DNA of 64,000 bases from Agromyces tardus. GTDB taxonomy: Bacteria; Actinomycetota; Actinomycetes; Actinomycetales; Microbacteriaceae. The notes under the pieces are model-generated. The model did no database searches, had not been told where the DNA came from, and worked only from the letters and a program-made list of their open reading frames with translations. A program made the translations under genes and the position numbers. This document shows positions 1 to 64,000 of the stretch, piece by piece; the first letter of the stretch is position 1, and each line of letters opens with the position of its first letter. The stretch covers positions 62,001 through 126,000 of the forward strand of contig NZ_RHHB01000004.1 of NCBI RefSeq assembly GCF_003710805.1. The letters run 5' to 3'.

Positions 1-383
1 AGCGCCTTCGCCTTGATGACGTCGTACTCCTGCTGCGTGATCGTGCCCGAGTCGAGCAGCGCCTTGGCCTTGGCGATCTCGTCGGACGGGCTGGCGCTGC
101 CGGCCGTCTGGCGGATGTACGCCTCGGTCGCCGCCTGCGCCTGCTTCGCGTCGCGCGCCGAGCGCTCGGCCATGCCGTTGCCGCGTGCGATGAGGTAGAC
201 CAGCGCGGTCAGGAACGGCACGAAGATCAGGAAGATGATCCACACCGCCTTCCACCATCCGCTGAGCTTGTGGTCGCGGAACAGGTCGCCGACGATCGCG
301 AAGAGCGCGAACAGGTAGGCGATGAACGCGAAGCTCCAGAAGAAGAGCCAGATGATGTTCCAGAAGTTGTCCAAGAATCCCAC
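1..383 (-). CDS. PLDc_N/SHOCT-domain membrane protein (3' end cut by window edge)
   Basis: The reverse strand reads VGFLDNFWNIIWLFFWSF and continues through two hydrophobic segments joined by a short DLFRDH loop. This is the phospholipase-D-nuclease N-terminal (PLDc_N) layout. A linker follows, then a SHOCT-type stretch (SDEIAKAKALLDSGTITQQE) that runs off the left edge. I prefer the GTG at 383 because it has an AAAGG ribosome site about 8 bases upstream and matches the usual start of this family; an ATG at 398 would add five residues. Small actinobacterial membrane proteins of this type have no proven function. The SHOCT tail is also seen in the protein at 6842. Confidence 0.8.
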   Translation of the reverse strand, partial: MGFLDNFWNIIWLFFWSFAFIAYLFALFAIVGDLFRDHKLSGWWKAVWIIFLIFVPFLTALVYLIARGNGMAERSARDAKQAQAATEAYIRQTAGSASPSDEIAKAKALLDSGTITQQEYDVIKAKA

Positions 384-583
384 GATTGAGCCTTTCATCA
401 ACTCTTGACGAGGGTCGATGACCGTCCCCCGGTGGTCAGGGTACTCGGCACCACTGGGGCGCGCGGGACTTTCGACTTCAGCGCGTCGCTCGGCGGCGCG
501 ATACGTTCGCCCAGCCGTTGCGCGCGTGACGTGGCCGCGGCGAGCCGCTATGTTCGCGACAACACGGTCACTGGGGGTGCGCA

Positions 584-1948
584 GTGGGAGACTCGCCGAA
601 TCAGCCACGACGGCTCGAGGAAATGAAGCTCGCCGTCCCGGAGCGAGATCCGAACGCCACGCCGCGGCGCCTGCTCCTGCTCGCGATCCCCGCGATCGCG
701 GTCGGCATCCTCGCCGCCCTCGTGCTCTGGAGCGTCGACGCCATCGCGGGCGCGCTCGACGGCCTCCTGTGGACCACGTGGCCCGACGCCCTCGGCGTCG
801 ACCCGTCGGGGTGGTGGATCGTGCTCGTGCTCACGACCACCGGACTCGCCGTGGGGCTCGCGCTCACGTTCGTGCCGGGGCACGGCGGTCCCGACTCGGC
901 GACCACCGAGCTCACGCCGCCCCCGATGAAGCTCAGCGCGCTGCCGGGGCTCGCGCTCGTCACGATCCTCGCGCTCGCCGGCGGCGTGAGCCTCGGCCCC
1001 GAGAACCCGGTCATCGCGATCAACGCGACGCTCATCGCCGCGATCCTCGCACGCCTGCTGCCGCAGGTCCCCGGGCAACTCGCCATGCTGCTCGCCACCT
1101 CGGCCACGATCGGCGCACTGTTCGACACCCCGGTGGCGGCGGCGCTCATCTTCACGGGGGTCGTCGCGGCCGTGAAGGCGGGCGGCTCGCTGTGGGACCG
1201 GCTCTTCCTGCCGCTCGTCTCGGCCGGCGCCGGGGCGATGACGATGCACCTGCTGGGCGCGGCCGTGTTCGCGTTCGACGTGCCGCCCTACGACTCGCCG
1301 CAGGCGATCGACCTCCTCACGGGATCGGCCGTCGCGATCGGGGCCGCGCTCGTCGGCCTCGCCGCCCTCGCCGCGTTCCCGTGGGTGTACCGCGCGTTCC
1401 ACGCGATGCGGCATCCGATCATCGTCACGACTGTCGGCGGCCTCGTGCTCGGCCTCCTCGGGCTGATCGGCGGCCCCATCACGATGTTCAAGGGCCTCGA
1501 GCAGATGGGCGAACTGCTCCAGAACGCCGACGACTACGACGGCGCGCAGCTCGCCGCGATCGCCGGAATCAAGACGGTCGCGCTGCTCGTCGCGGCGAGC
1601 GCGCTGTTCCGCGGCGGCCGGGTCTTCCCCGCCACGTTCATCGGGGTCGCCCTCGGCATGCTCGGGCACGTGCTCATCCCGGGGCTCCCGCTCGGCCTCG
1701 CCGTCGCATGCGGCGTGCTGGGGCTGACGCTCGTCGTAACCCGTGACGGCTGGGTCGCCATCTTCCTCGGCGTCGCGATCGGCGGCGACATCACACTGCT
1801 GCCCGTGCTGTGCGTCGTCGTGCTGCCGGTGTGGTTGATGGTCACCGGCGCGCCCGAGTTCCGCATCCAGCCGCCGGCGCCCGCGCCGGCGGACCCGTCC
1901 GCGACTCACGCGCCGCCCGGGCCGCCCGAGGCGACCTCCGCTCGCTAG
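584..1948 (+). CDS. CLC-family (voltage-gated chloride channel-like) ion channel protein
   Basis: A 454-residue polytopic membrane protein. Two CLC signatures are recognisable: the GPENP segment at residues 138-142 (the GKEGP-like filter loop) and GGRVFP at 344-349 (the GxFxP loop). The GREGP glutamate that acts as the gate in Cl-/H+ antiporters appears here as GPENP, keeping E140. The start is GTG with a G-rich upstream stretch; an ATG at 623 is a poorer choice because it has no spaced ribosome site. The C-terminus is Pro/Ala-rich. It probably moves chloride or a related anion across the plasma membrane. It sits 23 bases upstream of a SulP anion permease, so the two may be cotranscribed. Confidence 0.85.
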   Translation: MGDSPNQPRRLEEMKLAVPERDPNATPRRLLLLAIPAIAVGILAALVLWSVDAIAGALDGLLWTTWPDALGVDPSGWWIVLVLTTTGLAVGLALTFVPGHGGPDSATTELTPPPMKLSALPGLALVTILALAGGVSLGPENPVIAINATLIAAILARLLPQVPGQLAMLLATSATIGALFDTPVAAALIFTGVVAAVKAGGSLWDRLFLPLVSAGAGAMTMHLLGAAVFAFDVPPYDSPQAIDLLTGSAVAIGAALVGLAALAAFPWVYRAFHAMRHPIIVTTVGGLVLGLLGLIGGPITMFKGLEQMGELLQNADDYDGAQLAAIAGIKTVALLVAASALFRGGRVFPATFIGVALGMLGHVLIPGLPLGLAVACGVLGLTLVVTRDGWVAIFLGVAIGGDITLLPVLCVVVLPVWLMVTGAPEFRIQPPAPAPADPSATHAPPGPPEATSAR

Positions 1949-1971
1949 GGTCGTCGATGGGAGGGGGGCCC

Positions 1972-3660
1972 ATGCAGCGTCCATTCGCCGGACTGACCCG
2001 GCGCAACCTGCTCCGCGAGCTTCTCGCGGGTGTCACGCTGCTGGCGATCGCGATCCCGCTGAACATCGGCTACGCGCAGATCGCCGGGCTGCCGGCGACG
2101 GCCGGGCTCTACGCGCTCGTGCTGCCCACGGTGGTGTACGCCGTCGTTGTGTCGTCCCGCCAGGTGGTCGCGTCGCCGGATGCCGCGGCTGCGGCGCTCG
2201 TGGCGTCGTCGATCGGCGGTCTCGCCGTCGCGGGCAGCGCCGACTACGCGACGCTCGCCCTCGCACAGGCGATTCTGTGCGGCGGGATGTTCGTGCTGCT
2301 TGCGGTGTTCAAGCTCGGGTTCCTCGCCAACTTCCTCTCGAAGCCGATCCTCATCGGATTCGTCGGCGGCCTCGCGCTCGACATCCTCGTGAGTCAGGTC
2401 GCGAAGATGCTCGGAGTCTCCATCGACTCCGGCGGCGAGTTCGTCGACAAAGTCTCCGAGCTCATCGCCGGCCTCGGCACGGCGAACGCATGGTCCGTGG
2501 CGATCGCCGCGGCATCCGTCGCGGTGCTGCTCGGCGGACGGCGGCTGGCCCCGGCGGTGCCATGGGCGCTCGTCGTGCTGATCGCCGCCACCGCAGCGGT
2601 CGTGCTCGGCGGACTGGATGCCGAAGGGGTCGACGTTCTGGGAGAGGTGCCCCCGGGGCCGCCCGCGCTCACCTGGCCGATCATCGACTGGACCATGTGG
2701 CTGGCGCTCGTCCCATCCGCGATCGCCCTCACACTGGTGACCACGGCCGAGGGGCTCCTCGTGTCCCGGTCGTACGGCGAGCGCCGTGGATACCGCACCG
2801 ACCCCAACCGCGATCTCCTCGCGTTCGGGCTGGGCAACGTCGCGGCCGGAGCGAGCGGAAGCTTCGCGATGGGCTCGTCGACCTCCCGCACCGCAGCCAT
2901 GGACCAGGCGGGTTCGCGCACGCAGCTCCCCTCGCTCGTGCTGGCCGTGGGCTCGCTGTTGCTGCTGCTCGTCGGGACGGCCCTCCTCGCCGACATCCCC
3001 TCGCCGGCCATCGGCGCGATCGTGGGCGTTGCCATCCTGCCGCTGCTCGGCGTGCGGGAGTTCGTCGCGCTCTGGCGCGCCGATCGTGGCGAGTTCGTCG
3101 TGGGTGCGGCGTGCTTCCTCGTGACCCTCTTCGTCGGTGCGATCCCCGGCATCCTCGTCGCGTTCGTGCTCGCGCTCGTCAACCTCGCCCGTCGGGCTGC
3201 CAATCCGGCGATCGACGTGCTCGCGTCGACCGGAGAACCGACCGATTCGTTGCTCGTGGAGGCGCCGCGGGGCGAGCTGAGCGCGCCCGGGATCATCGTC
3301 GTGCGCCTTGCGGCGCCGCTGTTCTTCGCGAACGGCAGCGTGTTCGACGACGCGGTGAAGCGTGCCGTGCGGGCCGCACCCGAGGAATCCGTGCGCCACC
3401 TCGTCATCGACATGGAGGCCGTGACCGATGTCGACGTGACCGGCGCCGAGAGCTTCGATGCGCTCGAGCAGTGGCTCGTGCAGCACGGCATCGCCGTGAG
3501 CTTCTCGCGAGTGCGCGAGGATGCGCGGGCCCGACTCGCGCACCTCGGTCTCCTCGGCGACCATCAGGTCTTCGACACGAACCGGGCTGCGATCACCGCA
3601 CTGGCCGTCGGGGCGCCAGGGGCGCCAGGCGCACCGGAAGGAGGCTACCGGCATGGGTGA
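1972..3660 (+). CDS. SulP-family anion permease with C-terminal STAS domain
   Basis: 562 residues. The N-terminal three quarters is the SulP/SLC26 membrane domain, with the conserved early segment GVTLLAIAIPLNIGYAQIAGLP and PDAAAAALVAS. From about residue 440 a soluble STAS domain follows (IIVVRLAAPLFFANGS, LVIDMEAVTDVDVTGAE). The family carries sulfate, bicarbonate or dicarboxylates; substrate cannot be read from sequence. The ATG at 1972 has a strong GGAGGGGGG site; the ATG at 1957 lies upstream of that site and is rejected. The last codons overlap the start of the GAP-family gene (ATGGGTGA), indicating translational coupling. The alkyl sulfatase at 4405 makes sulfate an attractive but unproven substrate. 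Confidence 0.87.
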   Translation: MQRPFAGLTRRNLLRELLAGVTLLAIAIPLNIGYAQIAGLPATAGLYALVLPTVVYAVVVSSRQVVASPDAAAAALVASSIGGLAVAGSADYATLALAQAILCGGMFVLLAVFKLGFLANFLSKPILIGFVGGLALDILVSQVAKMLGVSIDSGGEFVDKVSELIAGLGTANAWSVAIAAASVAVLLGGRRLAPAVPWALVVLIAATAAVVLGGLDAEGVDVLGEVPPGPPALTWPIIDWTMWLALVPSAIALTLVTTAEGLLVSRSYGERRGYRTDPNRDLLAFGLGNVAAGASGSFAMGSSTSRTAAMDQAGSRTQLPSLVLAVGSLLLLLVGTALLADIPSPAIGAIVGVAILPLLGVREFVALWRADRGEFVVGAACFLVTLFVGAIPGILVAFVLALVNLARRAANPAIDVLASTGEPTDSLLVEAPRGELSAPGIIVVRLAAPLFFANGSVFDDAVKRAVRAAPEESVRHLVIDMEAVTDVDVTGAESFDALEQWLVQHGIAVSFSRVREDARARLAHLGLLGDHQVFDTNRAAITALAVGAPGAPGAPEGGYRHG

Positions 3661-4324
3661 GGCCATCGGCGAGGTCCTGCCGCTCGCGCTCGGGATCGCG
3701 ATCAGCCCGATCCCGATCATCGCGGCGATCCTCATGCTGCTCTCGCCGAAGGCGCGCGGCACGAGCGTCGGGTTCCTGCTCGGCTGGGTGCTCGGCATCG
3801 TCGTGGCGGTCGTGCTGTTCACGCTGCTCGCCGCCGTCATTCCCGAGGGCGAGCCGGATGCCGCGAAACCCGTCGCCGGCACGATCAAGATCCTGCTCGG
3901 GACGGCCCTGCTGTTCCTCGCCCTGCGGCAATGGCGCAACCGCCCGAAGCCGGGCGAGGAGCCCGCGCTGCCCAAGTGGATGGCCGCGATCGACACGATG
4001 ACCGCAGGGCGCGGCTTCGGGCTCGGATTCCTGCTTGCGGCCGTGAACCCCAAGAACCTGCTGCTCGGGGCGGCGGCCGGCGTGGTCGTCGGCACCGCGG
4101 GGCTCACGGCGGGCGAGGCGGCGCTCGCGATCCTCGTGTTCGTGATCGTCGCCGCGAGCTCGGTCGCGATCCCGGTGATCGCCTACCTCGTGGCGTCGAA
4201 GCGCATGGCGGCGCCGCTCGAGTCGCTGCGCACCTGGCTCGTGCACAACAACGCGGCGGTCATGTCGGTGCTGTTGCTCGTGATCGGCGTCGTCGTGATC
4301 GGGAAGGGCATCGCCGACTTCTGA
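3653..4324 (+). CDS. GAP family (sulfolipid-addressing-like) membrane protein
   Basis: 223 residues with about six membrane segments. The N-terminus (GEVLPLALGIAISPIPIIAAILML) and the central loop AVNPKNLLLGAAAG are characteristic of the GAP/Sap family, LysE-like membrane proteins named after mycobacterial lipid-export partners. The ATG overlaps the SulP stop and is preceded by GGAAGGAGG, so it belongs to the same operon as SulP. Substrate unknown. About 80 bases separate it from the alkyl sulfatase. Confidence 0.82.
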   Translation: MGEAIGEVLPLALGIAISPIPIIAAILMLLSPKARGTSVGFLLGWVLGIVVAVVLFTLLAAVIPEGEPDAAKPVAGTIKILLGTALLFLALRQWRNRPKPGEEPALPKWMAAIDTMTAGRGFGLGFLLAAVNPKNLLLGAAAGVVVGTAGLTAGEAALAILVFVIVAASSVAIPVIAYLVASKRMAAPLESLRTWLVHNNAAVMSVLLLVIGVVVIGKGIADF

Positions 4325-4404
4325 GCCGCATCGACGTGACCACGGCTCGGGCTTCTCGGCCACTGACGTCAGTCATCACCACTTCCGAACGAAACGAGGA
4401 CACC

Positions 4405-6279
4405 ATGGACCACAAGCCGGCCACCCCGTCGATCGAGGCCGCGCACGCTGCACTGCTCGGGAGCCTGCCTTTCGCCGATCGCCAGGACTTCGAGGACGCG
4501 GACCGCGGATTCCTCGGCGCGCTCGACCCCGGGGTCGTGCACGCGGCCGACGGCCGGGTCGTCTGGGACAACGACGCCTACGGGTTCCTCGCGGGCGACG
4601 CGCCGACCACGGTGCATCCGAGCCTCTGGCGTCAGTCGCAGCTGGCCGCGCGGCAGGGGCTCTACGAGGTCGTCGAGGGCATCTACCAGGTGCGTGGGCT
4701 CGACCTCTCGAACGTCACCTTCGTCGAGGGCGACACGGGCGTGATCGTCATCGATCCGCTCATCTCGACCGAGACCGCGGCGGCCGCGCTCGGGCTCTAC
4801 CGCACGCACCGCGGCGACCGGCCCGTCGTCGCGGTGATCTACACGCACAGCCACGTCGACCACTTCGGCGGCGTCTTCGGCGTGACCTCGCAGGCCGACG
4901 TCGACGCGGGACGCGTCGCCGTGCTCGCCCCCGAGGGCTTCGTCGGCCACGCCGTCTCCGAGAACGTCTACGCGGGCACGGCGATGGCACGGCGCGCGGG
5001 CTACATGTACGGGGCGGCGCTCGAGCGCGGCCCACGCGACCAGGTCGGCGCCGGGCTCGGGCAGACCACCTCGGCGGGCGAGGTCGGCCTCATCGTGCCG
5101 ACCCTCGAGATCTCGACCACGGGCGAGACGCACGTGATCGACGGCGTCGAGATCGAGTTCCAGATGGCGCCGGGCACCGAGGCGCCCGCCGAGATGCACT
5201 TCTACTTCCCCGGTCGCCGGGCGCTCTGCATGGCCGAGAACGCCACCCACACCCTGCACAACCTGCTCACCCTCCGCGGCGCACTCGTGCGCGACCCGCA
5301 CGTGTGGTCGACCTACCTCACCGAGGCGATCGAGACCTTCGGCGACCGGGCCGACGTGGCCTTCGCGTCGCACCACTGGCCGACGTGGGGCGGCGACCGC
5401 ATCGTCGAGTTCCTCGGCACCCAGCGCGACCTCTACGCCTACCTGCACGACCAGACCCTGCGGCTGCTCAACCGGGGCTTCACGGGCGCCGAGATCGCCG
5501 AGCTGATCGAGCTGCCGCCGGCACTCGAACACGCCTGGAACGCCCGCGGCTACTACGGATCCGTCAGCCACAACGTGAAGGCCGTCTACCAGCGCTACAT
5601 GGGCTGGTTCGACGGCAACCCGGCGCGGCTCTGGCCGCACCCGCCGGCCGAGCTCGCCACCCGCTACGTCGACGCGATGGGCGGCCCGGACCGGGTCGTC
5701 GAGCTCGCGCAGGCGGCGTTCGACGCGGGGGACTTCCGCTGGGCGGCCACGCTCCTCGACCACGCCGTGTTCGCCGACGAGGCGCATTCCGGCGCGCGGG
5801 CGCTGTACGCCGACACGCTCGAGCAGCTCGCCTACGGCGCCGAGAACGGCACGTGGCGCAACTTCTTCCTCTCGGGGGCGACGGAGCTGCGCGAGGGCGC
5901 CTTCGGCACGCCGACGGCCACGAGTGCTCCCGCGATCGTCGCGCAGCTCACGCCGGAGCAGCTCTTCGACGCGATCGCCATCTCGGTCGACGGACCGAGG
6001 GCGTGGGACCTCACGATCGCGCTCGACGTGACCCTCACCGACCTCGATGCCAACTACCGGGCGACCCTCCACAACGGCGTGTTCATCTCCGTCGAACGGG
6101 CAGCGGATGCCGCATCCGCCGACGCCACCGTCACGACCACCAAGCCGCGCCTCATCGCCCTCGTCGGCGGCGACCTCGCCTCGCCCGGACTCGACGTCGC
6201 GGGCGACGCCGGCGTGCTGCAGGCCCTGCTCGGCGTGCTCGACGCCGGCGACCCGTCGTTCGCGATCGTGACGCCGTAG
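4405..6279 (+). CDS. MBL-fold alkyl/aryl sulfatase (SdsA1/BDS1-like)
   Basis: 624 residues, typical length for zinc-dependent alkyl sulfatases that hydrolyse sulfate esters such as dodecyl sulfate to alcohol plus sulfate. The metallo-beta-lactamase motif THSHVDH gives zinc ligands H148, H150, D152 and H153. AENATHTLHN carries the next family motif. The central part has the helical dimerisation region, and the last 120 residues form an SCP2-like domain (LTPEQLFDAIAISVDG onward). No signal peptide is visible, whereas secreted homologues have one. The start has GAGGA at 4396. Downstream of SulP and GAP genes on the same strand, it fits sulfate release, but cotranscription is inference. Confidence 0.92.
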   Translation: MDHKPATPSIEAAHAALLGSLPFADRQDFEDADRGFLGALDPGVVHAADGRVVWDNDAYGFLAGDAPTTVHPSLWRQSQLAARQGLYEVVEGIYQVRGLDLSNVTFVEGDTGVIVIDPLISTETAAAALGLYRTHRGDRPVVAVIYTHSHVDHFGGVFGVTSQADVDAGRVAVLAPEGFVGHAVSENVYAGTAMARRAGYMYGAALERGPRDQVGAGLGQTTSAGEVGLIVPTLEISTTGETHVIDGVEIEFQMAPGTEAPAEMHFYFPGRRALCMAENATHTLHNLLTLRGALVRDPHVWSTYLTEAIETFGDRADVAFASHHWPTWGGDRIVEFLGTQRDLYAYLHDQTLRLLNRGFTGAEIAELIELPPALEHAWNARGYYGSVSHNVKAVYQRYMGWFDGNPARLWPHPPAELATRYVDAMGGPDRVVELAQAAFDAGDFRWAATLLDHAVFADEAHSGARALYADTLEQLAYGAENGTWRNFFLSGATELREGAFGTPTATSAPAIVAQLTPEQLFDAIAISVDGPRAWDLTIALDVTLTDLDANYRATLHNGVFISVERAADAASADATVTTTKPRLIALVGGDLASPGLDVAGDAGVLQALLGVLDAGDPSFAIVTP

Positions 6280-6365
6280 CAGCCCGAACGATACGGGACC
6301 TTCGTCGCGTCGGCGCCAGGCCCCCACGGCTTGAATCGGTTCTGGCGGCCGCGGGGCCGCGCGGA

Positions 6366-6371
6366 TAGTCT
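6366..6371 (+). promoter_or_regulatory. Candidate -10 box for the DUF6325 gene
   Basis: TAGTCT matches the actinobacterial TANNNT -10 pattern and lies 29 bases before the ATG, leaving room for a short leader with the GGGGGAA ribosome site. No convincing -35 is visible. Confidence 0.4.
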
Positions 6372-6400
6372 GCACACACAACGGCCTCAGGGGGGAACCA

Positions 6401-6832
6401 ATGGCGGAATTCGAATACGGTCCGGTCGACATCTATCTGATCGCATTCCCGGGATCGAGGCTCGACGACGCGACGCTCGAGGCGCTCGGCGAACTGATGA
6501 TCGGGGAGGCGGTGCGCCTGCTCGACATGCTCATCGTGTCGCGCGGCGACGACGGCGAGGTCACGGTGCGGGAGTTCGAGGAGTTCCGCGACGAGTACGG
6601 GTTCACGGTCGTCGAACTCGAGGCATCGGGCCTCCTCGGCGACGAGGACGTCGAGGAACTCGGCGCATCGATCCCGCCGGGCTCGTCGGGTGCGCTGCTC
6701 GCTCTCGAGCTCCTGTTCGCGAAGCGGCTGGCGTCGAGCTTCGCCGCCTCGGGCGGCGAGGTGCTGCAGGTCGAGCGCATTCCCGCGCAGGTCGTCAACG
6801 ACGTGCTCGCCGAGGCGAGCGACGAGGAGTAA
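6401..6832 (+). CDS. DUF6325 family protein
   Basis: 143 residues, acidic, no signal peptide or membrane span. It begins MAEFEYGPVDIYLIAFPGSRLD and contains LLDMLIVSRGDDGEV, which match the DUF6325 pattern as I recall it (part of the ferredoxin-like stress-protein group in Actinobacteria). Function unknown. The start has GGGGGAA just upstream. The next gene, encoding a SHOCT protein, begins 9 bases after the stop; the two often occur as a pair, so they probably act together, perhaps at the membrane with the SHOCT partner. Confidence 0.78.
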   Translation: MAEFEYGPVDIYLIAFPGSRLDDATLEALGELMIGEAVRLLDMLIVSRGDDGEVTVREFEEFRDEYGFTVVELEASGLLGDEDVEELGASIPPGSSGALLALELLFAKRLASSFAASGGEVLQVERIPAQVVNDVLAEASDEE

Positions 6833-6841
6833 GGGGAGATC

Positions 6842-7201
6842 ATGCCACTTCGCAGAATGGGACGACCGGGACTCATCGGCATGGCCGCGCGCACCGCGGT
6901 CGTGGCCGGTACCGCGACGGCGGTGAGCGGCAACGTCGCCCGCCGCCAGAACGCGCGGGCCCAGGGCAAGGCCGACGAGCAGGCCGCCGCAGAGCAGCAG
7001 GCGTACGAGGCGCAGCAGTACGAGGCGCAGCAGGCAGCGGCAGCGCAGGCGGCGTACGCGCCGCCGCCCCCGCCGCCGGCAGCGGCGCCCGCGGGCGGAA
7101 CCGACGTGGTCGCCGAGCTGCAGAAACTCGCCGGGCTGCGCGATCAGGGGATCCTCAGCGAGGACGAGTTCGCCGCGGCGAAGGCCAAGCTCCTCGCCTG
7201 A
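6842..7201 (+). CDS. SHOCT-domain protein with Gln/Ala/Pro-rich linker
   Basis: 119 residues. Order: basic start and a short hydrophobic Gly/Ala segment (LIGMAARTAVVAGTATAVSG), an Ala/Gln/Tyr-rich helix, a PPPPPP linker, and a C-terminal SHOCT domain (AELQKLAGLRDQGILSEDEFAAAKAKLL). SHOCT domains are short C-terminal oligomerisation modules. It lies in an operon with the DUF6325 gene upstream and the AI-2E-type transporter 9 bases downstream. No enzymatic motif is visible. Confidence 0.85.
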   Translation: MPLRRMGRPGLIGMAARTAVVAGTATAVSGNVARRQNARAQGKADEQAAAEQQAYEAQQYEAQQAAAAQAAYAPPPPPPAAAPAGGTDVVAELQKLAGLRDQGILSEDEFAAAKAKLLA

Positions 7202-7210
7202 CGGGGTGAC

Positions 7211-8275
7211 GTGAGCGGAGTCGATCCGACGGTGCAGGGGCGCGCGTGGCTTCCACGCGCGCCCCTCGTCGTCATCGCGACGATCCTCGTGCTCGCCGCA
7301 CTGTCGTTCGCGCGCGAGATCGTCGCGCCGCTCGCGCTCGCCGCGGTGCTCGTGGTCATCGTGCACCCGCTGCGGCATCCGCTCGAACGCCGTGGCTGGC
7401 CCCGGTGGGCCGCGAACACGGTCGTGATCGTCGTGGTCTACCTGATCCTCGCCGTGCTCGCCGCACTGCTCGTGTTCGCCGCGGGGCGCTTCACGGTGCT
7501 CGTAGGCGACTACGTCGAGCAGATCGGCGGCGTCGCCGACGCGACCGCCGCCTGGCTGTCGTCGGTCGGGCTCGACCCGGCGACGGCCGAGAGCGTCGTG
7601 GCCGCGTTCGATCCAGCCCGGCTGCTCGAGCTCGCCCAAGGGGTGACCGGCTGGCTGCTCGGCTTCGCCACGGCGTTCTTCTTCGTGCTCGGCTACGTGA
7701 TCTTCATGGCCGCCGACGGCGGGCGCTACAGCGGGGCCGACCGCCGGTTCCCAGGCCACGCGCGCACGGTCGAGCGGATCCGCTCCGTCAACTCCGCGGT
7801 GCGCCGGTACTACGTCGTGAACGCGTCGTTCGGCGCCGTCGTCGCGGTCATCGACGGCCTCGCCCTGTGGGCGCTCGGCATCCCGGCACCGGCGGTCTGG
7901 GCGATCCTCGCGTTCGTCACGAACTTCATCCCGAACATCGGGTTCGTGATCGGGCTCGTGCCGCCGGCGGTGCTCGCCTTCGTCATCGGCGGCGTGCCGC
8001 TCATGCTCGCGGTCGTCGCCGTCTACTGCGTGGTCAACGTGGTGCTCCAGGTGCTCGTGCAGCCCAAGTTCGTGAGCGACGCGGTGAGCATCTCGCTGAC
8101 GCTGAGCTTCTTCTCGGTGATCTTCTGGACGTTCGTGATCGGCCCGCTCGGCGCCATCCTCTCGATCCCGTTCACCCTCCTCGCGCGGGAACTCCTGATC
8201 GGCGAACCCACCGCCGCCCGCTGGTGGCGGTGGCTGTCGGGCGACCGGGACGCCGCGTTCGTCGCGCCCGGCTGA
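7211..8275 (+). CDS. AI-2E family transporter (UPF0118/TqsA-like permease)
   Basis: 354 residues with about eight hydrophobic segments and the family features AVLVVIVHPLRHPLERRGWPRW near the N-terminus and AFVTNFIPNIGFVIGLVPPAVLA and SISLTLSFFSVIFW near the C-terminus. The family exports autoinducer-2 in E. coli (TqsA) or acts as a Na+(Li+)/H+ antiporter elsewhere, so substrate is undefined. GTG start with GGGGTGA upstream; nine bases after the SHOCT gene, so it is probably the last gene of that operon. Confidence 0.88.
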   Translation: MSGVDPTVQGRAWLPRAPLVVIATILVLAALSFAREIVAPLALAAVLVVIVHPLRHPLERRGWPRWAANTVVIVVVYLILAVLAALLVFAAGRFTVLVGDYVEQIGGVADATAAWLSSVGLDPATAESVVAAFDPARLLELAQGVTGWLLGFATAFFFVLGYVIFMAADGGRYSGADRRFPGHARTVERIRSVNSAVRRYYVVNASFGAVVAVIDGLALWALGIPAPAVWAILAFVTNFIPNIGFVIGLVPPAVLAFVIGGVPLMLAVVAVYCVVNVVLQVLVQPKFVSDAVSISLTLSFFSVIFWTFVIGPLGAILSIPFTLLARELLIGEPTAARWWRWLSGDRDAAFVAPG

Positions 8276-8319
8276 ACCACGACGCATCCGGAGCCCGTGG
8301 CACTCTGGACCCTGCCACG

Positions 8320-8363
8320 CTCGCGGGTTAGTCTGCGAGAACTCGCGGGTCGGTCTGCGAGAA
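8320..8363 (+). repeat. Two adjacent 22-bp direct repeats upstream of the type III PKS
   Basis: Positions 8320-8341 and 8342-8363 are the same 22-mer except for two bases (TTAG versus TCGG in the middle). Each unit is also a dyad, CTCGC-N10-GCGAG. The first copy contains TAGTCT, a possible -10 box. The position, just before the leader ORF at 8377, suggests an operator or a duplicated promoter. Confidence 0.7.
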
Positions 8364-8376
8364 AAGGGGGGTCGCC

Positions 8377-8418
8377 ATGCCGCAGTTCCGACCGATCGAA
8401 GCCGGGGGAACGGCATGA
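8377..8418 (+). CDS. Thirteen-residue leader ORF coupled to the type III PKS
   Basis: ATG at 8377 encodes MPQFRPIEAGGTA and ends in a TGA that overlaps the PKS start as ATGA. A strong AAAAGGGGGG site lies about 8 bases before its ATG, better than the site in front of the PKS itself. This arrangement would let ribosomes finishing the leader re-start on the PKS. Whether the peptide has any role is unknown. Confidence 0.5.
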   Translation: MPQFRPIEAGGTA

Positions 8419-9563
8419 GCGCCGCGATCTCGCTCCGGGGGCTCTCGACGGTGGTGCCGTCGACCGTGCTCATCCAGGAGGAGGTGCGCGACGTGTTCGC
8501 CGCCCAGCCGGGCCTCAACCGGCTCGCGCAGCGCATCGTCGCGACCTCGTTCAACGTGTCGGGCATCGAGCGGCGCTACACCGTGCTCGAGGAGCTCACG
8601 TACGAGGCGCGCGAGGGCGAGCCGGTGTTCTTCGACCAGGCGACCGGTGAGCTCCTCCTTCCCGGCACGAAGGCCCGCAACGAGATCTACGCCGAGGAGG
8701 CGACGCCGCTCTACGTCGAGGCGGGCAGGGCGGCGATCGCGGCGACGCCGGGCATCGAGGCATCCGACATCACGCACGTCATCACCGTGTCGTGCACGGG
8801 CTTCTACGCGCCCGGGCCCGACTTCATGGTCGTGCGCGACCTCGGCCTGGGCGCGGCCGTGCAGCGCTACCACCTGGGCTTCATGGGGTGCTACGCGTCG
8901 ATGCCGGCGCTGCGGCAGGCGGCGCAGTTCTGCGCGGCCGACCCCGACGCGGTCGTGCTCGTGATCAGCGTCGAGCTGTGCACGCTGCACCTGCGCTCCT
9001 CGAACGATCCCGACACGATCGTGGCGTCGTCGCTCTTCGCCGACGGCGCCGGCGCCGGCATCGTGACCGCGCGTCCGCTCGAGCCGGGCGAGCGGGCGTT
9101 CGCGCTCGACCGCTTCGAGACGCGCGTGACGCCGGTGGGCGAGGGCGACATGGCGTGGAAGATCGGCGACCACGGCTTCGAGATGGTGCTCTCGAACGCC
9201 GTGCCCTCGATCATCGACGACCACATCACGGGCGCGCTCGAGCCGCTCTTCGCCCCCGAGGCCGACCTGGCCGAAGCGCTGGCGACGGATGCCGCGAGCG
9301 ACGCGGTGGCGCACTGGGCGATCCACCCCGGCGGCCGCAGCATCCTCGACAAGGTCGAGTCCCGCCTCGCGCTCACCGAGGCACAGCTCGTGCCCGCCCG
9401 TGAGACCCTGCGCGACTTCGGCAACATGTCGAGCGCGACGGTGCTGTTCGTGCTGCGCAACATCCTGCTGTCGGATGCCGCCGCCGACGGCGACCGCGTC
9501 GCGGCGATGGCGTTCGGCCCGGGGCTCACCGTCGAGTCCGCGCTCATGACCGTGCAGGCGTGA
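8415..9563 (+). CDS. Type III polyketide synthase (chalcone/alkylresorcinol synthase-like)
   Basis: 382 residues, normal for homodimeric thiolase-fold type III PKSs, which extend an acyl-CoA starter with malonyl-CoA and cyclise the chain. The catalytic triad is in place: C159 in GFMGCYASMPAL, H304 in WAIHPGGRSILD and N337 in GNMSSATVLF. A downstream methyltransferase and FAD monooxygenase, both overlapping, resemble the tailoring set of bacterial phenolic-lipid (srs-type) operons, so an alkylresorcinol or alkylpyrone product is the leading guess. The starter unit cannot be read from sequence. The start overlaps the leader ORF stop. Confidence 0.93.
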   Translation: MSAAISLRGLSTVVPSTVLIQEEVRDVFAAQPGLNRLAQRIVATSFNVSGIERRYTVLEELTYEAREGEPVFFDQATGELLLPGTKARNEIYAEEATPLYVEAGRAAIAATPGIEASDITHVITVSCTGFYAPGPDFMVVRDLGLGAAVQRYHLGFMGCYASMPALRQAAQFCAADPDAVVLVISVELCTLHLRSSNDPDTIVASSLFADGAGAGIVTARPLEPGERAFALDRFETRVTPVGEGDMAWKIGDHGFEMVLSNAVPSIIDDHITGALEPLFAPEADLAEALATDAASDAVAHWAIHPGGRSILDKVESRLALTEAQLVPARETLRDFGNMSSATVLFVLRNILLSDAAADGDRVAAMAFGPGLTVESALMTVQA

Positions 9564-10360
9564 CGGGAGGCGCCGGCGTCGTGGACCGCGGTCGGGCTCG
9601 GCGGCCGGCCCGGCGGCCGGCCCGGCGGCCGACCCGACGGCCGGTCGACCTGGCCCACCGTGACGTCGACGCGGTCGAGCTCATGGACGACCCCGCCGCC
9701 GACCCCGTGACCCTCGACCGCACCTATGACCGCTTCCGGCTCGTCAACGCGGTCGTATCGAACCCCGCCGCCGTGTACCGCGACTGGGTGCGGCCGCGAC
9801 TGTCGGTCGCGCACACGACCCGGCTGCTCGACGTCGGCGCGGGCGGCGCGGACCTGCCACGCGCGCTCCTGGCGCGGGCGCGTCGCGACGGCCTCCCGCT
9901 CGAGGTCGTGGCGATCGACCCCGACGAGCGGGCGGCGGCCTGGGTCGCGTCGCAGCCGCCCGTGCCGGGGCTCGAGTTCCGGCGGGCGATGAGCCGCGAG
10001 CTCGCCGACGCGGGCGAGCGCTTCGACGTGGTGCTGTCGAACCACGTGCTGCACCATCTCTCGCCCGAGGAGCTCGGTGCGCTCCTCGCCGACTCCGAGC
10101 GGCTCGTCGCGCCCGGCGGGGTCGCGGTGCACGGCGACATCGCCCGAGGCCCGTTCGCCTACGCGGGGTTCTGGCTCGGCACGCTGCCGTTCGCGTGGAA
10201 CCTGCTCGCCGGATCGTTCATCCGCGCCGACGGGCTCACGTCGATCCGCCGCTCCTTCACCCCCGGCGAGCTCGCCGTGGCCGTGCCGGCGGGATGGCGG
10301 GTGCGGCGGGCGTTTCCGTCACGGCTCGAGCTCGTGTGGGGCGACGATGGCGACGCGTGA
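9560..10360 (+). CDS. Class I SAM-dependent methyltransferase (PKS tailoring)
   Basis: 266 residues. LLDVGAGGADLPRALL is the SAM-binding motif I, VVAIDPDERA motif II and SNHVLHHLSPEEL motif IV. The GTG start overlaps the PKS stop (GTGA). The first 35 residues include an Arg/Pro repeat (RRPARRPARRPTRRP) encoded by a 12-bp tandem repeat; homologous cores begin around VDLAHRDVDAVELMDDP, so an internal start cannot be excluded. It probably methylates a phenolic lipid made by the PKS; unlike SrsB of Streptomyces, it is a soluble Rossmann-type enzyme, not a membrane ICMT type. Confidence 0.87.
   Translation: MTGGAGVVDRGRARRPARRPARRPTRRPVDLAHRDVDAVELMDDPAADPVTLDRTYDRFRLVNAVVSNPAAVYRDWVRPRLSVAHTTRLLDVGAGGADLPRALLARARRDGLPLEVVAIDPDERAAAWVASQPPVPGLEFRRAMSRELADAGERFDVVLSNHVLHHLSPEELGALLADSERLVAPGGVAVHGDIARGPFAYAGFWLGTLPFAWNLLAGSFIRADGLTSIRRSFTPGELAVAVPAGWRVRRAFPSRLELVWGDDGDA
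9599..9646 (+). repeat. Four tandem 12-bp units inside the methyltransferase gene
   Basis: CGGCGGCCGGCC occurs twice exactly, then twice with one to three changes. It encodes repeated ARRP/TRRP. Because the unit is a multiple of three, changes in copy number keep the frame. Confidence 0.8.
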
Positions 10361-11570
10361 GCCGGCGCGGCGCGAGCCGGCGGGGCGTGCGGATGCCGCG
10401 GGCCCCGAGCCGGCGAGCCGTGCGGATGCAGCGGGCGGCCCCCGCATGCACGACGTCGCGATCGTCGGGGCGGGCGCCGTCGGCCTCCTGCTCGGCTGCC
10501 TCCTCGCGAAGCGCGGACTCGACGTGGTCGTGCTCGAGCGCCGCACCGAACCCGCCGGACGCACACGCGCGATCGGCATCCACCCGCCGGGACTCCGCGC
10601 GCTCGACGCCGCCGGGGTCGGCGACGAGGTGCGGGCGCGGGCGGTCGCGATCCGCGGCGGCCGGGTGACGTGCGACGGACGGGTGCTCGGCGCCCTCGAG
10701 TTCCGCCGCACCGGCGCGGTGCGCTCGCTGCCGCAACGCGAGACCGAGGCGCTGCTCGAGGCGCGGCTGCGGGAGTCGCCCAGCGCGGAGCTCCGCCGCG
10801 GAGTCGAGGTGCGGGGCGTCCACGACCGGGGCACGCACGTCGACCTCGATGCGACGACGGCCGAGGGACCCGTGACGGTGGCGGCGCGCTACGCAGTCGG
10901 GGCCGACGGAGTGCGCAGCGGCATCCGCGAGCTCATCGACGCCGGCTGGCTGCCGCGGCGCGGGCGGGCGCACTACGTGATGTGCGACACGCGCGACGAC
11001 ACGGGGGAGCCCGACGTCGCGCTGCTGCACTTCGAGCGGGCCGGTGTCGTCGAGTCGTTCCCGCTGCCGGGCGGCGAGCGGCGCTGGGTGGCGTGGGTTC
11101 GGCGACCGCTCGAATCGCCCACGGCCGAGTCGCTCGCGACGATCGTGGCGACGCGAACCGGGGGCACGTTCGACACGGATGCCGCCGGCGCGCCGACCGC
11201 GTTCGAGGCGCGCCAGCACCTGGTGCGGCGCATGGCCGTGGGGCGGGTCGCCCTCGTCGGCGACGCCGCGCACGAGGTGAGCCCCATCGGCGGACAGGGC
11301 ATGAACCTCGGCTGGCTCGACGCCGTGCAACTGGACCGCGAGCTCGCCCACGCCTTCGCCGCGGGCGCGCCGTTCGACGCGTTCGCCGCCTACGACCAGT
11401 CGCGGCGCGCCGCGGCCTCGCGCGCCATCCGCCAGGCGGGCTTCAACATGGCGATGGGCGGACCGACCACCGGCGTGCGCCTGAAGGCCCGCAACGCCGC
11501 GGTGCGGGTGCTCGCGGTGCCGCCCTTCCGCGGCGTGCTCGCGAGCGCGTTCACGATGCGCTGGCTCTGA
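10347..11570 (+). CDS. FAD-dependent monooxygenase (PHBH-fold, PKS tailoring)
   Basis: 407 residues from ATG 10347, which overlaps the methyltransferase stop. The FAD dinucleotide motif is VGAGAVG (40-46), and the second FAD motif is VGDAAHEVSPIGGQGMN starting at V304 (G305, D306, H309). GVRSGIRELI resembles the DG motif. These define group A flavoprotein hydroxylases, which would hydroxylate the aromatic ring of the PKS product. Residues 1-33 are a low-complexity extension with two copies of an EPAxRADAAG unit; the enzyme fold starts at the ATG at 10446 (MHDVAIVG), an alternative start. Confidence 0.88.
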   Translation: MATREPARREPAGRADAAGPEPASRADAAGGPRMHDVAIVGAGAVGLLLGCLLAKRGLDVVVLERRTEPAGRTRAIGIHPPGLRALDAAGVGDEVRARAVAIRGGRVTCDGRVLGALEFRRTGAVRSLPQRETEALLEARLRESPSAELRRGVEVRGVHDRGTHVDLDATTAEGPVTVAARYAVGADGVRSGIRELIDAGWLPRRGRAHYVMCDTRDDTGEPDVALLHFERAGVVESFPLPGGERRWVAWVRRPLESPTAESLATIVATRTGGTFDTDAAGAPTAFEARQHLVRRMAVGRVALVGDAAHEVSPIGGQGMNLGWLDAVQLDRELAHAFAAGAPFDAFAAYDQSRRAAASRAIRQAGFNMAMGGPTTGVRLKARNAAVRVLAVPPFRGVLASAFTMRWL

Positions 11571-11633
11571 GCGGATGCCGCCGGCGCACCGGCCCCGGCC
11601 GCGCGCCCCCGCCCGCGCCCGCGCGCCCGGCAC

Positions 11634-12074
11634 TCAGGTGGTGATGCGCGTGAGCACGAAGAGCGGGATCTGCCGGTCGGTCTTGGCCTGGTAGTCGTCG
11701 TAGGCGGGCCAGGTCTCGGTGGCGCGCTTCCACCACTCGGCCTTCTCGGCGCCGGTGACCTCGCGGGCCTCGTAGTCGTGCTTCTCCGGGCCGTCCTGCA
11801 GCTCGACGTGGGGGTGCGCCTTGAGGTTGAAGTACCACGCGGGGTGCTCGGGGCGGCCGCCCTGCGACGCGACGACGGCGTACTCGCCCTCGTGCTCGAC
11901 GCGCATGAGCGCGGTCTTGCGCAGCTTGCCGCTCTTCGCGCCCACGGTCGTGAGCACGATCACGGGCTTGCCGCGCAGCAGGTTCGCCTCGGCGCCCCCG
12001 GTCGCCTCGTACGTCTCGGCCTGGTCGCGCGCCCACTTCGACGAACTCGGCGCGTACTCGCCCTGCAGTGGCAT
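11634..12074 (-). CDS. Deazaflavin (F420)-dependent nitroreductase family protein (DDN-like)
   Basis: 146 residues. [36 protein letters not shown] and [19 protein letters not shown] are the classic signature of the split-barrel Ddn/FDOR-A family, whose mycobacterial members use F420H2 to reduce quinones and nitro compounds. GAGGAGGAA lies just before the ATG at 12074. It is convergent with the FAD monooxygenase and stands alone. F420 genes elsewhere in this window (46403-50025, 60952) make F420 use plausible. Confidence 0.9.
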
Positions 12075-12313
12075 GGTTCCTCCTCGATCGGCTTCCCCTC
12101 ACGCTAACGCCGGATGCCGCGTGCCGATTCCTCCGGGAACGCCACGCGCCCGCGACATCCCGCCACACGCGGGCCGGAGCCCAGCATGGGCGGGGCGCAG
12201 CGGCCGCTTCCGGCATCGACAGCGCCGCGGCATCCGTCTAGCGTGTGAGGCGGGGGAGCGGCCGGTGCGCCGACGAGATCGGCGAAGCCGGAATACCGAC
12301 CTCTTCGGGAAAG

Positions 12314-12332
12314 TTGAGTGGAGTAGACTCAA
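12314..12332 (+). promoter_or_regulatory. HAIR operator (HspR site) with embedded -10 box
   Basis: TTGAGT-N7-ACTCAA is a complete HspR-associated inverted repeat (family consensus CTTGAGT-N7-ACTCAAG; the right half has the final G, the left half lacks the C). TAGACT at 12324-12329 inside it fits a -10 box, so a bound repressor would block transcription of clpB 20 bases downstream. Confidence 0.88.
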
Positions 12333-12351
12333 GTTTGAAGAAGGGATTCCC

Positions 12352-14568
<2,217 letters not shown>

Positions 14569-14571
14569 CCG

Positions 14572-15837
14572 TCATCCGCCCACGGTCTGCGACGCCTCGG
14601 CCACCCCGTTGGCCGAGGCGGGCACCCGGCGCTCGAGCACGAGGGCGAGCACGAGGACGCTCGCGCAGCCGGCCAGCATCGTGATGATGTAGGCGGCGTC
14701 CCAGCCGTTCGCGAGCAGCAGGCCCGCGGCGATCGGGCCCGTGATCGCGCCGCCCTGGAACGCCGCCGCGCTCACGGCGTTGACCCGGCCGCGGTTGCGG
14801 TCGGTGGCGAGGTCGTTGTACATGGCCGGCACAGTCGGCTGGAGCATCGTCTCGCCGAACGCGAAGATGCCCATGAACGCGAGCACGCCGATCGCGGCGG
14901 CGACCGAGTCGGGCAGCAGGCCGGTCGCGCCGAGCACGAGCCATGATGCGGCCCACACGAGCGCCATGACCTGCATCACGCGGGTGCGGCGTCGGCCCGC
15001 GATGAGCTTGAGCACCGCGAACTGCAGCAGCACGATCACGGCGGTGTTGACCGCGAACGAGAGGCCGACGACCCGCGTCGACACCTCCGAGACCTGCCGC
15101 GCGAACGCCGGGAAGCCCGCCTCCATCTGCCCGTAGCCGATGAACACCGAGATGAACGTGACGAGCGTCAGCCACAGCACCGCCGGCCGGCGCAGGATCT
15201 CGCGGTAGCTCCCGCCCGCCTCGTCGTCGGTGCCCGGTTCTCCCTGCGTGCGCACGTGCCGCAGCGGGCCGAGCAGCAGCGCCATGGGGATGAACCCGCT
15301 CGCCGCGTCGGCGAGGAAGATCGCCGTGAACGTCGCCGGGTTCTGCACGTCGACGAGGAATCCGCCGATGATGCCGCCCACGCCGATGCCGAGATTGACG
15401 AGGGCGAAGTTCACCCCGAAGTACTGCTGCCGCAGCTCGCCGTCGACGATCGTCGCGATGAGTGCGTTGAATCCCGGCCACGAGAGGCCGAAGTTGACGC
15501 CGATGAGCACGATCGCGATCGCCGCGACTCCGGGGTGGGTCGCGAAGGCGAGCAGCGTGCAGCCCGCGATCATCGAGCTGATGCCGAAGAGGAGCACCGC
15601 TCGCGCGCCGTACCGGTCGATGAGGGTGCCGCCCGGGCCGGTGACCGCCAGCGCGGTGATCGCGATGAGGCTCATGAGCGCGCCGGAGATCCCGAGATCG
15701 AACCCCCGCACCTCGTGCAGGTAGATGATCGTGAACGGCAGCGTGAGGCCGCGCCCGAGCGTCTGGATCGCGACCGTCGACAGCAGCCACCGCCCCTCGG
15801 TCGGAAGGGCCTTCCAGAACGTCGTCATGCCGGTCAC
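14572..15837 (-). CDS. MFS transporter
   Basis: 421 residues with about 12 hydrophobic segments. The loop DRYGARAVLLFGISSM after the second segment is the MFS motif A region, and NDLATDRNRGRVNAVSAAAFQGGAITGPIAAG is the equivalent late region. Probably a drug or metabolite exporter; substrate unknown. I chose the GTG at 15837 because CAGAAT sits exactly six bases upstream, the spacing of leaderless promoters repeated in this window; ATG 15828 is nearly equivalent. Confidence 0.85.
   Translation of the reverse strand: MTGMTTFWKALPTEGRWLLSTVAIQTLGRGLTLPFTIIYLHEVRGFDLGISGALMSLIAITALAVTGPGGTLIDRYGARAVLLFGISSMIAGCTLLAFATHPGVAAIAIVLIGVNFGLSWPGFNALIATIVDGELRQQYFGVNFALVNLGIGVGGIIGGFLVDVQNPATFTAIFLADAASGFIPMALLLGPLRHVRTQGEPGTDDEAGGSYREILRRPAVLWLTLVTFISVFIGYGQMEAGFPAFARQVSEVSTRVVGLSFAVNTAVIVLLQFAVLKLIAGRRRTRVMQVMALVWAASWLVLGATGLLPDSVAAAIGVLAFMGIFAFGETMLQPTVPAMYNDLATDRNRGRVNAVSAAAFQGGAITGPIAAGLLLANGWDAAYIITMLAGCASVLVLALVLERRVPASANGVAEASQTVGG
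14594..14619. terminator. Possible bidirectional terminator between clpB and the MFS gene
   Basis: GCCTCGGCCA and TGGCCGAGGC form a perfect 10-bp stem with a 6-base loop between the convergent genes, though it lies inside the C-terminal coding of the MFS gene. No T-tract, as is usual at high GC. Confidence 0.45.
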
Positions 15838-15993
15838 CAGTGCATTCTGCCGGAGCCCACCGACACGCTCCGGACCCATCGGCCCGCGCTGTGGAGAGCG
15901 GGTCCGGCTCGGCGCAGTGCAGCCCGCACGCCCGGCCGCGGCACCCGCTCATCTCACCGGGGCGGATGCCGCGTGGGCCCGGTCGGGGCCCGC

Positions 15994-16587
15994 TCAGCCG
16001 ATGAACTCCACGATGTCGGCGCAGAAGTCGCGGTTCTCGGTCTCGAAGTGACCCTTCACGTCGGCGCCGAGGAACTCGACGAACTTGTCGTCGTCGGGGT
16101 TGGACGGGGTGCCGTTGGTGTCGATCACGATGGAGAAGAAGTTGCGCCCCGTGTCGATGAAGAGGCGATCCCCGTTGTCGTCGTAGTACGTCGTCGGGCC
16201 GGTGTGGAGCACCTCGATCGTGATCTTGCCGTCACCGTTGTCCGTCACGTGCAGGTCCTTGTCGACGCCGTGCGAGATCCCCGACAACGTCGCACCGGTC
16301 TCCACGTTGGTCCACGAGAACTTCGACGTGAAGGTGCTGCCGCCGTAGTACAGGCCATCGCCGCGCTGCTGGAAGCGGAAGGTGCCCCAGGCGTCCTCGG
16401 TGTACAGCACGTCGAACGGAACGACGTCCCGCGTGCACCAGTCGTCGTGCTCGACCTGCTCGATGTGCTCGATGTGGTCGCTCCAATGCTCGAGGTAGGG
16501 GCGCGCTGCGGATGCCGGTGCGGCGACCGCGAGGGAGAGTGCGGCGGCGGCGGCGAGCACCGCCGTGATGGATGTCTTCAGGTTCAT
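15994..16587 (-). CDS. Secreted hypothetical protein
   Basis: 197 residues. Residues 1-28 are a Sec signal peptide with a probable cut after APASA. The mature part is rich in Asp, His and aromatic residues (LEHWSDHIEHIEQVEHDDW) and looks like a beta-rich exported domain (TFRFQQRGDGLYYGGSTFTSKFSW). It contains three cysteines (one in DDWCTRD, one in RDFCADI). GGAGGAG precedes the ATG at 16587. I do not recognise the family. Reading could extend upstream to 16785, but that part lacks a sensible start and precedes the signal peptide. Confidence 0.82.
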   Translation of the reverse strand: MNLKTSITAVLAAAAALSLAVAAPASAARPYLEHWSDHIEHIEQVEHDDWCTRDVVPFDVLYTEDAWGTFRFQQRGDGLYYGGSTFTSKFSWTNVETGATLSGISHGVDKDLHVTDNGDGKITIEVLHTGPTTYYDDNGDRLFIDTGRNFFSIVIDTNGTPSNPDDDKFVEFLGADVKGHFETENRDFCADIVEFIG

Positions 16588-16750
16588 TGCTGCTCCTCCG
16601 GATCGGGTTGTGCGCCCGGCTCGCTCTCTCCCCGCCACGTCACAACTGAGGAATCCTCGCGGATGGGACGAACCGCACGCTACTCCCGACGTGCCTCGAC
16701 GGTCACCCCCCGTTCGGGCCGGGGTGGCGAGCGCACGTATGCTCGGACGC

Positions 16751-17800
16751 ATGCTCGCCACCGTCATCCATGCTGCCCGTGACATCCGCGTCGAAGAGGT
16801 GCCGGACCCGGCCCTCAGCGCCGGGAGCGACGCGATCGTGCGCGTCGTCGCCGCCTGCGTCTGCGGGTCCGACCTCTGGCCCTACCGCGGGGTCACGCCC
16901 ACGAACGAACCGCACCGCATCGGCCACGAGTTCGTCGGCGTCGTCGAGGCCGTCGGTCCCGACGTGCGCCGCGTGCGGGAGGGCGACTTCGTGATCGCCC
17001 CGTTCTACGTGTGCGACAACACGTGCGTGAACTGCGCCAACGGCGTGAGCACCTCGTGCCTCAACGGCAGCTGGTGGGGGAGCGACGACCGGCTCGGCGG
17101 GTTCGCCGACGGCGGGCAGGGCGAGCGCGTGCGCGTGCCGCTCGCCGACGGCACCCTCGCGGTCGTGCCCGGCCCGGTCGCCGACGACGAGATCCCCGGG
17201 CTCCTCACGCTGAGCGACGTCATGGGCACCGGGCACCACGCGGCGGTCTCCGCGGGCGTCGGCCCGGGCGACACGGTCGCCGTGGTCGGCGACGGCGCGG
17301 TCGGCCTCTGCGCCATCATCGCGGCAAAGCGACTCGGCGCCACGACGATCATCGCGATGTCGCGGCATCCGCAGCGCCAGGCCCTCGCCCGCGAGTTCGG
17401 CGCGACGCACATCGTCGAGGAACGCGGCGACGAGGGCGTGGCCCGGGTGCAGGAGCTCACCGGCGGTATCGGCGCCGACCGGGTGCTCGAGTGCGTGGGC
17501 ACGAGGGAGTCGATGGACCAGGCGATCCGGTCGGCGCGCCCGGGCGGCATGGTCGGCTACGTCGGCGTGCCGAACGGCGGCCCCGAGCTGCCGGTGCGTC
17601 CGCTGTTCAACCGCAACGTCGGCGTCAACGGCGGCGTCGCACCGGTGCGCGGCTACATCGAGGAACTGCTGCCCGACGTGCGCTCGGGGGCGATCAGGCC
17701 CGGCCTCGTGTTCGATCTCGAGCTGCCGCTCGCCGAGGCCGCGGAGGCGTACGCCGCGATGGACGAGCGCCGGGCCACCAAGGTGCTGCTGCGCCCGTAG
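16751..17800 (+). CDS. Zinc-dependent alcohol dehydrogenase (MDR family)
   Basis: 349 residues. CVCGSDLWPYRG holds the catalytic zinc cysteine, GHEFVGVVE the zinc histidine and glutamate, and DNTCVNCANGVSTSCLNG the structural-zinc cysteine cluster (partly degenerate). VAVVGDGAVGLCAI is the NAD(P)-binding motif. It oxidises an alcohol or reduces an aldehyde; substrate unknown. TATGCT seven bases before the ATG at 16751 suggests a leaderless transcript and decides against the ATG at 16739, which lies inside that box. Confidence 0.9.
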   Translation: MLATVIHAARDIRVEEVPDPALSAGSDAIVRVVAACVCGSDLWPYRGVTPTNEPHRIGHEFVGVVEAVGPDVRRVREGDFVIAPFYVCDNTCVNCANGVSTSCLNGSWWGSDDRLGGFADGGQGERVRVPLADGTLAVVPGPVADDEIPGLLTLSDVMGTGHHAAVSAGVGPGDTVAVVGDGAVGLCAIIAAKRLGATTIIAMSRHPQRQALAREFGATHIVEERGDEGVARVQELTGGIGADRVLECVGTRESMDQAIRSARPGGMVGYVGVPNGGPELPVRPLFNRNVGVNGGVAPVRGYIEELLPDVRSGAIRPGLVFDLELPLAEAAEAYAAMDERRATKVLLRP

Positions 17801-17838
17801 CGGCCGGCGGATGCCGCGGCATCCGTCCACGCGATGAC

Positions 17839-17874
17839 GAACGACCCGCCGCCGAGACCGGGGGCGGGTCGTTC
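17839..17874. terminator. Bidirectional terminator
   Basis: GAACGACCCGCC (17839-17850) and GGCGGGTCGTTC (17863-17874) pair perfectly over 12 bases with a 12-base loop, midway between convergent genes. Confidence 0.75.
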
Positions 17875-17891
17875 CGCGTGCGGACGCCGGC

Positions 17892-18485
17892 TCAGGCCGC
17901 GGTGATCACGAGCTCGCCGAGCGGCTTGCGCGAGCGGGGCGCGACCTCGCGCTGGCGCAGCTGCTCGGGGAGCGCGTCGACGTCGCCGAGGCTGCCGAGT
18001 GCGGTGATCGAGACGGGCTCGAGGCCGTCGCCGAGCCCGAACGCCTCGCTCAGGCGTGCGACGTCGAAACCGCCCATCTGGTGGGTGTGCAGGCCCTCGT
18101 GCTGCGCCTGCACCGAGAGGTGCGCGACGGCCTGTCCCAGGTCGTAGAGGGCCCAGCGGCGGGGCGTCCCCTGCTCGTCGGCGACCTCGGCGACGTTCAC
18201 GATGAGCACGGCGGCCGAGTCGGCCCAGGCCTGGTTGAAGCCGAGGAGCGCGTCGTGCACGGTCGTGAACTCGGGGGTGCCGCGGCGGGCGACGATGAAC
18301 CGCCAGGGCTGCACGTTGTTCGCCGACGGCGCCCACCGGGCGGCCTCGAGCACGGTGCGCAGGGTGTCGGCGCCGATCTCGGCCGTGGGGTCGAAGGCGC
18401 GCGGGCTCCAGCGCTCGACGAGCGCGCTGATGAGCGGGGCGTCGGTGTCGGCGTTGCGCGAGGTGAGGTCGGTGATGAGGGTCAT
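17892..18485 (-). CDS. Nitroreductase family protein
   Basis: 197 residues. ALVERWSPRAFDPTAEI, ARWAPSANNVQPWRFIVARR and DLGQAVAHLSVQAQHEGLHTHQMGGFD are the FMN-binding segments of the NfsA/FRP nitroreductase fold, which reduces quinones or nitro compounds with NAD(P)H. AGGAA lies before the ATG at 18485. It is FMN-type and unrelated to the F420-type protein at 11634. Confidence 0.9.
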   Translation of the reverse strand: MTLITDLTSRNADTDAPLISALVERWSPRAFDPTAEIGADTLRTVLEAARWAPSANNVQPWRFIVARRGTPEFTTVHDALLGFNQAWADSAAVLIVNVAEVADEQGTPRRWALYDLGQAVAHLSVQAQHEGLHTHQMGGFDVARLSEAFGLGDGLEPVSITALGSLGDVDALPEQLRQREVAPRSRKPLGELVITAA

Positions 18486-18711
18486 GATGATTCCTGACTT
18501 CCAGTGAGCGGATGTCGGGACTCCATCGGCCCAGATGACTCAACGGATGCTGGGGCCTCCGCTATTCCATGCAATCGCATATTCGCAGGAACGGAGCCCG
18601 CGATGGGCGTCGACGACGCCGGGGGACCTTCGCCTCGATGGCCGGGCCGCGAGGGGCATAGCGTTCGAGGCGTCGTCGCCCGTGCGCCGCGCTCGGGCGG
18701 AGGGGATCGTG

Positions 18712-19269
18712 ATGAAGGTGCTGGTGGCGTACTCGAGCAAGTACGGAGCGACGAAGGGGATCGCCGAACGAATCGGGTCGGCGATGCGACGGCCCGGCCT
18801 CGACGTCGTCGTCGCGCGATGCAAGGACGTGCGGGACCCGTCGGGGTACGACGCGTTCGTCGTCGGCTCCGCGGCGTACATGTTCAACTGGCGCAAGGAC
18901 GCGCGGAAGTTCGTGCGGCGCAATGCGGAACTGCTCGCCGAACGCCCGGTGTGGCTGTTCAGCAGCGGGCCGCTCGGCACCGACACGGTCGACAAGGACG
19001 GCAACGACGTGCTCGCCGGGGCCGAGCCGAAGCAGTTCGCCGAGTTCGACGACCTCGTCGGCCCGCGCGGCATGCAGGTCTTCTTCGGCGCGTTCGATCC
19101 CGAGCAGGTGCGCGGCGTCGATCGGATCGTCGCGTGGATGCCGGCGATCCACGACGTGATGCCCTCGGGGGACTTCCGCGACTGGAAGGCGATCGACGAT
19201 TGGGCGCACCGGATCGCCGACGAGCTCGCGATCCCGGCCGCACCGGCCGCTCCCGACGCGTCCGCCTGA
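18712..19269 (+). CDS. Flavodoxin domain protein (protoporphyrinogen oxidase HemG-like)
   Basis: 185 residues. The N-terminal MKVLVAYSSKYGATKGIAERIG is the FMN phosphate-binding loop of flavodoxins, followed by YDAFVVGSAAYMFNWRKDARKFVRR and WLFSSGPLGTD. This is the flavodoxin-domain class often annotated as menaquinone-dependent protoporphyrinogen oxidase-like; the actual partner is unknown. The GTG at 18709 directly before the ATG is an alternative start. The 226 bases upstream hold an AT-richer patch near 18571-18590 that could be the promoter. Confidence 0.87.
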   Translation: MKVLVAYSSKYGATKGIAERIGSAMRRPGLDVVVARCKDVRDPSGYDAFVVGSAAYMFNWRKDARKFVRRNAELLAERPVWLFSSGPLGTDTVDKDGNDVLAGAEPKQFAEFDDLVGPRGMQVFFGAFDPEQVRGVDRIVAWMPAIHDVMPSGDFRDWKAIDDWAHRIADELAIPAAPAAPDASA

Positions 19270-19290
19270 GCCGGCGGGAGCGTCGCCCCG

Positions 19291-20382
19291 CTAGGCAGCC
19301 GCGCGCGCGAGCTCCTCGCGGATGCCCTCGACGAACGCGTCGATGTCGGCCTCCGACGTGTCGAACGAGCACATCCAGCGCACCTCGTTGCGGGCGGCAT
19401 CCCAGTCGTAGAACTTGAAGCCGCGGTCGCGCAGTCGGTCGGCGACGCCCGCGGGCAGCGTCGCGAAGACGCCGTTCGACTGGGTCCGCTGCGTGAACGC
19501 GAGCCCGGGTAGCTCGCCCGCGGCGATGCCCGCGTCGAGCGCGTCGCGCAGGCGGCGGGCCATCGCGTTCGAGTGCGAGGCGTTGCGCAGGTAGAGGTCG
19601 TCGTCGAGCAGCGCGATGAGCTGTGCCGACACGAAGCGCATCTTCGACGAGAGCTGCATGTTGAGCTTGCGCAGGAACTTGAGCCCGTCGGATGCCGCGG
19701 GGTTCAGCACCACGATGGCCTCGCCGAGCATGGCGCCGTTCTTGGTGCCGCCGAAGCTCAGCACGTCAACGCCCGCGTCGCGGGTGAACGCACGCAGCGG
19801 CAGGCCGAGCGACGCCGCCGCGTTCGAGATGCGCGCGCCGTCCATGTGCAGCTTCATGCCGCGCTCGTGCGCGTGGTCGGCGAGGGCGCGGATCTCCTCG
19901 ACGGTGTACGCGGTGCCGAGCTCGGTGGTCTGCGTGATCGAGACGACGAGCGGCTGCGCGCGGTGCTCGTCGCCCCAGCCCCAGGCCTCGCGGTCGACGA
20001 GCTCGGGGGTGAGCTTGCCGTCGTCGGTGGGCACGGTGAGGATCTTGATCCCGCCGACGCGCTCGGGCGCTCCGCCCTCGTCGACGTTGATGTGCGCGGT
20101 GCCGGCGGCGATGACGGCGCCCCAGCGCGGCAGCATCGACTGCAGCGCGGTGACGTTCGCCCCCGTGCCGTTGAAGACGGGGAACGCCTCCGCACCCGCG
20201 CCGAAGTGCCGTGCGAACACCTGCTGCAGGTGCTCGGTGTAGACGTCGTCGCCGTAGGCGACCTGGTGTCCGTCGTTGGCCGCGGCGATCGCGGCGAGCA
20301 CCTCGGGGTGCACGCCGGAGTAGTTGTCGGAGGCGAAGCCGCGGATGGCGGCGTCGTGCAGGGGTCGGAACTTGTGGGTCAC
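19291..20382 (-). CDS. ltaE: Low-specificity L-threonine aldolase
   Basis: 363 residues. It cleaves L-threonine or L-allo-threonine to glycine and acetaldehyde with PLP. The PLP lysine is K214 in SFGGTKNGAM; FASDNYSGVHPEV, VFNGTGANVTAL and LHMDGARISNAAASLG are the other family blocks. The start is GTG with GAGAAT six bases upstream, so it may be leaderless. It is divergent from the ABC exporter genes, whose operator lies 50 bases away. Confidence 0.94.
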   Translation of the reverse strand: MTHKFRPLHDAAIRGFASDNYSGVHPEVLAAIAAANDGHQVAYGDDVYTEHLQQVFARHFGAGAEAFPVFNGTGANVTALQSMLPRWGAVIAAGTAHINVDEGGAPERVGGIKILTVPTDDGKLTPELVDREAWGWGDEHRAQPLVVSITQTTELGTAYTVEEIRALADHAHERGMKLHMDGARISNAAASLGLPLRAFTRDAGVDVLSFGGTKNGAMLGEAIVVLNPAASDGLKFLRKLNMQLSSKMRFVSAQLIALLDDDLYLRNASHSNAMARRLRDALDAGIAAGELPGLAFTQRTQSNGVFATLPAGVADRLRDRGFKFYDWDAARNEVRWMCSFDTSEADIDAFVEGIREELARAAA

Positions 20383-20432
20383 CCAGCGATTCTCCCAGAT
20401 TCACGGCACTCATTCAGCAACTGCATCCTATT

Positions 20433-20447
20433 GTGCAGTAACTGCAC
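20433..20447. promoter_or_regulatory. Palindromic operator, probable TetR target
   Basis: GTGCAGTAACTGCAC is a perfect palindrome around one central A, 33 bases before the ABC exporter start. A second AACTGCA half-site is at 20419-20425. The surrounding 60 bases are AT-rich for this genome. The TetR gene at the end of the same operon (22548) is the obvious candidate binder. Confidence 0.7.
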
Positions 20448-20479
20448 TTATGACATGCATCGACTGAAAGGGCAACGCG

Positions 20480-21232
20480 ATGACCATCCCCCTCCTGACG
20501 GCGCCGCCCGGGTCCGCCCCGGTCCTGCGCGCCGTCGACCTCACCCGCAGCTACGGCAAGGGCCAGGCCCGATTCGACGCCCTCAAGGGCGTCACCCTCG
20601 ACGTGCGGCGCGGGGAGTCACTCGCGATCGTCGGCCGGAGCGGCTCGGGGAAGTCCACGCTCATGCACCTGCTCGCGCTCCTCGACCGCCCCGACGCCGG
20701 TCGCATCGAGGTCGACGGCGGCGACGTGAGCCGCGCTGCCGCCCGTGAGATCAACACCCTGCGGAACCAGCGGTTCGGCTTCGTGTTCCAGCAGTTCTTC
20801 CTCACCGCGGGCCAGACCGTGCTCGAGAACGTGAGCCTGCCGCTCATGATCGCCGGCGTCCCGCCGCGTGAGCGCAAGCGCCGTGCGCTCGCGACGCTCG
20901 ACCTGCTCGGCCTCGCCGACAAGGCGGGCAACAAGGCCACCGACCTCTCGGGCGGTCAGAAGCAGCGGGTCGTCATCGCCCGGGCACTCGTGAACGAACC
21001 CGACGTCATCTTCGCCGACGAGCCCACGGGCAACCTCGACACCGTCACCGGGCACCAGGTGGAGGACATCCTGTTCGGCCTGCAGCGCGATCGGGGCATC
21101 ACCCTCGTCGTCGTCACCCATGACGAGGAGCTCGCCGAGCGCTGCGACCGGCGCATCACCATCGCCGACGGGCTGCTCGTCGGCCGAGCGGATGCCGCGC
21201 CATCCGTCGTCACGGACGGAGCGGACCGATGA
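20480..21232 (+). CDS. ABC transporter ATP-binding protein (MacB/LolD type)
   Basis: 250 residues. Walker A is GRSGSGKST with K58, the signature is LSGGQKQR, Walker B VIFADEPTGNLD and the H-loop VVVTHDEE. The LolD/MacB class pairs with FtsX-like permeases in exporters or mechanotransmission systems. GTGs overlap: the permease start at 21229 overlaps this stop (ATGA). Preceded by the TetR-type operator at 20433. Confidence 0.93.
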   Translation: MTIPLLTAPPGSAPVLRAVDLTRSYGKGQARFDALKGVTLDVRRGESLAIVGRSGSGKSTLMHLLALLDRPDAGRIEVDGGDVSRAAAREINTLRNQRFGFVFQQFFLTAGQTVLENVSLPLMIAGVPPRERKRRALATLDLLGLADKAGNKATDLSGGQKQRVVIARALVNEPDVIFADEPTGNLDTVTGHQVEDILFGLQRDRGITLVVVTHDEELAERCDRRITIADGLLVGRADAAPSVVTDGADR

Positions 21233-22530
21233 GGACCACCGACATCGTGCGCAGTGCCACGCGCAACGCCTTCCGCAGCAAGCTGCGCACCACCCTCACG
21301 GTGCTCTCGCTGTTCGTCGGCGCCTTCACCCTCACGCTCACGACCGCGCTCGGTGCCGGCGTGAGCGATTACGTGACCAAGCAGGTGTCGTCGCTCAGCA
21401 CGGGCGACGTGCTGCTCGTCTCGCCGGCCGCGTCGACCGACACCACCGAGGGCCCGAACGAGTACGACCCGAACGGGCGCCAGCAGTCGAGCCAGGCGAA
21501 CCCGCTCGGCGCGGGCACGCTGCTGAACGACGACGACCTCGCCGCGATCGCCGCGATCGACGGGGTCGACCGGGTCGACCCCATCCGCCAGGTCTCCGTC
21601 GACTGGATCGCCGCGCCGGGCTCCGACGACCCGGCGAAGTTCGAGCTCTCCGTGAACCCGACGTCGTCGATCGGCCGCAGCGACCTCGCCGCCGGCGAGC
21701 AGCTCGACCAGCAGGCCGACGAGGCGCAGCTCATCCTCCCCGAGGACTACCTCGACGCGCTCGGGTTCGCCAGCGCCGACGAGGCGATCGGGCAGTCCGT
21801 CGAGCTCGGCTACACCGCGGCCGACCGCACCGAGCAGGTCGCCGAGGCCACCATCGTGGGCGTGGCCCGCGCGAGCCTGCTCGCCTCGGGTGCCGGCGCC
21901 AACCAGCAGCTCACGGCCGAGATCGCCGACGCGCAGGCGGTACCGGGCCAGCCTGACGCCTATGCCATCGCGGTCGCGTACCTCACCGGCTCGGGCGCCG
22001 ACGGCGCGGTGACCGACGCCGACGTCACCGTGGTGAAGGCCGGTCTCGCCGACGCCGACCTCGCCGGCCAGACCGTCGAGGACCAGCTCGGGGTCATCCA
22101 GACGGTCATCAACGGCATCATCGGCGTGCTCACGGCCTTCTCGATCGTCGCCCTCGTCGCGGCATCCTTCGGCATCGTGAACACCCTCCTCATGAGCGTG
22201 CAGGAGCGCACCCGCGAGATCGGGCTCATGAAGGCCATGGGCATGTCGAACGGCAGGGTGTTCGGCCTCTTCAGCCTCGAGGCGGTCGTCATCGGCTTCC
22301 TCGGCGCGGGCCTCGGTGCGCTCGCGGCGATCGGGCTGGGCTCCGCGATCTCGTCGGTGGCCGCCGCCGGTCCCCTCGCCGACCTGCCCGGGCTCACCCT
22401 GCTGCTCTTCGATCCGGTGAGCGTCGCTGTGGTGATCCTCGTGATCATGCTCGTCGCATTCCTCTCGGGTGTGCTGCCCGCACGGCGCGCAGCCCGCCAG
22501 GACCCCATCGAGTCGCTACGGTACGAGTGA
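21229..22530 (+). CDS. ABC transporter permease (FtsX/MacB family)
   Basis: 433 residues. One N-terminal membrane helix, a large extracytoplasmic MacB-PCD-like domain (about 50-290) and three C-terminal helices. VQERTREIGLMKAMGMSNGRVFGLFSLEAVVIG is the cytoplasmic coupling motif of the FtsX family, and the C-terminal LPARRAARQDPIESLRYE is the usual ending. Forms the exporter with the ATPase at 20480; substrate is unknown but may be a hydrophobic compound or peptide. Confidence 0.92.
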   Translation: MRTTDIVRSATRNAFRSKLRTTLTVLSLFVGAFTLTLTTALGAGVSDYVTKQVSSLSTGDVLLVSPAASTDTTEGPNEYDPNGRQQSSQANPLGAGTLLNDDDLAAIAAIDGVDRVDPIRQVSVDWIAAPGSDDPAKFELSVNPTSSIGRSDLAAGEQLDQQADEAQLILPEDYLDALGFASADEAIGQSVELGYTAADRTEQVAEATIVGVARASLLASGAGANQQLTAEIADAQAVPGQPDAYAIAVAYLTGSGADGAVTDADVTVVKAGLADADLAGQTVEDQLGVIQTVINGIIGVLTAFSIVALVAASFGIVNTLLMSVQERTREIGLMKAMGMSNGRVFGLFSLEAVVIGFLGAGLGALAAIGLGSAISSVAAAGPLADLPGLTLLLFDPVSVAVVILVIMLVAFLSGVLPARRAARQDPIESLRYE

Positions 22531-22547
22531 GAGAAGGAGCGCAGACC

Positions 22548-23210
22548 ATGTCGACCGCATCCGACCGGCCCGCGGCCTCGCGCCGCCGCAACGCGGCCGA
22601 GACGACCGTCGCGATCGAGCGCGCCGCCGTCGAGCTCGTGCTGCAGCACGGCTTCGACCAGGTGACGGTCGACATGATCTGCGAGGCGGCCGGGGTCAGC
22701 CAGCGCACGTTCTTCAACCACTTCAAGACGAAGGATGCCGCGCTGCTCGGCCCCGAGCTGCCCACCATCGACGAGCGGGCGGCCCGGGAGTTCATCGTCT
22801 CCGACGGGCCGCTGCTCGCGGAGGCGGTGGGGCTCATCCGGGTCGCGCCCGAGCACCTCCCGGTCGACCCGAAGCTCTTCTCCGATCGCATCCGCGCCGT
22901 GTCCGCCCACCCGGCGCTGCTCCTGCGACAGATGGAGCGCCTCGGCGCCATCGAGGGCGAGCTCCGCGAGATCATCGCACTCCGACTGCGTCGCCGGGCT
23001 GCCGACGGGGCGGATGCCGCCGGCTCCGCCGAGAGCCCCGAGGAGCTCGAGGAGCAGGCCGAGCTCATCACCCACATGCTGGCCGGCGTCATGCGCTACG
23101 TCGGAATGCGGTGGGCGCGCCTGTCCGCCACGGGCGCGCTCCCGCCGGGCGCCGCACCCGATGCGGGCCTCGCCGAGACGCTCGACCGCGTCATCCGCAA
23201 GCTCGGCTGA
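22548..23210 (+). CDS. TetR family transcriptional regulator
   Basis: 220 residues. The N-terminal helix-turn-helix is recognisable (FDQVTVDMICEAAGVSQRTFFNHFKTKDAALLG). The C-terminal ligand domain is variable. ATG at 22548 has GAGAAGGAG eight bases upstream; an in-frame GTG at 22527 overlaps the permease stop but has no ribosome site. As the third gene of the exporter operon it probably represses it through the palindrome at 20433 until an exported compound binds. Confidence 0.9.
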   Translation: MSTASDRPAASRRRNAAETTVAIERAAVELVLQHGFDQVTVDMICEAAGVSQRTFFNHFKTKDAALLGPELPTIDERAAREFIVSDGPLLAEAVGLIRVAPEHLPVDPKLFSDRIRAVSAHPALLLRQMERLGAIEGELREIIALRLRRRAADGADAAGSAESPEELEEQAELITHMLAGVMRYVGMRWARLSATGALPPGAAPDAGLAETLDRVIRKLG

Positions 23211-23212
23211 GC

Positions 23213-23772
23213 TCAGCGCAACCGGTAGTGCAGGCCCACGTGCCCGCTCGGGTGCGACACGGCGTGGTCGAGCGCGAGGCGCTGCTCGCCGAGGTCGGCC
23301 GGGGTGAACGGCCGGCCCGCGCCGATGAGCACGGGCACGACGCGCAGGTGCAGGTCGTCGACGAGACCCGAGCGGAACAGCTCGTCGCAGAGCATGAGGC
23401 TGCCCAGACGACGATCGACGCGTGGCGGCCCTTGAGTTCGGCGATGGAGGTGGCGACGTCGCCGTGCAGCACCTCGAGCGCGTCGTCGCCCCAGGGCGCG
23501 TGGTCGATCGCGTTCGAGAACACGTACTTCGGCAGGCGCGCGATCACCTCGGCGACCGGCTCGACGGCGGGGTCGGCGCCCGGCCAGTACCCGGCGAACA
23601 TGCGATAGGTGTTCCCGCCGAGCAGGATCGCGTCGACCCCCGTGAGCCACTCGAGTTGCTCGGCGTCGGTGGCCGCAGGCTCGTCGACGGCTGTGAAGAA
23701 GTCGATGCCGCCCGAGGCGTCGGCCGCGTAGCCGTCGGCCGAGACGATCTGCTCGACGGTGAGGATGCCCAT
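23213..23772 (-). pseudogene. Dihydrofolate reductase family (RibD C-terminal domain) gene with one-base frameshift
   Basis: From ATG 23772 the frame reads MGILTVEQIVSADGYAADASGG through ELKGRHASIVVW as in RibD_C/DHFR-like reductases, then shifts. The correct continuation, GSLMLCDELFRSGLVDDLHLRVVPVLIGAG to HVGLHYRLR, lies in another frame and ends at 23213. One G is missing from the TGGGGCAGC expected here; only three C remain at 23403-23405 on the + strand. Total length 560 is one short of a multiple of three. It may be a real pseudogene or an assembly error in a homopolymer. The start overlaps the stop of the SRPBCC gene, so it was the third gene of the ArsR operon. Confidence 0.85.
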
Positions 23773-24293
23773 CAGCGGCCCTCGTGCGCGCCGTCGGCGT
23801 CGCCGCCCGTGCCGACCGTGGCGAGGTGCTCGGCGAGCACGTCGAAGGCGGAGTCCCAGCCGTCGTAGACGTCCGCGTCGCCGGGCGCCGCCGCGATGCC
23901 GAGCAGGTGGAACAGCATCTCGGTGCGGTCGCCGTCGAGCTCGCGCAGCGTCACGGTGATGACGGGCGCGTCGCGGTCGTCGGGATTCCCCCAGGTGTAC
24001 ACGAGCCGCTCGGGCTCCACGATCTCGCGGTAGACGCCGGCCGTCGGGTACTCCGAACCGTCGGCGTCGTTCACCATGGTGTACGCGTAGCGACCGCCGA
24101 TGCGCAGGTCGATCGCGACGCTGCCGGGCCGGATCGAGATGCCGCGCGGATGCCACCAGGCCGCGGCATCCGCCTGCTCGGTCCAGGCCCGCCAGACGAG
24201 CGGGCGAGGCGCATCGAAGATGCGGGTGATCGTGAACTGGGGTGCGGTCGCGTCGCTCGTGGCCTCGGCCACCGACGCGCGTTGCTCGGTCAT
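23772..24293 (-). CDS. SRPBCC / AHSA1-type ligand-binding protein
   Basis: 173 residues. FTITRIFDAPRPLVWRAWTEQADAAAWWHP is the AHSA1 (activator of Hsp90 ATPase-like) START-fold opening, with the typical GWDSAFDVLAEHLA ending. Such proteins bind hydrophobic ligands and commonly follow an ArsR regulator. Its ATG overlaps the ArsR stop (ATGA) and its stop overlaps the next gene, so the three are translationally coupled. Ligand unknown. Confidence 0.9.
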   Translation of the reverse strand: MTEQRASVAEATSDATAPQFTITRIFDAPRPLVWRAWTEQADAAAWWHPRGISIRPGSVAIDLRIGGRYAYTMVNDADGSEYPTAGVYREIVEPERLVYTWGNPDDRDAPVITVTLRELDGDRTEMLFHLLGIAAAPGDADVYDGWDSAFDVLAEHLATVGTGGDADGAHEGR

Positions 24294-24625
24294 GATTGCT
24301 CCTTCATCGATCGGAGGTGCTCGTCGAGCAGGTCGAACCGCTCGTTCCACTCGCCGCGGTGCCGTTCGACCCAGGCGGATGCCTCGTCGAGGGGCTCGGT
24401 GCGCAGGGTGCACGTGCGCCACTGCGCCGTGGCCGTGCGCTCGATGAGGCCCGCGCGCTCGAGCACCTTGAGGTGCTGCGAGATCGCCGGTCGGCTCATC
24501 GCGAACGGCTCCGCCAGCTCCCCGACGGTCGTCGGCCCGGCGTGGAGGCGCGAGAGGATCGCGCGCCGCGTCGGATCGGCGAGGGCCTGGAAGACGAGGC
24601 TGAGCTCGTCGGTCGCCGCTGCCAC
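24290..24625 (-). CDS. ArsR family transcriptional regulator
   Basis: 111 residues. A winged helix-turn-helix (DPTRRAILSRLHAGPTTVGELAEPFAMSRPAISQHLKVLERAGLIER) of the SmtB/ArsR fold. The metal-binding ELCVCDL motif is absent, so it is not a classical metal sensor; this AHSA1-linked subgroup lacks known inducers. GTG start with AAGGAG ten bases upstream. The promoter holds a long dyad centred between 24644 and 24645, probably its own operator. Confidence 0.9.
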   Translation of the reverse strand: MAAATDELSLVFQALADPTRRAILSRLHAGPTTVGELAEPFAMSRPAISQHLKVLERAGLIERTATAQWRTCTLRTEPLDEASAWVERHRGEWNERFDLLDEHLRSMKEQS

Positions 24626-24627
24626 TG

Positions 24628-24661
24628 CGTAAGCAACTCCTTAATTAATGATTCGCTTACG
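24628..24661. promoter_or_regulatory. Dyad operator of the ArsR operon
   Basis: CGTAAGC (24628-24634) and GCTTACG (24655-24661) flank TTAATTAA at the exact centre. Fourteen of 17 base pairs across the dyad match. It sits 3 bases before the GTG, overlaps the likely promoter and includes the AAGGAG ribosome site, so binding would block both transcription and access. Confidence 0.72.
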
Positions 24662-24923
24662 TTACGCCCGAGCGGATGCCGCGTCAAGGGGTGCCCGGGG
24701 ATTCGATCCCGCCCGCGCTGCGCCGGGGCCGCAACGCACGGGACCCGGTCGGATGGTGCGCCGGTGCGCACCCAGGGAGCGGAATCGCCTGCACCACTCG
24801 GCCCGATGGCCCGGAACGCCGTACGATGACGCCGGGCCCAGGGTCAGGCCGGGGCCACGGGCCCGCCCCCGGCCCCGCCCCGGGCTCACGACACGGCACG
24901 ACACGATGAGAGGCGAACCACCG

Positions 24924-25490
24924 ATGACGAACGAGGCCGAGGCACGCACTGTGCCGGCGCCCGTGCGGGCGTCCGCGCACGGCCTCCGCGTCGTCGTGAT
25001 GGGCGTCTCGGGAGCGGGCAAGTCCACGGTCGGCGCCCTGCTCGCGGCGCGCCTCGGGCTGCCGTTCGTCGACGGCGACGACCTGCATCCCGCGGCGAAC
25101 ATCGCGAAGATGGCGGCGGGCATCCCGCTCGACGACGACGACCGCTGGGGCTGGCTCGACGCGGTCGCCGAGGTGCTCGCCCGGCCGGGCGGCGCCGTGG
25201 TCGCGGCATCCGTGCTCAAGCGGCGCTATCGCGACCGGGTGCGCGCCGGGGCGCCGGGCACCCGATTCGTCGAGCTGCGCGGCACCCTGACGCTGTTGCG
25301 CTCGCGACTCGAGCAGCGCGCCGACCACTTCATGCCGCCGCAGCTGCTCGCGTCGCAGTTCGCGGCGTGGGAGCCGCTCGCCGACGACGAGGACGGCCTC
25401 GACTACGACGTGGCGCTCGAGCCGGATGCGATCGCCGAGGCGGCCGCCACGGCGCTCACCGGGTCCACGACGGGAGAGCGCCACGGCTGA
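24924..25490 (+). CDS. gntK: Gluconokinase
   Basis: 188 residues, usual for GntK-type kinases that make 6-phosphogluconate from gluconate and ATP. P-loop GVSGAGKST; FVDGDDLHPAANIAKMAAGIPLDDDDRWGWL is the family signature; ADHFMPPQLLASQFAAWEPL is the other conserved block. ATG 24924 has GAGAGG ten bases upstream; ATG 24906 is an alternative. It stands alone. The 298 bases before it hold the ArsR operator and a GC-rich, gene-free tract at 24830-24895. Confidence 0.93.
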   Translation: MTNEAEARTVPAPVRASAHGLRVVVMGVSGAGKSTVGALLAARLGLPFVDGDDLHPAANIAKMAAGIPLDDDDRWGWLDAVAEVLARPGGAVVAASVLKRRYRDRVRAGAPGTRFVELRGTLTLLRSRLEQRADHFMPPQLLASQFAAWEPLADDEDGLDYDVALEPDAIAEAAATALTGSTTGERHG

Positions 25491-25561
25491 CCCGCCTCGG
25501 CACGCACGGCCTCGACGCCGGTTCCTCCCCTTCTGCCGGGGGCGCGGCTAGTGTGGCTCGC

Positions 25562-25927
25562 ATGACCGACGCGACGCCCCCGATCGATCCCGACGTGCCG
25601 CCCTCGGGCGAGGGGTGCGTCGAATGCCTCGACGGCGGCGGCTGGTGGCTGCACCTCCGCCGCTGCGCGCACTGCGGCCATGTCGGATGCTGCGACAGCT
25701 CGCCCGAGCAGCACGCCTCGCGCCACGCGCGCGAGCAGGGGCATCCGATCGCCCAGTCGTTCGAGCCGGGCGAGGACTGGTTCTGGAACTACGCCACCCA
25801 CGAGGCCGTCGACGGACCGCGGCTCGCGCCGCCCGACAGCCGCCCCGTCGAGCAGGGCTCTCCGGCGCCGCGCGACCGCGTGCCCGCCGACTGGAAGTCG
25901 CGGCTGCACCGGCAGTCGGCGAACTGA
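25562..25927 (+). CDS. UBP-type zinc finger protein
   Basis: 121 residues. Cys/His pattern CVECLDGGGWWLHLRRCAHCGHVGCCDSS then HASRHAREQGHPIAQSFEPGEDWFWNY is the UBP-type (Zf-UBP) finger. Bacterial members are small standalone proteins with unknown partner. TAGTGT lies seven bases before the ATG, so the transcript is probably leaderless. Confidence 0.9.
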   Translation: MTDATPPIDPDVPPSGEGCVECLDGGGWWLHLRRCAHCGHVGCCDSSPEQHASRHAREQGHPIAQSFEPGEDWFWNYATHEAVDGPRLAPPDSRPVEQGSPAPRDRVPADWKSRLHRQSAN

Positions 25928-25945
25928 CCGCAGGCGCCCGGCGAC

Positions 25946-26341
25946 TCAGGCCGCAGCCGCGTTGCGGTCGCCTGCCCGCCGCTTGAGGAAGATGAGCGGG
26001 AGCACCCAGCCGCCGAGCGCGGTCACGATCCACACGATGAGGGTCGCGAGCACCCACGTCACGGCGCCCTCGATGCGGATGCCGCCCGGGAACAGCGACG
26101 CGATGAGCAGCGCCACGAAGGTCGAGACGAGACCGATGCCGCCCAGGATCGCCGACGCGTACTTTCGCGCGACGTTGAAGATGAACGGCGAGAGCACGCT
26201 CTGCGCGATGGCGAACACCGCCACCGCCACGAGGAATCCGCCCCACTCGATGTGGAAGTCGGGGAGGATCCACGAGGCGACGAGGAGTCCGAGGGCGGCG
26301 GTCACGAGGTAGATCGCCGCGCGGATGAGGAAGCGCACCAT
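25946..26341 (-). CDS. Phage holin family (DUF/Phage_holin_4_2) membrane protein
   Basis: 131 residues with four membrane helices (FLIRAAIYLVTAALGLLVASWILP, FLVAVAVFAIAQSVLSPFI, YASAILGGIGLVSTFVALLIASL, VTWVLATLIVWIVTALGGWVLPLIFL). The family name is historical; no phage genes are nearby, and chromosomal members are probably small membrane proteins of unknown role. It is convergent with the zinc finger gene. Confidence 0.85.
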   Translation of the reverse strand: MVRFLIRAAIYLVTAALGLLVASWILPDFHIEWGGFLVAVAVFAIAQSVLSPFIFNVARKYASAILGGIGLVSTFVALLIASLFPGGIRIEGAVTWVLATLIVWIVTALGGWVLPLIFLKRRAGDRNAAAA

Positions 26342-26423
26342 GCCCGGAGGCTATCGGTGCCGTCGGGAACGGGTCAAACGATCGGCTCTTGGCCCCGGCC
26401 GCCGCAGCGCGCATGATGAACGG

Positions 26424-26450
26424 ATGAGACGAGCGCGAGACCGGGCATGA
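26424..26450 (+). CDS. Eight-residue leaderless mini-ORF coupled to the MFS gene
   Basis: ATG at 26424 encodes MRRARDRA and its TGA overlaps the MFS ATG (ATGA). CATGAT is exactly six bases before its ATG, the leaderless spacing seen at other starts here. The MFS start itself has no ribosome site, so translation re-start from the mini-ORF would explain how it is made. Confidence 0.45.
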   Translation: MRRARDRA

Positions 26451-27778
26451 CCGCCGTCGCCGAGCCGAACCGTGCGGCTCGACGGGTTCAGGGCGTGTAC
26501 TACACGCTCATCCTCGGCAACACCGTGGCTGCCTCGTTCATCTGGGGCATCAACACCCTGTTCCTGCTCGATGCGGGACTCACGAACCTCGAGGCGTTCG
26601 CGGCGAACGCGTTCTTCACCGCGGGCATGGTGATCTTCGAGATCCCCACGGGCGTCGTCGCCGACACGGTGGGCCGCCGCGCCTCGTACCTGCTCGGCAC
26701 CGCGACGCTCGCCGTCACCACGGTGATGTACTGGCTGCTCTGGCTCTGGCACTCGCCGTTCTGGGCGTGGGCGGTGGTGTCGGTGCTGCTCGGCCTCGGG
26801 TTCACGTTCTTCTCCGGAGCGGTCGACGCCTGGCTCGTCGACGCGCTGCGCGCGACGGAGTACCGGGGCACCCTCGAGGCGGTGTTCGGTCGTGCGCAGA
26901 TCGTGGGCGGCATTGCGATGTTCTCGGGTTCGGTGCTCGGCGGCGTCGTGGCGCAGCTGACCGACCTCGGGGTGCCGTTCCTGATCCGGGCGGGGATCCT
27001 CGCGGTCACGCTCGTCGTGGCGGCCCTCCTCATGCGCGACCTCGGCTTCACGCCCGAGCGCGGCGCCGGGCCGATCCGGGCCACACGCAACGTGCTGCGG
27101 GCCTCCCTGAAGTACGGACTGGGCGACCCGCCGGTGCGCTGGCTCATGCTCGCGAGCCCGTTCACCGCGGGCGTCGGCATCTACGTCTTCTACGCCCTGC
27201 AGCCGTACCTGCTCGAGCTCTGGGGCGATGAGGGCGCCTACTCGATCGCCGGCCTCGCCGCGGCGATCCTCTCGGCCGCGTCGATCGTCGGCGGGGCGAT
27301 CGCGCCGTTCGTGCGGCGCCGGTTCCGCAAGCGCACCTCGGCGATCCTGCTCGCCACGATCGCGTCGGCCGTGATCCTCGTCGCGCTCGCGTTCACGACG
27401 AACTTCTGGGTGGCCATCGTGCTCCTCGCCGGCTGGGGCATCGCGTCGTCGATCGACGACCCCGTGCACCGGGCGTACCTCAACGACATGATCCCCTCGA
27501 AGCAGCGCGCGACCGTGCTCTCGTTCGACTCGCTCCTGGGCAGCGCCGGCGGCGTCGTGTTCCAGCCGATCCTCGGGCGCTCGGCCGACCTCGGCGGCTA
27601 CGGGGCGTCGCTCCTGTGGAGCGGACTCATCTCGGCGATCGCGACGCCGTTCGTGCTGCTCAGCCGCGCACAGCGCTCGCCGGCCGACACCGCGAACGAG
27701 GTCACGCCGGCCCCGTCGGGGAGTGCGTCGCCGGCCTCCTCATCGACGGATGCCGCGACCCCGCCCTCGGCCGACTGA
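26447..27778 (+). CDS. MFS transporter
   Basis: 443 residues with about 12 membrane segments. GVVADTVGRRASYLLG is motif A; IDDPVHRAYLNDMIPSKQRATVLSFDSLLGSAGGVVFQPILGRSAD is typical of the late region in this actinobacterial MFS group. The C-terminal 30 residues are Ala/Pro/Ser-rich. Substrate is unknown. Translation appears to be coupled to the mini-ORF at 26424. A weak CGTCAG/CTGACG hairpin follows the stop. Confidence 0.87.
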   Translation: MTAVAEPNRAARRVQGVYYTLILGNTVAASFIWGINTLFLLDAGLTNLEAFAANAFFTAGMVIFEIPTGVVADTVGRRASYLLGTATLAVTTVMYWLLWLWHSPFWAWAVVSVLLGLGFTFFSGAVDAWLVDALRATEYRGTLEAVFGRAQIVGGIAMFSGSVLGGVVAQLTDLGVPFLIRAGILAVTLVVAALLMRDLGFTPERGAGPIRATRNVLRASLKYGLGDPPVRWLMLASPFTAGVGIYVFYALQPYLLELWGDEGAYSIAGLAAAILSAASIVGGAIAPFVRRRFRKRTSAILLATIASAVILVALAFTTNFWVAIVLLAGWGIASSIDDPVHRAYLNDMIPSKQRATVLSFDSLLGSAGGVVFQPILGRSADLGGYGASLLWSGLISAIATPFVLLSRAQRSPADTANEVTPAPSGSASPASSSTDAATPPSAD

Positions 27779-27953
27779 CACGTCAGGGCCACCACTGACG
27801 ACCGCCCACCGCGAGCCCCGCAGAATGGGGGACGCGCCGCCGCGCGCCGCCGGGCGATGGAACATGAGGATTTCCCTGTTCGGGGGGCAGCGTTGCGGCT
27901 AGCATGTCCGCACACGACGATCACGACGGCGCGGCGGACGACTGGGGGTTCGG

Positions 27954-28646
27954 ATGCGGAAGGTGCTCTGGCTGGCAGCCGGCGTCACCGTGGTCTCCGC
28001 GGCCGCCTTCTTCATGGGCGCCGCCGCCGCGATGACGGGAGCACCGGTCTTCTACGACGCGCGGTACCCCCAGGAGGCCTCGCCCGCGGTCGACGGCTAC
28101 GAGGCGAGCGCCGCCGAGTCGACGCCCGCCCCGCCCGGCGCCGTCGCCGAGCGCGAGGGCGACGTGCCCGCCGGGGCCGACGGCGGCGACGCAGCGCCCG
28201 CGCCGCAGGAGACGCCCGTCGCGCAGGCTCCGGATGCCGAGCAGCCCGACGGTCGTGCCACCGCCCCGACGCCGACGGACGAGCCGCCGCAGGCGCCCCG
28301 CCGCGGCACCCCCTCGGGCGAGTTCGGCGTGCCGGGCGGCCCGGCACCCGACGATGCTCCCGGCGGGCCGCCCACGCCCGAGGACCAGCACGCGTGGCTC
28401 GCCTTCCAGCAGATCGTGCGCGAGTGCATGTCCGCCCAGGGCCAGGAGTACCTCTACTGGGAGTGGTGGAACTACCAGGGCGACGGCTCGAACCGCTACC
28501 CGGCCATGCCGGCCGACCTCACCCACCGCGAGGCGGCGGCATGGGAGCTCGCCCTCAACGGCACCTCCCGGGGCGGTGACCAGTACCGCTGGGAGAGGGC
28601 CGGCTGCTGGGGCTTCGCGGGCCACCGCATCGGCGCGGTGGGCTGA
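27954..28646 (+). CDS. Hypothetical exported/membrane-anchored protein
   Basis: 230 residues. Residues 5-28 form one membrane segment or signal anchor (VLWLAAGVTVVSAAAFFMGAAAA). Then about 110 residues of disordered Pro/Ala/Glu-rich linker, and a small C-terminal domain (AWLAFQQIVRECMSAQGQEYLYWEWWN to ERAGCWGFAGHRIG) with two cysteines and many aromatics. ATG after CTGGGGGTTCGG. TAGCAT at 27900-27905 could be the -10. I do not recognise the C-terminal domain. A Cys pair in such domains often forms a disulfide outside the cell. Confidence 0.75.
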   Translation: MRKVLWLAAGVTVVSAAAFFMGAAAAMTGAPVFYDARYPQEASPAVDGYEASAAESTPAPPGAVAEREGDVPAGADGGDAAPAPQETPVAQAPDAEQPDGRATAPTPTDEPPQAPRRGTPSGEFGVPGGPAPDDAPGGPPTPEDQHAWLAFQQIVRECMSAQGQEYLYWEWWNYQGDGSNRYPAMPADLTHREAAAWELALNGTSRGGDQYRWERAGCWGFAGHRIGAVG

Positions 28647-28694
28647 CCCGCCGCGATCCACGCGACTCGTCGCCGCGGTCGGGCCGGAGCGCGC

Positions 28695-29348
28695 TCAGGC
28701 GGTGAGCTCGGTGACCGATCCGTTCAGCTCCGCGGCATCCGCTCGCCACAGGTCGACGACGGATGCCGCGAGCCGCTCCTCCAGGCCCGCGAGCGACTGC
28801 ACGCGGAACGTGACCGCCGCCGCCGGCGACCCGGACTTCGCGAACCCCTGCGCGACCGACCGCATCCACGACTCGCTCGCGGCCTTGACCGCCGTGTAGT
28901 TCGCGCCGCCCGCGGTGGGACGCTCGACGGTGGTCGACGAGACGATCGCGATGCGACCCGCGGGCGACGCCACGAGGTCGTCGTAGAACGCCCGGCTCAC
29001 GTACCGCAGCGCCGTGAACGAGCGTTCGAGCACCCGGTAGTCCTCCTCGGTCTGCCCGGCGAGGCCCCCGCCGCCGCGCCAGCCGCCGACGAGGTGGATG
29101 ACGCCGTCGACGTCGCCCACGCGGGCGTGCACCCGCATGGCGAGCTCGAGCACGTCGTCGCCGTCCGTCAGGTCGGCGCGCTCGCCGACCAGTTCGGGCA
29201 GCTCCGCCTCAAGTGCGTCGAGGCGCTCCTGGTCGCTGCCGACGGCCACGACGCGAGCGCCCGCGTCGAGCAGGGCGCGTGCCACGGCCCGGCCCGAGGC
29301 GCTCGTCGCGCCGGCGATGAGCACGGTGCGATTCGCGAGATCGGTCAT
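28695..29348 (-). CDS. SDR family oxidoreductase
   Basis: 217 residues. LIAGATSASGRAVARAL is the Rossmann cofactor loop, GVIHLVGGW replaces NNAG, and the catalytic Ser-Tyr-Lys is S (AIVSSTT), Y and K (GANYTAVKAASE). Short-chain dehydrogenases act on alcohols or ketones with NAD(P). It lies downstream of the DUF6421 gene on the same strand, separated by a repeat element. Substrate unknown. Confidence 0.87.
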   Translation of the reverse strand: MTDLANRTVLIAGATSASGRAVARALLDAGARVVAVGSDQERLDALEAELPELVGERADLTDGDDVLELAMRVHARVGDVDGVIHLVGGWRGGGGLAGQTEEDYRVLERSFTALRYVSRAFYDDLVASPAGRIAIVSSTTVERPTAGGANYTAVKAASESWMRSVAQGFAKSGSPAAAVTFRVQSLAGLEERLAASVVDLWRADAAELNGSVTELTA

Positions 29349-29386
29349 GTCCTGCTCCTCTTCGAGATTCGGCTGTCGAACCAGTC

Positions 29387-29454
29387 GGTCGAGCAGCGAA
29401 GCGTATCGAGACCACGCTACGGGCCCCGATACGCTCCGTCGTCGCTGCTCGACC
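29387..29454. repeat. Inverted pair of GGTCTCGATACG/CTCGACC intergenic repeats
   Basis: GGTCGAGCAGCGAAGCGTAT-CGAGACC (29387-29413) faces an inverted, slightly altered copy (29427-29454). Same family as the array at 33673. It lies between DUF6421 and SDR genes and could form a long hairpin. Confidence 0.75.
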
Positions 29455-29463
29455 GACGGGCCG

Positions 29464-30924
29464 TCAGGCGTCGGCCGCAGTGATGCCGACCGTCGACTCG
29501 ATGACCGGCTTCATCTTCTTGTCGAGGGCCTCGTAGAACATCGACAGCGGGAACTCGTCGTCCATCACGAGGTCGGTGTAGCCCTTGGGCGGGCCGGCCA
29601 GCACCTCGCGGGGGAGGCCCTGGGCCCACACCGACGCGGGGTTCGGCGTGAGCACGCTGCGCACGAGGTCGTACGCGGCGAGCCAGTGCACCGTCTTCGG
29701 GCGGTCGATCGACTTCCAGTAGAGCTCGTCGATCGCGTCGCCGAGCTCGACGACCGCGTCGGGCACGGCGGCCCAGTCGAAGCTCAGCTGCACGTCGGTC
29801 CACTCGAGCACGTGCTTCTGGTGGAGCCACGCGAACAGCAGCTGGCCGCCGAGCCCGTCGTAGTTGCGCACGCGCGAGCCCGTGATCGCGAAGCGGAAGA
29901 TGCGGTCGAAGATCACCGCGTACTGCACCAGGGTGGCGTGGTGCAGCGTCTCGGCGTTCACGTCGCTGAGCGTCTCACCGGCGGCGACGCGTGCCCGCAG
30001 CGCTCGGGTGATCTTCACCGACTCGCGGAACGCGGTGAGGTCGCACCGCAGCTCCTCGAGCGAGTAGAGGAAGAACGGCATGCGCTGCTTGATCATGAAG
30101 GGGTCGAACGGCAGGTCGCCGCGCATGTGGGTGCGGTCGTGGATGATGTCCCACATCACGAAGGTGCGCTCGGCGAGGTCCTGGTCGTCGAGCAGCGCGG
30201 CCGCGTCATCCGGCAGCTCGAGCTTCGTGATCTCGGATGCCGCGCGCACGACCCGGCGGTAGCGTGCCGCCTCGCGGTCCTGGAAGATCGCGCCCCACGT
30301 GAACGGCGGGATCTCGCGCATCGCGACCGTCTCGGGGAAGAGCACCGCCGAGTTGGTGTCGTAGCCCGGCGTGAAGTCGACGAGCCGCAGGCTCACGAAC
30401 AGCTTGTTCGAGTACTCGCCGGCCTCGAGGTGGGCGATGAACTCGGGCCAGATCGTCTCGACGACGAGCGCCTCGACGTGCCGGTCCTGCGAGCCGTTCT
30501 GCGTCACCATCGGGAACACCACGAGGTGGCGCACGCCGTCGACGCGCTGCTGCTGCGGCTGGAACTCCACGAGCGAGTCGAGGAAGTCGGGCACGCCGAA
30601 GCCCTCGGCCTGCCAGCGGCGGAAGTCGACGACGGATGCCGCGAGGTACGCGGCCTCGTGCGGGAACCGCGGCGCGAGCGCCTCGATCGACTCGACGATC
30701 GCGTCGACGAGGGCGGATGCCTCGGGCCGGTCGCCGTCGTCGGGGACCGAACCGTCCTTCACCTGCAGGGACTGGAGCCGCGTCGCGGAGTCCTTGAGCC
30801 GGAGCCACGCCGGGTCGGTCTCGACGCCGTGCGCGAGCGCGATCTGCTCGGCCGTCACGAGACGGGTCTCGTCCTCGAGAACCTCGGGTTCGCCAACGAT
30901 TGCAGTCAAGGTGTTCTGTGACAT
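29464..30924 (-). CDS. DUF6421 family protein
   Basis: 486 residues, soluble, no signal peptide. Blocks such as DLAERTFVMWDIIHDRTHMRGDLPFDPFMIKQRMPFFLYSLEELRCDL and SKxFVSLRLVDFTPGYDTNSAVLFPETV match the actinobacterial DUF6421 family as I know it. The HDRTHMRGDLP motif suggests metal or substrate binding, but no reaction has been assigned. GGAGG precedes ATG 30924. Paired with an SDR gene downstream. Confidence 0.85.
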   Translation of the reverse strand: MSQNTLTAIVGEPEVLEDETRLVTAEQIALAHGVETDPAWLRLKDSATRLQSLQVKDGSVPDDGDRPEASALVDAIVESIEALAPRFPHEAAYLAASVVDFRRWQAEGFGVPDFLDSLVEFQPQQQRVDGVRHLVVFPMVTQNGSQDRHVEALVVETIWPEFIAHLEAGEYSNKLFVSLRLVDFTPGYDTNSAVLFPETVAMREIPPFTWGAIFQDREAARYRRVVRAASEITKLELPDDAAALLDDQDLAERTFVMWDIIHDRTHMRGDLPFDPFMIKQRMPFFLYSLEELRCDLTAFRESVKITRALRARVAAGETLSDVNAETLHHATLVQYAVIFDRIFRFAITGSRVRNYDGLGGQLLFAWLHQKHVLEWTDVQLSFDWAAVPDAVVELGDAIDELYWKSIDRPKTVHWLAAYDLVRSVLTPNPASVWAQGLPREVLAGPPKGYTDLVMDDEFPLSMFYEALDKKMKPVIESTVGITAADA

Positions 30925-31101
30925 CGGAACCTCCGTTCTCGGATCTCGGGGCCAGAGCGGCGCGTGTGCACGCCGGGATTCAGCGCGCCATCCAAGGCTA
31001 CGTGGCGGACCTCCGCGATTGATTGCGGGCCGACGCGGGATTCGTGCGTGAACGCAAGATTCCGTGGTGGTCTTCGCCACGCCACGCATCGCCGTGCCGG
31101 G

Positions 31102-31135
31102 GGCTCCTCGGGCGGCGCATTCGCACCGAGGAGCC
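31102..31135 (-). terminator. Terminator after the DUF998 gene
   Basis: GGCTCCTCGG (31102-31111) and CCGAGGAGCC (31126-31135) form a perfect 10-bp stem, 20 bases beyond the stop at 31156. Loop 14 bases. Confidence 0.6.
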
Positions 31136-31155
31136 GCCCTGCTGCGCCGCGCCGC

Positions 31156-31830
31156 TCAGGCGCGCCGCAGCAGGCGCACCCCGAGCCAGCTCAGCCATGC
31201 GAACGCGAGGGCGATGCCGAGGAAGAGCCGCACGCTCGTGCCCGGCCCGACGGGAGCGGTGAGCACGAGGCATCCGATCGCCGCTGCGACCGACCACGCT
31301 GCGGCCCCGCGGCGTCCCTCGCGAGCGAAGCGGCGGGCGAACACGATGCACGCGGCGATGAGCGCGAGGAAGGCGAGCGGCGGGGCGATGGCGTGGATCA
31401 TGCCGTGCACGGTGAGCGTCTCGGGGATCCCGGCGGGCGCGCCGGCCGGGAAGCCCATCCCGGGGTCGGCGCTGAACAGGCCGCCGATCACGAGGCCGAG
31501 GCCGAACACCGCGAGCAGCCACGGCCCTGCGATGTGCGCGGCGCCGCTGCGCAGTGTTCGGCCGACGCCGACGGCGAAGCCCAGGCTGAGCACGCCGGCG
31601 AGCAGGAAGTTCGCGGTCTGCACCCAGCCTCCCTCGCCGACGGCGAGGAGGCTCAGCGGATGCCGCGTCAGGTCGAAGCCCTCGCGCGTGAGCGCCTGCA
31701 CGGCCACGGTCACGACGAAGACCGGTCCGGCGATGATGCCGCCGGTGAGCAGGTTGCGCGTGAGCGTGTCGGGACGGGCGGTGGCGCCCGTCTCGGGTGC
31801 GGTGGAACGGGGAGAGGTGGAGGTGTCCAT
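31156..31830 (-). CDS. DUF998 domain-containing membrane protein
   Basis: 224 residues, about six membrane helices. The N-terminal LTGGIIAGPVFVVTVAVQALTREGFDLTRHPLSLLAVGEGGWVQTANFLLAG is the DUF998 signature. AAAGGA precedes the ATG. It is transcribed divergently from the DGPF/ECF42 genes, from a promoter nearly identical to theirs, so it is very probably a member of that sigma factor's regulon. Function of DUF998 is unknown. Confidence 0.87.
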   Translation of the reverse strand: MDTSTSPRSTAPETGATARPDTLTRNLLTGGIIAGPVFVVTVAVQALTREGFDLTRHPLSLLAVGEGGWVQTANFLLAGVLSLGFAVGVGRTLRSGAAHIAGPWLLAVFGLGLVIGGLFSADPGMGFPAGAPAGIPETLTVHGMIHAIAPPLAFLALIAACIVFARRFAREGRRGAAAWSVAAAIGCLVLTAPVGPGTSVRLFLGIALAFAWLSWLGVRLLRRA

Positions 31831-31873
31831 GACGTGTCCTTTCGCGTGTGCTGGAACGGTCCTTCACCAGAGC

Positions 31874-31900
31874 GACGTCGTCCGACGCCGATTCTCGACA
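31874..31900 (-). promoter_or_regulatory. ECF42-type promoter for the DUF998 gene
   Basis: On the minus strand, TGTCGA (31900-31895) and CGTC (31877-31874) are separated by 17 bases. TGTCGA with CGA/TC is the -35/-10 pattern described for ECF42 sigma factors. The DUF998 start lies about 44 bases downstream. Confidence 0.75.
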
Positions 31901-31926
31901 TCCGCTCGAGGAATTTCGCGTGCGGA

Positions 31927-31953
31927 TGTCGAGAACCGACCGTTGCCGCCGTC
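31927..31953 (+). promoter_or_regulatory. ECF42-type promoter for the DGPF/sigma genes
   Basis: TGTCGA (31927-31932), 17-base spacer and CGTC (31950-31953), the same as the minus-strand copy at 31874. The 45 bases around the two promoters match at about three quarters of positions when one is reversed. It would let the sigma factor control itself and its DGPF partner. Confidence 0.75.
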
Positions 31954-32004
31954 GCTATGGTGAGGGCACACCACTGGGGCGTGCCGGAACCGAAGGAGGA
32001 CCCG

Positions 32005-32361
32005 ATGCGATTTCTGTGCATGGTGAGGATGGACGAGGCCCAGGCGGCCGAGGCGCCGCCCGCCATCTACCAGGCGATGGGTGCGTACGAGCAGGAGGGC
32101 CGCGCGAACGGCACGCTCGTCGAGAGCCAGGGGCTGCTGCCGAGCGCCGCCGGCGCGATCGTGACCGTGGCAGACGGGCGCGCGAAGGCGATCGACGGGC
32201 CGTTCGCCGAGGCGAAGGAGCTCGTTGGCGGCTACGCAGTGGTCGACGTGCACTCCCGCGCGGAGGCGGTCGAACTGGGGCGCCGCCTCGTGCAGCTGCA
32301 CCTCGACAACTGGCCGACCTGGAACGGCACCGTGGAGATCCGCCAGATCGCGGAGTTCTGA
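32005..32361 (+). CDS. YciI/DGPF-domain protein (ECF42 partner)
   Basis: 118 residues. MRFLCMVRMDE opens the YCII-related fold, and the eponymous motif AKAIDGPFAEAKELVGGY is intact. DGPF proteins are encoded next to ECF42 sigma factors across Actinobacteria and are thought to belong to their regulons. GAAGGAGGA precedes the ATG. The sigma factor follows 55 bases later, in the same direction. Enzymatic role unknown. Confidence 0.92.
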   Translation: MRFLCMVRMDEAQAAEAPPAIYQAMGAYEQEGRANGTLVESQGLLPSAAGAIVTVADGRAKAIDGPFAEAKELVGGYAVVDVHSRAEAVELGRRLVQLHLDNWPTWNGTVEIRQIAEF

Positions 32362-32416
32362 ACGACGCGCCGCTCGCCCTTGCCGTGATCGCGGCGCGTG
32401 TGGTCTGATCGCACCC

Positions 32417-33682
32417 GTGGGTGACGTGACCACGCGCGCCGCGATCGAGGCGGTGTGGCGACTCGAGTCCACGAGGCTCATCGCGGCGCTCGTGCGGATG
32501 CTGCGGGACGTCGCGCTCGCCGAGGACGTCGCCCAGGACGCGGTCGTGGCGGCGCTCGCGACCTGGCCCGCCGACGGGATCCCCGACAACCCCGGCGCCT
32601 GGCTCATGACGACCGCGAAGCGGCGGGCGATCGACGTGTTCCGCGCACGCGCCCGGCACGACCGGGCGGCGGAGCTGCTCGCGAACGAGCTCGCCGAGGC
32701 GGTCGACGACGACCCCGGTGCGGGCATCGACCACGTCGAGGATGACGTGCTGCGGCTCATGTTCATCTGCTGCCACCCGGCGCTGAGCGCCGAGGCGCAG
32801 ACGACGCTCACGCTCAAGCTCGTCGCCGGCCTCTCGACGCGTGAGATCGCGCGCGCCTACCTCGCTTCCGAGGCGACGGTCGCGCAGCGCGTGTCGCGGG
32901 CCAAGCGCACCCTCGCCGAGGCGAACGCCGCGATCGAGGAGCCGAGCGGCGCCGAACGCGCGGAACGGCTGGCGGCGGTGCTCGGCGTCGTCTACCTGCT
33001 CTTCAACGAGGGCTACTCGGCGACCGAGGGGGCCGACTGGATGCGTCCGCCGCTCTGCGACGAGGCCCTGCGTCTCGGGCGCATCCTCGCGGCGATCGTG
33101 CCCGGCGATGCCGAGGTGCTCGGGCTGACGGCGCTCATGGAGCTGCAGTCCTCGCGCCTCCGCGCCCGCGTCGGCGCCGACGGGACCCCGGTGCTGCTCG
33201 ACGACCAGGATCGAAGCCGGTGGGATGCCGCGCGCATCCGCCGCGGGCTCGACGCGCTCGCCGAAGCCGAGGCGGTCGCGGGCGACGAGCCCGGCCAGTA
33301 CCTGCTGCAGGCCGAGCTCGCCGCGTGCCACGCCCGCGCCGCGGCATCCGCCGACACCGACTGGATGCGCATCGCCGCGCTCTACGAGCAGCTCGTGCGC
33401 CGCACCGGCTCGCCCGTCGCGGAGCTCAACCGCGCCGTGGCGCTGGGCCGCGCCTACGGACCGGAGGCGGGGCTCGCGCTCGCCGATCAGCTCGTCGACC
33501 ATCCGGCACTCACCGGCTACCACCTCGTGCCGAGCGTGCGCGGCGACCTGCTCGAGCGCCTGGGGCGGCACGCCGAGGCGGCGGCGGAGTTCACCCGTGC
33601 CGCCGCGATGACCGAGAACGCACGCGAGCGCGAGCTGCTCGAGGCGCGCGCCGTCGCGGCGCGGGCGGCGTCGGTCGAGTAG
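32417..33682 (+). CDS. ECF42-group RNA polymerase sigma factor with C-terminal TPR-like extension
   Basis: 421 residues. Sigma2 (AALVRMLRDVALAEDVAQDAVVAALATW and GAWLMTTAKRRAIDVFRA) and sigma4 (TTLTLKLVAGLSTREIARAYLASEATVAQRVSRAKRTL) occupy the first 180 residues. The remaining 240 residues form the long helical TPR-like domain that marks ECF42, including the LFNEGYSAT segment; no separate anti-sigma gene is present, and the extension is thought to be required for activity. GTG start at 32417. The C-terminal SVE plus TAG stop falls in the first unit of the repeat array at 33673. Confidence 0.93.
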   Translation: MGDVTTRAAIEAVWRLESTRLIAALVRMLRDVALAEDVAQDAVVAALATWPADGIPDNPGAWLMTTAKRRAIDVFRARARHDRAAELLANELAEAVDDDPGAGIDHVEDDVLRLMFICCHPALSAEAQTTLTLKLVAGLSTREIARAYLASEATVAQRVSRAKRTLAEANAAIEEPSGAERAERLAAVLGVVYLLFNEGYSATEGADWMRPPLCDEALRLGRILAAIVPGDAEVLGLTALMELQSSRLRARVGADGTPVLLDDQDRSRWDAARIRRGLDALAEAEAVAGDEPGQYLLQAELAACHARAAASADTDWMRIAALYEQLVRRTGSPVAELNRAVALGRAYGPEAGLALADQLVDHPALTGYHLVPSVRGDLLERLGRHAEAAAEFTRAAAMTENARERELLEARAVAARAASVE

Positions 33683-33940
33683 GCCGCAGGCCGTATCGAG
33701 ACCCGGCGGTGGCGTCGGTCGAGTGGCCGCAGGCCGTATCGAGACCCGGTGGCGGCGTCGGTCGAGTGGCCGCAGGCCGTATCGAGACCCGGCGGTGGGT
33801 CTCGATACGGGCTTCGCCCTACTCGACCGGCGGTGGGTCTCGATACGGGCTTCGCCCTACTCGACCGGCGGTGGTCTCGATACGGGCTTCGCCCTACTCG
33901 ACCGGCGGTGGTCTCGATACGGGCGTCGCCCTACTCGACC
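33673..33940. repeat. Intergenic repeat array: three direct then four inverted copies
   Basis: Three copies reading GGTCGAGT(A/G)-GCCGCAGGCC-GTATCGAGACC start at 33673, 33717 and 33760. Four inverted copies, GGTCTCGATACGGGC-TTCGCCC-TACTCGACC, start at 33798, 33836 and beyond, ending at 33940. Units are about 30 bases with a short internal stem and GGCGGT spacers. The first copy supplies the stop codon of the sigma factor gene. This fills most of the 382-base gap to 34065; no gene is visible. Similar sets lie at 29387, 50035, 54630, 57490 and 59583. Confidence 0.9.
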
Positions 33941-34064
33941 GGCGACGTCGAGCGGTGAGGAAAACTCAGTGTCAGCCCCCGGGCCGACGAGTGGCACCAC
34001 CGATGCCGCGGCGGCCTCCCCGTCCTAGCTTCAGGCCATCCCCATCGAGGAAAGGAACGGAGCC

Positions 34065-34373
34065 ATGAACCACAAGACGGCGACGCCGGTGATCCTCACC
34101 GTGTCGCTCATGCTGCTGCTCGGCGGCACCATCGGGGCAGCGGCCCAGGATCGCGGCGTTCGCGACAACCTGAGCCCCGTCGCGAATGCGGCGATCGTGG
34201 GACTCGCTCGAGGTTCGGTCATGTGGCGCGACAGCTTCGCCGGCGTGCGCGACGACCTCTCGCCGCTGCGTGCCACGACGCCCGTGCTCGTGCCGACGGA
34301 GACGCCGACCACGACGCCCACGGCGACGCCGGACATCGTCGACGACCTGTCCCCGCTGCGAGGTGGTCGCTAG
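34065..34373 (+). CDS. Small secreted protein with repeated DDLSPLR motif
   Basis: 102 residues. A signal peptide (TPVILTVSLMLLLGGTIGAAAQ) is followed by three copies of a VRDDLSPLR-like motif: GVRDNLSPV, GVRDDLSPLRA and VDDLSPLRGGR at the very end, with a Thr/Pro linker between the last two. GAGGAAAGGAACGGAG precedes the ATG. TAGCTT at 34026-34031 is a likely -10. The same -10 region and start sequence recur before the next gene, and the C-terminal DDLSPxRGGR recurs too. No known family. Confidence 0.72.
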   Translation: MNHKTATPVILTVSLMLLLGGTIGAAAQDRGVRDNLSPVANAAIVGLARGSVMWRDSFAGVRDDLSPLRATTPVLVPTETPTTTPTATPDIVDDLSPLRGGR

Positions 34374-34658
34374 ATGGCGGCCGCGGAGCACCCGATCCGA
34401 GCGCGGACGCGGTGGGGCCCACCAGGCCTCCCGCGTCCGATCTCTGTGTCCGCGTCGCTCGCTGTGCGCGTCTCGCCGTCCGCGCACACCGACCCCGGAC
34501 CGCTGGATCCACCGGGCGCGCCGATCGGAGGGGCGATCGACTCAGCAGCCCTGAGGAACGCTCAGGAAAACCGGGTGTCGGGGCGGGTGGCACCCCGGAT
34601 TCCGCGGCCGCGCCCCGGTCGTAGCTTCGGGGCATCCACTCAGGAAAGGAATGGAGCC

Positions 34659-35030
34659 ATGAACACAAGGACGACAGCACCCGTGATCGGCATCGTGTCG
34701 CTCGTGATGGTGCTCACGGGGGTCACCGGAGCGTCAGCGCGGCCCGAGCAGGTCGTGATCGACACCGGCCCGACCGCGGCGGAGGTGCAGGGGGCGCGAC
34801 TGTCGCAGTACGCAGCCGCCTATGCCGCCGCCACGGGGGACGTCTCGTTCGCGCGCACGGAGGCGATCCGTTCGGTCAAGCAGGCGGAAGCGGGCGCTGC
34901 CGTGCGACTCTCCCCCAGCGAGGCCCAGGGCGTGCGACTGCAGCAGTACGCCGAGGCACGGTCGCACGCATCCGAACGCTCGGGCGGCACCATCGACGAC
35001 GACCTCTCGCCCATGCGGGGCGGCCGCTGA
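34659..35030 (+). CDS. Small secreted protein, second member of the group
   Basis: 123 residues. Signal peptide VIGIVSLVMVLTGVTGASA. Two internal repeats of a QGxRLxQYAxA helix (QGARLSQYAAAYAAA and QGVRLQQYAEARSHA) flank a SVKQAEA motif, and the end is DDDLSPMRGGR. GGAAAGGAATGGAG precedes the ATG, as in the previous gene; the upstream 70 bases (GTGGCACC, 35 bases, TAGCTT) are a duplicate of that promoter. A perfect terminator follows. Confidence 0.72.
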   Translation: MNTRTTAPVIGIVSLVMVLTGVTGASARPEQVVIDTGPTAAEVQGARLSQYAAAYAAATGDVSFARTEAIRSVKQAEAGAAVRLSPSEAQGVRLQQYAEARSHASERSGGTIDDDLSPMRGGR

Positions 35031-35055
35031 ACGATGGAGGGGAATTCGCGATCCG

Positions 35056-35095
35056 GTGAACGGGCGCGGTGGCATCGGCCACCGCGCCCGTTCAC
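35056..35095 (+). terminator. Rho-independent-type hairpin after the second small secreted gene
   Basis: Eighteen perfectly paired bases (GTGAACGGGCGCGGTGGC at 35056-35073) with loop ATCG. Very stable; no T-tract. Confidence 0.85.
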
Positions 35096-35305
35096 GTTGC
35101 CGGGCCGCACCAGGCACGACGACGCTCAGCACCTCCACTGAGACCGTCCCTCCGGACGGACCGGTGCAGGCGTGGGGGGTCCTCCGAGCCAGCACCCGCT
35201 GCGAGTTCGGTGGTGGCACCTCGCGATCACGGGGCTGGTCCGGATTCCGCGCAACCTGAGGATTCCTACGCTTCGACACATCACAGCTCTCGGAGGGAGA
35301 GGATC

Positions 35306-35866
35306 ATGAACACCAAACGAATCGCCCCGGTGGTCGGGGTGGCGGCGCTGCTGCTCGTGCTGAGCGGATGCGCCGGAGTCGACGGACGCTTCGCCGACAC
35401 GGCGCATGCCGACGCGAGCCAGGCCCGCGTCGAGCTGCGGCTCAGCCAGCAGCGTGCGGCCGCCGCGGCCGAGGTCGCGGAGCTCGTGCGCGGCGTCAAG
35501 GCCGCCGAGTCGCGAACATCCGCATCCACCACGCGCGGCACCGTCGACATGACGGCGCAGGAGCGGATCCGTGTCGCCAAGCAGGCCGAGTCCCGCGCAT
35601 CGGGGAACCTGACACGGGCCCAGGTGCTGCAGGAGGCTGCCGTGCGCGAGTCGTTGGCGTCGCGCATGCCGGGCGATCGGATGCGTTCGATCACGCTCCA
35701 GGAGGAAGCCGTGCGCGAGTCGCTGGAGTCCCGCGCATCGGGCGACGTCATGCGCGCCCAGACGCTCGAGCAGGAGGCCGTGCGCGAGTCGCTGGCGGCT
35801 CGCTCCGGCGACGTGAGCGTGCAGGAGCTCGTCCGCTCGGTCAAGCAGGCCGAGTCCGAGCAGTGA
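35306..35866 (+). CDS. Small lipoprotein with VRESLxxR repeats
   Basis: 186 residues. Lipobox LSGC with Cys 22 after VAALLLVL. The rest is predicted helical and built of repeats: three units of about 22 residues (AAVRESLASR, EAVRESLESR, EAVRESLAAR) that are nearly identical in DNA, plus VKQAES-type motifs (ESRTSAS, RVAKQAESRAS, SVKQAESEQ) shared with the previous protein. GGAGGGAGAGG precedes the ATG. Lipid-anchored outside the membrane. Function unknown; shares vocabulary but not length with the two genes upstream. Confidence 0.75.
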   Translation: MNTKRIAPVVGVAALLLVLSGCAGVDGRFADTAHADASQARVELRLSQQRAAAAAEVAELVRGVKAAESRTSASTTRGTVDMTAQERIRVAKQAESRASGNLTRAQVLQEAAVRESLASRMPGDRMRSITLQEEAVRESLESRASGDVMRAQTLEQEAVRESLAARSGDVSVQELVRSVKQAESEQ

Positions 35867-35886
35867 CGGCACGGGCCGCCCACCCC

Positions 35887-35932
35887 GAGGGGCGCTCGCC
35901 GAAGCGGTGGAACCGCCGGCGCAGCGCCCCTC
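35887..35932 (+). terminator. Terminator after the lipoprotein gene
   Basis: GAGGGGCGCT (35887-35896) pairs perfectly with AGCGCCCCTC (35923-35932); 26-base loop. Confidence 0.55.
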
Positions 35933-36027
35933 TCGTGTCCCCGACGACGCCGGCGCGCCGCGGCGCGACACGCGGCATGACCTTCGCCCCATGGCCCTGC
36001 GGCGCGCAGCACGCCATGATGAGCGAC

Positions 36028-36489
36028 ATGGACGCACCGGCCGCGAGACCCGACCGAACCCTCATCGTGATCCTCGGCGTGATCGCGGTCCTCGTGATCG
36101 TGGCGCTCGTCGTCGTGTTCACGCGCGGCGAACCGGCGCAGCTCGACGAGACGACACCCGAGGGCGTCGTGCAGCGATACTCGGCGGCGGTGATCGACGG
36201 CGACGAGGCCGCGGCCGAGGAGTACCTGGTGCCCGAGCTCGCCGACTCCTGCCGTCGCATCGAGACGGGCCCCGTGGACGGCATGCGGGTCACGCTCGTC
36301 TCGACGACCGAGCGGGCCGACACCGCCGACGTCGAGGTGCTCATCGTCACGTCCTACGACGGGGGGATGTTCGGATCGTCGGAGTACGAGGAGCAGGGCG
36401 TGTTCGATCTCGTCGCGGCGGATGGCGGATGGCTCATCGAGTCCGCCCCGTGGCCCCTCACCGTCTGCGACCCGGGCACGGTGAAGTGA
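36028..36489 (+). CDS. Hypothetical membrane-anchored protein (single TM)
   Basis: 153 residues. One membrane helix near the N-terminus (LIVILGVIAVLVIVALVVVF), then an extracytoplasmic domain of the SnoaL/NTF2-like type: ETTPEGVVQRYSAAVIDGDEAAAEEYLVPEL and FDLVAADGGWLIESAPWP. CATGAT seven bases before ATG 36028 suggests a leaderless start; ATGs at 36016 and 36019 lie within that box. The stop overlaps the next ATG (TGATG), so the two are cotranslated. Confidence 0.75.
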   Translation: MDAPAARPDRTLIVILGVIAVLVIVALVVVFTRGEPAQLDETTPEGVVQRYSAAVIDGDEAAAEEYLVPELADSCRRIETGPVDGMRVTLVSTTERADTADVEVLIVTSYDGGMFGSSEYEEQGVFDLVAADGGWLIESAPWPLTVCDPGTVK

Positions 36490-38120
36490 TGAGCGCCACC
36501 ATCGCCCCGGTGACCGGCGGCGCGCAGCGCACCGTGCGGCGCATCATCGTCTACACGATCCTCTTCGCCCTGGTCACGATCGCCGCCATCGGCATCGCCG
36601 GGCTGCTGGAGCGACTGCTCGACGTCGGCGCGCCGCTCGCGTTCGGCGGGACGACCGACCTCGCGCTGTCGCTCGCGTTCGCACTCATCGGCGGCCCGCT
36701 CGCGGCGGTGCTCTGGTGGGTCGTCTGGCGTCGCCTCGCCGACGAGTCCGAGCGGTCGTCGCTCGCGTGGGGGCTCTACCTGACGGCGATGTACACGGTC
36801 TCGCTGATCGTGTCGACCGCGGCGCTCGTGGGAACGGCGTCCTCGCTCATCAGGGGGCTGTGGCTGCCCGGCGACTTCGCGACCGGGGTCGTCTGGGCCC
36901 TCGTCTGGGTCTGGCACCGCTGGATGTGGCGCCATCGGGTCAAGCGTCCGACGCGGCTCGCGACCGTGCCCGCCGTGGCCGGCTCGGTGTATGGACTCGT
37001 CGTGGCCGTCGGCGGCGCGATCGACGCACTCGGCGGCCTGCTCGACACGGCCATCCTCGGCGCGTCCCAGCAGTCGATCGCGGGCAGCCCGTGGTGGGTC
37101 GCGCCGCTCGGGTCGCTCATCTGGGTCGTGGTCGGCGGGGCGATCTGGTGGTGGCACTGGTTCCGCGATGGCGCGGTGCACCTCACCACCGGCCTCGCCG
37201 CGGTGGCGCTCGTGGGCGTGGGCGTCCTGGGCGCCGGTGCCGTCATGCTCGGCGGACTGGGCACGGCCATCTTCGTCGCATTGCGGCTCGCCTTCGACCC
37301 GGGCGACTCCGCGACGCAGGTGCTCGGCCCGCTGGGCACGGCGCTCGCCGCGGCATCCGTCGGCGCGCTCGTCTGGGCCTACCATCGCCGTGTCGCCGCC
37401 CGGCGATCCGACGACACGCGCCGGGCGAGCGGGCTCGTCATGTCGGCCCTCGGCCTCGCGGCGGCCGCAACGGGCATCGGCGTCATCCTGAACGCGGCGC
37501 TCGCGGCGCTCGTCAGCCCGCTCGCGGCATCCGACACCCGCACCGTGCTCCTCGGCGGCATCAGCGCGCTCGTCGTGGGCGGACCGGTGTGGTGGCTCAG
37601 CTGGAAGCCCACGCGGCGTGTCGAGTCGACGGAGATCGGGTACACCGGCCGCCGGGTCTACCTCATCGCCGTGTTCGGCGTGAGCGCGATCGTGGCCCTC
37701 ATCGCCTTGCTCGTGGTGGGCTACCGGCTGTTCGAGTTCTTCCTCGAGCCCGCGACGGGCGCGAGCCTCGTCGACCGCATCCGCGCGCCGTTCGGGCTCC
37801 TCGTCGCCACCGCGCTCGTGTTCGGCTACCACTTCGCGGTCTGGCGGCACGATCGGTCGGTGATCGCCGCCGAGGGCCTGACCCCTGCGCGACGCATCGG
37901 GCGCGTCATCCTCGTCACGGCCGGCGACGGCGAGGCACTCGGGAAGGCCGTCGAGGCGGCCACGCGGGCATCCGTGACCGTCTGGCGGAGCGCGGCCGAG
38001 CCGGATGGCGGTCCGGATGCCGCGGCGCTCGCGGCGGCGCTCGAGGGCGTCACCGCGCGGCGCGTGCTCGTGCTCGCCGGCCCCGGGGATCGGATCGAGG
38101 TCGTGCCGCTGGCCCAGTGA
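36489..38120 (+). CDS. DUF5671-type polytopic membrane protein
   Basis: 543 residues with about 12 membrane segments arranged as repeated blocks (VWWVVWRRLADESERSSLAWGLYL, VWVWHRWMWRH, IWWWHWFRDGAV, VWAYHRRVAARRSDDTRRASG). The repeated W-W/H-R loops resemble DUF5671 modules, of which I count about four. The soluble C-terminal 70 residues (VILVTAGDGEALGKAV and RVLVLAGPGDRIEVV) look like a small alpha/beta domain. ATG overlaps the preceding stop. Function unknown; probably a complex with the 36028 product. Confidence 0.75.
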   Translation: MSATIAPVTGGAQRTVRRIIVYTILFALVTIAAIGIAGLLERLLDVGAPLAFGGTTDLALSLAFALIGGPLAAVLWWVVWRRLADESERSSLAWGLYLTAMYTVSLIVSTAALVGTASSLIRGLWLPGDFATGVVWALVWVWHRWMWRHRVKRPTRLATVPAVAGSVYGLVVAVGGAIDALGGLLDTAILGASQQSIAGSPWWVAPLGSLIWVVVGGAIWWWHWFRDGAVHLTTGLAAVALVGVGVLGAGAVMLGGLGTAIFVALRLAFDPGDSATQVLGPLGTALAAASVGALVWAYHRRVAARRSDDTRRASGLVMSALGLAAAATGIGVILNAALAALVSPLAASDTRTVLLGGISALVVGGPVWWLSWKPTRRVESTEIGYTGRRVYLIAVFGVSAIVALIALLVVGYRLFEFFLEPATGASLVDRIRAPFGLLVATALVFGYHFAVWRHDRSVIAAEGLTPARRIGRVILVTAGDGEALGKAVEAATRASVTVWRSAAEPDGGPDAAALAAALEGVTARRVLVLAGPGDRIEVVPLAQ

Positions 38121-38193
38121 ACGGCCGGCGCACTGAGTGGCCGGCGCGCTGAGTGACTGGCGCACCCGGCCGCGCGCTCCTACACTGGCGCGC

Positions 38194-38547
38194 ATGGCGG
38201 CCGAGACCGTGGACGAGTACGTCGCGTCGTTCCCACCCGACGTGCGGGGCGTACTCGAGCGCGTGCGGGCTGCGATCCGCGCGGGCGTGCCCGACGCCGA
38301 GGAGAAGGTGCGCTACGGCATCGCGGCGTTCATGCTCGGCGGGCGGTACGCCATCCACTTCGCCGGCTGGAAGCGGCACGTGGGCCTGTATCCGGTGGGC
38401 CCGCTCGACGGCGCGCTCGAGGCCGAGATCGCGCCCTATCGGGCCGAGAAGGACTCGGTGCACTTCCGCTACGCGGACCCCATCCCCTACGACCTCATCA
38501 CGCGGGTCAGCGCGGAGCTCGCGCGGCGGCGCCGCGTCGCGGACTGA
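38194..38547 (+). CDS. DUF1801 family protein (YdhG-like iron chaperone fold)
   Basis: 117 residues. TVDEYVASFPPDVRGVLERVRAAIRAGVPDAEEKVRYGIAAF and YAIHFAGWKRHVGLYP match the DUF1801/YdhG fold (frataxin-like). TACACT seven bases before the ATG implies a leaderless mRNA. Role unassigned in this group. Confidence 0.9.
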   Translation: MAAETVDEYVASFPPDVRGVLERVRAAIRAGVPDAEEKVRYGIAAFMLGGRYAIHFAGWKRHVGLYPVGPLDGALEAEIAPYRAEKDSVHFRYADPIPYDLITRVSAELARRRRVAD

Positions 38548-38593
38548 GCCGGCGCCCAGGGCCGGCGCCAGGGGCGGCGCCCAGGGGCGGCGC

Positions 38594-39073
38594 TCAGAGC
38601 TCCTTCATCATGTGCAGCGCCGTGGTGCGATAGCCGAGCGCACGATAGAGGGCGATCGCGCCGTCGTTGTAGCCGAAGACGTTGAGACCGAGCGCGCTCG
38701 CGCCGTGGTCGCGGGCCACGCGCTCGCCCTGCTCGAGCGCCGCACGGGCGATGCCGCGGCGGCGGAAGTCGTCGTGCACCCGGATGTCCCAGACCCACCA
38801 CTCCGAGCCCTCGCCCCACGGGCCGAGCCACAGCCAGCCGGCCTCCTCGCCGTCGGCGAGGACCGTGGAGAGGAGCTGCCCCTCGGCGAGGCGCCCGTCG
38901 GGGAAGAACCGCTCCTCGGACGCGGCGCGGCCCGCGGCCGCCGCCTCGGGGGTGTCGCCGGCCTCCTGGCGCGCCGCCTCGTAGAGGCCCATCGCCACGG
39001 GCAGCCAGGCGGCCACCTCGGCGTCGGTCTTCGGTACGAGCTCCACGTGCGGCGTCGGCGTCTCCTCGGGCAT
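38594..39073 (-). CDS. GNAT family N-acetyltransferase
   Basis: 159 residues. VWDIRVHDDFRRRGIARAALEQGE is the acetyl-CoA loop (R-R-x-G-I-A), and LGLNVFGYNDGAIALYRALGYRTTALHM the final strand typical of Gcn5 acetyltransferases. Substrate unknown. CAGCAT six bases before the ATG at 39073 suggests a leaderless start. Confidence 0.9.
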   Translation of the reverse strand: MPEETPTPHVELVPKTDAEVAAWLPVAMGLYEAARQEAGDTPEAAAAGRAASEERFFPDGRLAEGQLLSTVLADGEEAGWLWLGPWGEGSEWWVWDIRVHDDFRRRGIARAALEQGERVARDHGASALGLNVFGYNDGAIALYRALGYRTTALHMMKEL

Positions 39074-39173
39074 CCGACCATGCTGGCAGCATCCGGCGCT
39101 GCTGTCACGGATCGGCACGCCGCAGGCTGTCCGAGACGGCGGATGCCGAGTCCGGCGCTGCGAGAATGGACGC

Positions 39174-40010
39174 ATGGCCAACACGGCGCGCGGAGCGCAC
39201 ATCCTCATCACCGGCGGCGCAGGCGGCATGGGACGCATGTACGCGGAGCGGGCGGTGGCCGAGGGCGCGGCATCCGTCGTGCTCTGGGACCGCGACGCGG
39301 GGGCGCTCGCCCGCACGGCCGACGAGCTGGGGGCCGCCTCGCGCGGCCGCACGCAGGTGCGCTCGTACGTCGTCGACGTGTCGGAGCTGGGCGCGATCGC
39401 GAAGACCGCGCACAAGGTGCGCCGCGACATCGGCGACCCCGACGTGCTCATCAACAACGCCGGCATCGTCCGCGGCAATCGCTACTTCTGGGAGACCGAC
39501 TCGGGCGACGACACCCGCGCGACGATGCAGGTCAACGCGCTCGCGCCGATGTACGTGACCCGCGAGTTCCTGCCCGCCATGGTCGCCTCGGGCCGCCCCG
39601 CGCGCATCGTGAACATCGCGAGTGCGGCGGGCACGCTGGGCAACCCGCGCATGGCGGTCTACGCCGCGTCGAAGGCCGCGATGATCGGCTGGAGCGACTC
39701 GCTGCGCATCGAGCTCGAGCAGGCCGGGCACGACCACGTGCGTGTCACGACCGTCACGCCGAGCTACATCGCCACGGGCATGTTCGCGGGGGCCCGGGGC
39801 CCGGTGCTCGCGCCCGTGCTCGAGCCGGCCTACGTCATCGACAAGGTGTGGCGGGCGATGCTCGACGGTCGCGCCCTCGTGGAGCTCCCAGCGAGCGTGC
39901 GGCTCTCGCGGGTGCTGCGCGGCATCCTGCCCACTCGAACGTTCGACCGCCTCATCGGACACGGCCTCGGCATCTACCGCTCGATGGAGGAGTACACCGG
40001 GCGCGGATGA
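39174..40010 (+). CDS. SDR family oxidoreductase (FabG/retinol-DH-like)
   Basis: 278 residues. TGGAGGMG cofactor loop, NNAGIV, and catalytic Ser (NIASAAG), Tyr and Lys (YAASKAA). The C-terminal extension after residue 200 (AYVIDKVWRAMLDGRALVELPASVRLSRVLRGILP) matches SDRs that act on lipids or steroids near the membrane. GAGAAT lies six bases before the ATG. Substrate unknown. Confidence 0.9.
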   Translation: MANTARGAHILITGGAGGMGRMYAERAVAEGAASVVLWDRDAGALARTADELGAASRGRTQVRSYVVDVSELGAIAKTAHKVRRDIGDPDVLINNAGIVRGNRYFWETDSGDDTRATMQVNALAPMYVTREFLPAMVASGRPARIVNIASAAGTLGNPRMAVYAASKAAMIGWSDSLRIELEQAGHDHVRVTTVTPSYIATGMFAGARGPVLAPVLEPAYVIDKVWRAMLDGRALVELPASVRLSRVLRGILPTRTFDRLIGHGLGIYRSMEEYTGRG

Positions 40011-40115
40011 CGCGCCGCGACGCTCCGGCGCCGCGATGCGCACGGGGTGGCGATCTCTGCGAGGGGCGTGACCCGCACGCGGTGGTCCCGGTAGCGTGAG
40101 CCCGGGAGGACCGCG

Positions 40116-40922
40116 ATGCAGGACACGGGTTCCACGGTGGTGGGCGACGACGCGGATGCAGGTCGCCGGCTCCGCACGGTCGACGCGCTCGTCGGCATCG
40201 CGTACGCCGTGCAGGCGGTCATCGTGGGCGTCGTGGTGTCCACCGTCGGGGCGCGGGTGCTGCTGCCCGTCACGGCCACGTTCACAGCCGGCCCGACCGG
40301 TGCGTCGTCGGAGCAGCGCGTGCACGTCGACATCGCCGCCGTCGACCTCGGAGTCGCGGTGCTCGTGCTCCTCGCGGCGGGCGCGATCGTGCGCTTCGCC
40401 CTCCTCGTGCCGGCGCTCGCCGTGCGCCGCAGCGAGGCGACCGCCGTGGGGCGCAACACGGTGCGGTGGGCGGAGTGGTCGCAGGTCTCGGCCGTCACGG
40501 TCTTCCTCGTGGCCCAGCTGAACGGCATCACGGAGGTCACGTCGCTCGTGCCCGTCTACGCGATGACCGCGTCCGCGGTGCTGCTCCTGGCCCTGCAGGA
40601 ACGGTCGGGCGGCGGCGCGGCCGGGCGTCGCCTCGCCGCGGTCGCGGCGGTCGTCGGCATCGTGCCGTGGGGCGTGATCGCGTTCGCCCAGATCGGCGCG
40701 ACCGTCACGAGCGGCGCACCCGCGGTGACGGTGCGCATCATCACCCTCGCGATGCTCGCGATCGCCGTCGCCGTGTGGGCGTTCGTCTGGCGGGCGGGTC
40801 GACGGCCGGTGGCGGCATCCGGGGTGGCCGACGAGGTGACCTACCTGGGCGTGGCGCTGCTCGGCACCGGAACCTTCGCGTGGCTCGCGGTCGGCGGCAT
40901 CGTGCTGCCGAGCGCGCTCTGA
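40116..40922 (+). CDS. Heliorhodopsin-like 7TM protein lacking the retinal-binding lysine
   Basis: 268 residues, seven hydrophobic segments. Against the heliorhodopsin HeR-48C12 as I remember it, LLPVTATFTAGPTGA, NTVRWAEWS, AQLNGITEV, LALQER, VVGIVPW and AWLAVGGIVLP align block by block. R117 and E120 of RWAEW match HeR Arg104 and the Schiff-base counterion Glu107. In helix 7 the expected Schiff-base Lys is T251 (VALLGTGTFAW, aligned on the conserved E, Y and AW), so covalent retinal seems impossible. HeR His23 and His80 are also replaced. GGGAGGA precedes the ATG; TAGCGT at 40092 is a likely -10. Family call is firm on pattern; light function is doubtful. Confidence 0.8.
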   Translation: MQDTGSTVVGDDADAGRRLRTVDALVGIAYAVQAVIVGVVVSTVGARVLLPVTATFTAGPTGASSEQRVHVDIAAVDLGVAVLVLLAAGAIVRFALLVPALAVRRSEATAVGRNTVRWAEWSQVSAVTVFLVAQLNGITEVTSLVPVYAMTASAVLLLALQERSGGGAAGRRLAAVAAVVGIVPWGVIAFAQIGATVTSGAPAVTVRIITLAMLAIAVAVWAFVWRAGRRPVAASGVADEVTYLGVALLGTGTFAWLAVGGIVLPSAL

Positions 40923-40955
40923 CCGGACGCGGTCTCCGGAGGCCGGCACACGTCG

Positions 40956-41402
40956 TCAGCCGCCTCCCTTGTCCTTGCCCTTCCCGCCCTTGTCGTCCTT
41001 GTTGCCCTTGCCGTCGCTGTTGCCCGGGGCGTCGTCGGCCGGCTCCTCCGTCGGCGTCGGCTCGGCGGTGGGCGGCGGCGTCGCGGCGGCGATGGATGCC
41101 TCGAGGTCGGCGCGCACGAGGGCGATCGCCTCGCGGATCTGGTCGGCGCGAGCGGGGTCGACCGTGCCGGCCGCCACGGCGGCGTCGACCTCCGCGGCCA
41201 GGGCGTCGAGCTGGGCGAGCGCCCCGGCGTAGTCCTCGGCGACCGAATGCGTCGCGATCGTCGCGACCTGCGCGCGGAACGCCGCCGAGGTGTCGGCGCC
41301 GATCTCGGGGTCGGCGGCGCACGACGCGAGTCCGCCGATGAGGCCGAGCGCGACGGATGCCGCGACCAGCGTGCGCCGCAGCCGGTACGTCTTCGCGGTC
41401 AA
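40956..41402 (-). CDS. Lipoprotein encoded behind the protein kinase
   Basis: 148 residues. A TTG start at 41402 overlaps the kinase stop (TTGA) and has GGAGG eight bases upstream. Lipobox LASC after LVAASVALGLIGG. The middle is helical (AFRAQVATIATHSVAEDYAGALAQLDALAAEVDAAVAAG), followed by a Thr/Pro/Glu linker and a charged tail DGKGNKDDKGGKGKDKGGG that may contact the cell wall. Probably the extracellular partner or sensor element of the kinase; no known family. Confidence 0.75.
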   Translation of the reverse strand: MTAKTYRLRRTLVAASVALGLIGGLASCAADPEIGADTSAAFRAQVATIATHSVAEDYAGALAQLDALAAEVDAAVAAGTVDPARADQIREAIALVRADLEASIAAATPPPTAEPTPTEEPADDAPGNSDGKGNKDDKGGKGKDKGGG

Positions 41403-42736
41403 GGCGTCACCGCCTCCTCCAGCTGTTCGAGGTGCGTGCCGAGCTCGCCCGGGACGCTCGGCAGCGGCGTCTCGCTCGGCGCGGGCTCGCCGGCCACGCT
41501 GCTCGCGATCGTCGGCACGATCATCACGACGAGGGCGAGGGCGAGCGCGACGAGGCCCGCGGGCAGCAGCCACCGCGGCATGCGTCGCCGGGCCGGCGCG
41601 CTCGGCCGGGTCGCGTCGGCACCAACGGGCGGTGCGGATGCCGCGACGCCCGGCAGGGCGGCCGGCGCTGTGAGCAGCCGGGTCGCCGCAGTCGGCTGCG
41701 CGGGCAGCACGCGAGTCGCGTCGACCACGTCGTCGTCGGCCCGAGTGGCGCCGGCCGTACCGTCGCCCGGGGCGCCGTCGCCCGTCGCGACGGGCATCGG
41801 CGCGGCGAGCAGGCGGGTGCCGTCGTCGGAGTCACCGACGGGGTCGCCGGAGAGGATCGACGTCGCGGCCGCCTCGCGCGCCTCGACCGCGAGCGTGTGG
41901 GCCGTCACGGCCACGTCGAGCGCGCTCGGGCGTCCCGCCGGGTCCCGTGCCGTCATGGCGGCGAGCAGGGCGCACCAGTGCGGCCCGAGCGACGCGGGGA
42001 TCTCGGGGTCGCGCACGAGCCGGGCGCTCGCCGACTCGAGCGCGGGCCCGGGGAAGGACTGCTGCCCGGTGAGGGCCTCGATCATGACGAGGCCGAGCGC
42101 GTAGACGTCGGCCGCCGAACCGACGCGTTCCCCGCGCACCTGCTCGGGGCTGAGGTAGCCCGGCGTGCCGATGATGTGCCCCGTCGAGGTGAGGCGCGAC
42201 TCGTCGAGCAGTCGCGCGATGCCGAAGTCGGCGAGCTTCGCGTTCCAGCGGCGGGTCGGCAGGTGCGCCGTCGAGAGCAGCACGTTGGCGGGCTTCACGT
42301 CGCGGTGCACGATGCCGCGGGAGTGGATCACGTGCAGCCCCTCGGCGAGCTCGGCGAGCACGTCGGCGGCGTCGGCGGACGGGATCGGTCCCGCCAGGAG
42401 CACCTCGCGGAGGTCGCGGCCGTCGACGAGCTCCATCACGAGGAACTCGCGGTCGGTGGCCTCGTCCTTCGCGGCGTCGTACAGGGTCACGAGCGCAGGG
42501 TGCGTGAGGCTTGCGAGCAGCGCGGTCTCGGAGCGGCGCCGGTCGGCGTCGTCGATGCCCTCGGCCGAGGCCCCGAACACCTTGACGGCGACGCGGCGGC
42601 CGAGCACGAGGTCGTCGGCGCGGTAGACGGCCGCCATCCCGCCGCGGCCGATCAGGCCGTCGATGCGGTAGCGACCGTCGAGGATCGCCCCGACGAACGT
42701 GTCTGCCACGGAGTCGCGGCCGGTTTCCGACGTCAT
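41399..42736 (-). CDS. Membrane-anchored Ser/Thr protein kinase (Pkn-type)
   Basis: 445 residues. Gly loop GRGGMAAVY, catalytic K52, HRDVKPAN with D146, DFG (170-172), and GTPGYLSPEQVRG activation end. A disordered Thr/Ala-rich stretch (about 280-370) holds TRLL and TRVL repeats that may be phospho-sites, then one membrane helix (WLLPAGLVALALALVVMIVP, about 378-400) and a short extracytoplasmic tail. No PASTA repeats, so it is not PknB. TACCCT seven bases before the ATG suggests leaderless transcription. Cotranslated with the lipoprotein at 40956. Confidence 0.93.
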   Translation of the reverse strand: MTSETGRDSVADTFVGAILDGRYRIDGLIGRGGMAAVYRADDLVLGRRVAVKVFGASAEGIDDADRRRSETALLASLTHPALVTLYDAAKDEATDREFLVMELVDGRDLREVLLAGPIPSADAADVLAELAEGLHVIHSRGIVHRDVKPANVLLSTAHLPTRRWNAKLADFGIARLLDESRLTSTGHIIGTPGYLSPEQVRGERVGSAADVYALGLVMIEALTGQQSFPGPALESASARLVRDPEIPASLGPHWCALLAAMTARDPAGRPSALDVAVTAHTLAVEAREAAATSILSGDPVGDSDDGTRLLAAPMPVATGDGAPGDGTAGATRADDDVVDATRVLPAQPTAATRLLTAPAALPGVAASAPPVGADATRPSAPARRRMPRWLLPAGLVALALALVVMIVPTIASSVAGEPAPSETPLPSVPGELGTHLEQLEEAVTP

Positions 42737-42782
42737 CGGATCGAGGGTAACCGCATCCGGATGTGAGCGCCCCGGGTTGCGC

Positions 42783-43622
42783 TCAGCCGAAGATCATGGG
42801 CAGGTCGTCGTCGGACTCGCCCAGGTCGAGGTCGACGAGCACCGGCACGTGGTCGCTCGGCGCGACGCCCTTGCGCTCGTTGCGGTGGATCGACGCCGCG
42901 GTCACCGCCTCGGCGAACGCCGTGGAGCCGAGGATGAAGTCGATGCGCAGCCCCTCGTTGCGGGGGAACTTCAGCTGCTTGTAGTCCCAGTAGGTGTAGC
43001 CCTCGGGCACGCGCGGGCGCACGACGTCGGCGACGCCCGCGTCCTCGAGGGTGAAGAAGGCCTGTCGCTCGGGCGGTGACACGTGCGTGGTGACGCCCTC
43101 GACGACGGCGGGGTCGCCGTTGTCCTGGTCGAACGGCGCGATGTTGAAGTCGCCCATGAGCGCGAACGGCACCTCGGGGCGAGCGGATGTCTCGGCGCGC
43201 GTGTAGTCGGTGAGCGCCGCGAGCCAGTCGAGCTTGTAGGTGTAGTGCGGGTCGCCGAGCGCGCGGCCGTTGGGCACGTACAGGCTCCACACCCGCACTC
43301 CGTCGACCGTGGCGCCGATCGCCCGCGCCTCACGCGGGAGGTCTGGCCCCTCCTGGCCCTTCAGGAACCCGGGCATGCCGGGGAACTCCGTCTCGACATC
43401 GGTGATGGGGGAGCGGCTCGCGATCGCCACCCCGTTCCACTGGCTGAAGCCGTGGATCGCGAGCTCGTAGCCGGCCTCTTCGAACGCCTCCGCCGGGAAC
43501 TGCTCGGGCTTGCACTTGATCTCCTGCATCGCGAGCACGTCCACGTCTTCCCGCACCATCCAGTCGACGACGCGGCCGGATCGGGCACGGATCGAGTTGA
43601 CGTTCCAGGTGGCGATGCGCAT
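42783..43622 (-). CDS. xth: Exodeoxyribonuclease III
   Basis: 279 residues. Exonuclease III/AP endonuclease of base excision repair. MRIATWNVNSIRAR with N7, MQEIKC with E34, ALMGDFNIAP and the C-terminal SDHVPVLVD give the metal and catalytic residues of the DNase I-like fold. TAGGCT six bases before the ATG suggests a leaderless mRNA. Confidence 0.95.
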   Translation of the reverse strand: MRIATWNVNSIRARSGRVVDWMVREDVDVLAMQEIKCKPEQFPAEAFEEAGYELAIHGFSQWNGVAIASRSPITDVETEFPGMPGFLKGQEGPDLPREARAIGATVDGVRVWSLYVPNGRALGDPHYTYKLDWLAALTDYTRAETSARPEVPFALMGDFNIAPFDQDNGDPAVVEGVTTHVSPPERQAFFTLEDAGVADVVRPRVPEGYTYWDYKQLKFPRNEGLRIDFILGSTAFAEAVTAASIHRNERKGVAPSDHVPVLVDLDLGESDDDLPMIFG

Positions 43623-43659
43623 GCGACCAGCCTATTCGGGAGGGCCGACGCGCGAACGC

Positions 43660-43694
43660 GAACGGGCGCGCACCGCAGGGGTGCGCGCCCGTTC
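43660..43694 (-). terminator. Terminator after the CWB2 gene
   Basis: Fifteen perfect pairs: GAACGGGCGCGCACC (43660-43674) and its complement (43680-43694), 5-base loop, 14 bases past the stop of the gene at 43708. Confidence 0.85.
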
Positions 43695-43707
43695 GCCGGT
43701 CGACCGC

Positions 43708-45240
43708 TCAGCAGGTGCGGAACGGCTTTCCGCCCTCGTAGTACAGCTGCGACTGGTAGTACCCCAGCACATAGGCCTCGGCGACGACCAGGTCGGAGAT
43801 CTGCTGCTGCACGCTGAGGCTCGTGCAGCTCGCGGGCGTCACGTACAGCGGCGCGCCGATGAGCCCGGCGAACGGCGCCCCCGCCAGGGCATCGGGGAAG
43901 TTCTCGCCGCTCGCGAAGAAGGCGTAGACCGCGGTGGCGCCGTCGTAGCCCCACGCGAGGTCCATGATCTTGAACGCCGTGTCATAGCGAGTCGCCCCGC
44001 CGACGCGCAGGACGTCGGCGACCAGCGGGAGCTTCGCGATGGACGACTCGATGCCGGTCGACACCGCGCCCGTCCCGCCCGCGATCGCAACGAGGTCCGC
44101 TCCGAGCGACGTGAGCAGATTGGCCGAAGCCGAATCGAGGGCGGAGCTGCTGCCCGGCACGATCAGCACGGGGATGTCGGCCGCGGACGCCGCCGCGCTG
44201 GCGGAGAGCGCGTCGGGGAAGTTCGCGCCCGATGCGACCCACAGCGCGCCGGTCGTGCCGAACTCGCCGGCGACGATCTTGCGCGAGGTGTCGTAGCGGT
44301 CGGCGCCCGCGTACCGTGCGAACTGCGGAGCAAGGGTGCGCAGCGTGGCCTCGACACCCGCCGAGACCGCGCCGGTGCCGCCTGCGACCACGATGCGCTC
44401 GGGGGCGAGTCGCGCGATCTCGTCCTTCACGACCTGCGGGATGGACGTGCCGGGCACGAGGAGCAGTGGACCGCCGCAATGCGCTGCGGCCGGTCCGGCG
44501 CTCAGGGCGTCGGGGAAGTTGAGGCCGTTGGCGACGAAGACGCACGGCACGCCGGCCGCGAAGCTCTGCGACACCGCGACGGCGGTCGCGTAGCGGTCGG
44601 CGCCGGCGATGCGACCCTTGAGGAGCGGCTCCAACTGCTCGTCGATTCCCGTGACGACCTCGCCGTCGGCGAGCGAGATGACCGTCGCCTGCTCGATGTA
44701 CTGGGCGTCCTCGTAGAACTCCGCGATGAGCGGGCTGCCCGGGGCCTCGTCGAACACGACGACGACGTAGTCGCCCGCGGCCAGGTCGGGGATCGTGTAC
44801 GCGCCGGTCACCGGGTCGCCGTAGGCGCTGGCGGCGACGACGTAGTCGCCCGCGGCGTCGTCCCAGACGAGTGCCGCGACCCACGCCGAGGTCAGCGGAC
44901 TGCTGACTCCGGTGTACGCGAGTGCGGTGATCGTGCCGCTAATCGAGCCCGTGCCGGCGGCCAGGTCCGACTCGCCCACGGCGAACGATCGCGATGCGGT
45001 GGCCGCGCCGTCGGCGCCGTTCGCGGCGAGGTACGAGGCCGGCGAGCCCGCGGGCGCCTTCGCCAGCAGCCCGACGGGAACATCGGATGCCGAGGGATCG
45101 GGTTCGGTCGTCGACGCCGGCGGGATCAGGTCGGGCGTCGGGTCGGCGGCGTAGGCGGGGGCCATGCCGGTGCCGAGGAGGGCGAGGGTTGCGGCGAGCA
45201 CTGCGGCACGTCGCAACCCCGCCATGGTGTGAGGGGCCAT
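43708..45240 (-). CDS. Secreted cell wall-binding repeat 2 (CWB2) protein
   Basis: 510 residues. Signal peptide (AAVLAATLALLGTGMAPAYA) then an N-terminal domain with two carboxypeptidase-regulatory-like strands (GSISGTITALAYTGV and GDYVVVVFDEAPGSPLIAEFY). From residue 215 three CWB2 repeats: GADRYATAVAVSQSF, GADRYDTSRKIVAGEF and GATRYDTAFKIM, each with NFPDALSA-type and VVAGGTGAVS blocks. CWB2 proteins bind anionic wall polymers. It is a surface protein. The C-terminus has a cysteine pair (CTSLS, FRTC). Confidence 0.92.
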   Translation of the reverse strand: MAPHTMAGLRRAAVLAATLALLGTGMAPAYAADPTPDLIPPASTTEPDPSASDVPVGLLAKAPAGSPASYLAANGADGAATASRSFAVGESDLAAGTGSISGTITALAYTGVSSPLTSAWVAALVWDDAAGDYVVAASAYGDPVTGAYTIPDLAAGDYVVVVFDEAPGSPLIAEFYEDAQYIEQATVISLADGEVVTGIDEQLEPLLKGRIAGADRYATAVAVSQSFAAGVPCVFVANGLNFPDALSAGPAAAHCGGPLLLVPGTSIPQVVKDEIARLAPERIVVAGGTGAVSAGVEATLRTLAPQFARYAGADRYDTSRKIVAGEFGTTGALWVASGANFPDALSASAAASAADIPVLIVPGSSSALDSASANLLTSLGADLVAIAGGTGAVSTGIESSIAKLPLVADVLRVGGATRYDTAFKIMDLAWGYDGATAVYAFFASGENFPDALAGAPFAGLIGAPLYVTPASCTSLSVQQQISDLVVAEAYVLGYYQSQLYYEGGKPFRTC

Positions 45241-45356
45241 GGGGGTCCGTTTCGGGTCGATTCGCGGCCCGCACGTCGCAGACCGTCAGCACATCGTAGG
45301 ACGACGCGCGCGCGAAACGGAGTATCGATTCCGTATCGGATCGCCCCGTGGCGTGC

Positions 45357-45890
45357 TCAGGCGCGGATGCGATCGGGGCGTCCCGCACGCCGCCCCAGTC
45401 GGGGCACCACCGCCCAGAACACGATGAGCACGGCGAGGGCGATGGCGAGGGCGCCCCAGCCGGTCTCCCGGTTCACGGTGATGTCGAAGATGAGGCTCGT
45501 CACCCCGGCGGCGAGCATCGAGACGACGACGAGCAGGGTGAGCAGCAGCCCGTTCGCCACGCGCACCACGCGGTCCTTGTGCTTCTGGCCGCTCAGCTGG
45601 CGGTGCAGGATGACCGGGGCGAGCGAGACGAGCGTCGCGAACGCCGCGAGCACGACGAGCACGAGGTAGAGGTTGCGCTCGTACGGCTCGAGCTCGGAGA
45701 ACTTGGGCTGGAACGCGACCGAGAGCAGGAAGCCCGTGATGAGCTGCGAACCCGCCTGCACCGAGCGCAGCTCCTGCAGGATGTCGTTCCACTTGCGGTC
45801 GAGCCGCTCGCCGTAGGTCTCGTCGCGGACCTCGCGCGGGTCGCCCTCGTCTTCGGCTGCTGGGGATGCTGACGTCGGATCCGTGGCCAT
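45357..45890 (-). CDS. DUF6328 family membrane protein
   Basis: 177 residues. YGERLDRKWNDILQELRSVQAGSQLITGFLLSVAFQPKFSEL then about four membrane helices. The N-terminal WNDILQELRxxQ block is the DUF6328 signature. TAGCAT five bases before the ATG suggests leaderless start. Function unknown. Confidence 0.85.
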   Translation of the reverse strand: MATDPTSASPAAEDEGDPREVRDETYGERLDRKWNDILQELRSVQAGSQLITGFLLSVAFQPKFSELEPYERNLYLVLVVLAAFATLVSLAPVILHRQLSGQKHKDRVVRVANGLLLTLLVVVSMLAAGVTSLIFDITVNRETGWGALAIALAVLIVFWAVVPRLGRRAGRPDRIRA

Positions 45891-45944
45891 ACGCGATGCT
45901 ATCGCCGCGGCATCCGCCGGTTCACGCCCTTGCGCCGGAGCGGC

Positions 45945-46307
45945 TCAGGGTGCCATGGGCTGCACGCCCGTGCTCGTGACCCACGCGCCGAGGAACCACC
46001 CGCCGACCATGAGCCCGATGCCGACGAGCGGGATCCAGAACGCCAGGCGCCGCAGGACGAGCATCACGACGGCCGCCACGAGGGCGATCAGCCCGAGCGC
46101 CACCGGCAGCACGATCGCGAGGAGCATGCCCGTGGCGATGCGGTCGCTGTCGCAGACCGACGACGCGCCGCACGAGTCGCTCGCGAACGCGAGGAAGAAG
46201 GCGAGGAAGAACAGCACGAACCCGGCGCCGACCATCAGGAGCAGCAGCACGATCGTGAGCACGAGGTCCCACACGATCACCGGTCGCCTCACGCGTGCCT
46301 CATCCAT
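45945..46307 (-). CDS. Small membrane protein (possibly DUF6264 family)
   Basis: 120 residues with three membrane helices: [30 protein letters not shown], a short loop with two cysteines ([10 protein letters not shown]), and [50 protein letters not shown]. The architecture resembles DUF6264-type proteins of Microbacteriaceae, but I cannot confirm. It lies divergent from cofE. Confidence 0.6.
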
Positions 46308-46402
46308 GTCGTCTCCCCCGATCGCGTGCGCCGCCGCGCGTTCTGGCAGCGCGGCCGCGGATACTGCGAAGATACTCGGGGAACGGCGAGGGGACGGGTC
46401 AC

Positions 46403-47194
46403 GTGAGGTTCAGCATCGAGGGCGTCGCGGGCATCCCCGAAGTGGTCGAGGGGAGCGACCTCGCGGCGCTCATCGCCGATGCGATCGACGCGGCCGGTGC
46501 GCCGCTCGAGCACGGCGACATCCTCGTGGTCACGTCGAAGGTCGTGTCGAAGGCCGAGGGGCGGTCCGTGCGGGCCGACGACCGCGAGCAGGCGATCACC
46601 GACGAGACGGTGCGGGTCGTCGCGACCCGCGAGAACCCGGGCGGGGCCACCACGCGCATCGTCGAGAACCGGCTCGGCATCATCGGCGCCGCGGCCGGGG
46701 TCGACGCGTCCAACGCACCCGAGGGCACGGTGCTGCTGCTGCCGCTCGATCCGGATGCCTCGGCGCGGGCGCTCGCGGCCGGCATCCGCTCGCGCACCGG
46801 GGCCGACGTGGGCGTGATCGTCTCCGACACGCTCGGACGCCCGTGGCGCGAGGGCCAGACCGACATCGCGATCGGCGCGGCCGGAGTGCACGTCTTCGAC
46901 GACCTGCGCGGACAGGCGGATGCCGCGGGCAAGCCGCTCGCCGTCACGATGCCGTGCGTGGCCGACGAGCTCGCCGGCGCAGCCGAGCTCGTGAAGGGCA
47001 AGGCCGCGGGCGTGCCCGTCGCGATCGTGCGCGGACTGGGGCGCTTCGTCGGCGACCTCGACCTGCCCGGGGCGCGCTCGATCGTGCGCCCGGCCGACCG
47101 CGACATGTTCCGCCAGGGCGCCGACGAGGCGTACGAGGAGGGCTACCGCGCGGGCTTCGAGGAGGCGCAGGTCGAGGACTCCTCGCCGTCCTGA
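46403..47194 (+). CDS. cofE: Coenzyme F420-0:L-glutamate ligase
   Basis: 263 residues. CofE (FbiB N-terminal half) adds glutamates to F420-0 using [63 protein letters not shown] and [28 protein letters not shown] are the family blocks. It lacks the FbiB C-terminal nitroreductase-like half, as usual in this order. GTG start, GAGGGGAC upstream. First gene of the F420 group 46403-50025. Confidence 0.94.
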
Positions 47195-47261
47195 CTCCGC
47201 CGAGCGGCCGCCCGGCCGGCCCGCCGGCCGGACCCGGCGCAGGAAGGGGCAGGATGGAGGG

Positions 47262-48260
47262 GTGTCAGCCCACATCGGCTATGCCGCGATGCTCGAGCAG
47301 TTCCCCCCGTCGGACGCGGTCGGGTTCGCGGCGCTCGCGGAGCGGCACGGCTTCTCGGGGGTGATGGCGACCGACCACTTCCAGCCGTGGGTGCCGCGTC
47401 AGGGTCAGTCGTCGCACGTCTGGAGCGTGCTCGGCGCGATCGGCGAGCGCACCCGCGGCGACTTCGGCCCGGGCGCCACGACCCCGACCTTCCGCACGCA
47501 TCCGGCCGTGGTGGCGCAGGCGAGCGCGACGCTCGCCGCCATGCACCCGGGGCGGCACTGGCTCGGCATCGGCTCGGGCGAGGCGCTCAACGAGCACATC
47601 GTGGGGCAGTACTGGCCCGAGGCGCCCGAGCGCATCAACCGCATGTTCGAGGCGATCGACGTGATCCGCAAGCTCTTCACGGCGTCGCTCGCGGGCCGCG
47701 ACGTGCGGCACGCGGGGCCGAACTTCAAGCTCGAGTCCACCCGGCTCTGGACGATGCCGGCGAAGGCGCCCGAGATCCTCGTCGCGACGGCCGGTCCCGT
47801 CACGGCCCGACGGGCGGGCGCCGTCGCCGACGGCCTCATCACCACGAGCGGGCCCATCGAGCGGATCGAGGCGCTGCTCGCGCGCTTCCGCGAGGGCGCG
47901 CGCGAGTCCGGCCGCGATGCCACGCGGATGCCGAAGGTGCTGCAGCTGCACCTCTCGTGGGCGGCCACCGACGAGGAGGCGATGCGCAACGCCCTCCTCG
48001 AGTGGCCCATCGGGGGGATGCGCTTCGGGCGCAGCGACATCCGCTCGCCCTTCGAGTTCGAGCAGCTCGCGCGCACGGTGCGCCCCGAGGACTTCACGGG
48101 CAGCATGGTCGTCTCGGCCGACCCCGAGCGGCACCGCGCCGAGATCCAGCGCCACCTCGACCTCGGCTTCGACCGCATCTACCTGCACAACGTGGGCCGC
48201 AACCAGGCCGACTGGATCGAGGCCTTCGGCCGCGAGGTGCTCCCGGGGCTGCGCGCGTGA
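47262..48260 (+). CDS. F420-dependent LLM-class oxidoreductase (TIGR03557 type)
   Basis: 332 residues, (beta/alpha)8 luciferase-like fold. TDHFQPW holds D38/H39 that bind F420, and [12 protein letters not shown] the active-site glutamate. [22 protein letters not shown] is the family central block. The lysine that in FGD grips the phosphate of glucose-6-phosphate (TSGKG in the 48982 product) is TSGPI here, so it is not FGD; substrate unknown. GTG start; CAGGAT six bases upstream. Its stop overlaps the cofC start. Confidence 0.88.
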
Positions 48261-48985
48261 GCGGGCGAGCGGATGCCGCGCCGGGCGGCTGGGCGGTCGT
48301 GATCCCCGTGAAGGCGCTCGCCGCAGCCAAGTCGCGCCTCGCGCCGACCGTGTCGCCGACCGCGCGGCTCGCGCTCGCTCGGGCCTTCGCGCTCGACACG
48401 ATCGACGCCGCCCGTGCGGCGCGCTCGGTCGGCCGCATCGTCGTGGTCACCGGCGAGGTCGAGCTCGGTGCGCACCTGCCCGCGGGCGTGGAGCTGCTGC
48501 CGGAGACGCCCGGGGCGGGGCTCGGCTCGGCGATCGAGCTCGGGGTCGCCTCCGTGCGCGTCGGAGGAGACGGGGCCGTCGCCGTGCTGCTCGGGGACCT
48601 GCCCGCGGTGCGGGCGCACGAGCTCGACGCGGCGCTCGAGGCCGCGGCGCGGCATCCGCTCGCCTTCGTACGCGACGCCGACGGCTCGGGCACCACCCTC
48701 GCGACCGCCCGCACGGGCGAGCCCTTCGCTCCCGCGTTCGGCGACGGCTCGGCGGGGCGTCACGCGACCGCCGGGTTCGCCGACCTCGTCGTGGTCGAGC
48801 CGGGCGCGATCTCTGCGGGCCTGCGTCGAGACGTCGACACCGTCGAGGCGCTCGAGGGCGCCCTGCAGGCCGGTGTCGGGCCGCACACGGCCGAGGCGGT
48901 CGCCGCGCTCGCCGACGGGCCCCTGCCGCACGCGCCGGCATCCCACGTACCGATCACCGACCCCCACAGAAAGGGACCATCGTGA
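48257..48985 (+). CDS. cofC: 2-phospho-L-lactate (phosphoenolpyruvate) guanylyltransferase
   Basis: 242 residues. CofC/FbiD makes the activated side chain precursor (LPPG or EPPG) for F420. [39 protein letters not shown] is the nucleotidyltransferase opening; [17 protein letters not shown] and [11 protein letters not shown] follow. Whether it uses phospholactate or PEP is not seen. GTG overlaps the LLM stop, and the stop overlaps the fgd start, all GTGA. Confidence 0.9.
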
Positions 48986-50025
48986 CCCTCACCCTCGGAT
49001 ACAAGGCCAGCGCCGAGCAGTTCGACCCCCGCGAGCTCGTCGAGATCTCCGTCGCCGCGGAGGCGCACGGCATGGAGTCCGTGTGGACGAGCGACCACTT
49101 CCAGCCGTGGCGGCACACGGGCGGCCACGCGCCGTTCTCGCTCACCTGGATGGCCGCGGTCGGCGAGCGCACCTCCACGATCCGCATCGGCACGAGCGTC
49201 ATGACGCCCACGTTCCGGTACAACCCGGCGGTGCTCGCGCAGGCGTTCGCGAGCCTCGGATGCCTCTACCCCGACCGGGTCATCGCCGGCTTCGGCACCG
49301 GCGAGGCGCTCAACGAGGTGGCCACCGGGTTCCGCGGCCCGGGCGAGCAGGACTGGCCGGAGTTCCGCGAGCGGTTCGCGCGGCTGCGCGAGTCGGTGCG
49401 GCTCATGCGCGCGCTGTGGAGCGGCGAGCGGGTGAACTTCGAGGGCGAGTACTACTCGACCCACGACGCATCCATCTACGACCGCCCCGAGGGCGGCGTG
49501 CCGATCTACATCGCCGCCGGCGGCCCCACGGTCGCGAAGTACGCGGGCCGCGCGGGCGACGGCTTCATCTGCACCTCGGGCAAGGGCGCCGAGCTCTACG
49601 TCGAGCAGCTGCTCCCCGCCGTGCGGGAGGGCGCCGCAGCGGGCGACCGCTCGTACGATGCGCTCGATCGCATGATCGAGGTCAAGCTGTCGTACGAGGA
49701 GACCGAGGAGGCCGCCCTCGACAACTGCCGCTTCTGGTCGCCGCTCTCGCTCTCCAAGGAGCAGAAGCACGACATCACCGACCCCGTCGAGATGGAGCAG
49801 GCGGCCGACGCCCTGCCGATCGAGGAGATCGCCGGTCGCTGGATCGTGGGCACCGACCCCGACAAGGTCGTCGACGAGATCGGGCAGTACGTCGACTGGG
49901 GCTTCAACCACCTCGTGTTCCACGCACCGGGGAACGACCAGCGGCGCTTCCTCGAGCTCTTCGAGCGCGACCTCGCGCCGCGGCTGCGGGCGCGGGCGAC
50001 CCGCATCGCTCCGGCGGTCGAGTAG
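48982..50025 (+). CDS. fgd: F420-dependent glucose-6-phosphate dehydrogenase
   Basis: 347 residues. FGD reduces F420 with glucose-6-phosphate, feeding F420H2 to other enzymes. D38 and H39 in TSDHFQPW, W43, and E108 in GTGEALNE correspond to the F420-binding and active-site residues of mycobacterial FGD1 (39, 40, 44, 109). K201 in TSGKGAELY corresponds to the phosphate-binding lysine. GTG start overlapping cofC. The C-terminal AVE and TAG stop come from a repeat-like GGTCGAGTAG. Confidence 0.9.
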
Positions 50026-50034
50026 CGCGGCTGC

Positions 50035-50165
50035 TCCCGCCGGACGGGTCTCGATGCGGCCTCCGGCCTCCTCGACCGGCGGTGTCGTCGGTCGAGGAGC
50101 GCGGAGCGCGTATCGAGATCCGGGCCGGGCGGGTCTCGGTGCGGCCTTCGGCCTCCTCGACCGGC
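50035..50165. repeat. Degenerate intergenic repeat cluster between fgd and ggt
   Basis: Copies of the same family with CTCCTCGACC in place of CTACTCGACC and GATGCGG or GGTGCGG for GATACGG: two in one orientation (around 50047-50083 and 50132-50165) and one inverted (50090-50121). Between convergent genes. The first GGTCGAGTAG lies at the end of fgd. Confidence 0.8.
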
Positions 50166-50176
50166 GGGCGGCGTCG

Positions 50177-52063
50177 TCAGTCCGCCGGCTCGACCACGAC
50201 TCCCGTGCCCCCGCCCCTGCGCACCGGCTCCGCCGCCGCGATCATGAGGCCATCGGGAGCGACCTCGATCGCGGCTGCCGCGCCGATCTCGCCGGCCAGC
50301 GTGCCCGGCGCGTTCGGACCGCCGACCTGCGAGAGGAACTGGGCGAAGGGCGCGAGGTCGTCGGCGTAGGCGGCGATGAACTCGGCCTCGGCTGGGGTCG
50401 GTGCATTGTTGGCCGTATTGCGCTGCGATGCCCGCGGCGCAGCAACGGCTTCGGGCAGCGTCATCCCGAGGTCGATCCGATTCAGCAGGATCTGCACGAC
50501 GGTCGTGATGATGGTGGCGCCGCCCGGTGAGCCGACGACGTACCGGACCTCGCCCCCGTCGAGCACGATCGTCGGCGACATCGAGGAGCGCGGACGCTTG
50601 CCGGCCTCGAGGCAATTGGGGTCGGTGCCGGAGCAGGTCAGGCTGAAGTCGGTCAGCTCGTTGTTGAGCAGGAAGCCACGGCCGGGCACGGTCATGCCCG
50701 ACCCGCCGGTCTGCTCGATCGTGAGCGTGTAGGCGACGGCGTTGCCCCACCGGTCCACGACCGACAGGTGCGTGGTGGAGAGCCCCTCCGTGTCGGCGGG
50801 CGCAACCGCCGCGGCGGCCGCCTCGCAGCCGGTGGCGGCCAGGTCGCCGGCGGCGACCGGCTTCGTCGCGGCGAGGTCGGGATCGATCTCGCACGCCCGT
50901 GCGTCGGCGAACTCCTGGCTGAGCAGCGTCTGCGTCGGCACGTCCGCGAACGCGGGGTCGCCGACGTAGGCGTTCCGGTCGGCGAACGCGTGGGCCGTGG
51001 CCTCGAAGTAGAGGTGGAGGCTCTGCCCGACGTCCTCGGGCGAGAGGCCGAAGTCCTCGAGGATGTTGAGCGACTCGCCCACCGTCGTGCCGCCCGACGA
51101 CGACGGGGCCATCCCGTAGACGTCGAGGCCGCGGTACTCGACGTGCGTCGGATCCTGCTGGAGCACTTCGTAGTCTGCGAGGTCGTCCGCCGTCATGAAG
51201 CCGGCCGGAGCGGGATACGTGGTGCTGCCGAGTGCATCGGGGTCCTGCACGATCGCGGCGATGTCGTCGGCGATCGGGCCACCGTAGAACTCGTCGGTGC
51301 CGAAGAGCGCGATCTGCCGCAGCGTCTTCGCGAGGTCGAGGTTGCGGAACGTCGATCCGACCTGGGGTGCGTCGCCGTTCGGCAGGAACAGCTCGGCGGT
51401 CTCGGGGAACACCGAGAACCGCGCCTCGTTGTCGAGGGTCTGCTGGCGGAACGTCTCGTCCACCCGGAATCCCCGCGTGGCGAGCAGGATCGAGGGCTGC
51501 AAGACATCCCGCAGCGATTCGGTGCCGAACTCGTCGAGTGCGGCCTCCCACGTGGCCAACGTGCCGGGCACGCCGACGGAGCGGCCGGACGAGACGAGTT
51601 GCTGGAACGTCCACCCGTCGAAGGCGGTGCTCGGCATCGCCGCAGGCGCCGTCTCGCGACCGTCGATCGTCGTGACCTCGCCGGTGGCTGCGTCGAAGTA
51701 CACGAAGTAGCCTCCGCCGCCGATGCCGGAGCTGTAGGGCTCGGTCACGCCGAGTGCCGCCGCCGTGGCGACCGCTGCATCCGCCGCGTTTCCGCCGTCG
51801 CGGAGCACCTCGAGGCCGATGCGGCTCGCCTCGGCGTCGACCGAGGCCACGGCGCCGCCGTATCCGGTCGACGTCGACGGCGCCGGCGGCGCAGGCCGCC
51901 CGGCAGCGACGCTCGATCCCGGTGCGGCGGCGATCGTGTGCGCGGACGCCGGCGCAGCCGCAGCGACGGCCCCGAGCGCGAGCGCTGCAGCGACCCCGAG
52001 TGCAGTGCGGCGCAGCGCCGTGCGACGGAGCGCGGAGCGGTGACGACGTACGACGTTGGACAT
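50177..52063 (-). CDS. ggt: Secreted gamma-glutamyltransferase
   Basis: 628 residues. Signal peptide after an Arg-rich start (RTALGVAAALALGAVAAAAPASA). The Ntn-hydrolase threonine is T431 in STTHLSVVD; autocleavage before it would give the two subunits. GGYGGAVASVDAEASRIGLEVL, SSGIGGGGYFVYF, GGPIADDI and VVGSPGGATIITTVVQIL are family blocks. It hydrolyses or transfers gamma-glutamyl groups outside the cell, for example from glutathione or ergothioneine precursors. GGGGGGA precedes the ATG. Confidence 0.94.
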   Translation of the reverse strand: MSNVVRRHRSALRRTALRRTALGVAAALALGAVAAAAPASAHTIAAAPGSSVAAGRPAPPAPSTSTGYGGAVASVDAEASRIGLEVLRDGGNAADAAVATAAALGVTEPYSSGIGGGGYFVYFDAATGEVTTIDGRETAPAAMPSTAFDGWTFQQLVSSGRSVGVPGTLATWEAALDEFGTESLRDVLQPSILLATRGFRVDETFRQQTLDNEARFSVFPETAELFLPNGDAPQVGSTFRNLDLAKTLRQIALFGTDEFYGGPIADDIAAIVQDPDALGSTTYPAPAGFMTADDLADYEVLQQDPTHVEYRGLDVYGMAPSSSGGTTVGESLNILEDFGLSPEDVGQSLHLYFEATAHAFADRNAYVGDPAFADVPTQTLLSQEFADARACEIDPDLAATKPVAAGDLAATGCEAAAAAVAPADTEGLSTTHLSVVDRWGNAVAYTLTIEQTGGSGMTVPGRGFLLNNELTDFSLTCSGTDPNCLEAGKRPRSSMSPTIVLDGGEVRYVVGSPGGATIITTVVQILLNRIDLGMTLPEAVAAPRASQRNTANNAPTPAEAEFIAAYADDLAPFAQFLSQVGGPNAPGTLAGEIGAAAAIEVAPDGLMIAAAEPVRRGGGTGVVVEPAD

Positions 52064-52233
52064 GGTTCCCCCCCGAACTGGGTACAACGGCTCGATCCCC
52101 ACACGGTAGACCCGGCGGGCTCCAGCGGCAACCCGTCGGCCGGGCTCCGCGCACGACCGAGCCGGAGCGTCGGCATCCTGAGCGTTCTCCCCGGATCGGA
52201 CCCGAGGTGCACGAGCGGGCGTAGCCTGAATCC

Positions 52234-53577
52234 ATGAGCCCACGCACCCCCGGGCCGACTCGACGCTCCGTCCGCATCCTCATCCCCGCCATCGGCGTGC
52301 CCGTGGCCGTCGCGTTGGCGGTGATCGTGCCGATGCAGGCGAACGCCGCCGTCGACCTGCCCGACAAGACCGTCGAGCAGCTCCTGCAGTTCGCGCGGTC
52401 GAGCGACGTCTCCGCGCTCAGCGGCACGATCGAGCAGCGGTCCGAGCTCGGGCTGCCCGACCTCTCGGGGCTCACGGGCGCGGGCGGTGCCATGGGAGGC
52501 TCGTCGAGCGGCGGCGGTACGGGTGGCACGGATGCCGCGGCCTCGGCCGGGCTCGACGAACTGCTCGCGCTCGCCACCGGCAGCTACGACGCGCGTGTGT
52601 ACCTCGACGGCGAGCACGCTCGTCTGCAGGTGCTCGACCGCATGGCCGAGCGCAACGTGTACCTCAGCCCGACCGAGGCCTGGTACGTCGACTCCGAGAC
52701 GCAGGCCGCGACCCACCTGACGCTGCCCGAGGGCACCGACGTCGAGCAGCTCAAGGCCGACGCGCAGGCCGAGGCCCAGCGACTCGCCGACGAGGCGAAG
52801 GCCGAGGCCGAGGCGCGACTGCCCGACGGCCAGTCGCTGCCCACGCCGCAGGAGGTGCTCGACCAGGCGCTCGCCCGGCTCGACGAGACCACCGCGGTGT
52901 CGGTCGGCACCGACGGTCGTGTGGCCGGCCGCGAGGCGTACGAGCTCGTGCTCGAACCGCGCACGTCGGACACGCTCGTGGGCGAGATCCGGGTCGCGAT
53001 CGACGGCGAGAACGGTGCGGCCCTCGCCGCGTCGATCACGGCCCGCGGCGCGAGCGACCCGGCGTACTCGATCGGCTACAGCGAGGTGTCGTTCCAAGCT
53101 CCGGATGCCTCGGTGTTCGCGTTCGAGCCCGCCGACGGCATGACCGTGACCGAGCAGGTCGCGCCGATCTCCACCGCCGACGAGATCGCGCAGTGGAAGG
53201 CCGACGCCCAGGCGAAGGCCGACGCGGCCGAGGGTGCGACCGTCCCCGACGTCCCGCAGCCGATCGTGCACGGCGAGGGCTGGACCACGGTCGTCGAGCT
53301 CGACGCGCAGGCGGCGATGGCGGCGCTCGGCGAGCAGGCCGCCGCCGAGGGCGACAGCACGGGCTCGGGCGAGGGCTCGGGCTCGGGCGACGCTGCGGCA
53401 TCCGCAGAGCAGGCCGCCGAGGCATCCGCGATGCTCGAGACGCTGACGCAACCGGTCGACGGCGGCCGGGTGCTGCAGACCTCGCTGCTCACGGTGCTCT
53501 TCACCGACGACGGCCGGGTGTTCGCGGGCTCGGTGCCCGTCGCGACCCTGCTCGACGTCGCCACGGCGGGAAGCTGA
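52234..53577 (+). CDS. LolA/DUF2092-type secreted carrier-like protein
   Basis: 447 residues. Hydrophobic anchor or signal peptide (ILIPAIGVPVAVALAVIVPMQANAA). LLQFARSSDVSALSGTIEQRSELGLPDL opens the LolA/RseB-like half-barrel. YDARVYLDGEHARLQVLDRMAERNVYLSPTEAWYVDSETQAATHL and VGEIRVAIDGENGAALAASITARGASDPAYSIGYSEVSF complete it, with Gly/Ser and Lys/Ala-rich inserts. Such proteins precede an ABC ATPase and permease in Actinobacteria. TAGCCT six bases before the ATG implies a leaderless mRNA. Ligand unknown. Confidence 0.85.
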   Translation: MSPRTPGPTRRSVRILIPAIGVPVAVALAVIVPMQANAAVDLPDKTVEQLLQFARSSDVSALSGTIEQRSELGLPDLSGLTGAGGAMGGSSSGGGTGGTDAAASAGLDELLALATGSYDARVYLDGEHARLQVLDRMAERNVYLSPTEAWYVDSETQAATHLTLPEGTDVEQLKADAQAEAQRLADEAKAEAEARLPDGQSLPTPQEVLDQALARLDETTAVSVGTDGRVAGREAYELVLEPRTSDTLVGEIRVAIDGENGAALAASITARGASDPAYSIGYSEVSFQAPDASVFAFEPADGMTVTEQVAPISTADEIAQWKADAQAKADAAEGATVPDVPQPIVHGEGWTTVVELDAQAAMAALGEQAAAEGDSTGSGEGSGSGDAAASAEQAAEASAMLETLTQPVDGGRVLQTSLLTVLFTDDGRVFAGSVPVATLLDVATAGS

Positions 53578-53587
53578 CGGGCGCCCG

Positions 53588-54613
53588 GTGAGCGCCGCCG
53601 TCGACTCGGCCGACCTCGCGATCGAGACGCACGGGCTCACCAAGCGCTTCCGCACGCAGGTCGCCGTCGACGGCATCGACCTCGCCGTGCCCCGGGGCGC
53701 GGTGTACGGATTCCTCGGGCCGAACGGCTCGGGCAAGACCACGACGATCCGGATGCTGCTCGGCCTCGTCGGCGCGACCGCCGGATCGGCGCGCGTGCTC
53801 GGCGACGAGATGCCGCGCCGCCTCGACGCGGTGCTGCCGCGGGTCGGCGCGCTCGTGGAGGGGCCGGCGTTCTCGCCCTACCTCTCGGGGGAGCAGAACC
53901 TGCGCCGCTTCGACGCCGCCGACCGGCACGCGCCGAGCCGTACCCGCGACGCCCGGGTCGCCGCGGCGCTCGACCGCGTGGGGCTCTCGCACGCGGCCCG
54001 CAAGAAGGCGCACGCCTACTCGCTCGGCATGAAGCAGCGCCTCGGACTCGCGAACGCGCTACTCATGCCCCGGGAGCTCCTCGTGCTCGATGAGCCCACG
54101 AACGGACTCGACCCGCAGGGCACGCGCGAGGTGCGCGCCCTCGTGCGCTCGCTCGCGGCCGACGGCACGACCGTGTTCGTGTCGAGCCACCTGCTCGCCG
54201 AGGTCGAGCAGCTCTGCACGCACGTGGGGGTCATGAGCGCCGGGCGGCTCGTGACGCAGGGCACGCTCGAGGAGTTCCGCAGCACGGGCGAGGAGCGCGT
54301 GGAGGTGCTGACGGCCGACCCGGGGGCGGCGCGGGCGGTGCTCGTGCGGCTGGGGCTCGTCGTCGATGGGGTTGCCGGCACGGCGGGTCTCGAGACGCTT
54401 CTTGCGTCGGCTCCTCGACCCGCGCAGGGGGCGGGGGCGGATGACGCGGCGCTCGTCACCGCTCGCCTGTCCGGGGACTCGCCCGCACCCGACGCGATCG
54501 TCGCGGCACTCGTGCGCGACGGCGTGCGCGTGCGCGGATTCGCGGTGCGTCGCACGAGCCTCGAGCAGCGCTTCGTCGAGCTCACGGGGGAGGGGTTCGA
54601 TGTCGTCGCCTGA
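53588..54613 (+). CDS. ABC transporter ATP-binding protein (CcmA/DrrA type)
   Basis: 341 residues. GPNGSGKTT Walker A, SLGMKQRLGLANALL signature, LLVLDEPTNGLDPQG Walker B, and SSHLLAEVEQLCTHV H-loop. The extended C-terminal domain (VEVLTADPGAARAVLVRLG to FVELTGEGFDVVA) is typical of the drug/lipid exporter class. GTG at 53588 follows the LolA-like gene by 10 bases. Forms the exporter with the permease that overlaps its end. Confidence 0.93.
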   Translation: MSAAVDSADLAIETHGLTKRFRTQVAVDGIDLAVPRGAVYGFLGPNGSGKTTTIRMLLGLVGATAGSARVLGDEMPRRLDAVLPRVGALVEGPAFSPYLSGEQNLRRFDAADRHAPSRTRDARVAAALDRVGLSHAARKKAHAYSLGMKQRLGLANALLMPRELLVLDEPTNGLDPQGTREVRALVRSLAADGTTVFVSSHLLAEVEQLCTHVGVMSAGRLVTQGTLEEFRSTGEERVEVLTADPGAARAVLVRLGLVVDGVAGTAGLETLLASAPRPAQGAGADDAALVTARLSGDSPAPDAIVAALVRDGVRVRGFAVRRTSLEQRFVELTGEGFDVVA

Positions 54614-55655
54614 GCCCGACCCGGCCGCCGGTCGAGTAGTCGACGGCGCGTCGGGACCTCCCGCCGGTCGAGTAGCCGACGAAGGAGGCGTATCGAGACC
54701 TTCCGCCGGTCGAGTAGCCGACGAAGGAGGCGTATCGAGACCCGGGAGCTCGGACGGTGCGGGTCTCGATACGGCTGCTGCGCTGCCTACTCGACCGGCG
54801 GGGGCTGCGCTGCCTCCCCGACCGGCGGCGGGCGGCGGCGGCGGCACGCTGTCCCTCCTCGGCTCCGAGGTCGTCACGCTGTTCCGCCGCTGGCGCACGT
54901 GGGCGATGCTCGGCGCGCTCGCGCTCATCCCGATCCTCATCGCGATCGCGATCCGGGTGTCGGGCGGCGCCTCCGCGGGCCGCGGGCCTGCGTTCCTCGA
55001 CCAGATCACCGGCAACGGGCTGTTCGTGGGCATGACGGCGCTCGTCGTCGCGACGCCGCTCTTCCTCCCCCTCACGATCGGCGTCGTCGCGGGCGACTCG
55101 ATCGCCGGCGAGGCCAGCCTGGGCACGCTGCGCTACCTGCTCGTGGCCCCGGCGGGACGCATCCGCCTGCTCGTCGTGAAGTACGTCGTCGCGGCCGTGT
55201 TCTGCGCTGCCGCGGCGCTCACCGTGGTGGTCGTCGGCTCGCTCATCGGCTGGGCGCTGTTCCCGATCGGCCCCGTGACGACGCTGTCTGGCGGGCAGCT
55301 CACCGTCGGCGAGGGCCTGCTGCGGTTCCTCGCGATCGGCGCGTACGTGACGGTGTCGATGCTCGGCCTGTCGGCGATCGGGCTCTTCCTCTCGACGATG
55401 ACCACGGTTCCGGTCGGGGCCATGGCGGCCACGGCGATCATCGCGGTCGCGGCCCAGATCGCGGGCGCGCTGCCCCAGCTGGAGTGGCTGCATCCGTGGC
55501 TCTTCACCGACCGCTGGCTCGACTTCGCCGACCTGCTGCGCTCGCCGCCGCTGTGGGATTCGTTCGGCGCCAACGCGCTGCTGCAGTTCGCCTACATCGT
55601 CGTCTTCGGCGCGCTCGCTGCCCTGCGCTTCACCACGAAGGACGTGCTGTCCTGA
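54600..55655 (+). CDS. ABC transporter permease with repeat-derived N-terminus
   Basis: 351 residues from ATG 54600, overlapping the ATPase stop. The membrane part begins at about residue 93 (VVTLFRRWRTWAMLGALALIPILIAI) with six helices; AGDSIAGEASLGTLRYLLVAPAGRIRLLVVKY is the ABC2 coupling block. The first about 78 residues are encoded by the intergenic repeat family (PAGRVADEGGVSRPSAGRVADEGGVSRP); they are not expected in this family. An internal start near the membrane domain cannot be excluded. Substrate unknown. Confidence 0.88.
   Translation: MSSPEPDPAAGRVVDGASGPPAGRVADEGGVSRPSAGRVADEGGVSRPGSSDGAGLDTAAALPTRPAGAALPPRPAAGGGGGTLSLLGSEVVTLFRRWRTWAMLGALALIPILIAIAIRVSGGASAGRGPAFLDQITGNGLFVGMTALVVATPLFLPLTIGVVAGDSIAGEASLGTLRYLLVAPAGRIRLLVVKYVVAAVFCAAAALTVVVVGSLIGWALFPIGPVTTLSGGQLTVGEGLLRFLAIGAYVTVSMLGLSAIGLFLSTMTTVPVGAMAATAIIAVAAQIAGALPQLEWLHPWLFTDRWLDFADLLRSPPLWDSFGANALLQFAYIVVFGALAALRFTTKDVLS
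54630..54830. repeat. Repeat-family units inside the permease coding sequence
   Basis: Three GGTCGAGTAG-N-GTATCGAGACC units (from 54630, 54670 and 54708, the first degenerate) and two inverted GGTCTCGATACGGC-CTACTCGACC units (54761-54799 and a degenerate one to 54830). They are read in frame without a stop. Confidence 0.85.
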
Positions 55656-55668
55656 ATCGCCGGTCACG

Positions 55669-55724
55669 ACAGGTCGCAGCTACGGCCCGTTTCCCACGCT
55701 GAAGCGACATCTTCTGCGACCTGT
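55669..55724. repeat. Inverted repeat between convergent genes
   Basis: ACAGGTCGCAG (55669-55679) and CTGCGACCTGT (55714-55724), 11 perfect pairs with a 34-base loop that contains GGCCCGTTTCCCACGC. It may be a terminator for the permease and methyltransferase genes or a separate repeat type. Confidence 0.65.
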
Positions 55725-55774
55725 GTTCGCCGTGTAGGAGCAGGGGGCGCGGTGGGGCGAGCGGATGCCGCGGC

Positions 55775-56344
55775 TCAGCGTGCCGGCGCGGGCGCGGTGG
55801 TGCGCGTGGCCAGCACGGCGGATCCGTGCTCCGACGCGAGCCGCGTCCGCACCTCGAACCAGGGCGTCGTGGCGATCGCGGCAGCGACCCCGTCGAGGTG
55901 TCCCGCATCGGCGAGCGGCACGGGGCCGATCCCGTAGGCGAGCAGCATGCGGCCACCGGCCCGGAGCACCCGCGCGAGCGCGGCGAGTTCCGGCGTGGCA
56001 TCCGTCGTCCAGAAGACGTTCACGTTCACGCTGAGCGCGGCGTCGAACGGACCCAGGTCGGGGTCCAGCGCGGCGAGGCTCGACGCGCGCACGTCCACGA
56101 CGCCACGGTGGACGGCGGATGCCGCGCGCGCACGGATGCGCGCCACCGCCGTGGCGGAGCGGTCGATCGCGACCACGGCGGGGCGGGGCGCGGATGCGGC
56201 ATCCGCACCGCCGAGTGCCGCGAGCACGAGCTCGACCGACACCCCCGTGCCCGACCCGATGTCGAGCACGCGCTCGCCGCGACGGGGATCGAGCACCTCG
56301 ACCGCCCAGCGCACCCGCCCGGGGACGGCGTCTGTCGGGCTCAC
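55775..56344 (-). CDS. Class I SAM-dependent methyltransferase
   Basis: 189 residues. RVLDIGSGTGVSVELVL is motif I; VVAIDRSATAVARI motif II; PFDAALSVNVNVFWTTDATPELAALARVLRAGGRMLLAYG covers the following strands. Substrate unknown. GTG start overlaps the stop of the GNAT gene (GTGA), so the two are cotranslated. Confidence 0.87.
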   Translation of the reverse strand: MSPTDAVPGRVRWAVEVLDPRRGERVLDIGSGTGVSVELVLAALGGADAASAPRPAVVAIDRSATAVARIRARAASAVHRGVVDVRASSLAALDPDLGPFDAALSVNVNVFWTTDATPELAALARVLRAGGRMLLAYGIGPVPLADAGHLDGVAAAIATTPWFEVRTRLASEHGSAVLATRTTAPAPAR

Positions 56345-56895
56345 TCGCGCAGCCCCACCGCGTCGTGCGCCCAGAACGGCCACGCGTAGACGAGGGTCCC
56401 GGTCATCCACGGCTCGTAGGCGGGGAGGAGGAACACCTGGAACGCGGCCTCGGGGATCCGCAGCGACGGCCGCCGGAACCCGACTTCACCCGCCGGCCGG
56501 AACCCGAGCCGTGCGTAGTAGCCGGGGTCGCCCTCGAGCACGACGAACGGGGCGCCCGCCGCCTCGGCCGCCTCCAGCGCTCGGCGCACGAGCGCGCCGC
56601 CGAGGCCGGCGCCCTGCCGAGCCGGTGCCACGGCGAGCGGACTCAGGACGGGCGCGTCGATGAGGCGCTCGGCCGTGTCGAGCAGGCTCGAGCTCACCAG
56701 CACATGGCCCACGACCTCGCCGCCGGCCTCGGCGACGAACGCGGAGCCGCCGCGCTCGGGAATCGTGGGCCGCAGGTCGTCGACGATCGCGTTGACCACG
56801 TGGCCGTGCTCGCCGAACGCCGCGAGGTGCAGCGCGCGCACGGCCACGGCGTCGCTGGGTCGCTCAGGGCGGATGGTGGCAGGGTCGACGTGCAC
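56341..56895 (-). CDS. GNAT family N-acetyltransferase (YhbS-like)
   Basis: 184 residues from the GTG at 56895. IRPERPSDAVAVRALHLAAFGEHGHVVNAIVDDLR and LSPLAVAPARQGAGLGGALVRRALEAAEAAGAPFVVLEGDPGYYARLGFRPAGEVGF are the YhbS/GNAT signature. GATACT six bases before that GTG favours it; starts at 56943 or 56961 would overlap the next gene. Substrate unknown. Confidence 0.85.
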   Translation of the reverse strand: MHVDPATIRPERPSDAVAVRALHLAAFGEHGHVVNAIVDDLRPTIPERGGSAFVAEAGGEVVGHVLVSSSLLDTAERLIDAPVLSPLAVAPARQGAGLGGALVRRALEAAEAAGAPFVVLEGDPGYYARLGFRPAGEVGFRRPSLRIPEAAFQVFLLPAYEPWMTGTLVYAWPFWAHDAVGLRE

Positions 56896-56926
56896 CCACC
56901 CAGTATCGCGGCGCACGGCGGCACGG

Positions 56927-57448
56927 TCAGCTCGTCGTGGCATCCGATGCGCGCCGTTCACCGAAGTTCGGCGGCAGCTTGCAGTAGTCGTAGAAGAACC
57001 GGGTGGGCGCCGACTCGTCGGTGACGTCGACGTTGACGTTCACGCCGATGTGCGGCAGTTCGTCGCCCGCGAGCGTCCACACCGAGAAGTGCCAGATGCC
57101 ACGTACCGCGTCGTTGAGCAGGCGGAGGCCGTCGACGACCAGCACGGTGTCTGCCCGCTCGGCACCCGCGAGCGTGCCCGCGCGGAAGGGCTCGACGGTG
57201 TCCCGGCGCAGCGTGGCCTCGTCGACGTCGCCGGTCGAGACGCGCGTGACGGATTGGCCCCGCTCGGCGAGCACCGCGGCGAAGTCGTCGGCGAAGCGCG
57301 CCGCGTGCTCCGGGGAGGCGCCCTCGACGGCGACGAGCCGCCGGCCGACGCGCGAGTTGTGCAGGAACTCGTCGGCGATCCACTCGAGGAGGGCCTGTCG
57401 TTCGGCGCCCGGCCCGCTCGGCTCGTTCGGCTCGTTCGGCTCACTCAT
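56927..57448 (-). CDS. Uridine kinase-like protein with degenerate P-loop
   Basis: 173 residues. The fold resembles uridine kinases: RRLVAVEGASPEHAARFADDFAAVLAERG at the P-loop, RDTVEPFRAGTLAGAERADTVLVVDGLRLLNDAVRGIWHFSVWTL and VDVTDESAPTRFFYDYCKLPPNF. The P-loop lacks the GKT/S of the Walker A motif (normally GxxGxGKTT, here EGASPEHAARF), so ATP binding is doubtful. The start has a (PNE)n repeat. Possibly a regulatory pseudokinase. Confidence 0.75.
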   Translation of the reverse strand: MSEPNEPNEPSGPGAERQALLEWIADEFLHNSRVGRRLVAVEGASPEHAARFADDFAAVLAERGQSVTRVSTGDVDEATLRRDTVEPFRAGTLAGAERADTVLVVDGLRLLNDAVRGIWHFSVWTLAGDELPHIGVNVNVDVTDESAPTRFFYDYCKLPPNFGERRASDATTS

Positions 57449-57489
57449 GCGGTCAACGCTACGCCCGGTCGAACGGGGCTGGGGAGGGT

Positions 57490-57602
57490 GGTCTCGATAC
57501 GGCCTGCGGCCTACTCGACCGGCGGCCCTCGTCGATCGAGAAGCGCGTAGCGCGTATCGAGATCCTGGGTGGTCTCGATACGGCCTGCGGCCTACTCGAC
57601 CG
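57490..57602. repeat. Intergenic repeat pair and stop-codon donor for the ABC ATPase
   Basis: Two GGTCTCGATACGGCC-TGCGGCC-TACTCGACC copies (57490-57520 and 57570-57600) and one inverted degenerate copy between. On the minus strand the right copy provides the TAG of the ABC ATPase at 57592 (PVE then stop). Confidence 0.85.
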
Positions 57603-58530
57603 GTGCTGGGGCGGGGGGAGCGGCGTCCGCGGTCACCTCGGAGAACGCGATGAGCGGGCGCCCGCTCCTGGGGTGCTCGAGCACGGATGCCTCGACGCCC
57701 CACACCTCGCGGATGAGCTCCGTCGTGAGCACCTCCCCCGGCGCGCCGGCGGCGACCACCCGGCCCGCGGCGAGCACCACCACGTGGTCGGCGTAGCCCG
57801 CGGCGAGCGACAGGTCGTGCAGGGCCGCGAGCACCGTGATGCCGTCGTCGGCGAGCCGGCGCAGGAGCGCGAGCATCGTGAGCTGCGCGTGGATGTCGAG
57901 GTGGTTCGTCGGCTCGTCGAGCAGCAGCAGTTCGGGCTCCTGCGCAAGTGCGCGGGCGAGGTTCACGCGCTGGCGCTCGCCGCCCGAGAGCTCATCGTAG
58001 GGGCGGTCGGCGAACTCCGCCGCTCCCGCCGCCACGAGGCTGCGCGCCACGACCGCGCGGTCGTGAGCGCTCGCGGACGCCCACGCCGACTGGTGGGGGA
58101 TGCGTCCGAGGGCGACCACGTCGTCGACGCGGAGTCCCTGCGCGCCGTGCACTTCCTGCTCGGCGAGGGCGATGCGCCGCGCACGGTCGCGACGGCGCAG
58201 CGCGGCGAGGTCGTCGTCGCCGAGCGCGAGCGCACCGGCATCCGCTCGCTCGACACCTGCGACGAGGTGCAGCAGCGTGCTCTTGCCCGCTCCGTTCGGG
58301 CCGAGGAGCGCACCGACGGCCCCGCGCGGCACGGTGATGTCGACGTCGTCGACGATGAGGCGCGATGCGCGGCTGAAGCGCACGCGCGAGCCGCGCAGCC
58401 CCCCGAGCGCGCCGGAACCGGTCGGGTCATCGCTCCGGGCCGTGCCGAAGCCGCCGGAATCCGTGGCGACGCCGCCGCCGGAACCCGTGGCGCCGACGCC
58501 GCCGGCACGCACGCGGACCTCGCCGCTCAC
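57592..58530 (-). CDS. ABC transporter ATP-binding protein (proposed F420-0 importer)
   Basis: 312 residues. GPNGAGKSTLLH Walker A, LSGGERQRVNLARAL signature, LLLLDEPTNHLDIHAQ Walker B, LAALHDLSLA H-loop, the BtuD/FecE class. The first 40 residues are a Gly/Ser/Asp-rich low-complexity extension (GATGSGGGVATDSGGFG). GTG at 58530 overlaps the permease stop. Together with the permease and binding protein it matches the three-gene cassette proposed to import F420-0, and cofD lies upstream. Confidence 0.88.
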   Translation of the reverse strand: MSGEVRVRAGGVGATGSGGGVATDSGGFGTARSDDPTGSGALGGLRGSRVRFSRASRLIVDDVDITVPRGAVGALLGPNGAGKSTLLHLVAGVERADAGALALGDDDLAALRRRDRARRIALAEQEVHGAQGLRVDDVVALGRIPHQSAWASASAHDRAVVARSLVAAGAAEFADRPYDELSGGERQRVNLARALAQEPELLLLDEPTNHLDIHAQLTMLALLRRLADDGITVLAALHDLSLAAGYADHVVVLAAGRVVAAGAPGEVLTTELIREVWGVEASVLEHPRSGRPLIAFSEVTADAAPPAPAPVE

Positions 58531-59771
58531 GACAGCCTCCGGTTCCGGAGCATGAGCGCCGCGAACACCGGGCCGCCGACGAGCGCCGTGAGGATGCCGA
58601 CCGGCAGCTCCCGCGGGTCGAACAGCGTGCGCGCTCCCGTGTCGACCCACACGAGGAAGAGCGCGCCCGCGAGCGCCGAGAGCGGCAGCAGCGCCCGGTG
58701 CCGCGTGCCGACGACCAGACGCACCGCGTGCGGCAGGATGAGACCGACGAACCCGATGGCGCCACTCACGGCGACGAGCGCGCCCGTGAGGAGCGCTGTG
58801 GCGATGAGCAGCAGCGTGCGGGTGCGCGTGACGTGCACGCCCAGGGCGGATGCCGCGGCGTCACCGAACGCGAAGGCATCGAGCGTGCGCCCCGTCGCGA
58901 TGAGCGGCACGCCGACGACGAGGAGCGCGCCGCCCGCGAGTGCGGCCGACGCCCAGTCGGCGCCCGAGAGCGACCCGAGCAACCAGTTGAGGATCTCCCG
59001 GTAGCTGTCGTTCGTGGCGCTCCAGAAGATCACGAGGCTCGTGACCGCGCCGAACACCGCCGAGACCGCAAGACCGGCGAGCACCGTCGTCGTGGGGCTC
59101 AGGCCGCCAGCGGCTCGGGCCAGGCCGAACGTCACGGCGAGTGCCGCGAGCGCGCCCGCGAACGCCGCGAGCGGCAGCGCCACGGCGATGCCGAGCACGA
59201 GCACGAGCACCGCCCCGACCGATGCGCCCGACGAGAGTCCGAGCAGGTACGGGTCGGCGAGCGGGTTGCGTGTGAGCGCCTGCATGACGACGCCGCAGAT
59301 CGCGAGTCCCGCGCCGACGGCGGCGGCGGTGAGCACGCGCGGCATCCGCAACTCCCACACGATGCCGTCGCGCAGCGGCGAGAGGGTCGGCTCGCCGAGT
59401 CCGAGGTGCGCGAGCACGCTCGCGAACACGTCGGCGGGGGCGAGTCCGGCCGGCCCGATCGTCACGGCCACGACGACGGATGCCGCGAGCAGCACCGCGA
59501 GCAGCACGCCCGCGGTGACCGCGGTCGCCGTGCGGCGCGGCCCCGGCGCGGGCCGAGGAGGATTCCCCGCGCCGCCCTGTGCGGGTCGAGGAGGGCGCCC
59601 CGCGCGCGTGTCGAGACCCCGAGACGCCGCGCCGTCGGTCTCGATACGCGGCTCCGCCGCTCCTCGACCGGCGACGGGCGGCTCCGGCGCCACTCGACCG
59701 GCGACGGGCGGCTCCGGCGCCACTCGACCGGCGGCTTCCGGTGCCGCCCCTCGACCCGCGATGCCCGTCAT
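58527..59771 (-). CDS. FecCD-type permease (proposed F420-0 importer) with repeat-derived N-terminus
   Basis: 414 residues. TAAAVGAGLAICGVVMQALTRNPLADPYLLGLSSGASVGAVL is the FecCD/BtuC signature; eight to ten membrane helices. The first about 75 residues (AGRVAPEPPVAGRVAPEPPVAGRG and on) come from the intergenic repeat family and precede the first helix (ATAVTAGVLLAVLLAASVVVAV). ATG 59771 overlaps the binding-protein stop (TGATG). It could be mistaken for an iron or cobalamin permease; the cofD neighbour and the F420-rich context favour the deazaflavin cassette. Confidence 0.88.
   Translation of the reverse strand: MTGIAGRGAAPEAAGRVAPEPPVAGRVAPEPPVAGRGAAEPRIETDGAASRGLDTRAGRPPRPAQGGAGNPPRPAPGPRRTATAVTAGVLLAVLLAASVVVAVTIGPAGLAPADVFASVLAHLGLGEPTLSPLRDGIVWELRMPRVLTAAAVGAGLAICGVVMQALTRNPLADPYLLGLSSGASVGAVLVLVLGIAVALPLAAFAGALAALAVTFGLARAAGGLSPTTTVLAGLAVSAVFGAVTSLVIFWSATNDSYREILNWLLGSLSGADWASAALAGGALLVVGVPLIATGRTLDAFAFGDAAASALGVHVTRTRTLLLIATALLTGALVAVSGAIGFVGLILPHAVRLVVGTRHRALLPLSALAGALFLVWVDTGARTLFDPRELPVGILTALVGGPVFAALMLRNRRLS
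59583..59755. repeat. Repeat-family units in the FecCD permease coding sequence
   Basis: GGTCTCGATACGCGG-CTCCTCGACC at 59637-59669 and two tandem 32-base units (GGCGACGGGCGGCTCCGGCG then CCACTCGACC) at about 59669-59733, plus degenerate copies at 59583-59620 and 59733-59755. The tandem unit does not shift the frame. Confidence 0.75.
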
Positions 59772-60820
59772 CAGAGCGCCTGCAACTGCTCCACGATCGA
59801 GGCGACGGCGTCGACGTTGCGCACGCCGGCCTCGGTCGACGGGAAGTCGACGATCACGTACCGGTGCTGCTGCACCGCGGGCAGCGCTGCGGTCGCGGCG
59901 TTCGCCTCGAGCGCGGCGATCTTCGCGTCGGCGGTGTTCCACGGCGCGTCGACGAGCACGATAACGTCGGGGTTCGCCTCGACGACGGCCTCCCACGAGA
60001 GCGACGTCCAGGTGTCGTGCACATCGGCGACGACGTTCTCGAGCCCCGCGGCATCCATGATCATCTGCGGTGCGCCGATGCCGGCGCCCACGAACGGCTG
60101 GTCGTCGCCCGAGGAGTACCAGAGCGCGGTGAGGCCATCGTCGTTCGGCTCGATCGCATCGAGGGCGGCGCGCTGCTTCGCGACGAGGGCGGCCGCGGCA
60201 TCCGGAACGTCGAAGATCGCACCGGCCTGCTCGAACTCGCCGAACACCTCGTCGAAGGTCAGGGGGTCGGGCATGTAGCCCTCCTCCTTGCACGCGGCGG
60301 GCGCGACGTAGGTGTCCACGCCGAGCTTGTCGAGGGTGGCGCGGTCGCCGGCGCCCTCGGCCGTGAGGTTCGACTCCCAGCCCGCGAACACGAGGTCGGG
60401 CTCGGCGGCGAGCGTGACCTCCTGCGACGGCACCTTGTCGCTCAGCACCTCGAGGCCGTCGGCCGCGTCGGCGTACGCGTCGGGCACGGGTCCGTCGCTG
60501 AAGGCGGTGCCCACGACGCGGTCGCCGAGGCCGAGCGCGAGCAGCAGCTCGAGGGTCGACGACTTGATGGTCACGACGCGTTCGGGCGCGCGGTCGAAGG
60601 TCACCTCGGTGCCGCAGTTGTCGATGGTCAGGGGGTACGCGGATGCCGCGGCGCCCGCGGTCGCATCGGCGGCGTCGGTGCCGGCTCCGGCCGTGGCGGT
60701 CTGCGCGCACCCGGCGAGCAGGACGGTGACGGCGACCCCGGCGAGCAGGGATGCAGTGCGCATCGCGGGTGCGCGGCGGACGGCGCGGCGGCGTGAGCGG
60801 GGGGACGATGACGTGGGCAT
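59771..60820 (-). CDS. Periplasmic-type substrate-binding lipoprotein (proposed F420-0 importer)
   Basis: 349 residues. Signal peptide with lipobox LLAGC, Cys 38, anchors it to the membrane. The class III binding-protein fold shows TEVTFDRAPERVVTIKSSTLELLLALGLGDRVVGTAF and EPDLVFAGWESNL, then PDVIVLVDAPWN and NVDAVASIVEQLQAL at the end. ATG 60820 has GGAGAA five bases away; ATG 60763 is an alternative. It is the first gene of the cassette after cofD, with which it may share a promoter or use its own at 60925. Confidence 0.9.
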   Translation of the reverse strand: MPTSSSPRSRRRAVRRAPAMRTASLLAGVAVTVLLAGCAQTATAGAGTDAADATAGAAASAYPLTIDNCGTEVTFDRAPERVVTIKSSTLELLLALGLGDRVVGTAFSDGPVPDAYADAADGLEVLSDKVPSQEVTLAAEPDLVFAGWESNLTAEGAGDRATLDKLGVDTYVAPAACKEEGYMPDPLTFDEVFGEFEQAGAIFDVPDAAAALVAKQRAALDAIEPNDDGLTALWYSSGDDQPFVGAGIGAPQMIMDAAGLENVVADVHDTWTSLSWEAVVEANPDVIVLVDAPWNTADAKIAALEANAATAALPAVQQHRYVIVDFPSTEAGVRNVDAVASIVEQLQAL

Positions 60821-60924
60821 GGATTCTCCGGGAGGCAGGCGTGAGGGGCAACCGATCGCATCGGTGACACGCAGCCCAATCCCGGGCCGTCACGACCGGT
60901 CAAGACAGACCGGCGGTCAGCGCA

Positions 60925-60930
60925 ATCTTA
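60925..60930 (-). promoter_or_regulatory. Candidate -10 box for the ABC importer
   Basis: On the minus strand TAAGAT matches TANNNT and would start transcripts about 98 bases before the binding-protein ATG. A CCGGTC/GACCGG hairpin follows within the leader. No clear -35. Confidence 0.4.
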
Positions 60931-60951
60931 ACCAACCTGCCGACGTGACCG

Positions 60952-62073
60952 CTAGCGCTCGTCGCGGATGCGCGCCGCGAGGTCGATCGCCGCGCCGGCG
61001 AGGGCGGCGGAGGTATCGAGGTCGCGCATCCACAGCGGCACGGATGTCGCGTGCAGTCCGGCCTCCTCGAGCGAGGGCAGCGCCGCGGCATCCGTCTCGT
61101 CGACGAGCCAGCCGTCGAGCAGGCCCCCGCCTGCTGCGCCCTGCGCTGGACGACGGGAGCCGTAGTGCAGGCCGACGGCCGCGGCATCCGTCTCGACGCC
61201 GATCGTGTGGAGGCAGGCGTCGGCCATGCCCCGCACGACCGAGCCGCCGATGATGGGGGAGACGCCGACGATCGGCGCCCGGGTCGTCGCGAGTGCCTCG
61301 CGGATGCCGGGCACGCCCAGGATGGTGCCGATCGACACGACCGGGTTCGACGGGGCGAACAGCACCACGTCGGCGTCGGCGATCGCCTCGGCGACCCCCG
61401 GTGCGGGACGGGCGTCGGCGAGATTGCGCTGCGAGAACGCGCGGGCGGTGATGCCGGCGCGGAAGCGCGTCCACCACTCCTGGAAGTGCAGTTCGGCGCG
61501 GCCGTCGACCGCGGGGTCGGCGGGGTCGACCTGAACCCAGGTGTCGACCTCGGTGTCGGTCGCGGGGATGAGCCGCACGCCGAGCGGCCAGCGCCGTTGC
61601 AGGCGCTCGGCGACGTCGCTGGGCCGCAGGCCGTCGCGCAGCCACGAGGTGCGGGCGAGGTGCGTGCCGAGGTCGAGGTCTCCGAGGGTGAACCACGGCC
61701 AGCCGACGCCCCACTCGCGCAGCTCGGCGGACACCCGCTCGCTCTCGCCGGCGCGTCCCCATCCGCGCTCGGTGTCGTTGACGCCCGCGAGCGAGTAGAG
61801 CAACGAGTCGAAGTCGGGCATGAGCCGCACGCCCGCGAGCCAGAGGTCGTCGCCCGTGTTGACGACGACGGTGATGTCGGCGGATGTCGCGGGGCCGTTG
61901 GTGCCGGTGCTGCCGATGCCGGTGCTGGCGATGCCGGCTGTGTGCGTGTCGCCGCCGCTCCCGCCGTCGGTCGGTCCACTGCCCGTGGCCGGCCAACGCC
62001 GCGCACACTCCTCGCGAACGCCGCGCACGAAGCGCGCCCCTCCGACTCCGCCCGCGAGCACCGTGATCCGCAC
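60952..62073 (-). CDS. cofD: 2-phospho-L-lactate transferase (F420 biosynthesis)
   Basis: 373 residues. CofD/FbiA joins the activated lactate or enolpyruvate unit to FO, giving F420-0 or dehydro-F420-0. ITVLAGGVGGARFVRGV, ITVVVNTGDDLWLAGVRLMPDFDSLLYSLAG, LGDLDLGTHLARTSWLRDG and VLFAPSNPVVSIGTILGVPGIREAL are family blocks. An insert (ATGSGPTDGGSGGDTHTAG) lengthens the N-terminal loop. GTG start with TAGCGT six bases upstream, so probably leaderless. The stop is 131 bases from the ABC binding-protein start. Confidence 0.94.
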   Translation of the reverse strand: MRITVLAGGVGGARFVRGVREECARRWPATGSGPTDGGSGGDTHTAGIASTGIGSTGTNGPATSADITVVVNTGDDLWLAGVRLMPDFDSLLYSLAGVNDTERGWGRAGESERVSAELREWGVGWPWFTLGDLDLGTHLARTSWLRDGLRPSDVAERLQRRWPLGVRLIPATDTEVDTWVQVDPADPAVDGRAELHFQEWWTRFRAGITARAFSQRNLADARPAPGVAEAIADADVVLFAPSNPVVSIGTILGVPGIREALATTRAPIVGVSPIIGGSVVRGMADACLHTIGVETDAAAVGLHYGSRRPAQGAAGGGLLDGWLVDETDAAALPSLEEAGLHATSVPLWMRDLDTSAALAGAAIDLAARIRDER

Positions 62074-62305
62074 CCTGCCACGCTACCCGCCAAGCACCGA
62101 CCGCTACCCGCCGACTGCTACCCGCACCCACCTCTCCCCCTGTCTGCAGACCGTTACCTGCATCGACCAGCACCCGCACTTGCGGCCACCCGCACCTGCA
62201 CCGGCCCCGCACGTGCACCCAGCCCCAGCCGGGCGCTCAGCGCATACCTCCTACCCGCGCAGCGGATCGCACACCGACGTGGGCGACTGCCCCGGCGGCA
62301 TCCGC
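62074..62305. other. Gene-free C-rich stretch
   Basis: 232 bases between two minus-strand genes. The + strand is C-rich with repeated CGCTACCCGC words near 62081-62125. The cofD -10 box is at its left end. No credible gene, RNA or terminator seen. Confidence 0.6.
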
Positions 62306-63697
62306 TCACGCTGCCACGCCCACGGAACCCAGCTCGAAGCGCGCGCGGCCCCCGAGCTTCGGCACACGCTCCGGATCGATATGCGGAGGCGGGATGAACC
62401 ACACCTTCCCCTGCGCGATCCGGATCTGCCAGCCCTCGCGATGCACCGTGTGGTGGCAGAAGCTGCAGAGCATCACTCCGTTCGCGAGGTCGGTCGGGCC
62501 GGCGTCGCGCTCCCACCAGTCGATGTGGTGGGCCTCGACGTAGCCGATGTTCTGACCGCACGACGAACAGCCGCCGTCGCGCTCGGCGAGCGCCAGTCGT
62601 TGCGCCCGCGTGAAGAGTCGTGCGGCGCGTCCGAGGTCGAGCGGAAGGCTGCCGCCGCCGAAGACCGCCGGGATGAGCTCGGCGTCGGCCGCCATTCGTC
62701 GCGCCGTCGCCGCCGAGATCGGCTGGTCGATGCCGTCGATGCGGGCGTGGCCGAGACCGTCGACGAGCGCCTCGAGGCTCATGCGCACCACGACGGTGGT
62801 CTTCGCGAGCGGCGCGGGAGACTCGCTGCAGCCGAGCGAGTGACGGGCGAGCGCTGCGAGCGCATCGGCCTGGATCTGCGGAATCGATCGGGTGTCGACG
62901 ATCACGGGCCCGCCGTCACCCGATGTGCCCTCGCGGCGACGCAGCGCATCGCTCACGAGTGCCTCCACCGCTGCCTTCACGGGTGCGGCGCTCTCGGGGT
63001 CGAGGCGAGCGTGCAGGTGCAGCATGCCGCTGCCGTCTTCGCGCATCGTGAGCGAGCGATCCTGCCGGAGAGCCTCTTCACGGGGCTCGACCCCGTCGTG
63101 ATCGAGTCGCGCCTCGGCCTCGCGGACCCCTCGTAGGAGGAGGTCGAGCGAAACCTGCGCGGCGAGCCCGACAAGCGCCGCCTCCGTCAGGTCGGCCAGT
63201 TCTGCGTCGGCCCGCATCGCCACGCGGTCGAGCATCGAGGTGATCGCGGATGCGGCCTCGAGGCAGATGTCGGCAGAGGCGAGCGCTGCTGCGACGTGCG
63301 GATGTCGCGACGGCAGCGCCTCGCCGCCGAAGGTGCGGCGCTCCGCGGTGGCGGCACCCACTGCGAGGAGCTTCGCGGCCTCGCTCCGGGAGCCGCCGGT
63401 TGCCGCGGCGAGGAGCCGGACCGGGTTCTGGAAGCCATGCGACTTCGCGAGGCTTGCCTCGCCGAGCTCGGGGCCCGAGCGCTTCGCCACCTCTGCTGCC
63501 ACGCGGGCCAGAAGGGCATCGGTATCGCGCCGCACCCGAACGAGCACGTCGGTGACACGCATGAGGCCGGCGTCGCCCATCTGCTCGACCTCGGCTTGCG
63601 TCGAACCGGCGATCGCTCCGAACGCCGGCATTGCAGCGGCCCACGCCGTGCGAAGTGCCGCGACGTCTCGCTCGAGCTGGCGGAGGGTCTCTTCCAT
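62306..63697 (-). CDS. DUF222 / HNH endonuclease domain protein
   Basis: 463 residues. The long N-terminal DUF222 region (to about residue 330) is followed by a C-terminal HNH nuclease: CSSCGQNIGYVEAHHIDWWERDAGPTDLANGVMLCSFCHHTVHREGW, with two CxxC pairs and the HH...N...H residues. Such proteins occur in many copies per actinobacterial genome; most have no known biological role. CAGACT six bases before ATG 63697 suggests a leaderless transcript. Confidence 0.92.
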   Translation of the reverse strand: MEETLRQLERDVAALRTAWAAAMPAFGAIAGSTQAEVEQMGDAGLMRVTDVLVRVRRDTDALLARVAAEVAKRSGPELGEASLAKSHGFQNPVRLLAAATGGSRSEAAKLLAVGAATAERRTFGGEALPSRHPHVAAALASADICLEAASAITSMLDRVAMRADAELADLTEAALVGLAAQVSLDLLLRGVREAEARLDHDGVEPREEALRQDRSLTMREDGSGMLHLHARLDPESAAPVKAAVEALVSDALRRREGTSGDGGPVIVDTRSIPQIQADALAALARHSLGCSESPAPLAKTTVVVRMSLEALVDGLGHARIDGIDQPISAATARRMAADAELIPAVFGGGSLPLDLGRAARLFTRAQRLALAERDGGCSSCGQNIGYVEAHHIDWWERDAGPTDLANGVMLCSFCHHTVHREGWQIRIAQGKVWFIPPPHIDPERVPKLGGRARFELGSVGVAA

Positions 63698-64000
63698 GCT
63701 CCGAGTCTGCACCCACCCACTGACATTCGCGCGTCGAAAAACGGCTTCTGACCAGGGAATACCCTGTGTGAACGCAGCCTCCACGTGCTCCTGTGGAGGA
63801 CAAGTGGAGCGGGCCGGGGCCGGGGCTGGGGAATGCGGTTGGGCAATGCGGGCAGGGCGGGGCGTATCGAACGGGCGATCTGGTCGGGGTTCGGGGGGAG
63901 GACGTGAGATCAGGACGTCAGAGGCCGAGGAGCCGGACATCCGGGGAGCCGGCGAGAGCGCGGTCGCGGTTCGACGACTCAGGCGCCGCCCCTCACCCCT
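63698..64000. other. Region without a recognisable gene, up to window edge
   Basis: 303 bases. It holds a short AT-richer patch near 63725-63775, a hairpin-prone CTCCTGTGGAGGACAAG near 63785, and GGGCC repeats. A possible minus-strand stop (TGA) at 63979-63981 could be the end of a gene beyond the edge, but only 22 coding bases are visible. Confidence 0.4.

Follow-up and report, generated by a model that had tools for sequence, protein, structure and literature searches.

What could a heliorhodopsin homolog do if it has no lysine to which retinal can be attached? The question is raised by a gene at positions 40116-40922 of a 64,000-nucleotide stretch of the Agromyces tardus genome (hereafter, the window), which an earlier note, made from the letters alone, had read as a heliorhodopsin homolog with a threonine in place of the retinal lysine. 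The function of heliorhodopsins is poorly understood, and natural relatives that are unable to hold retinal covalently would separate the role of the fold from the contribution of light. Carriers of such genes in 11 genera, including a genome in which no other opsin was found, make such a separation possible. The features discussed below are collected in Table 1.

Table 1. Features of the opsin gene and its flanks, in window coordinates
Feature	Position	Strand	Basis
Short-chain dehydrogenase gene, upstream, left flank of the variable site	39174..40010	+	PF00106, synteny
Lysine-less heliorhodopsin homolog, 268 aa	40116..40922	+	ORF, PF18761 74.9 bits, no lysine
R93, helix 2, aligned with His80 of 48C12; may replace the Schiff-base charge	40392..40394	+	Arg in 25/32
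R117 (R104 of 48C12), paired with E240 by homology	40464..40466	+	Pairing counts
E120, old Schiff-base counterion (E107 of 48C12)	40473..40475	+	Acid in 28/32
N136, invariant in 32 lysine-less rows	40521..40523	+	Alignment
G186, after VPW	40671..40673	+	Gly in 32/32 lysine-less rows
E240 (E230 of 48C12)	40833..40835	+	Alignment
T251, aligned with the retinal lysine (K241 of 48C12)	40866..40868	+	Alignments
Downstream ORF, right flank; lipoprotein-like start (by eye), no Pfam match	40956..41573	-	

The gene runs from an ATG at 40116 to a stop codon ending at 40922, with a ribosome-binding-like stretch (GGGAGG) directly 5' of the ATG; a scan for promoters and terminators found nothing. Its product matches the heliorhodopsin family PF18761 at 74.9 bits (cut-off 26.7, E 7.8e-21), and the match is full length, with residues 19-262 lying on profile positions 1-241 of 242. 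This is the sole family matched in the Pfam scan of the protein, the type-1 rhodopsin family PF01036 being absent, and the gene is the one PF18761 match in the 4.06-Mb genome. Among solved structures the top phmmer match is the 48C12 heliorhodopsin (E 1.7e-16). The full-length family match and the best structural match uphold the identification as a heliorhodopsin homolog, and a better match to an unrelated seven-helix family was sought and not found in these searches.

An AF2 model built from five sequences shows, at low confidence (pLDDT 48.4, pTM 0.33), seven helices and a strand pair between helices 1 and 2. Such a strand pair is a heliorhodopsin feature. A fold search with the model returned heliorhodopsins as its first five matches (E 0.011-0.10, none at or below 0.001), which is weak support because the model is poor. 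A hydropathy scan at a threshold of 1.6 gave six regions, helix 3, with its RWAEW block, lying under the threshold. When segments were set by hand for an N-terminus inside, Arg and Lys numbered 13 in the inner and 2 in the outer segments of the window protein, and the same positive-inside pattern was found in 32/32 of the lysine-less rows described below. As read from the sequences, this is the charge pattern of an inverted topology, with the N-terminus predicted to be inside.

In the phmmer alignment against solved structures, K241 of 48C12 falls on T251 of the window protein, and the register is the same when the lysine-less alignment is compared profile to profile with the canonical one (E 1.1e-35; E 1e-37 for the comparison to 48C12). 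Where heliorhodopsins have the SxxxK motif of helix 7, the window protein has A247 and T251. It contains no lysine anywhere, so the claim of lysine loss is independent of the alignment and no realignment could restore a Schiff base; misalignment was rejected on this ground. The earlier assignment of a threonine to the Schiff-base column is thereby borne out, and so are the R117 and E120 that it had picked out in RWAEW, on which R104 and E107 of 48C12 fall in the phmmer alignment. Judged from its residues, the protein is one that cannot bind retinal covalently.

The window gene does not stand alone. PF18761 matched in 80 of the 398 genomes of a Microbacteriaceae sample. By score the matches form two classes: the 66 canonical genes all reach at least 276.9 bits, and the 28 divergent genes score no higher than 132.4 bits, three of the latter (in G257, G301 and G063) lying under the Pfam cut-off at 22.9-24.9 bits. 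The helix-7 lysine is kept in all 66 canonical genes, each readable through helix 7; a 67th canonical-looking piece (L205, 129.1 bits), whose contig ends before helix 7, was left out of the canonical count. We assembled a lysine-less set of 33 genes, consisting of the window's, the 27 other divergent ones, and five named from Microbacterium and Labedella. Frames are open in 32 of the 33. The remaining gene, L036 (positions 5578-6396, Microbacterium schleiferi), is broken before helix 7, its near copies L032 and L033 being open; it was left out of counts and trees, leaving 32 rows.

Lysine stands at the retinal column in none of the 32 divergent genes readable in helix 7, and threonine, the residue noted earlier for the window protein, stands there in nine (the others being P 6, A 5, V 3, S 2, G 2, F 2, L 2 and R 1). 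Twenty-two of these proteins have no lysine at all, and the other 10 have one each, none in helix 7. For all but one of the 32, PF18761 is the single family matched. Identity to the window protein ranges from 24 to 45%, the nearest relative being L038 at 45%, and the 28 carriers of the family sample are spread over 11 genera. A subfamily profile run on a 140-genome family sample found the Labedella gene (G166) and a gene of a further genus (G155), both missed by PF18761, so that the family counts are lower bounds; the latter gene (L226), also lysine-less, is in no table.

In an unrooted tree of 84 rows, in which the program flagged long branches, the 32 lysine-less rows are split from all other rows by a branch with 100/100 support, present in 100% of 200 bootstrap trees. 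A second unrooted tree, to which 29 phylum rows, 48C12 and TaHeR were added and from which six long-branch lysine-less rows were removed, again places the 26 lysine-less rows on one side of a 100/100 branch, with the archaeal TaHeR among the canonical rows. On these trees the window protein is a member of a separate lysine-less subfamily within the Microbacteriaceae. The decay of one isolated gene was ruled out, as none of the 32 divergent members has the lysine and they share a separate 100/100 branch. Since TaHeR and the canonical rows read have the lysine, its loss would be favored over its never having been gained.

Among the order and phylum matches read, no lysine-less match was found outside the Microbacteriaceae. 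The subfamily profile matched 26 of 396 genomes in the order sample, the window's included, and lysine was present in 25/25 matches outside the window's genome, one of the 25 coming from the same family (L072, the same gene as L093, which has the lysine, and L089, with no match, are not in this set). The phylum sample gave matches in 104 of 376 genomes, again counting the window's; lysine was present in 29/29 of those read, the best 29 of the 103 other matching genomes. Two scans of viral contigs turned up no relatives. In the 52-row canonical comparison used below, one of the 22 “order” rows (L066) belongs to the same family and is also counted, as L178, among the 66 canonical genes.

The lysine is not the only cavity residue to have changed. 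Across the 52 canonical rows there is no variation at H23, H80, R104, E107, S111, N138, W173, S237, K241 or W246 (48C12 numbering). In the 32 lysine-less rows, H23 is lost in 29 and kept in 3; N138 is replaced in all 32 by Thr, Ala, Gly or Ser; S237 is often replaced; and W246 is retained in 17. The site of His80, His in 52/52 canonical rows, is Arg in 25/32, with His 2, Gln 2, and one each of Ser, Leu and Trp in the others. The counterion site E107 stays acidic in 28 rows (Glu 24, Asp 4). The window protein is changed at H23, S76, H80, S111, N138 and S237, having Y30, R93 and T151 at the first, third and fifth of these, and has the counterion Glu in helix 3 (E120) plus an Arg three residues earlier (R117). 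Directly after VPW, the 52 canonical rows have I, L or V, and one canonical phylum row (L128) has Gly. With the remainder of the cavity rebuilt as well, the protein should not be seen as a light sensor in which a single residue was exchanged.

Some of the changes go together. An acid is present at 107 in 25/25 lysine-less rows with Arg at 80 versus 3/7 without it (Fisher p 0.001, kinship ignored), and an acid is present at 230 in 21/23 rows with R104, whereas 9/9 rows without R104 lack it (p 2e-6, kinship likewise ignored). The four rows without a counterion acid are one three-row clade and one further row; L050, L054 and L056 keep the acid despite having no Arg at 80. For TaHeR, a published description places two pairs in the cavity, Schiff base/Glu-108 and Arg-105/Glu-227, surrounded by His-23 and His-82 (PMC9385722); the equation of His-82 with His80 of 48C12 is our mapping. 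By comparison, the R117/E240 pair is kept in the window protein, and the pair of Schiff base and counterion seems to have been replaced by R93-E120.

The reading we prefer, and to which we would give about an even chance, is that the window gene encodes a membrane protein of heliorhodopsin fold, N-terminus inside, which does without covalent retinal through an R93-E120 charge swap and acts independently of light via its cytoplasmic loops. The helix-2 arginine R93, at the old His80, would reach into the cavity in place of the protonated Schiff base and pair with the old counterion E120 beside the kept R117/E240 pair, and this pairing would let the helix bundle keep its charge balance without a chromophore. 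Given the pLDDT and pTM of the model, the R93-E120 contact is one that we infer. Freed from retinal, the protein may serve as a light-independent membrane partner or sensor, with a small molecule, pH or membrane state as candidate inputs. The replacement of Schiff base-Glu107 by Arg93-Glu120 is a testable prediction. A second reading, possible but distinctly less probable in our estimation, is that a subfamily of type-3 opsins has turned into a chromophore-free receptor, with R93 as a built-in charge and the cavity rebuilt for a different input.

How does the protein compare with known systems? Like the heliorhodopsins of PF18761 (48C12, TaHeR), it shows full-length homology and the charge pattern of inverted topology, and keeps R104, E107, E230 and the VPW motif; unlike them, it has no retinal lysine, has a changed cavity, scores under the NCBIfam equivalog cut-off, and belongs to rows that branch apart from the canonical rows, TaHeR and 48C12. 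Lysine-less opsins as such are a known idea. In a 2016 article, lysine-less type-1 opsins of haloarchaea and fungi are proposed as sensors of non-light stimuli (PMC4915679); these share the missing lysine with our set but belong to the type-1 family. FArhodopsins, described in PMC10308929, are freshwater lysine-less bacterial opsins with Thr among the replacements and genes that adjoin flotillin, and the same text cites Rh-noK, another lysine-less bacterial opsin. Both resemble the present proteins in being bacterial and lysine-less and differ from them, by that account, in being type-1 relatives of proteorhodopsin and xanthorhodopsin. A lysine-less set is now found in a third family, the heliorhodopsins.

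A precedent for action without light may be sought in AbHeR, which, according to PMC9529153, raised the kcat/Km of glutamine synthetase 1.52-fold in the dark and 2.24-fold in the light in vitro. Its authors conclude there that binding raises enzyme activity even in the dark, and state from a growth test that AbHeR was unable to regulate the enzyme when it harvested no light, so that the precedent cuts both ways. AbHeR resembles the protein we propose in that it is a heliorhodopsin whose inner loops act on an enzyme of the cytoplasm, in part without light. It is unlike it in that it binds retinal, in that light strengthens the effect, and in that its binding-essential lysine, as reported in the same text, has no counterpart in the lysine-free window protein; the lysine-less genes, moreover, are known here without a partner enzyme.

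We found no published report of lysine-less heliorhodopsins in a search outside which most subscription papers, preprints and supplements lay. A 2021 survey of heliorhodopsins retained a sequence only if its helix 7 carried SxxxK (PMC8612252), and a 2022 survey admitted only sequences with the helix-7 lysine (PMC9601134). As both required the lysine, the present group would have been excluded, which exposes a blind spot of lysine-filtered surveys. If the second reading, that of a chromophore-free receptor, is true, these proteins would be to the type-3 family what the opsins proposed to sense non-light stimuli are to type 1, and would have been missed because the surveys required lysine.

Could the protein still be a light or retinoid sensor that binds retinal or a carotenoid noncovalently? 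We searched 54 genomes for BCD and for PF01036, matching the former in 24 and the latter in 42. BCD is present in 18/28 lysine-less carriers versus 6 of the 26 canonical-only genomes tested (of 52), so retinal should be at hand in most carriers, a point against our preferred reading; PF01036 is present in 23/28 carriers and in 19 of the 26. However, the BCD excess may be kinship only, the cavity residues H23, H80 and N138, and often S237, are replaced, and 5/28 carriers have neither BCD nor PF01036. The window's genome is among the five, with no match to PF01036, a canonical heliorhodopsin or BCD, although uptake of retinal is compatible with a missing BCD. We regard noncovalent binding as unlikely.

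Equally doubtful, in our view, is a structural or assembly subunit that would partner other opsins or membrane proteins without receiving any input itself. A canonical heliorhodopsin gene does occur in 10/28 lysine-less carriers, and similar speculation about Rh-noK is quoted in PMC10308929. The other 18 carriers lack a canonical gene, however, and no other opsin was found in the window's genome. Across the lysine-less loci there is no common neighbor that would name a partner, which counts against our preferred reading; neighbors differ between genera, and the widest shared clusters of neighbor genes fall mainly in one genus (g75).

A third rival, which we likewise consider improbable, is that the lineage has no settled function and is heading to loss under relaxed constraint. 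Several observations would fit it: the gene is patchy, with a heliorhodopsin match in 1 of 60 genomes of the genus by Pfam and by the subfamily profile alike; branches are long; L036 is interrupted; and conservation at helix 7 and W246 is slack in some members, as would be expected where constraint is relaxed. In eight lysine-less pairs, dN/dS by an NG86 script was 0.19, 0.22, 0.26, 0.29, 0.36, 0.41, 0.46 and 0.56, with a strong GC bias affecting dS. The upper value, together with L036 and the loose helix 7 and W246, also counts against our preferred reading. On the other hand, dN/dS is below 1 in 8/8 pairs, frames are open in 32 of 33 genes, and N136, G137, VPWG and A189 are invariant even at 24-45% identity to the window protein. 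Over the 32 rows, 12 columns are invariant: M1, N136, G137, A149, V183, P184, W185, G186, A189, T210, L214 and R226. The pairs are all lysine-less and do not include the window gene, which has no close relative to pair with; selection is thus indicated to act on the protein in relatives of the window gene. The earlier note had held that the sequence was not random decay because the counterion is kept. That conclusion stands on the existence of the group, the dN/dS values and the paired changes, but the kept counterion does not carry it alone, as 4/32 members have lost the acid.

Alignment error or membership in an unrelated seven-helix family has next to no chance: the score for NCBIfam NF038020 (heliorhodopsin HeR, equivalog) does fall under the cut-off, at 74.2 versus 100 bits, but the full-length Pfam match, the profile match to 48C12 (E 1e-37), the 31 of 32 members that match PF18761 only and the absence of any lysine led us to discard it.

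How the light-independent protein we favor came to this genome can be read in part from its flanks, the dehydrogenase gene and the downstream ORF of Table 1. Among 12 relatives, six (L157, L158, L160, L161, L162 and L164) have 6-161 bases between the flank matches and four (L165-L168) have about 850-1010; L159 shows no match for the right flank itself, the next match being about 1.7 kb on, and in L163 the dehydrogenase alone is matched. By eye, four of the gaps (L159, L165, L166 and L168) contain a frame for a hydrolase, and that of L167 contains one for a GNAT protein; Pfam confirms Abhydrolase_1 in L165 and Acetyltransf_1 in L167. Within the genus, then, the site at 40011-40955 is nearly empty in some genomes and in others carries a hydrolase gene, a GNAT gene or the window opsin. 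None of the relatives read has a diverged opsin copy there, having almost nothing or another gene instead. Because the site between the flanks varies, the opsin gene was probably gained by the window's lineage.

Elsewhere, a tRNA-Met gene is found in nine of the fetched lysine-less loci, and in five of them (L052, L053, L057, L059 and L060) no more than about 35 bases separate it from the opsin gene downstream. The window also contains short repeats, both in tandem and dispersed, that share a GGTCTCGATACGG...CTACTCGACCGG core (33682-33945, 50039-50167 and 57482-57606), and three imperfect repeats at 69-base spacing (35588-35803) within an ORF at 35069-35866.
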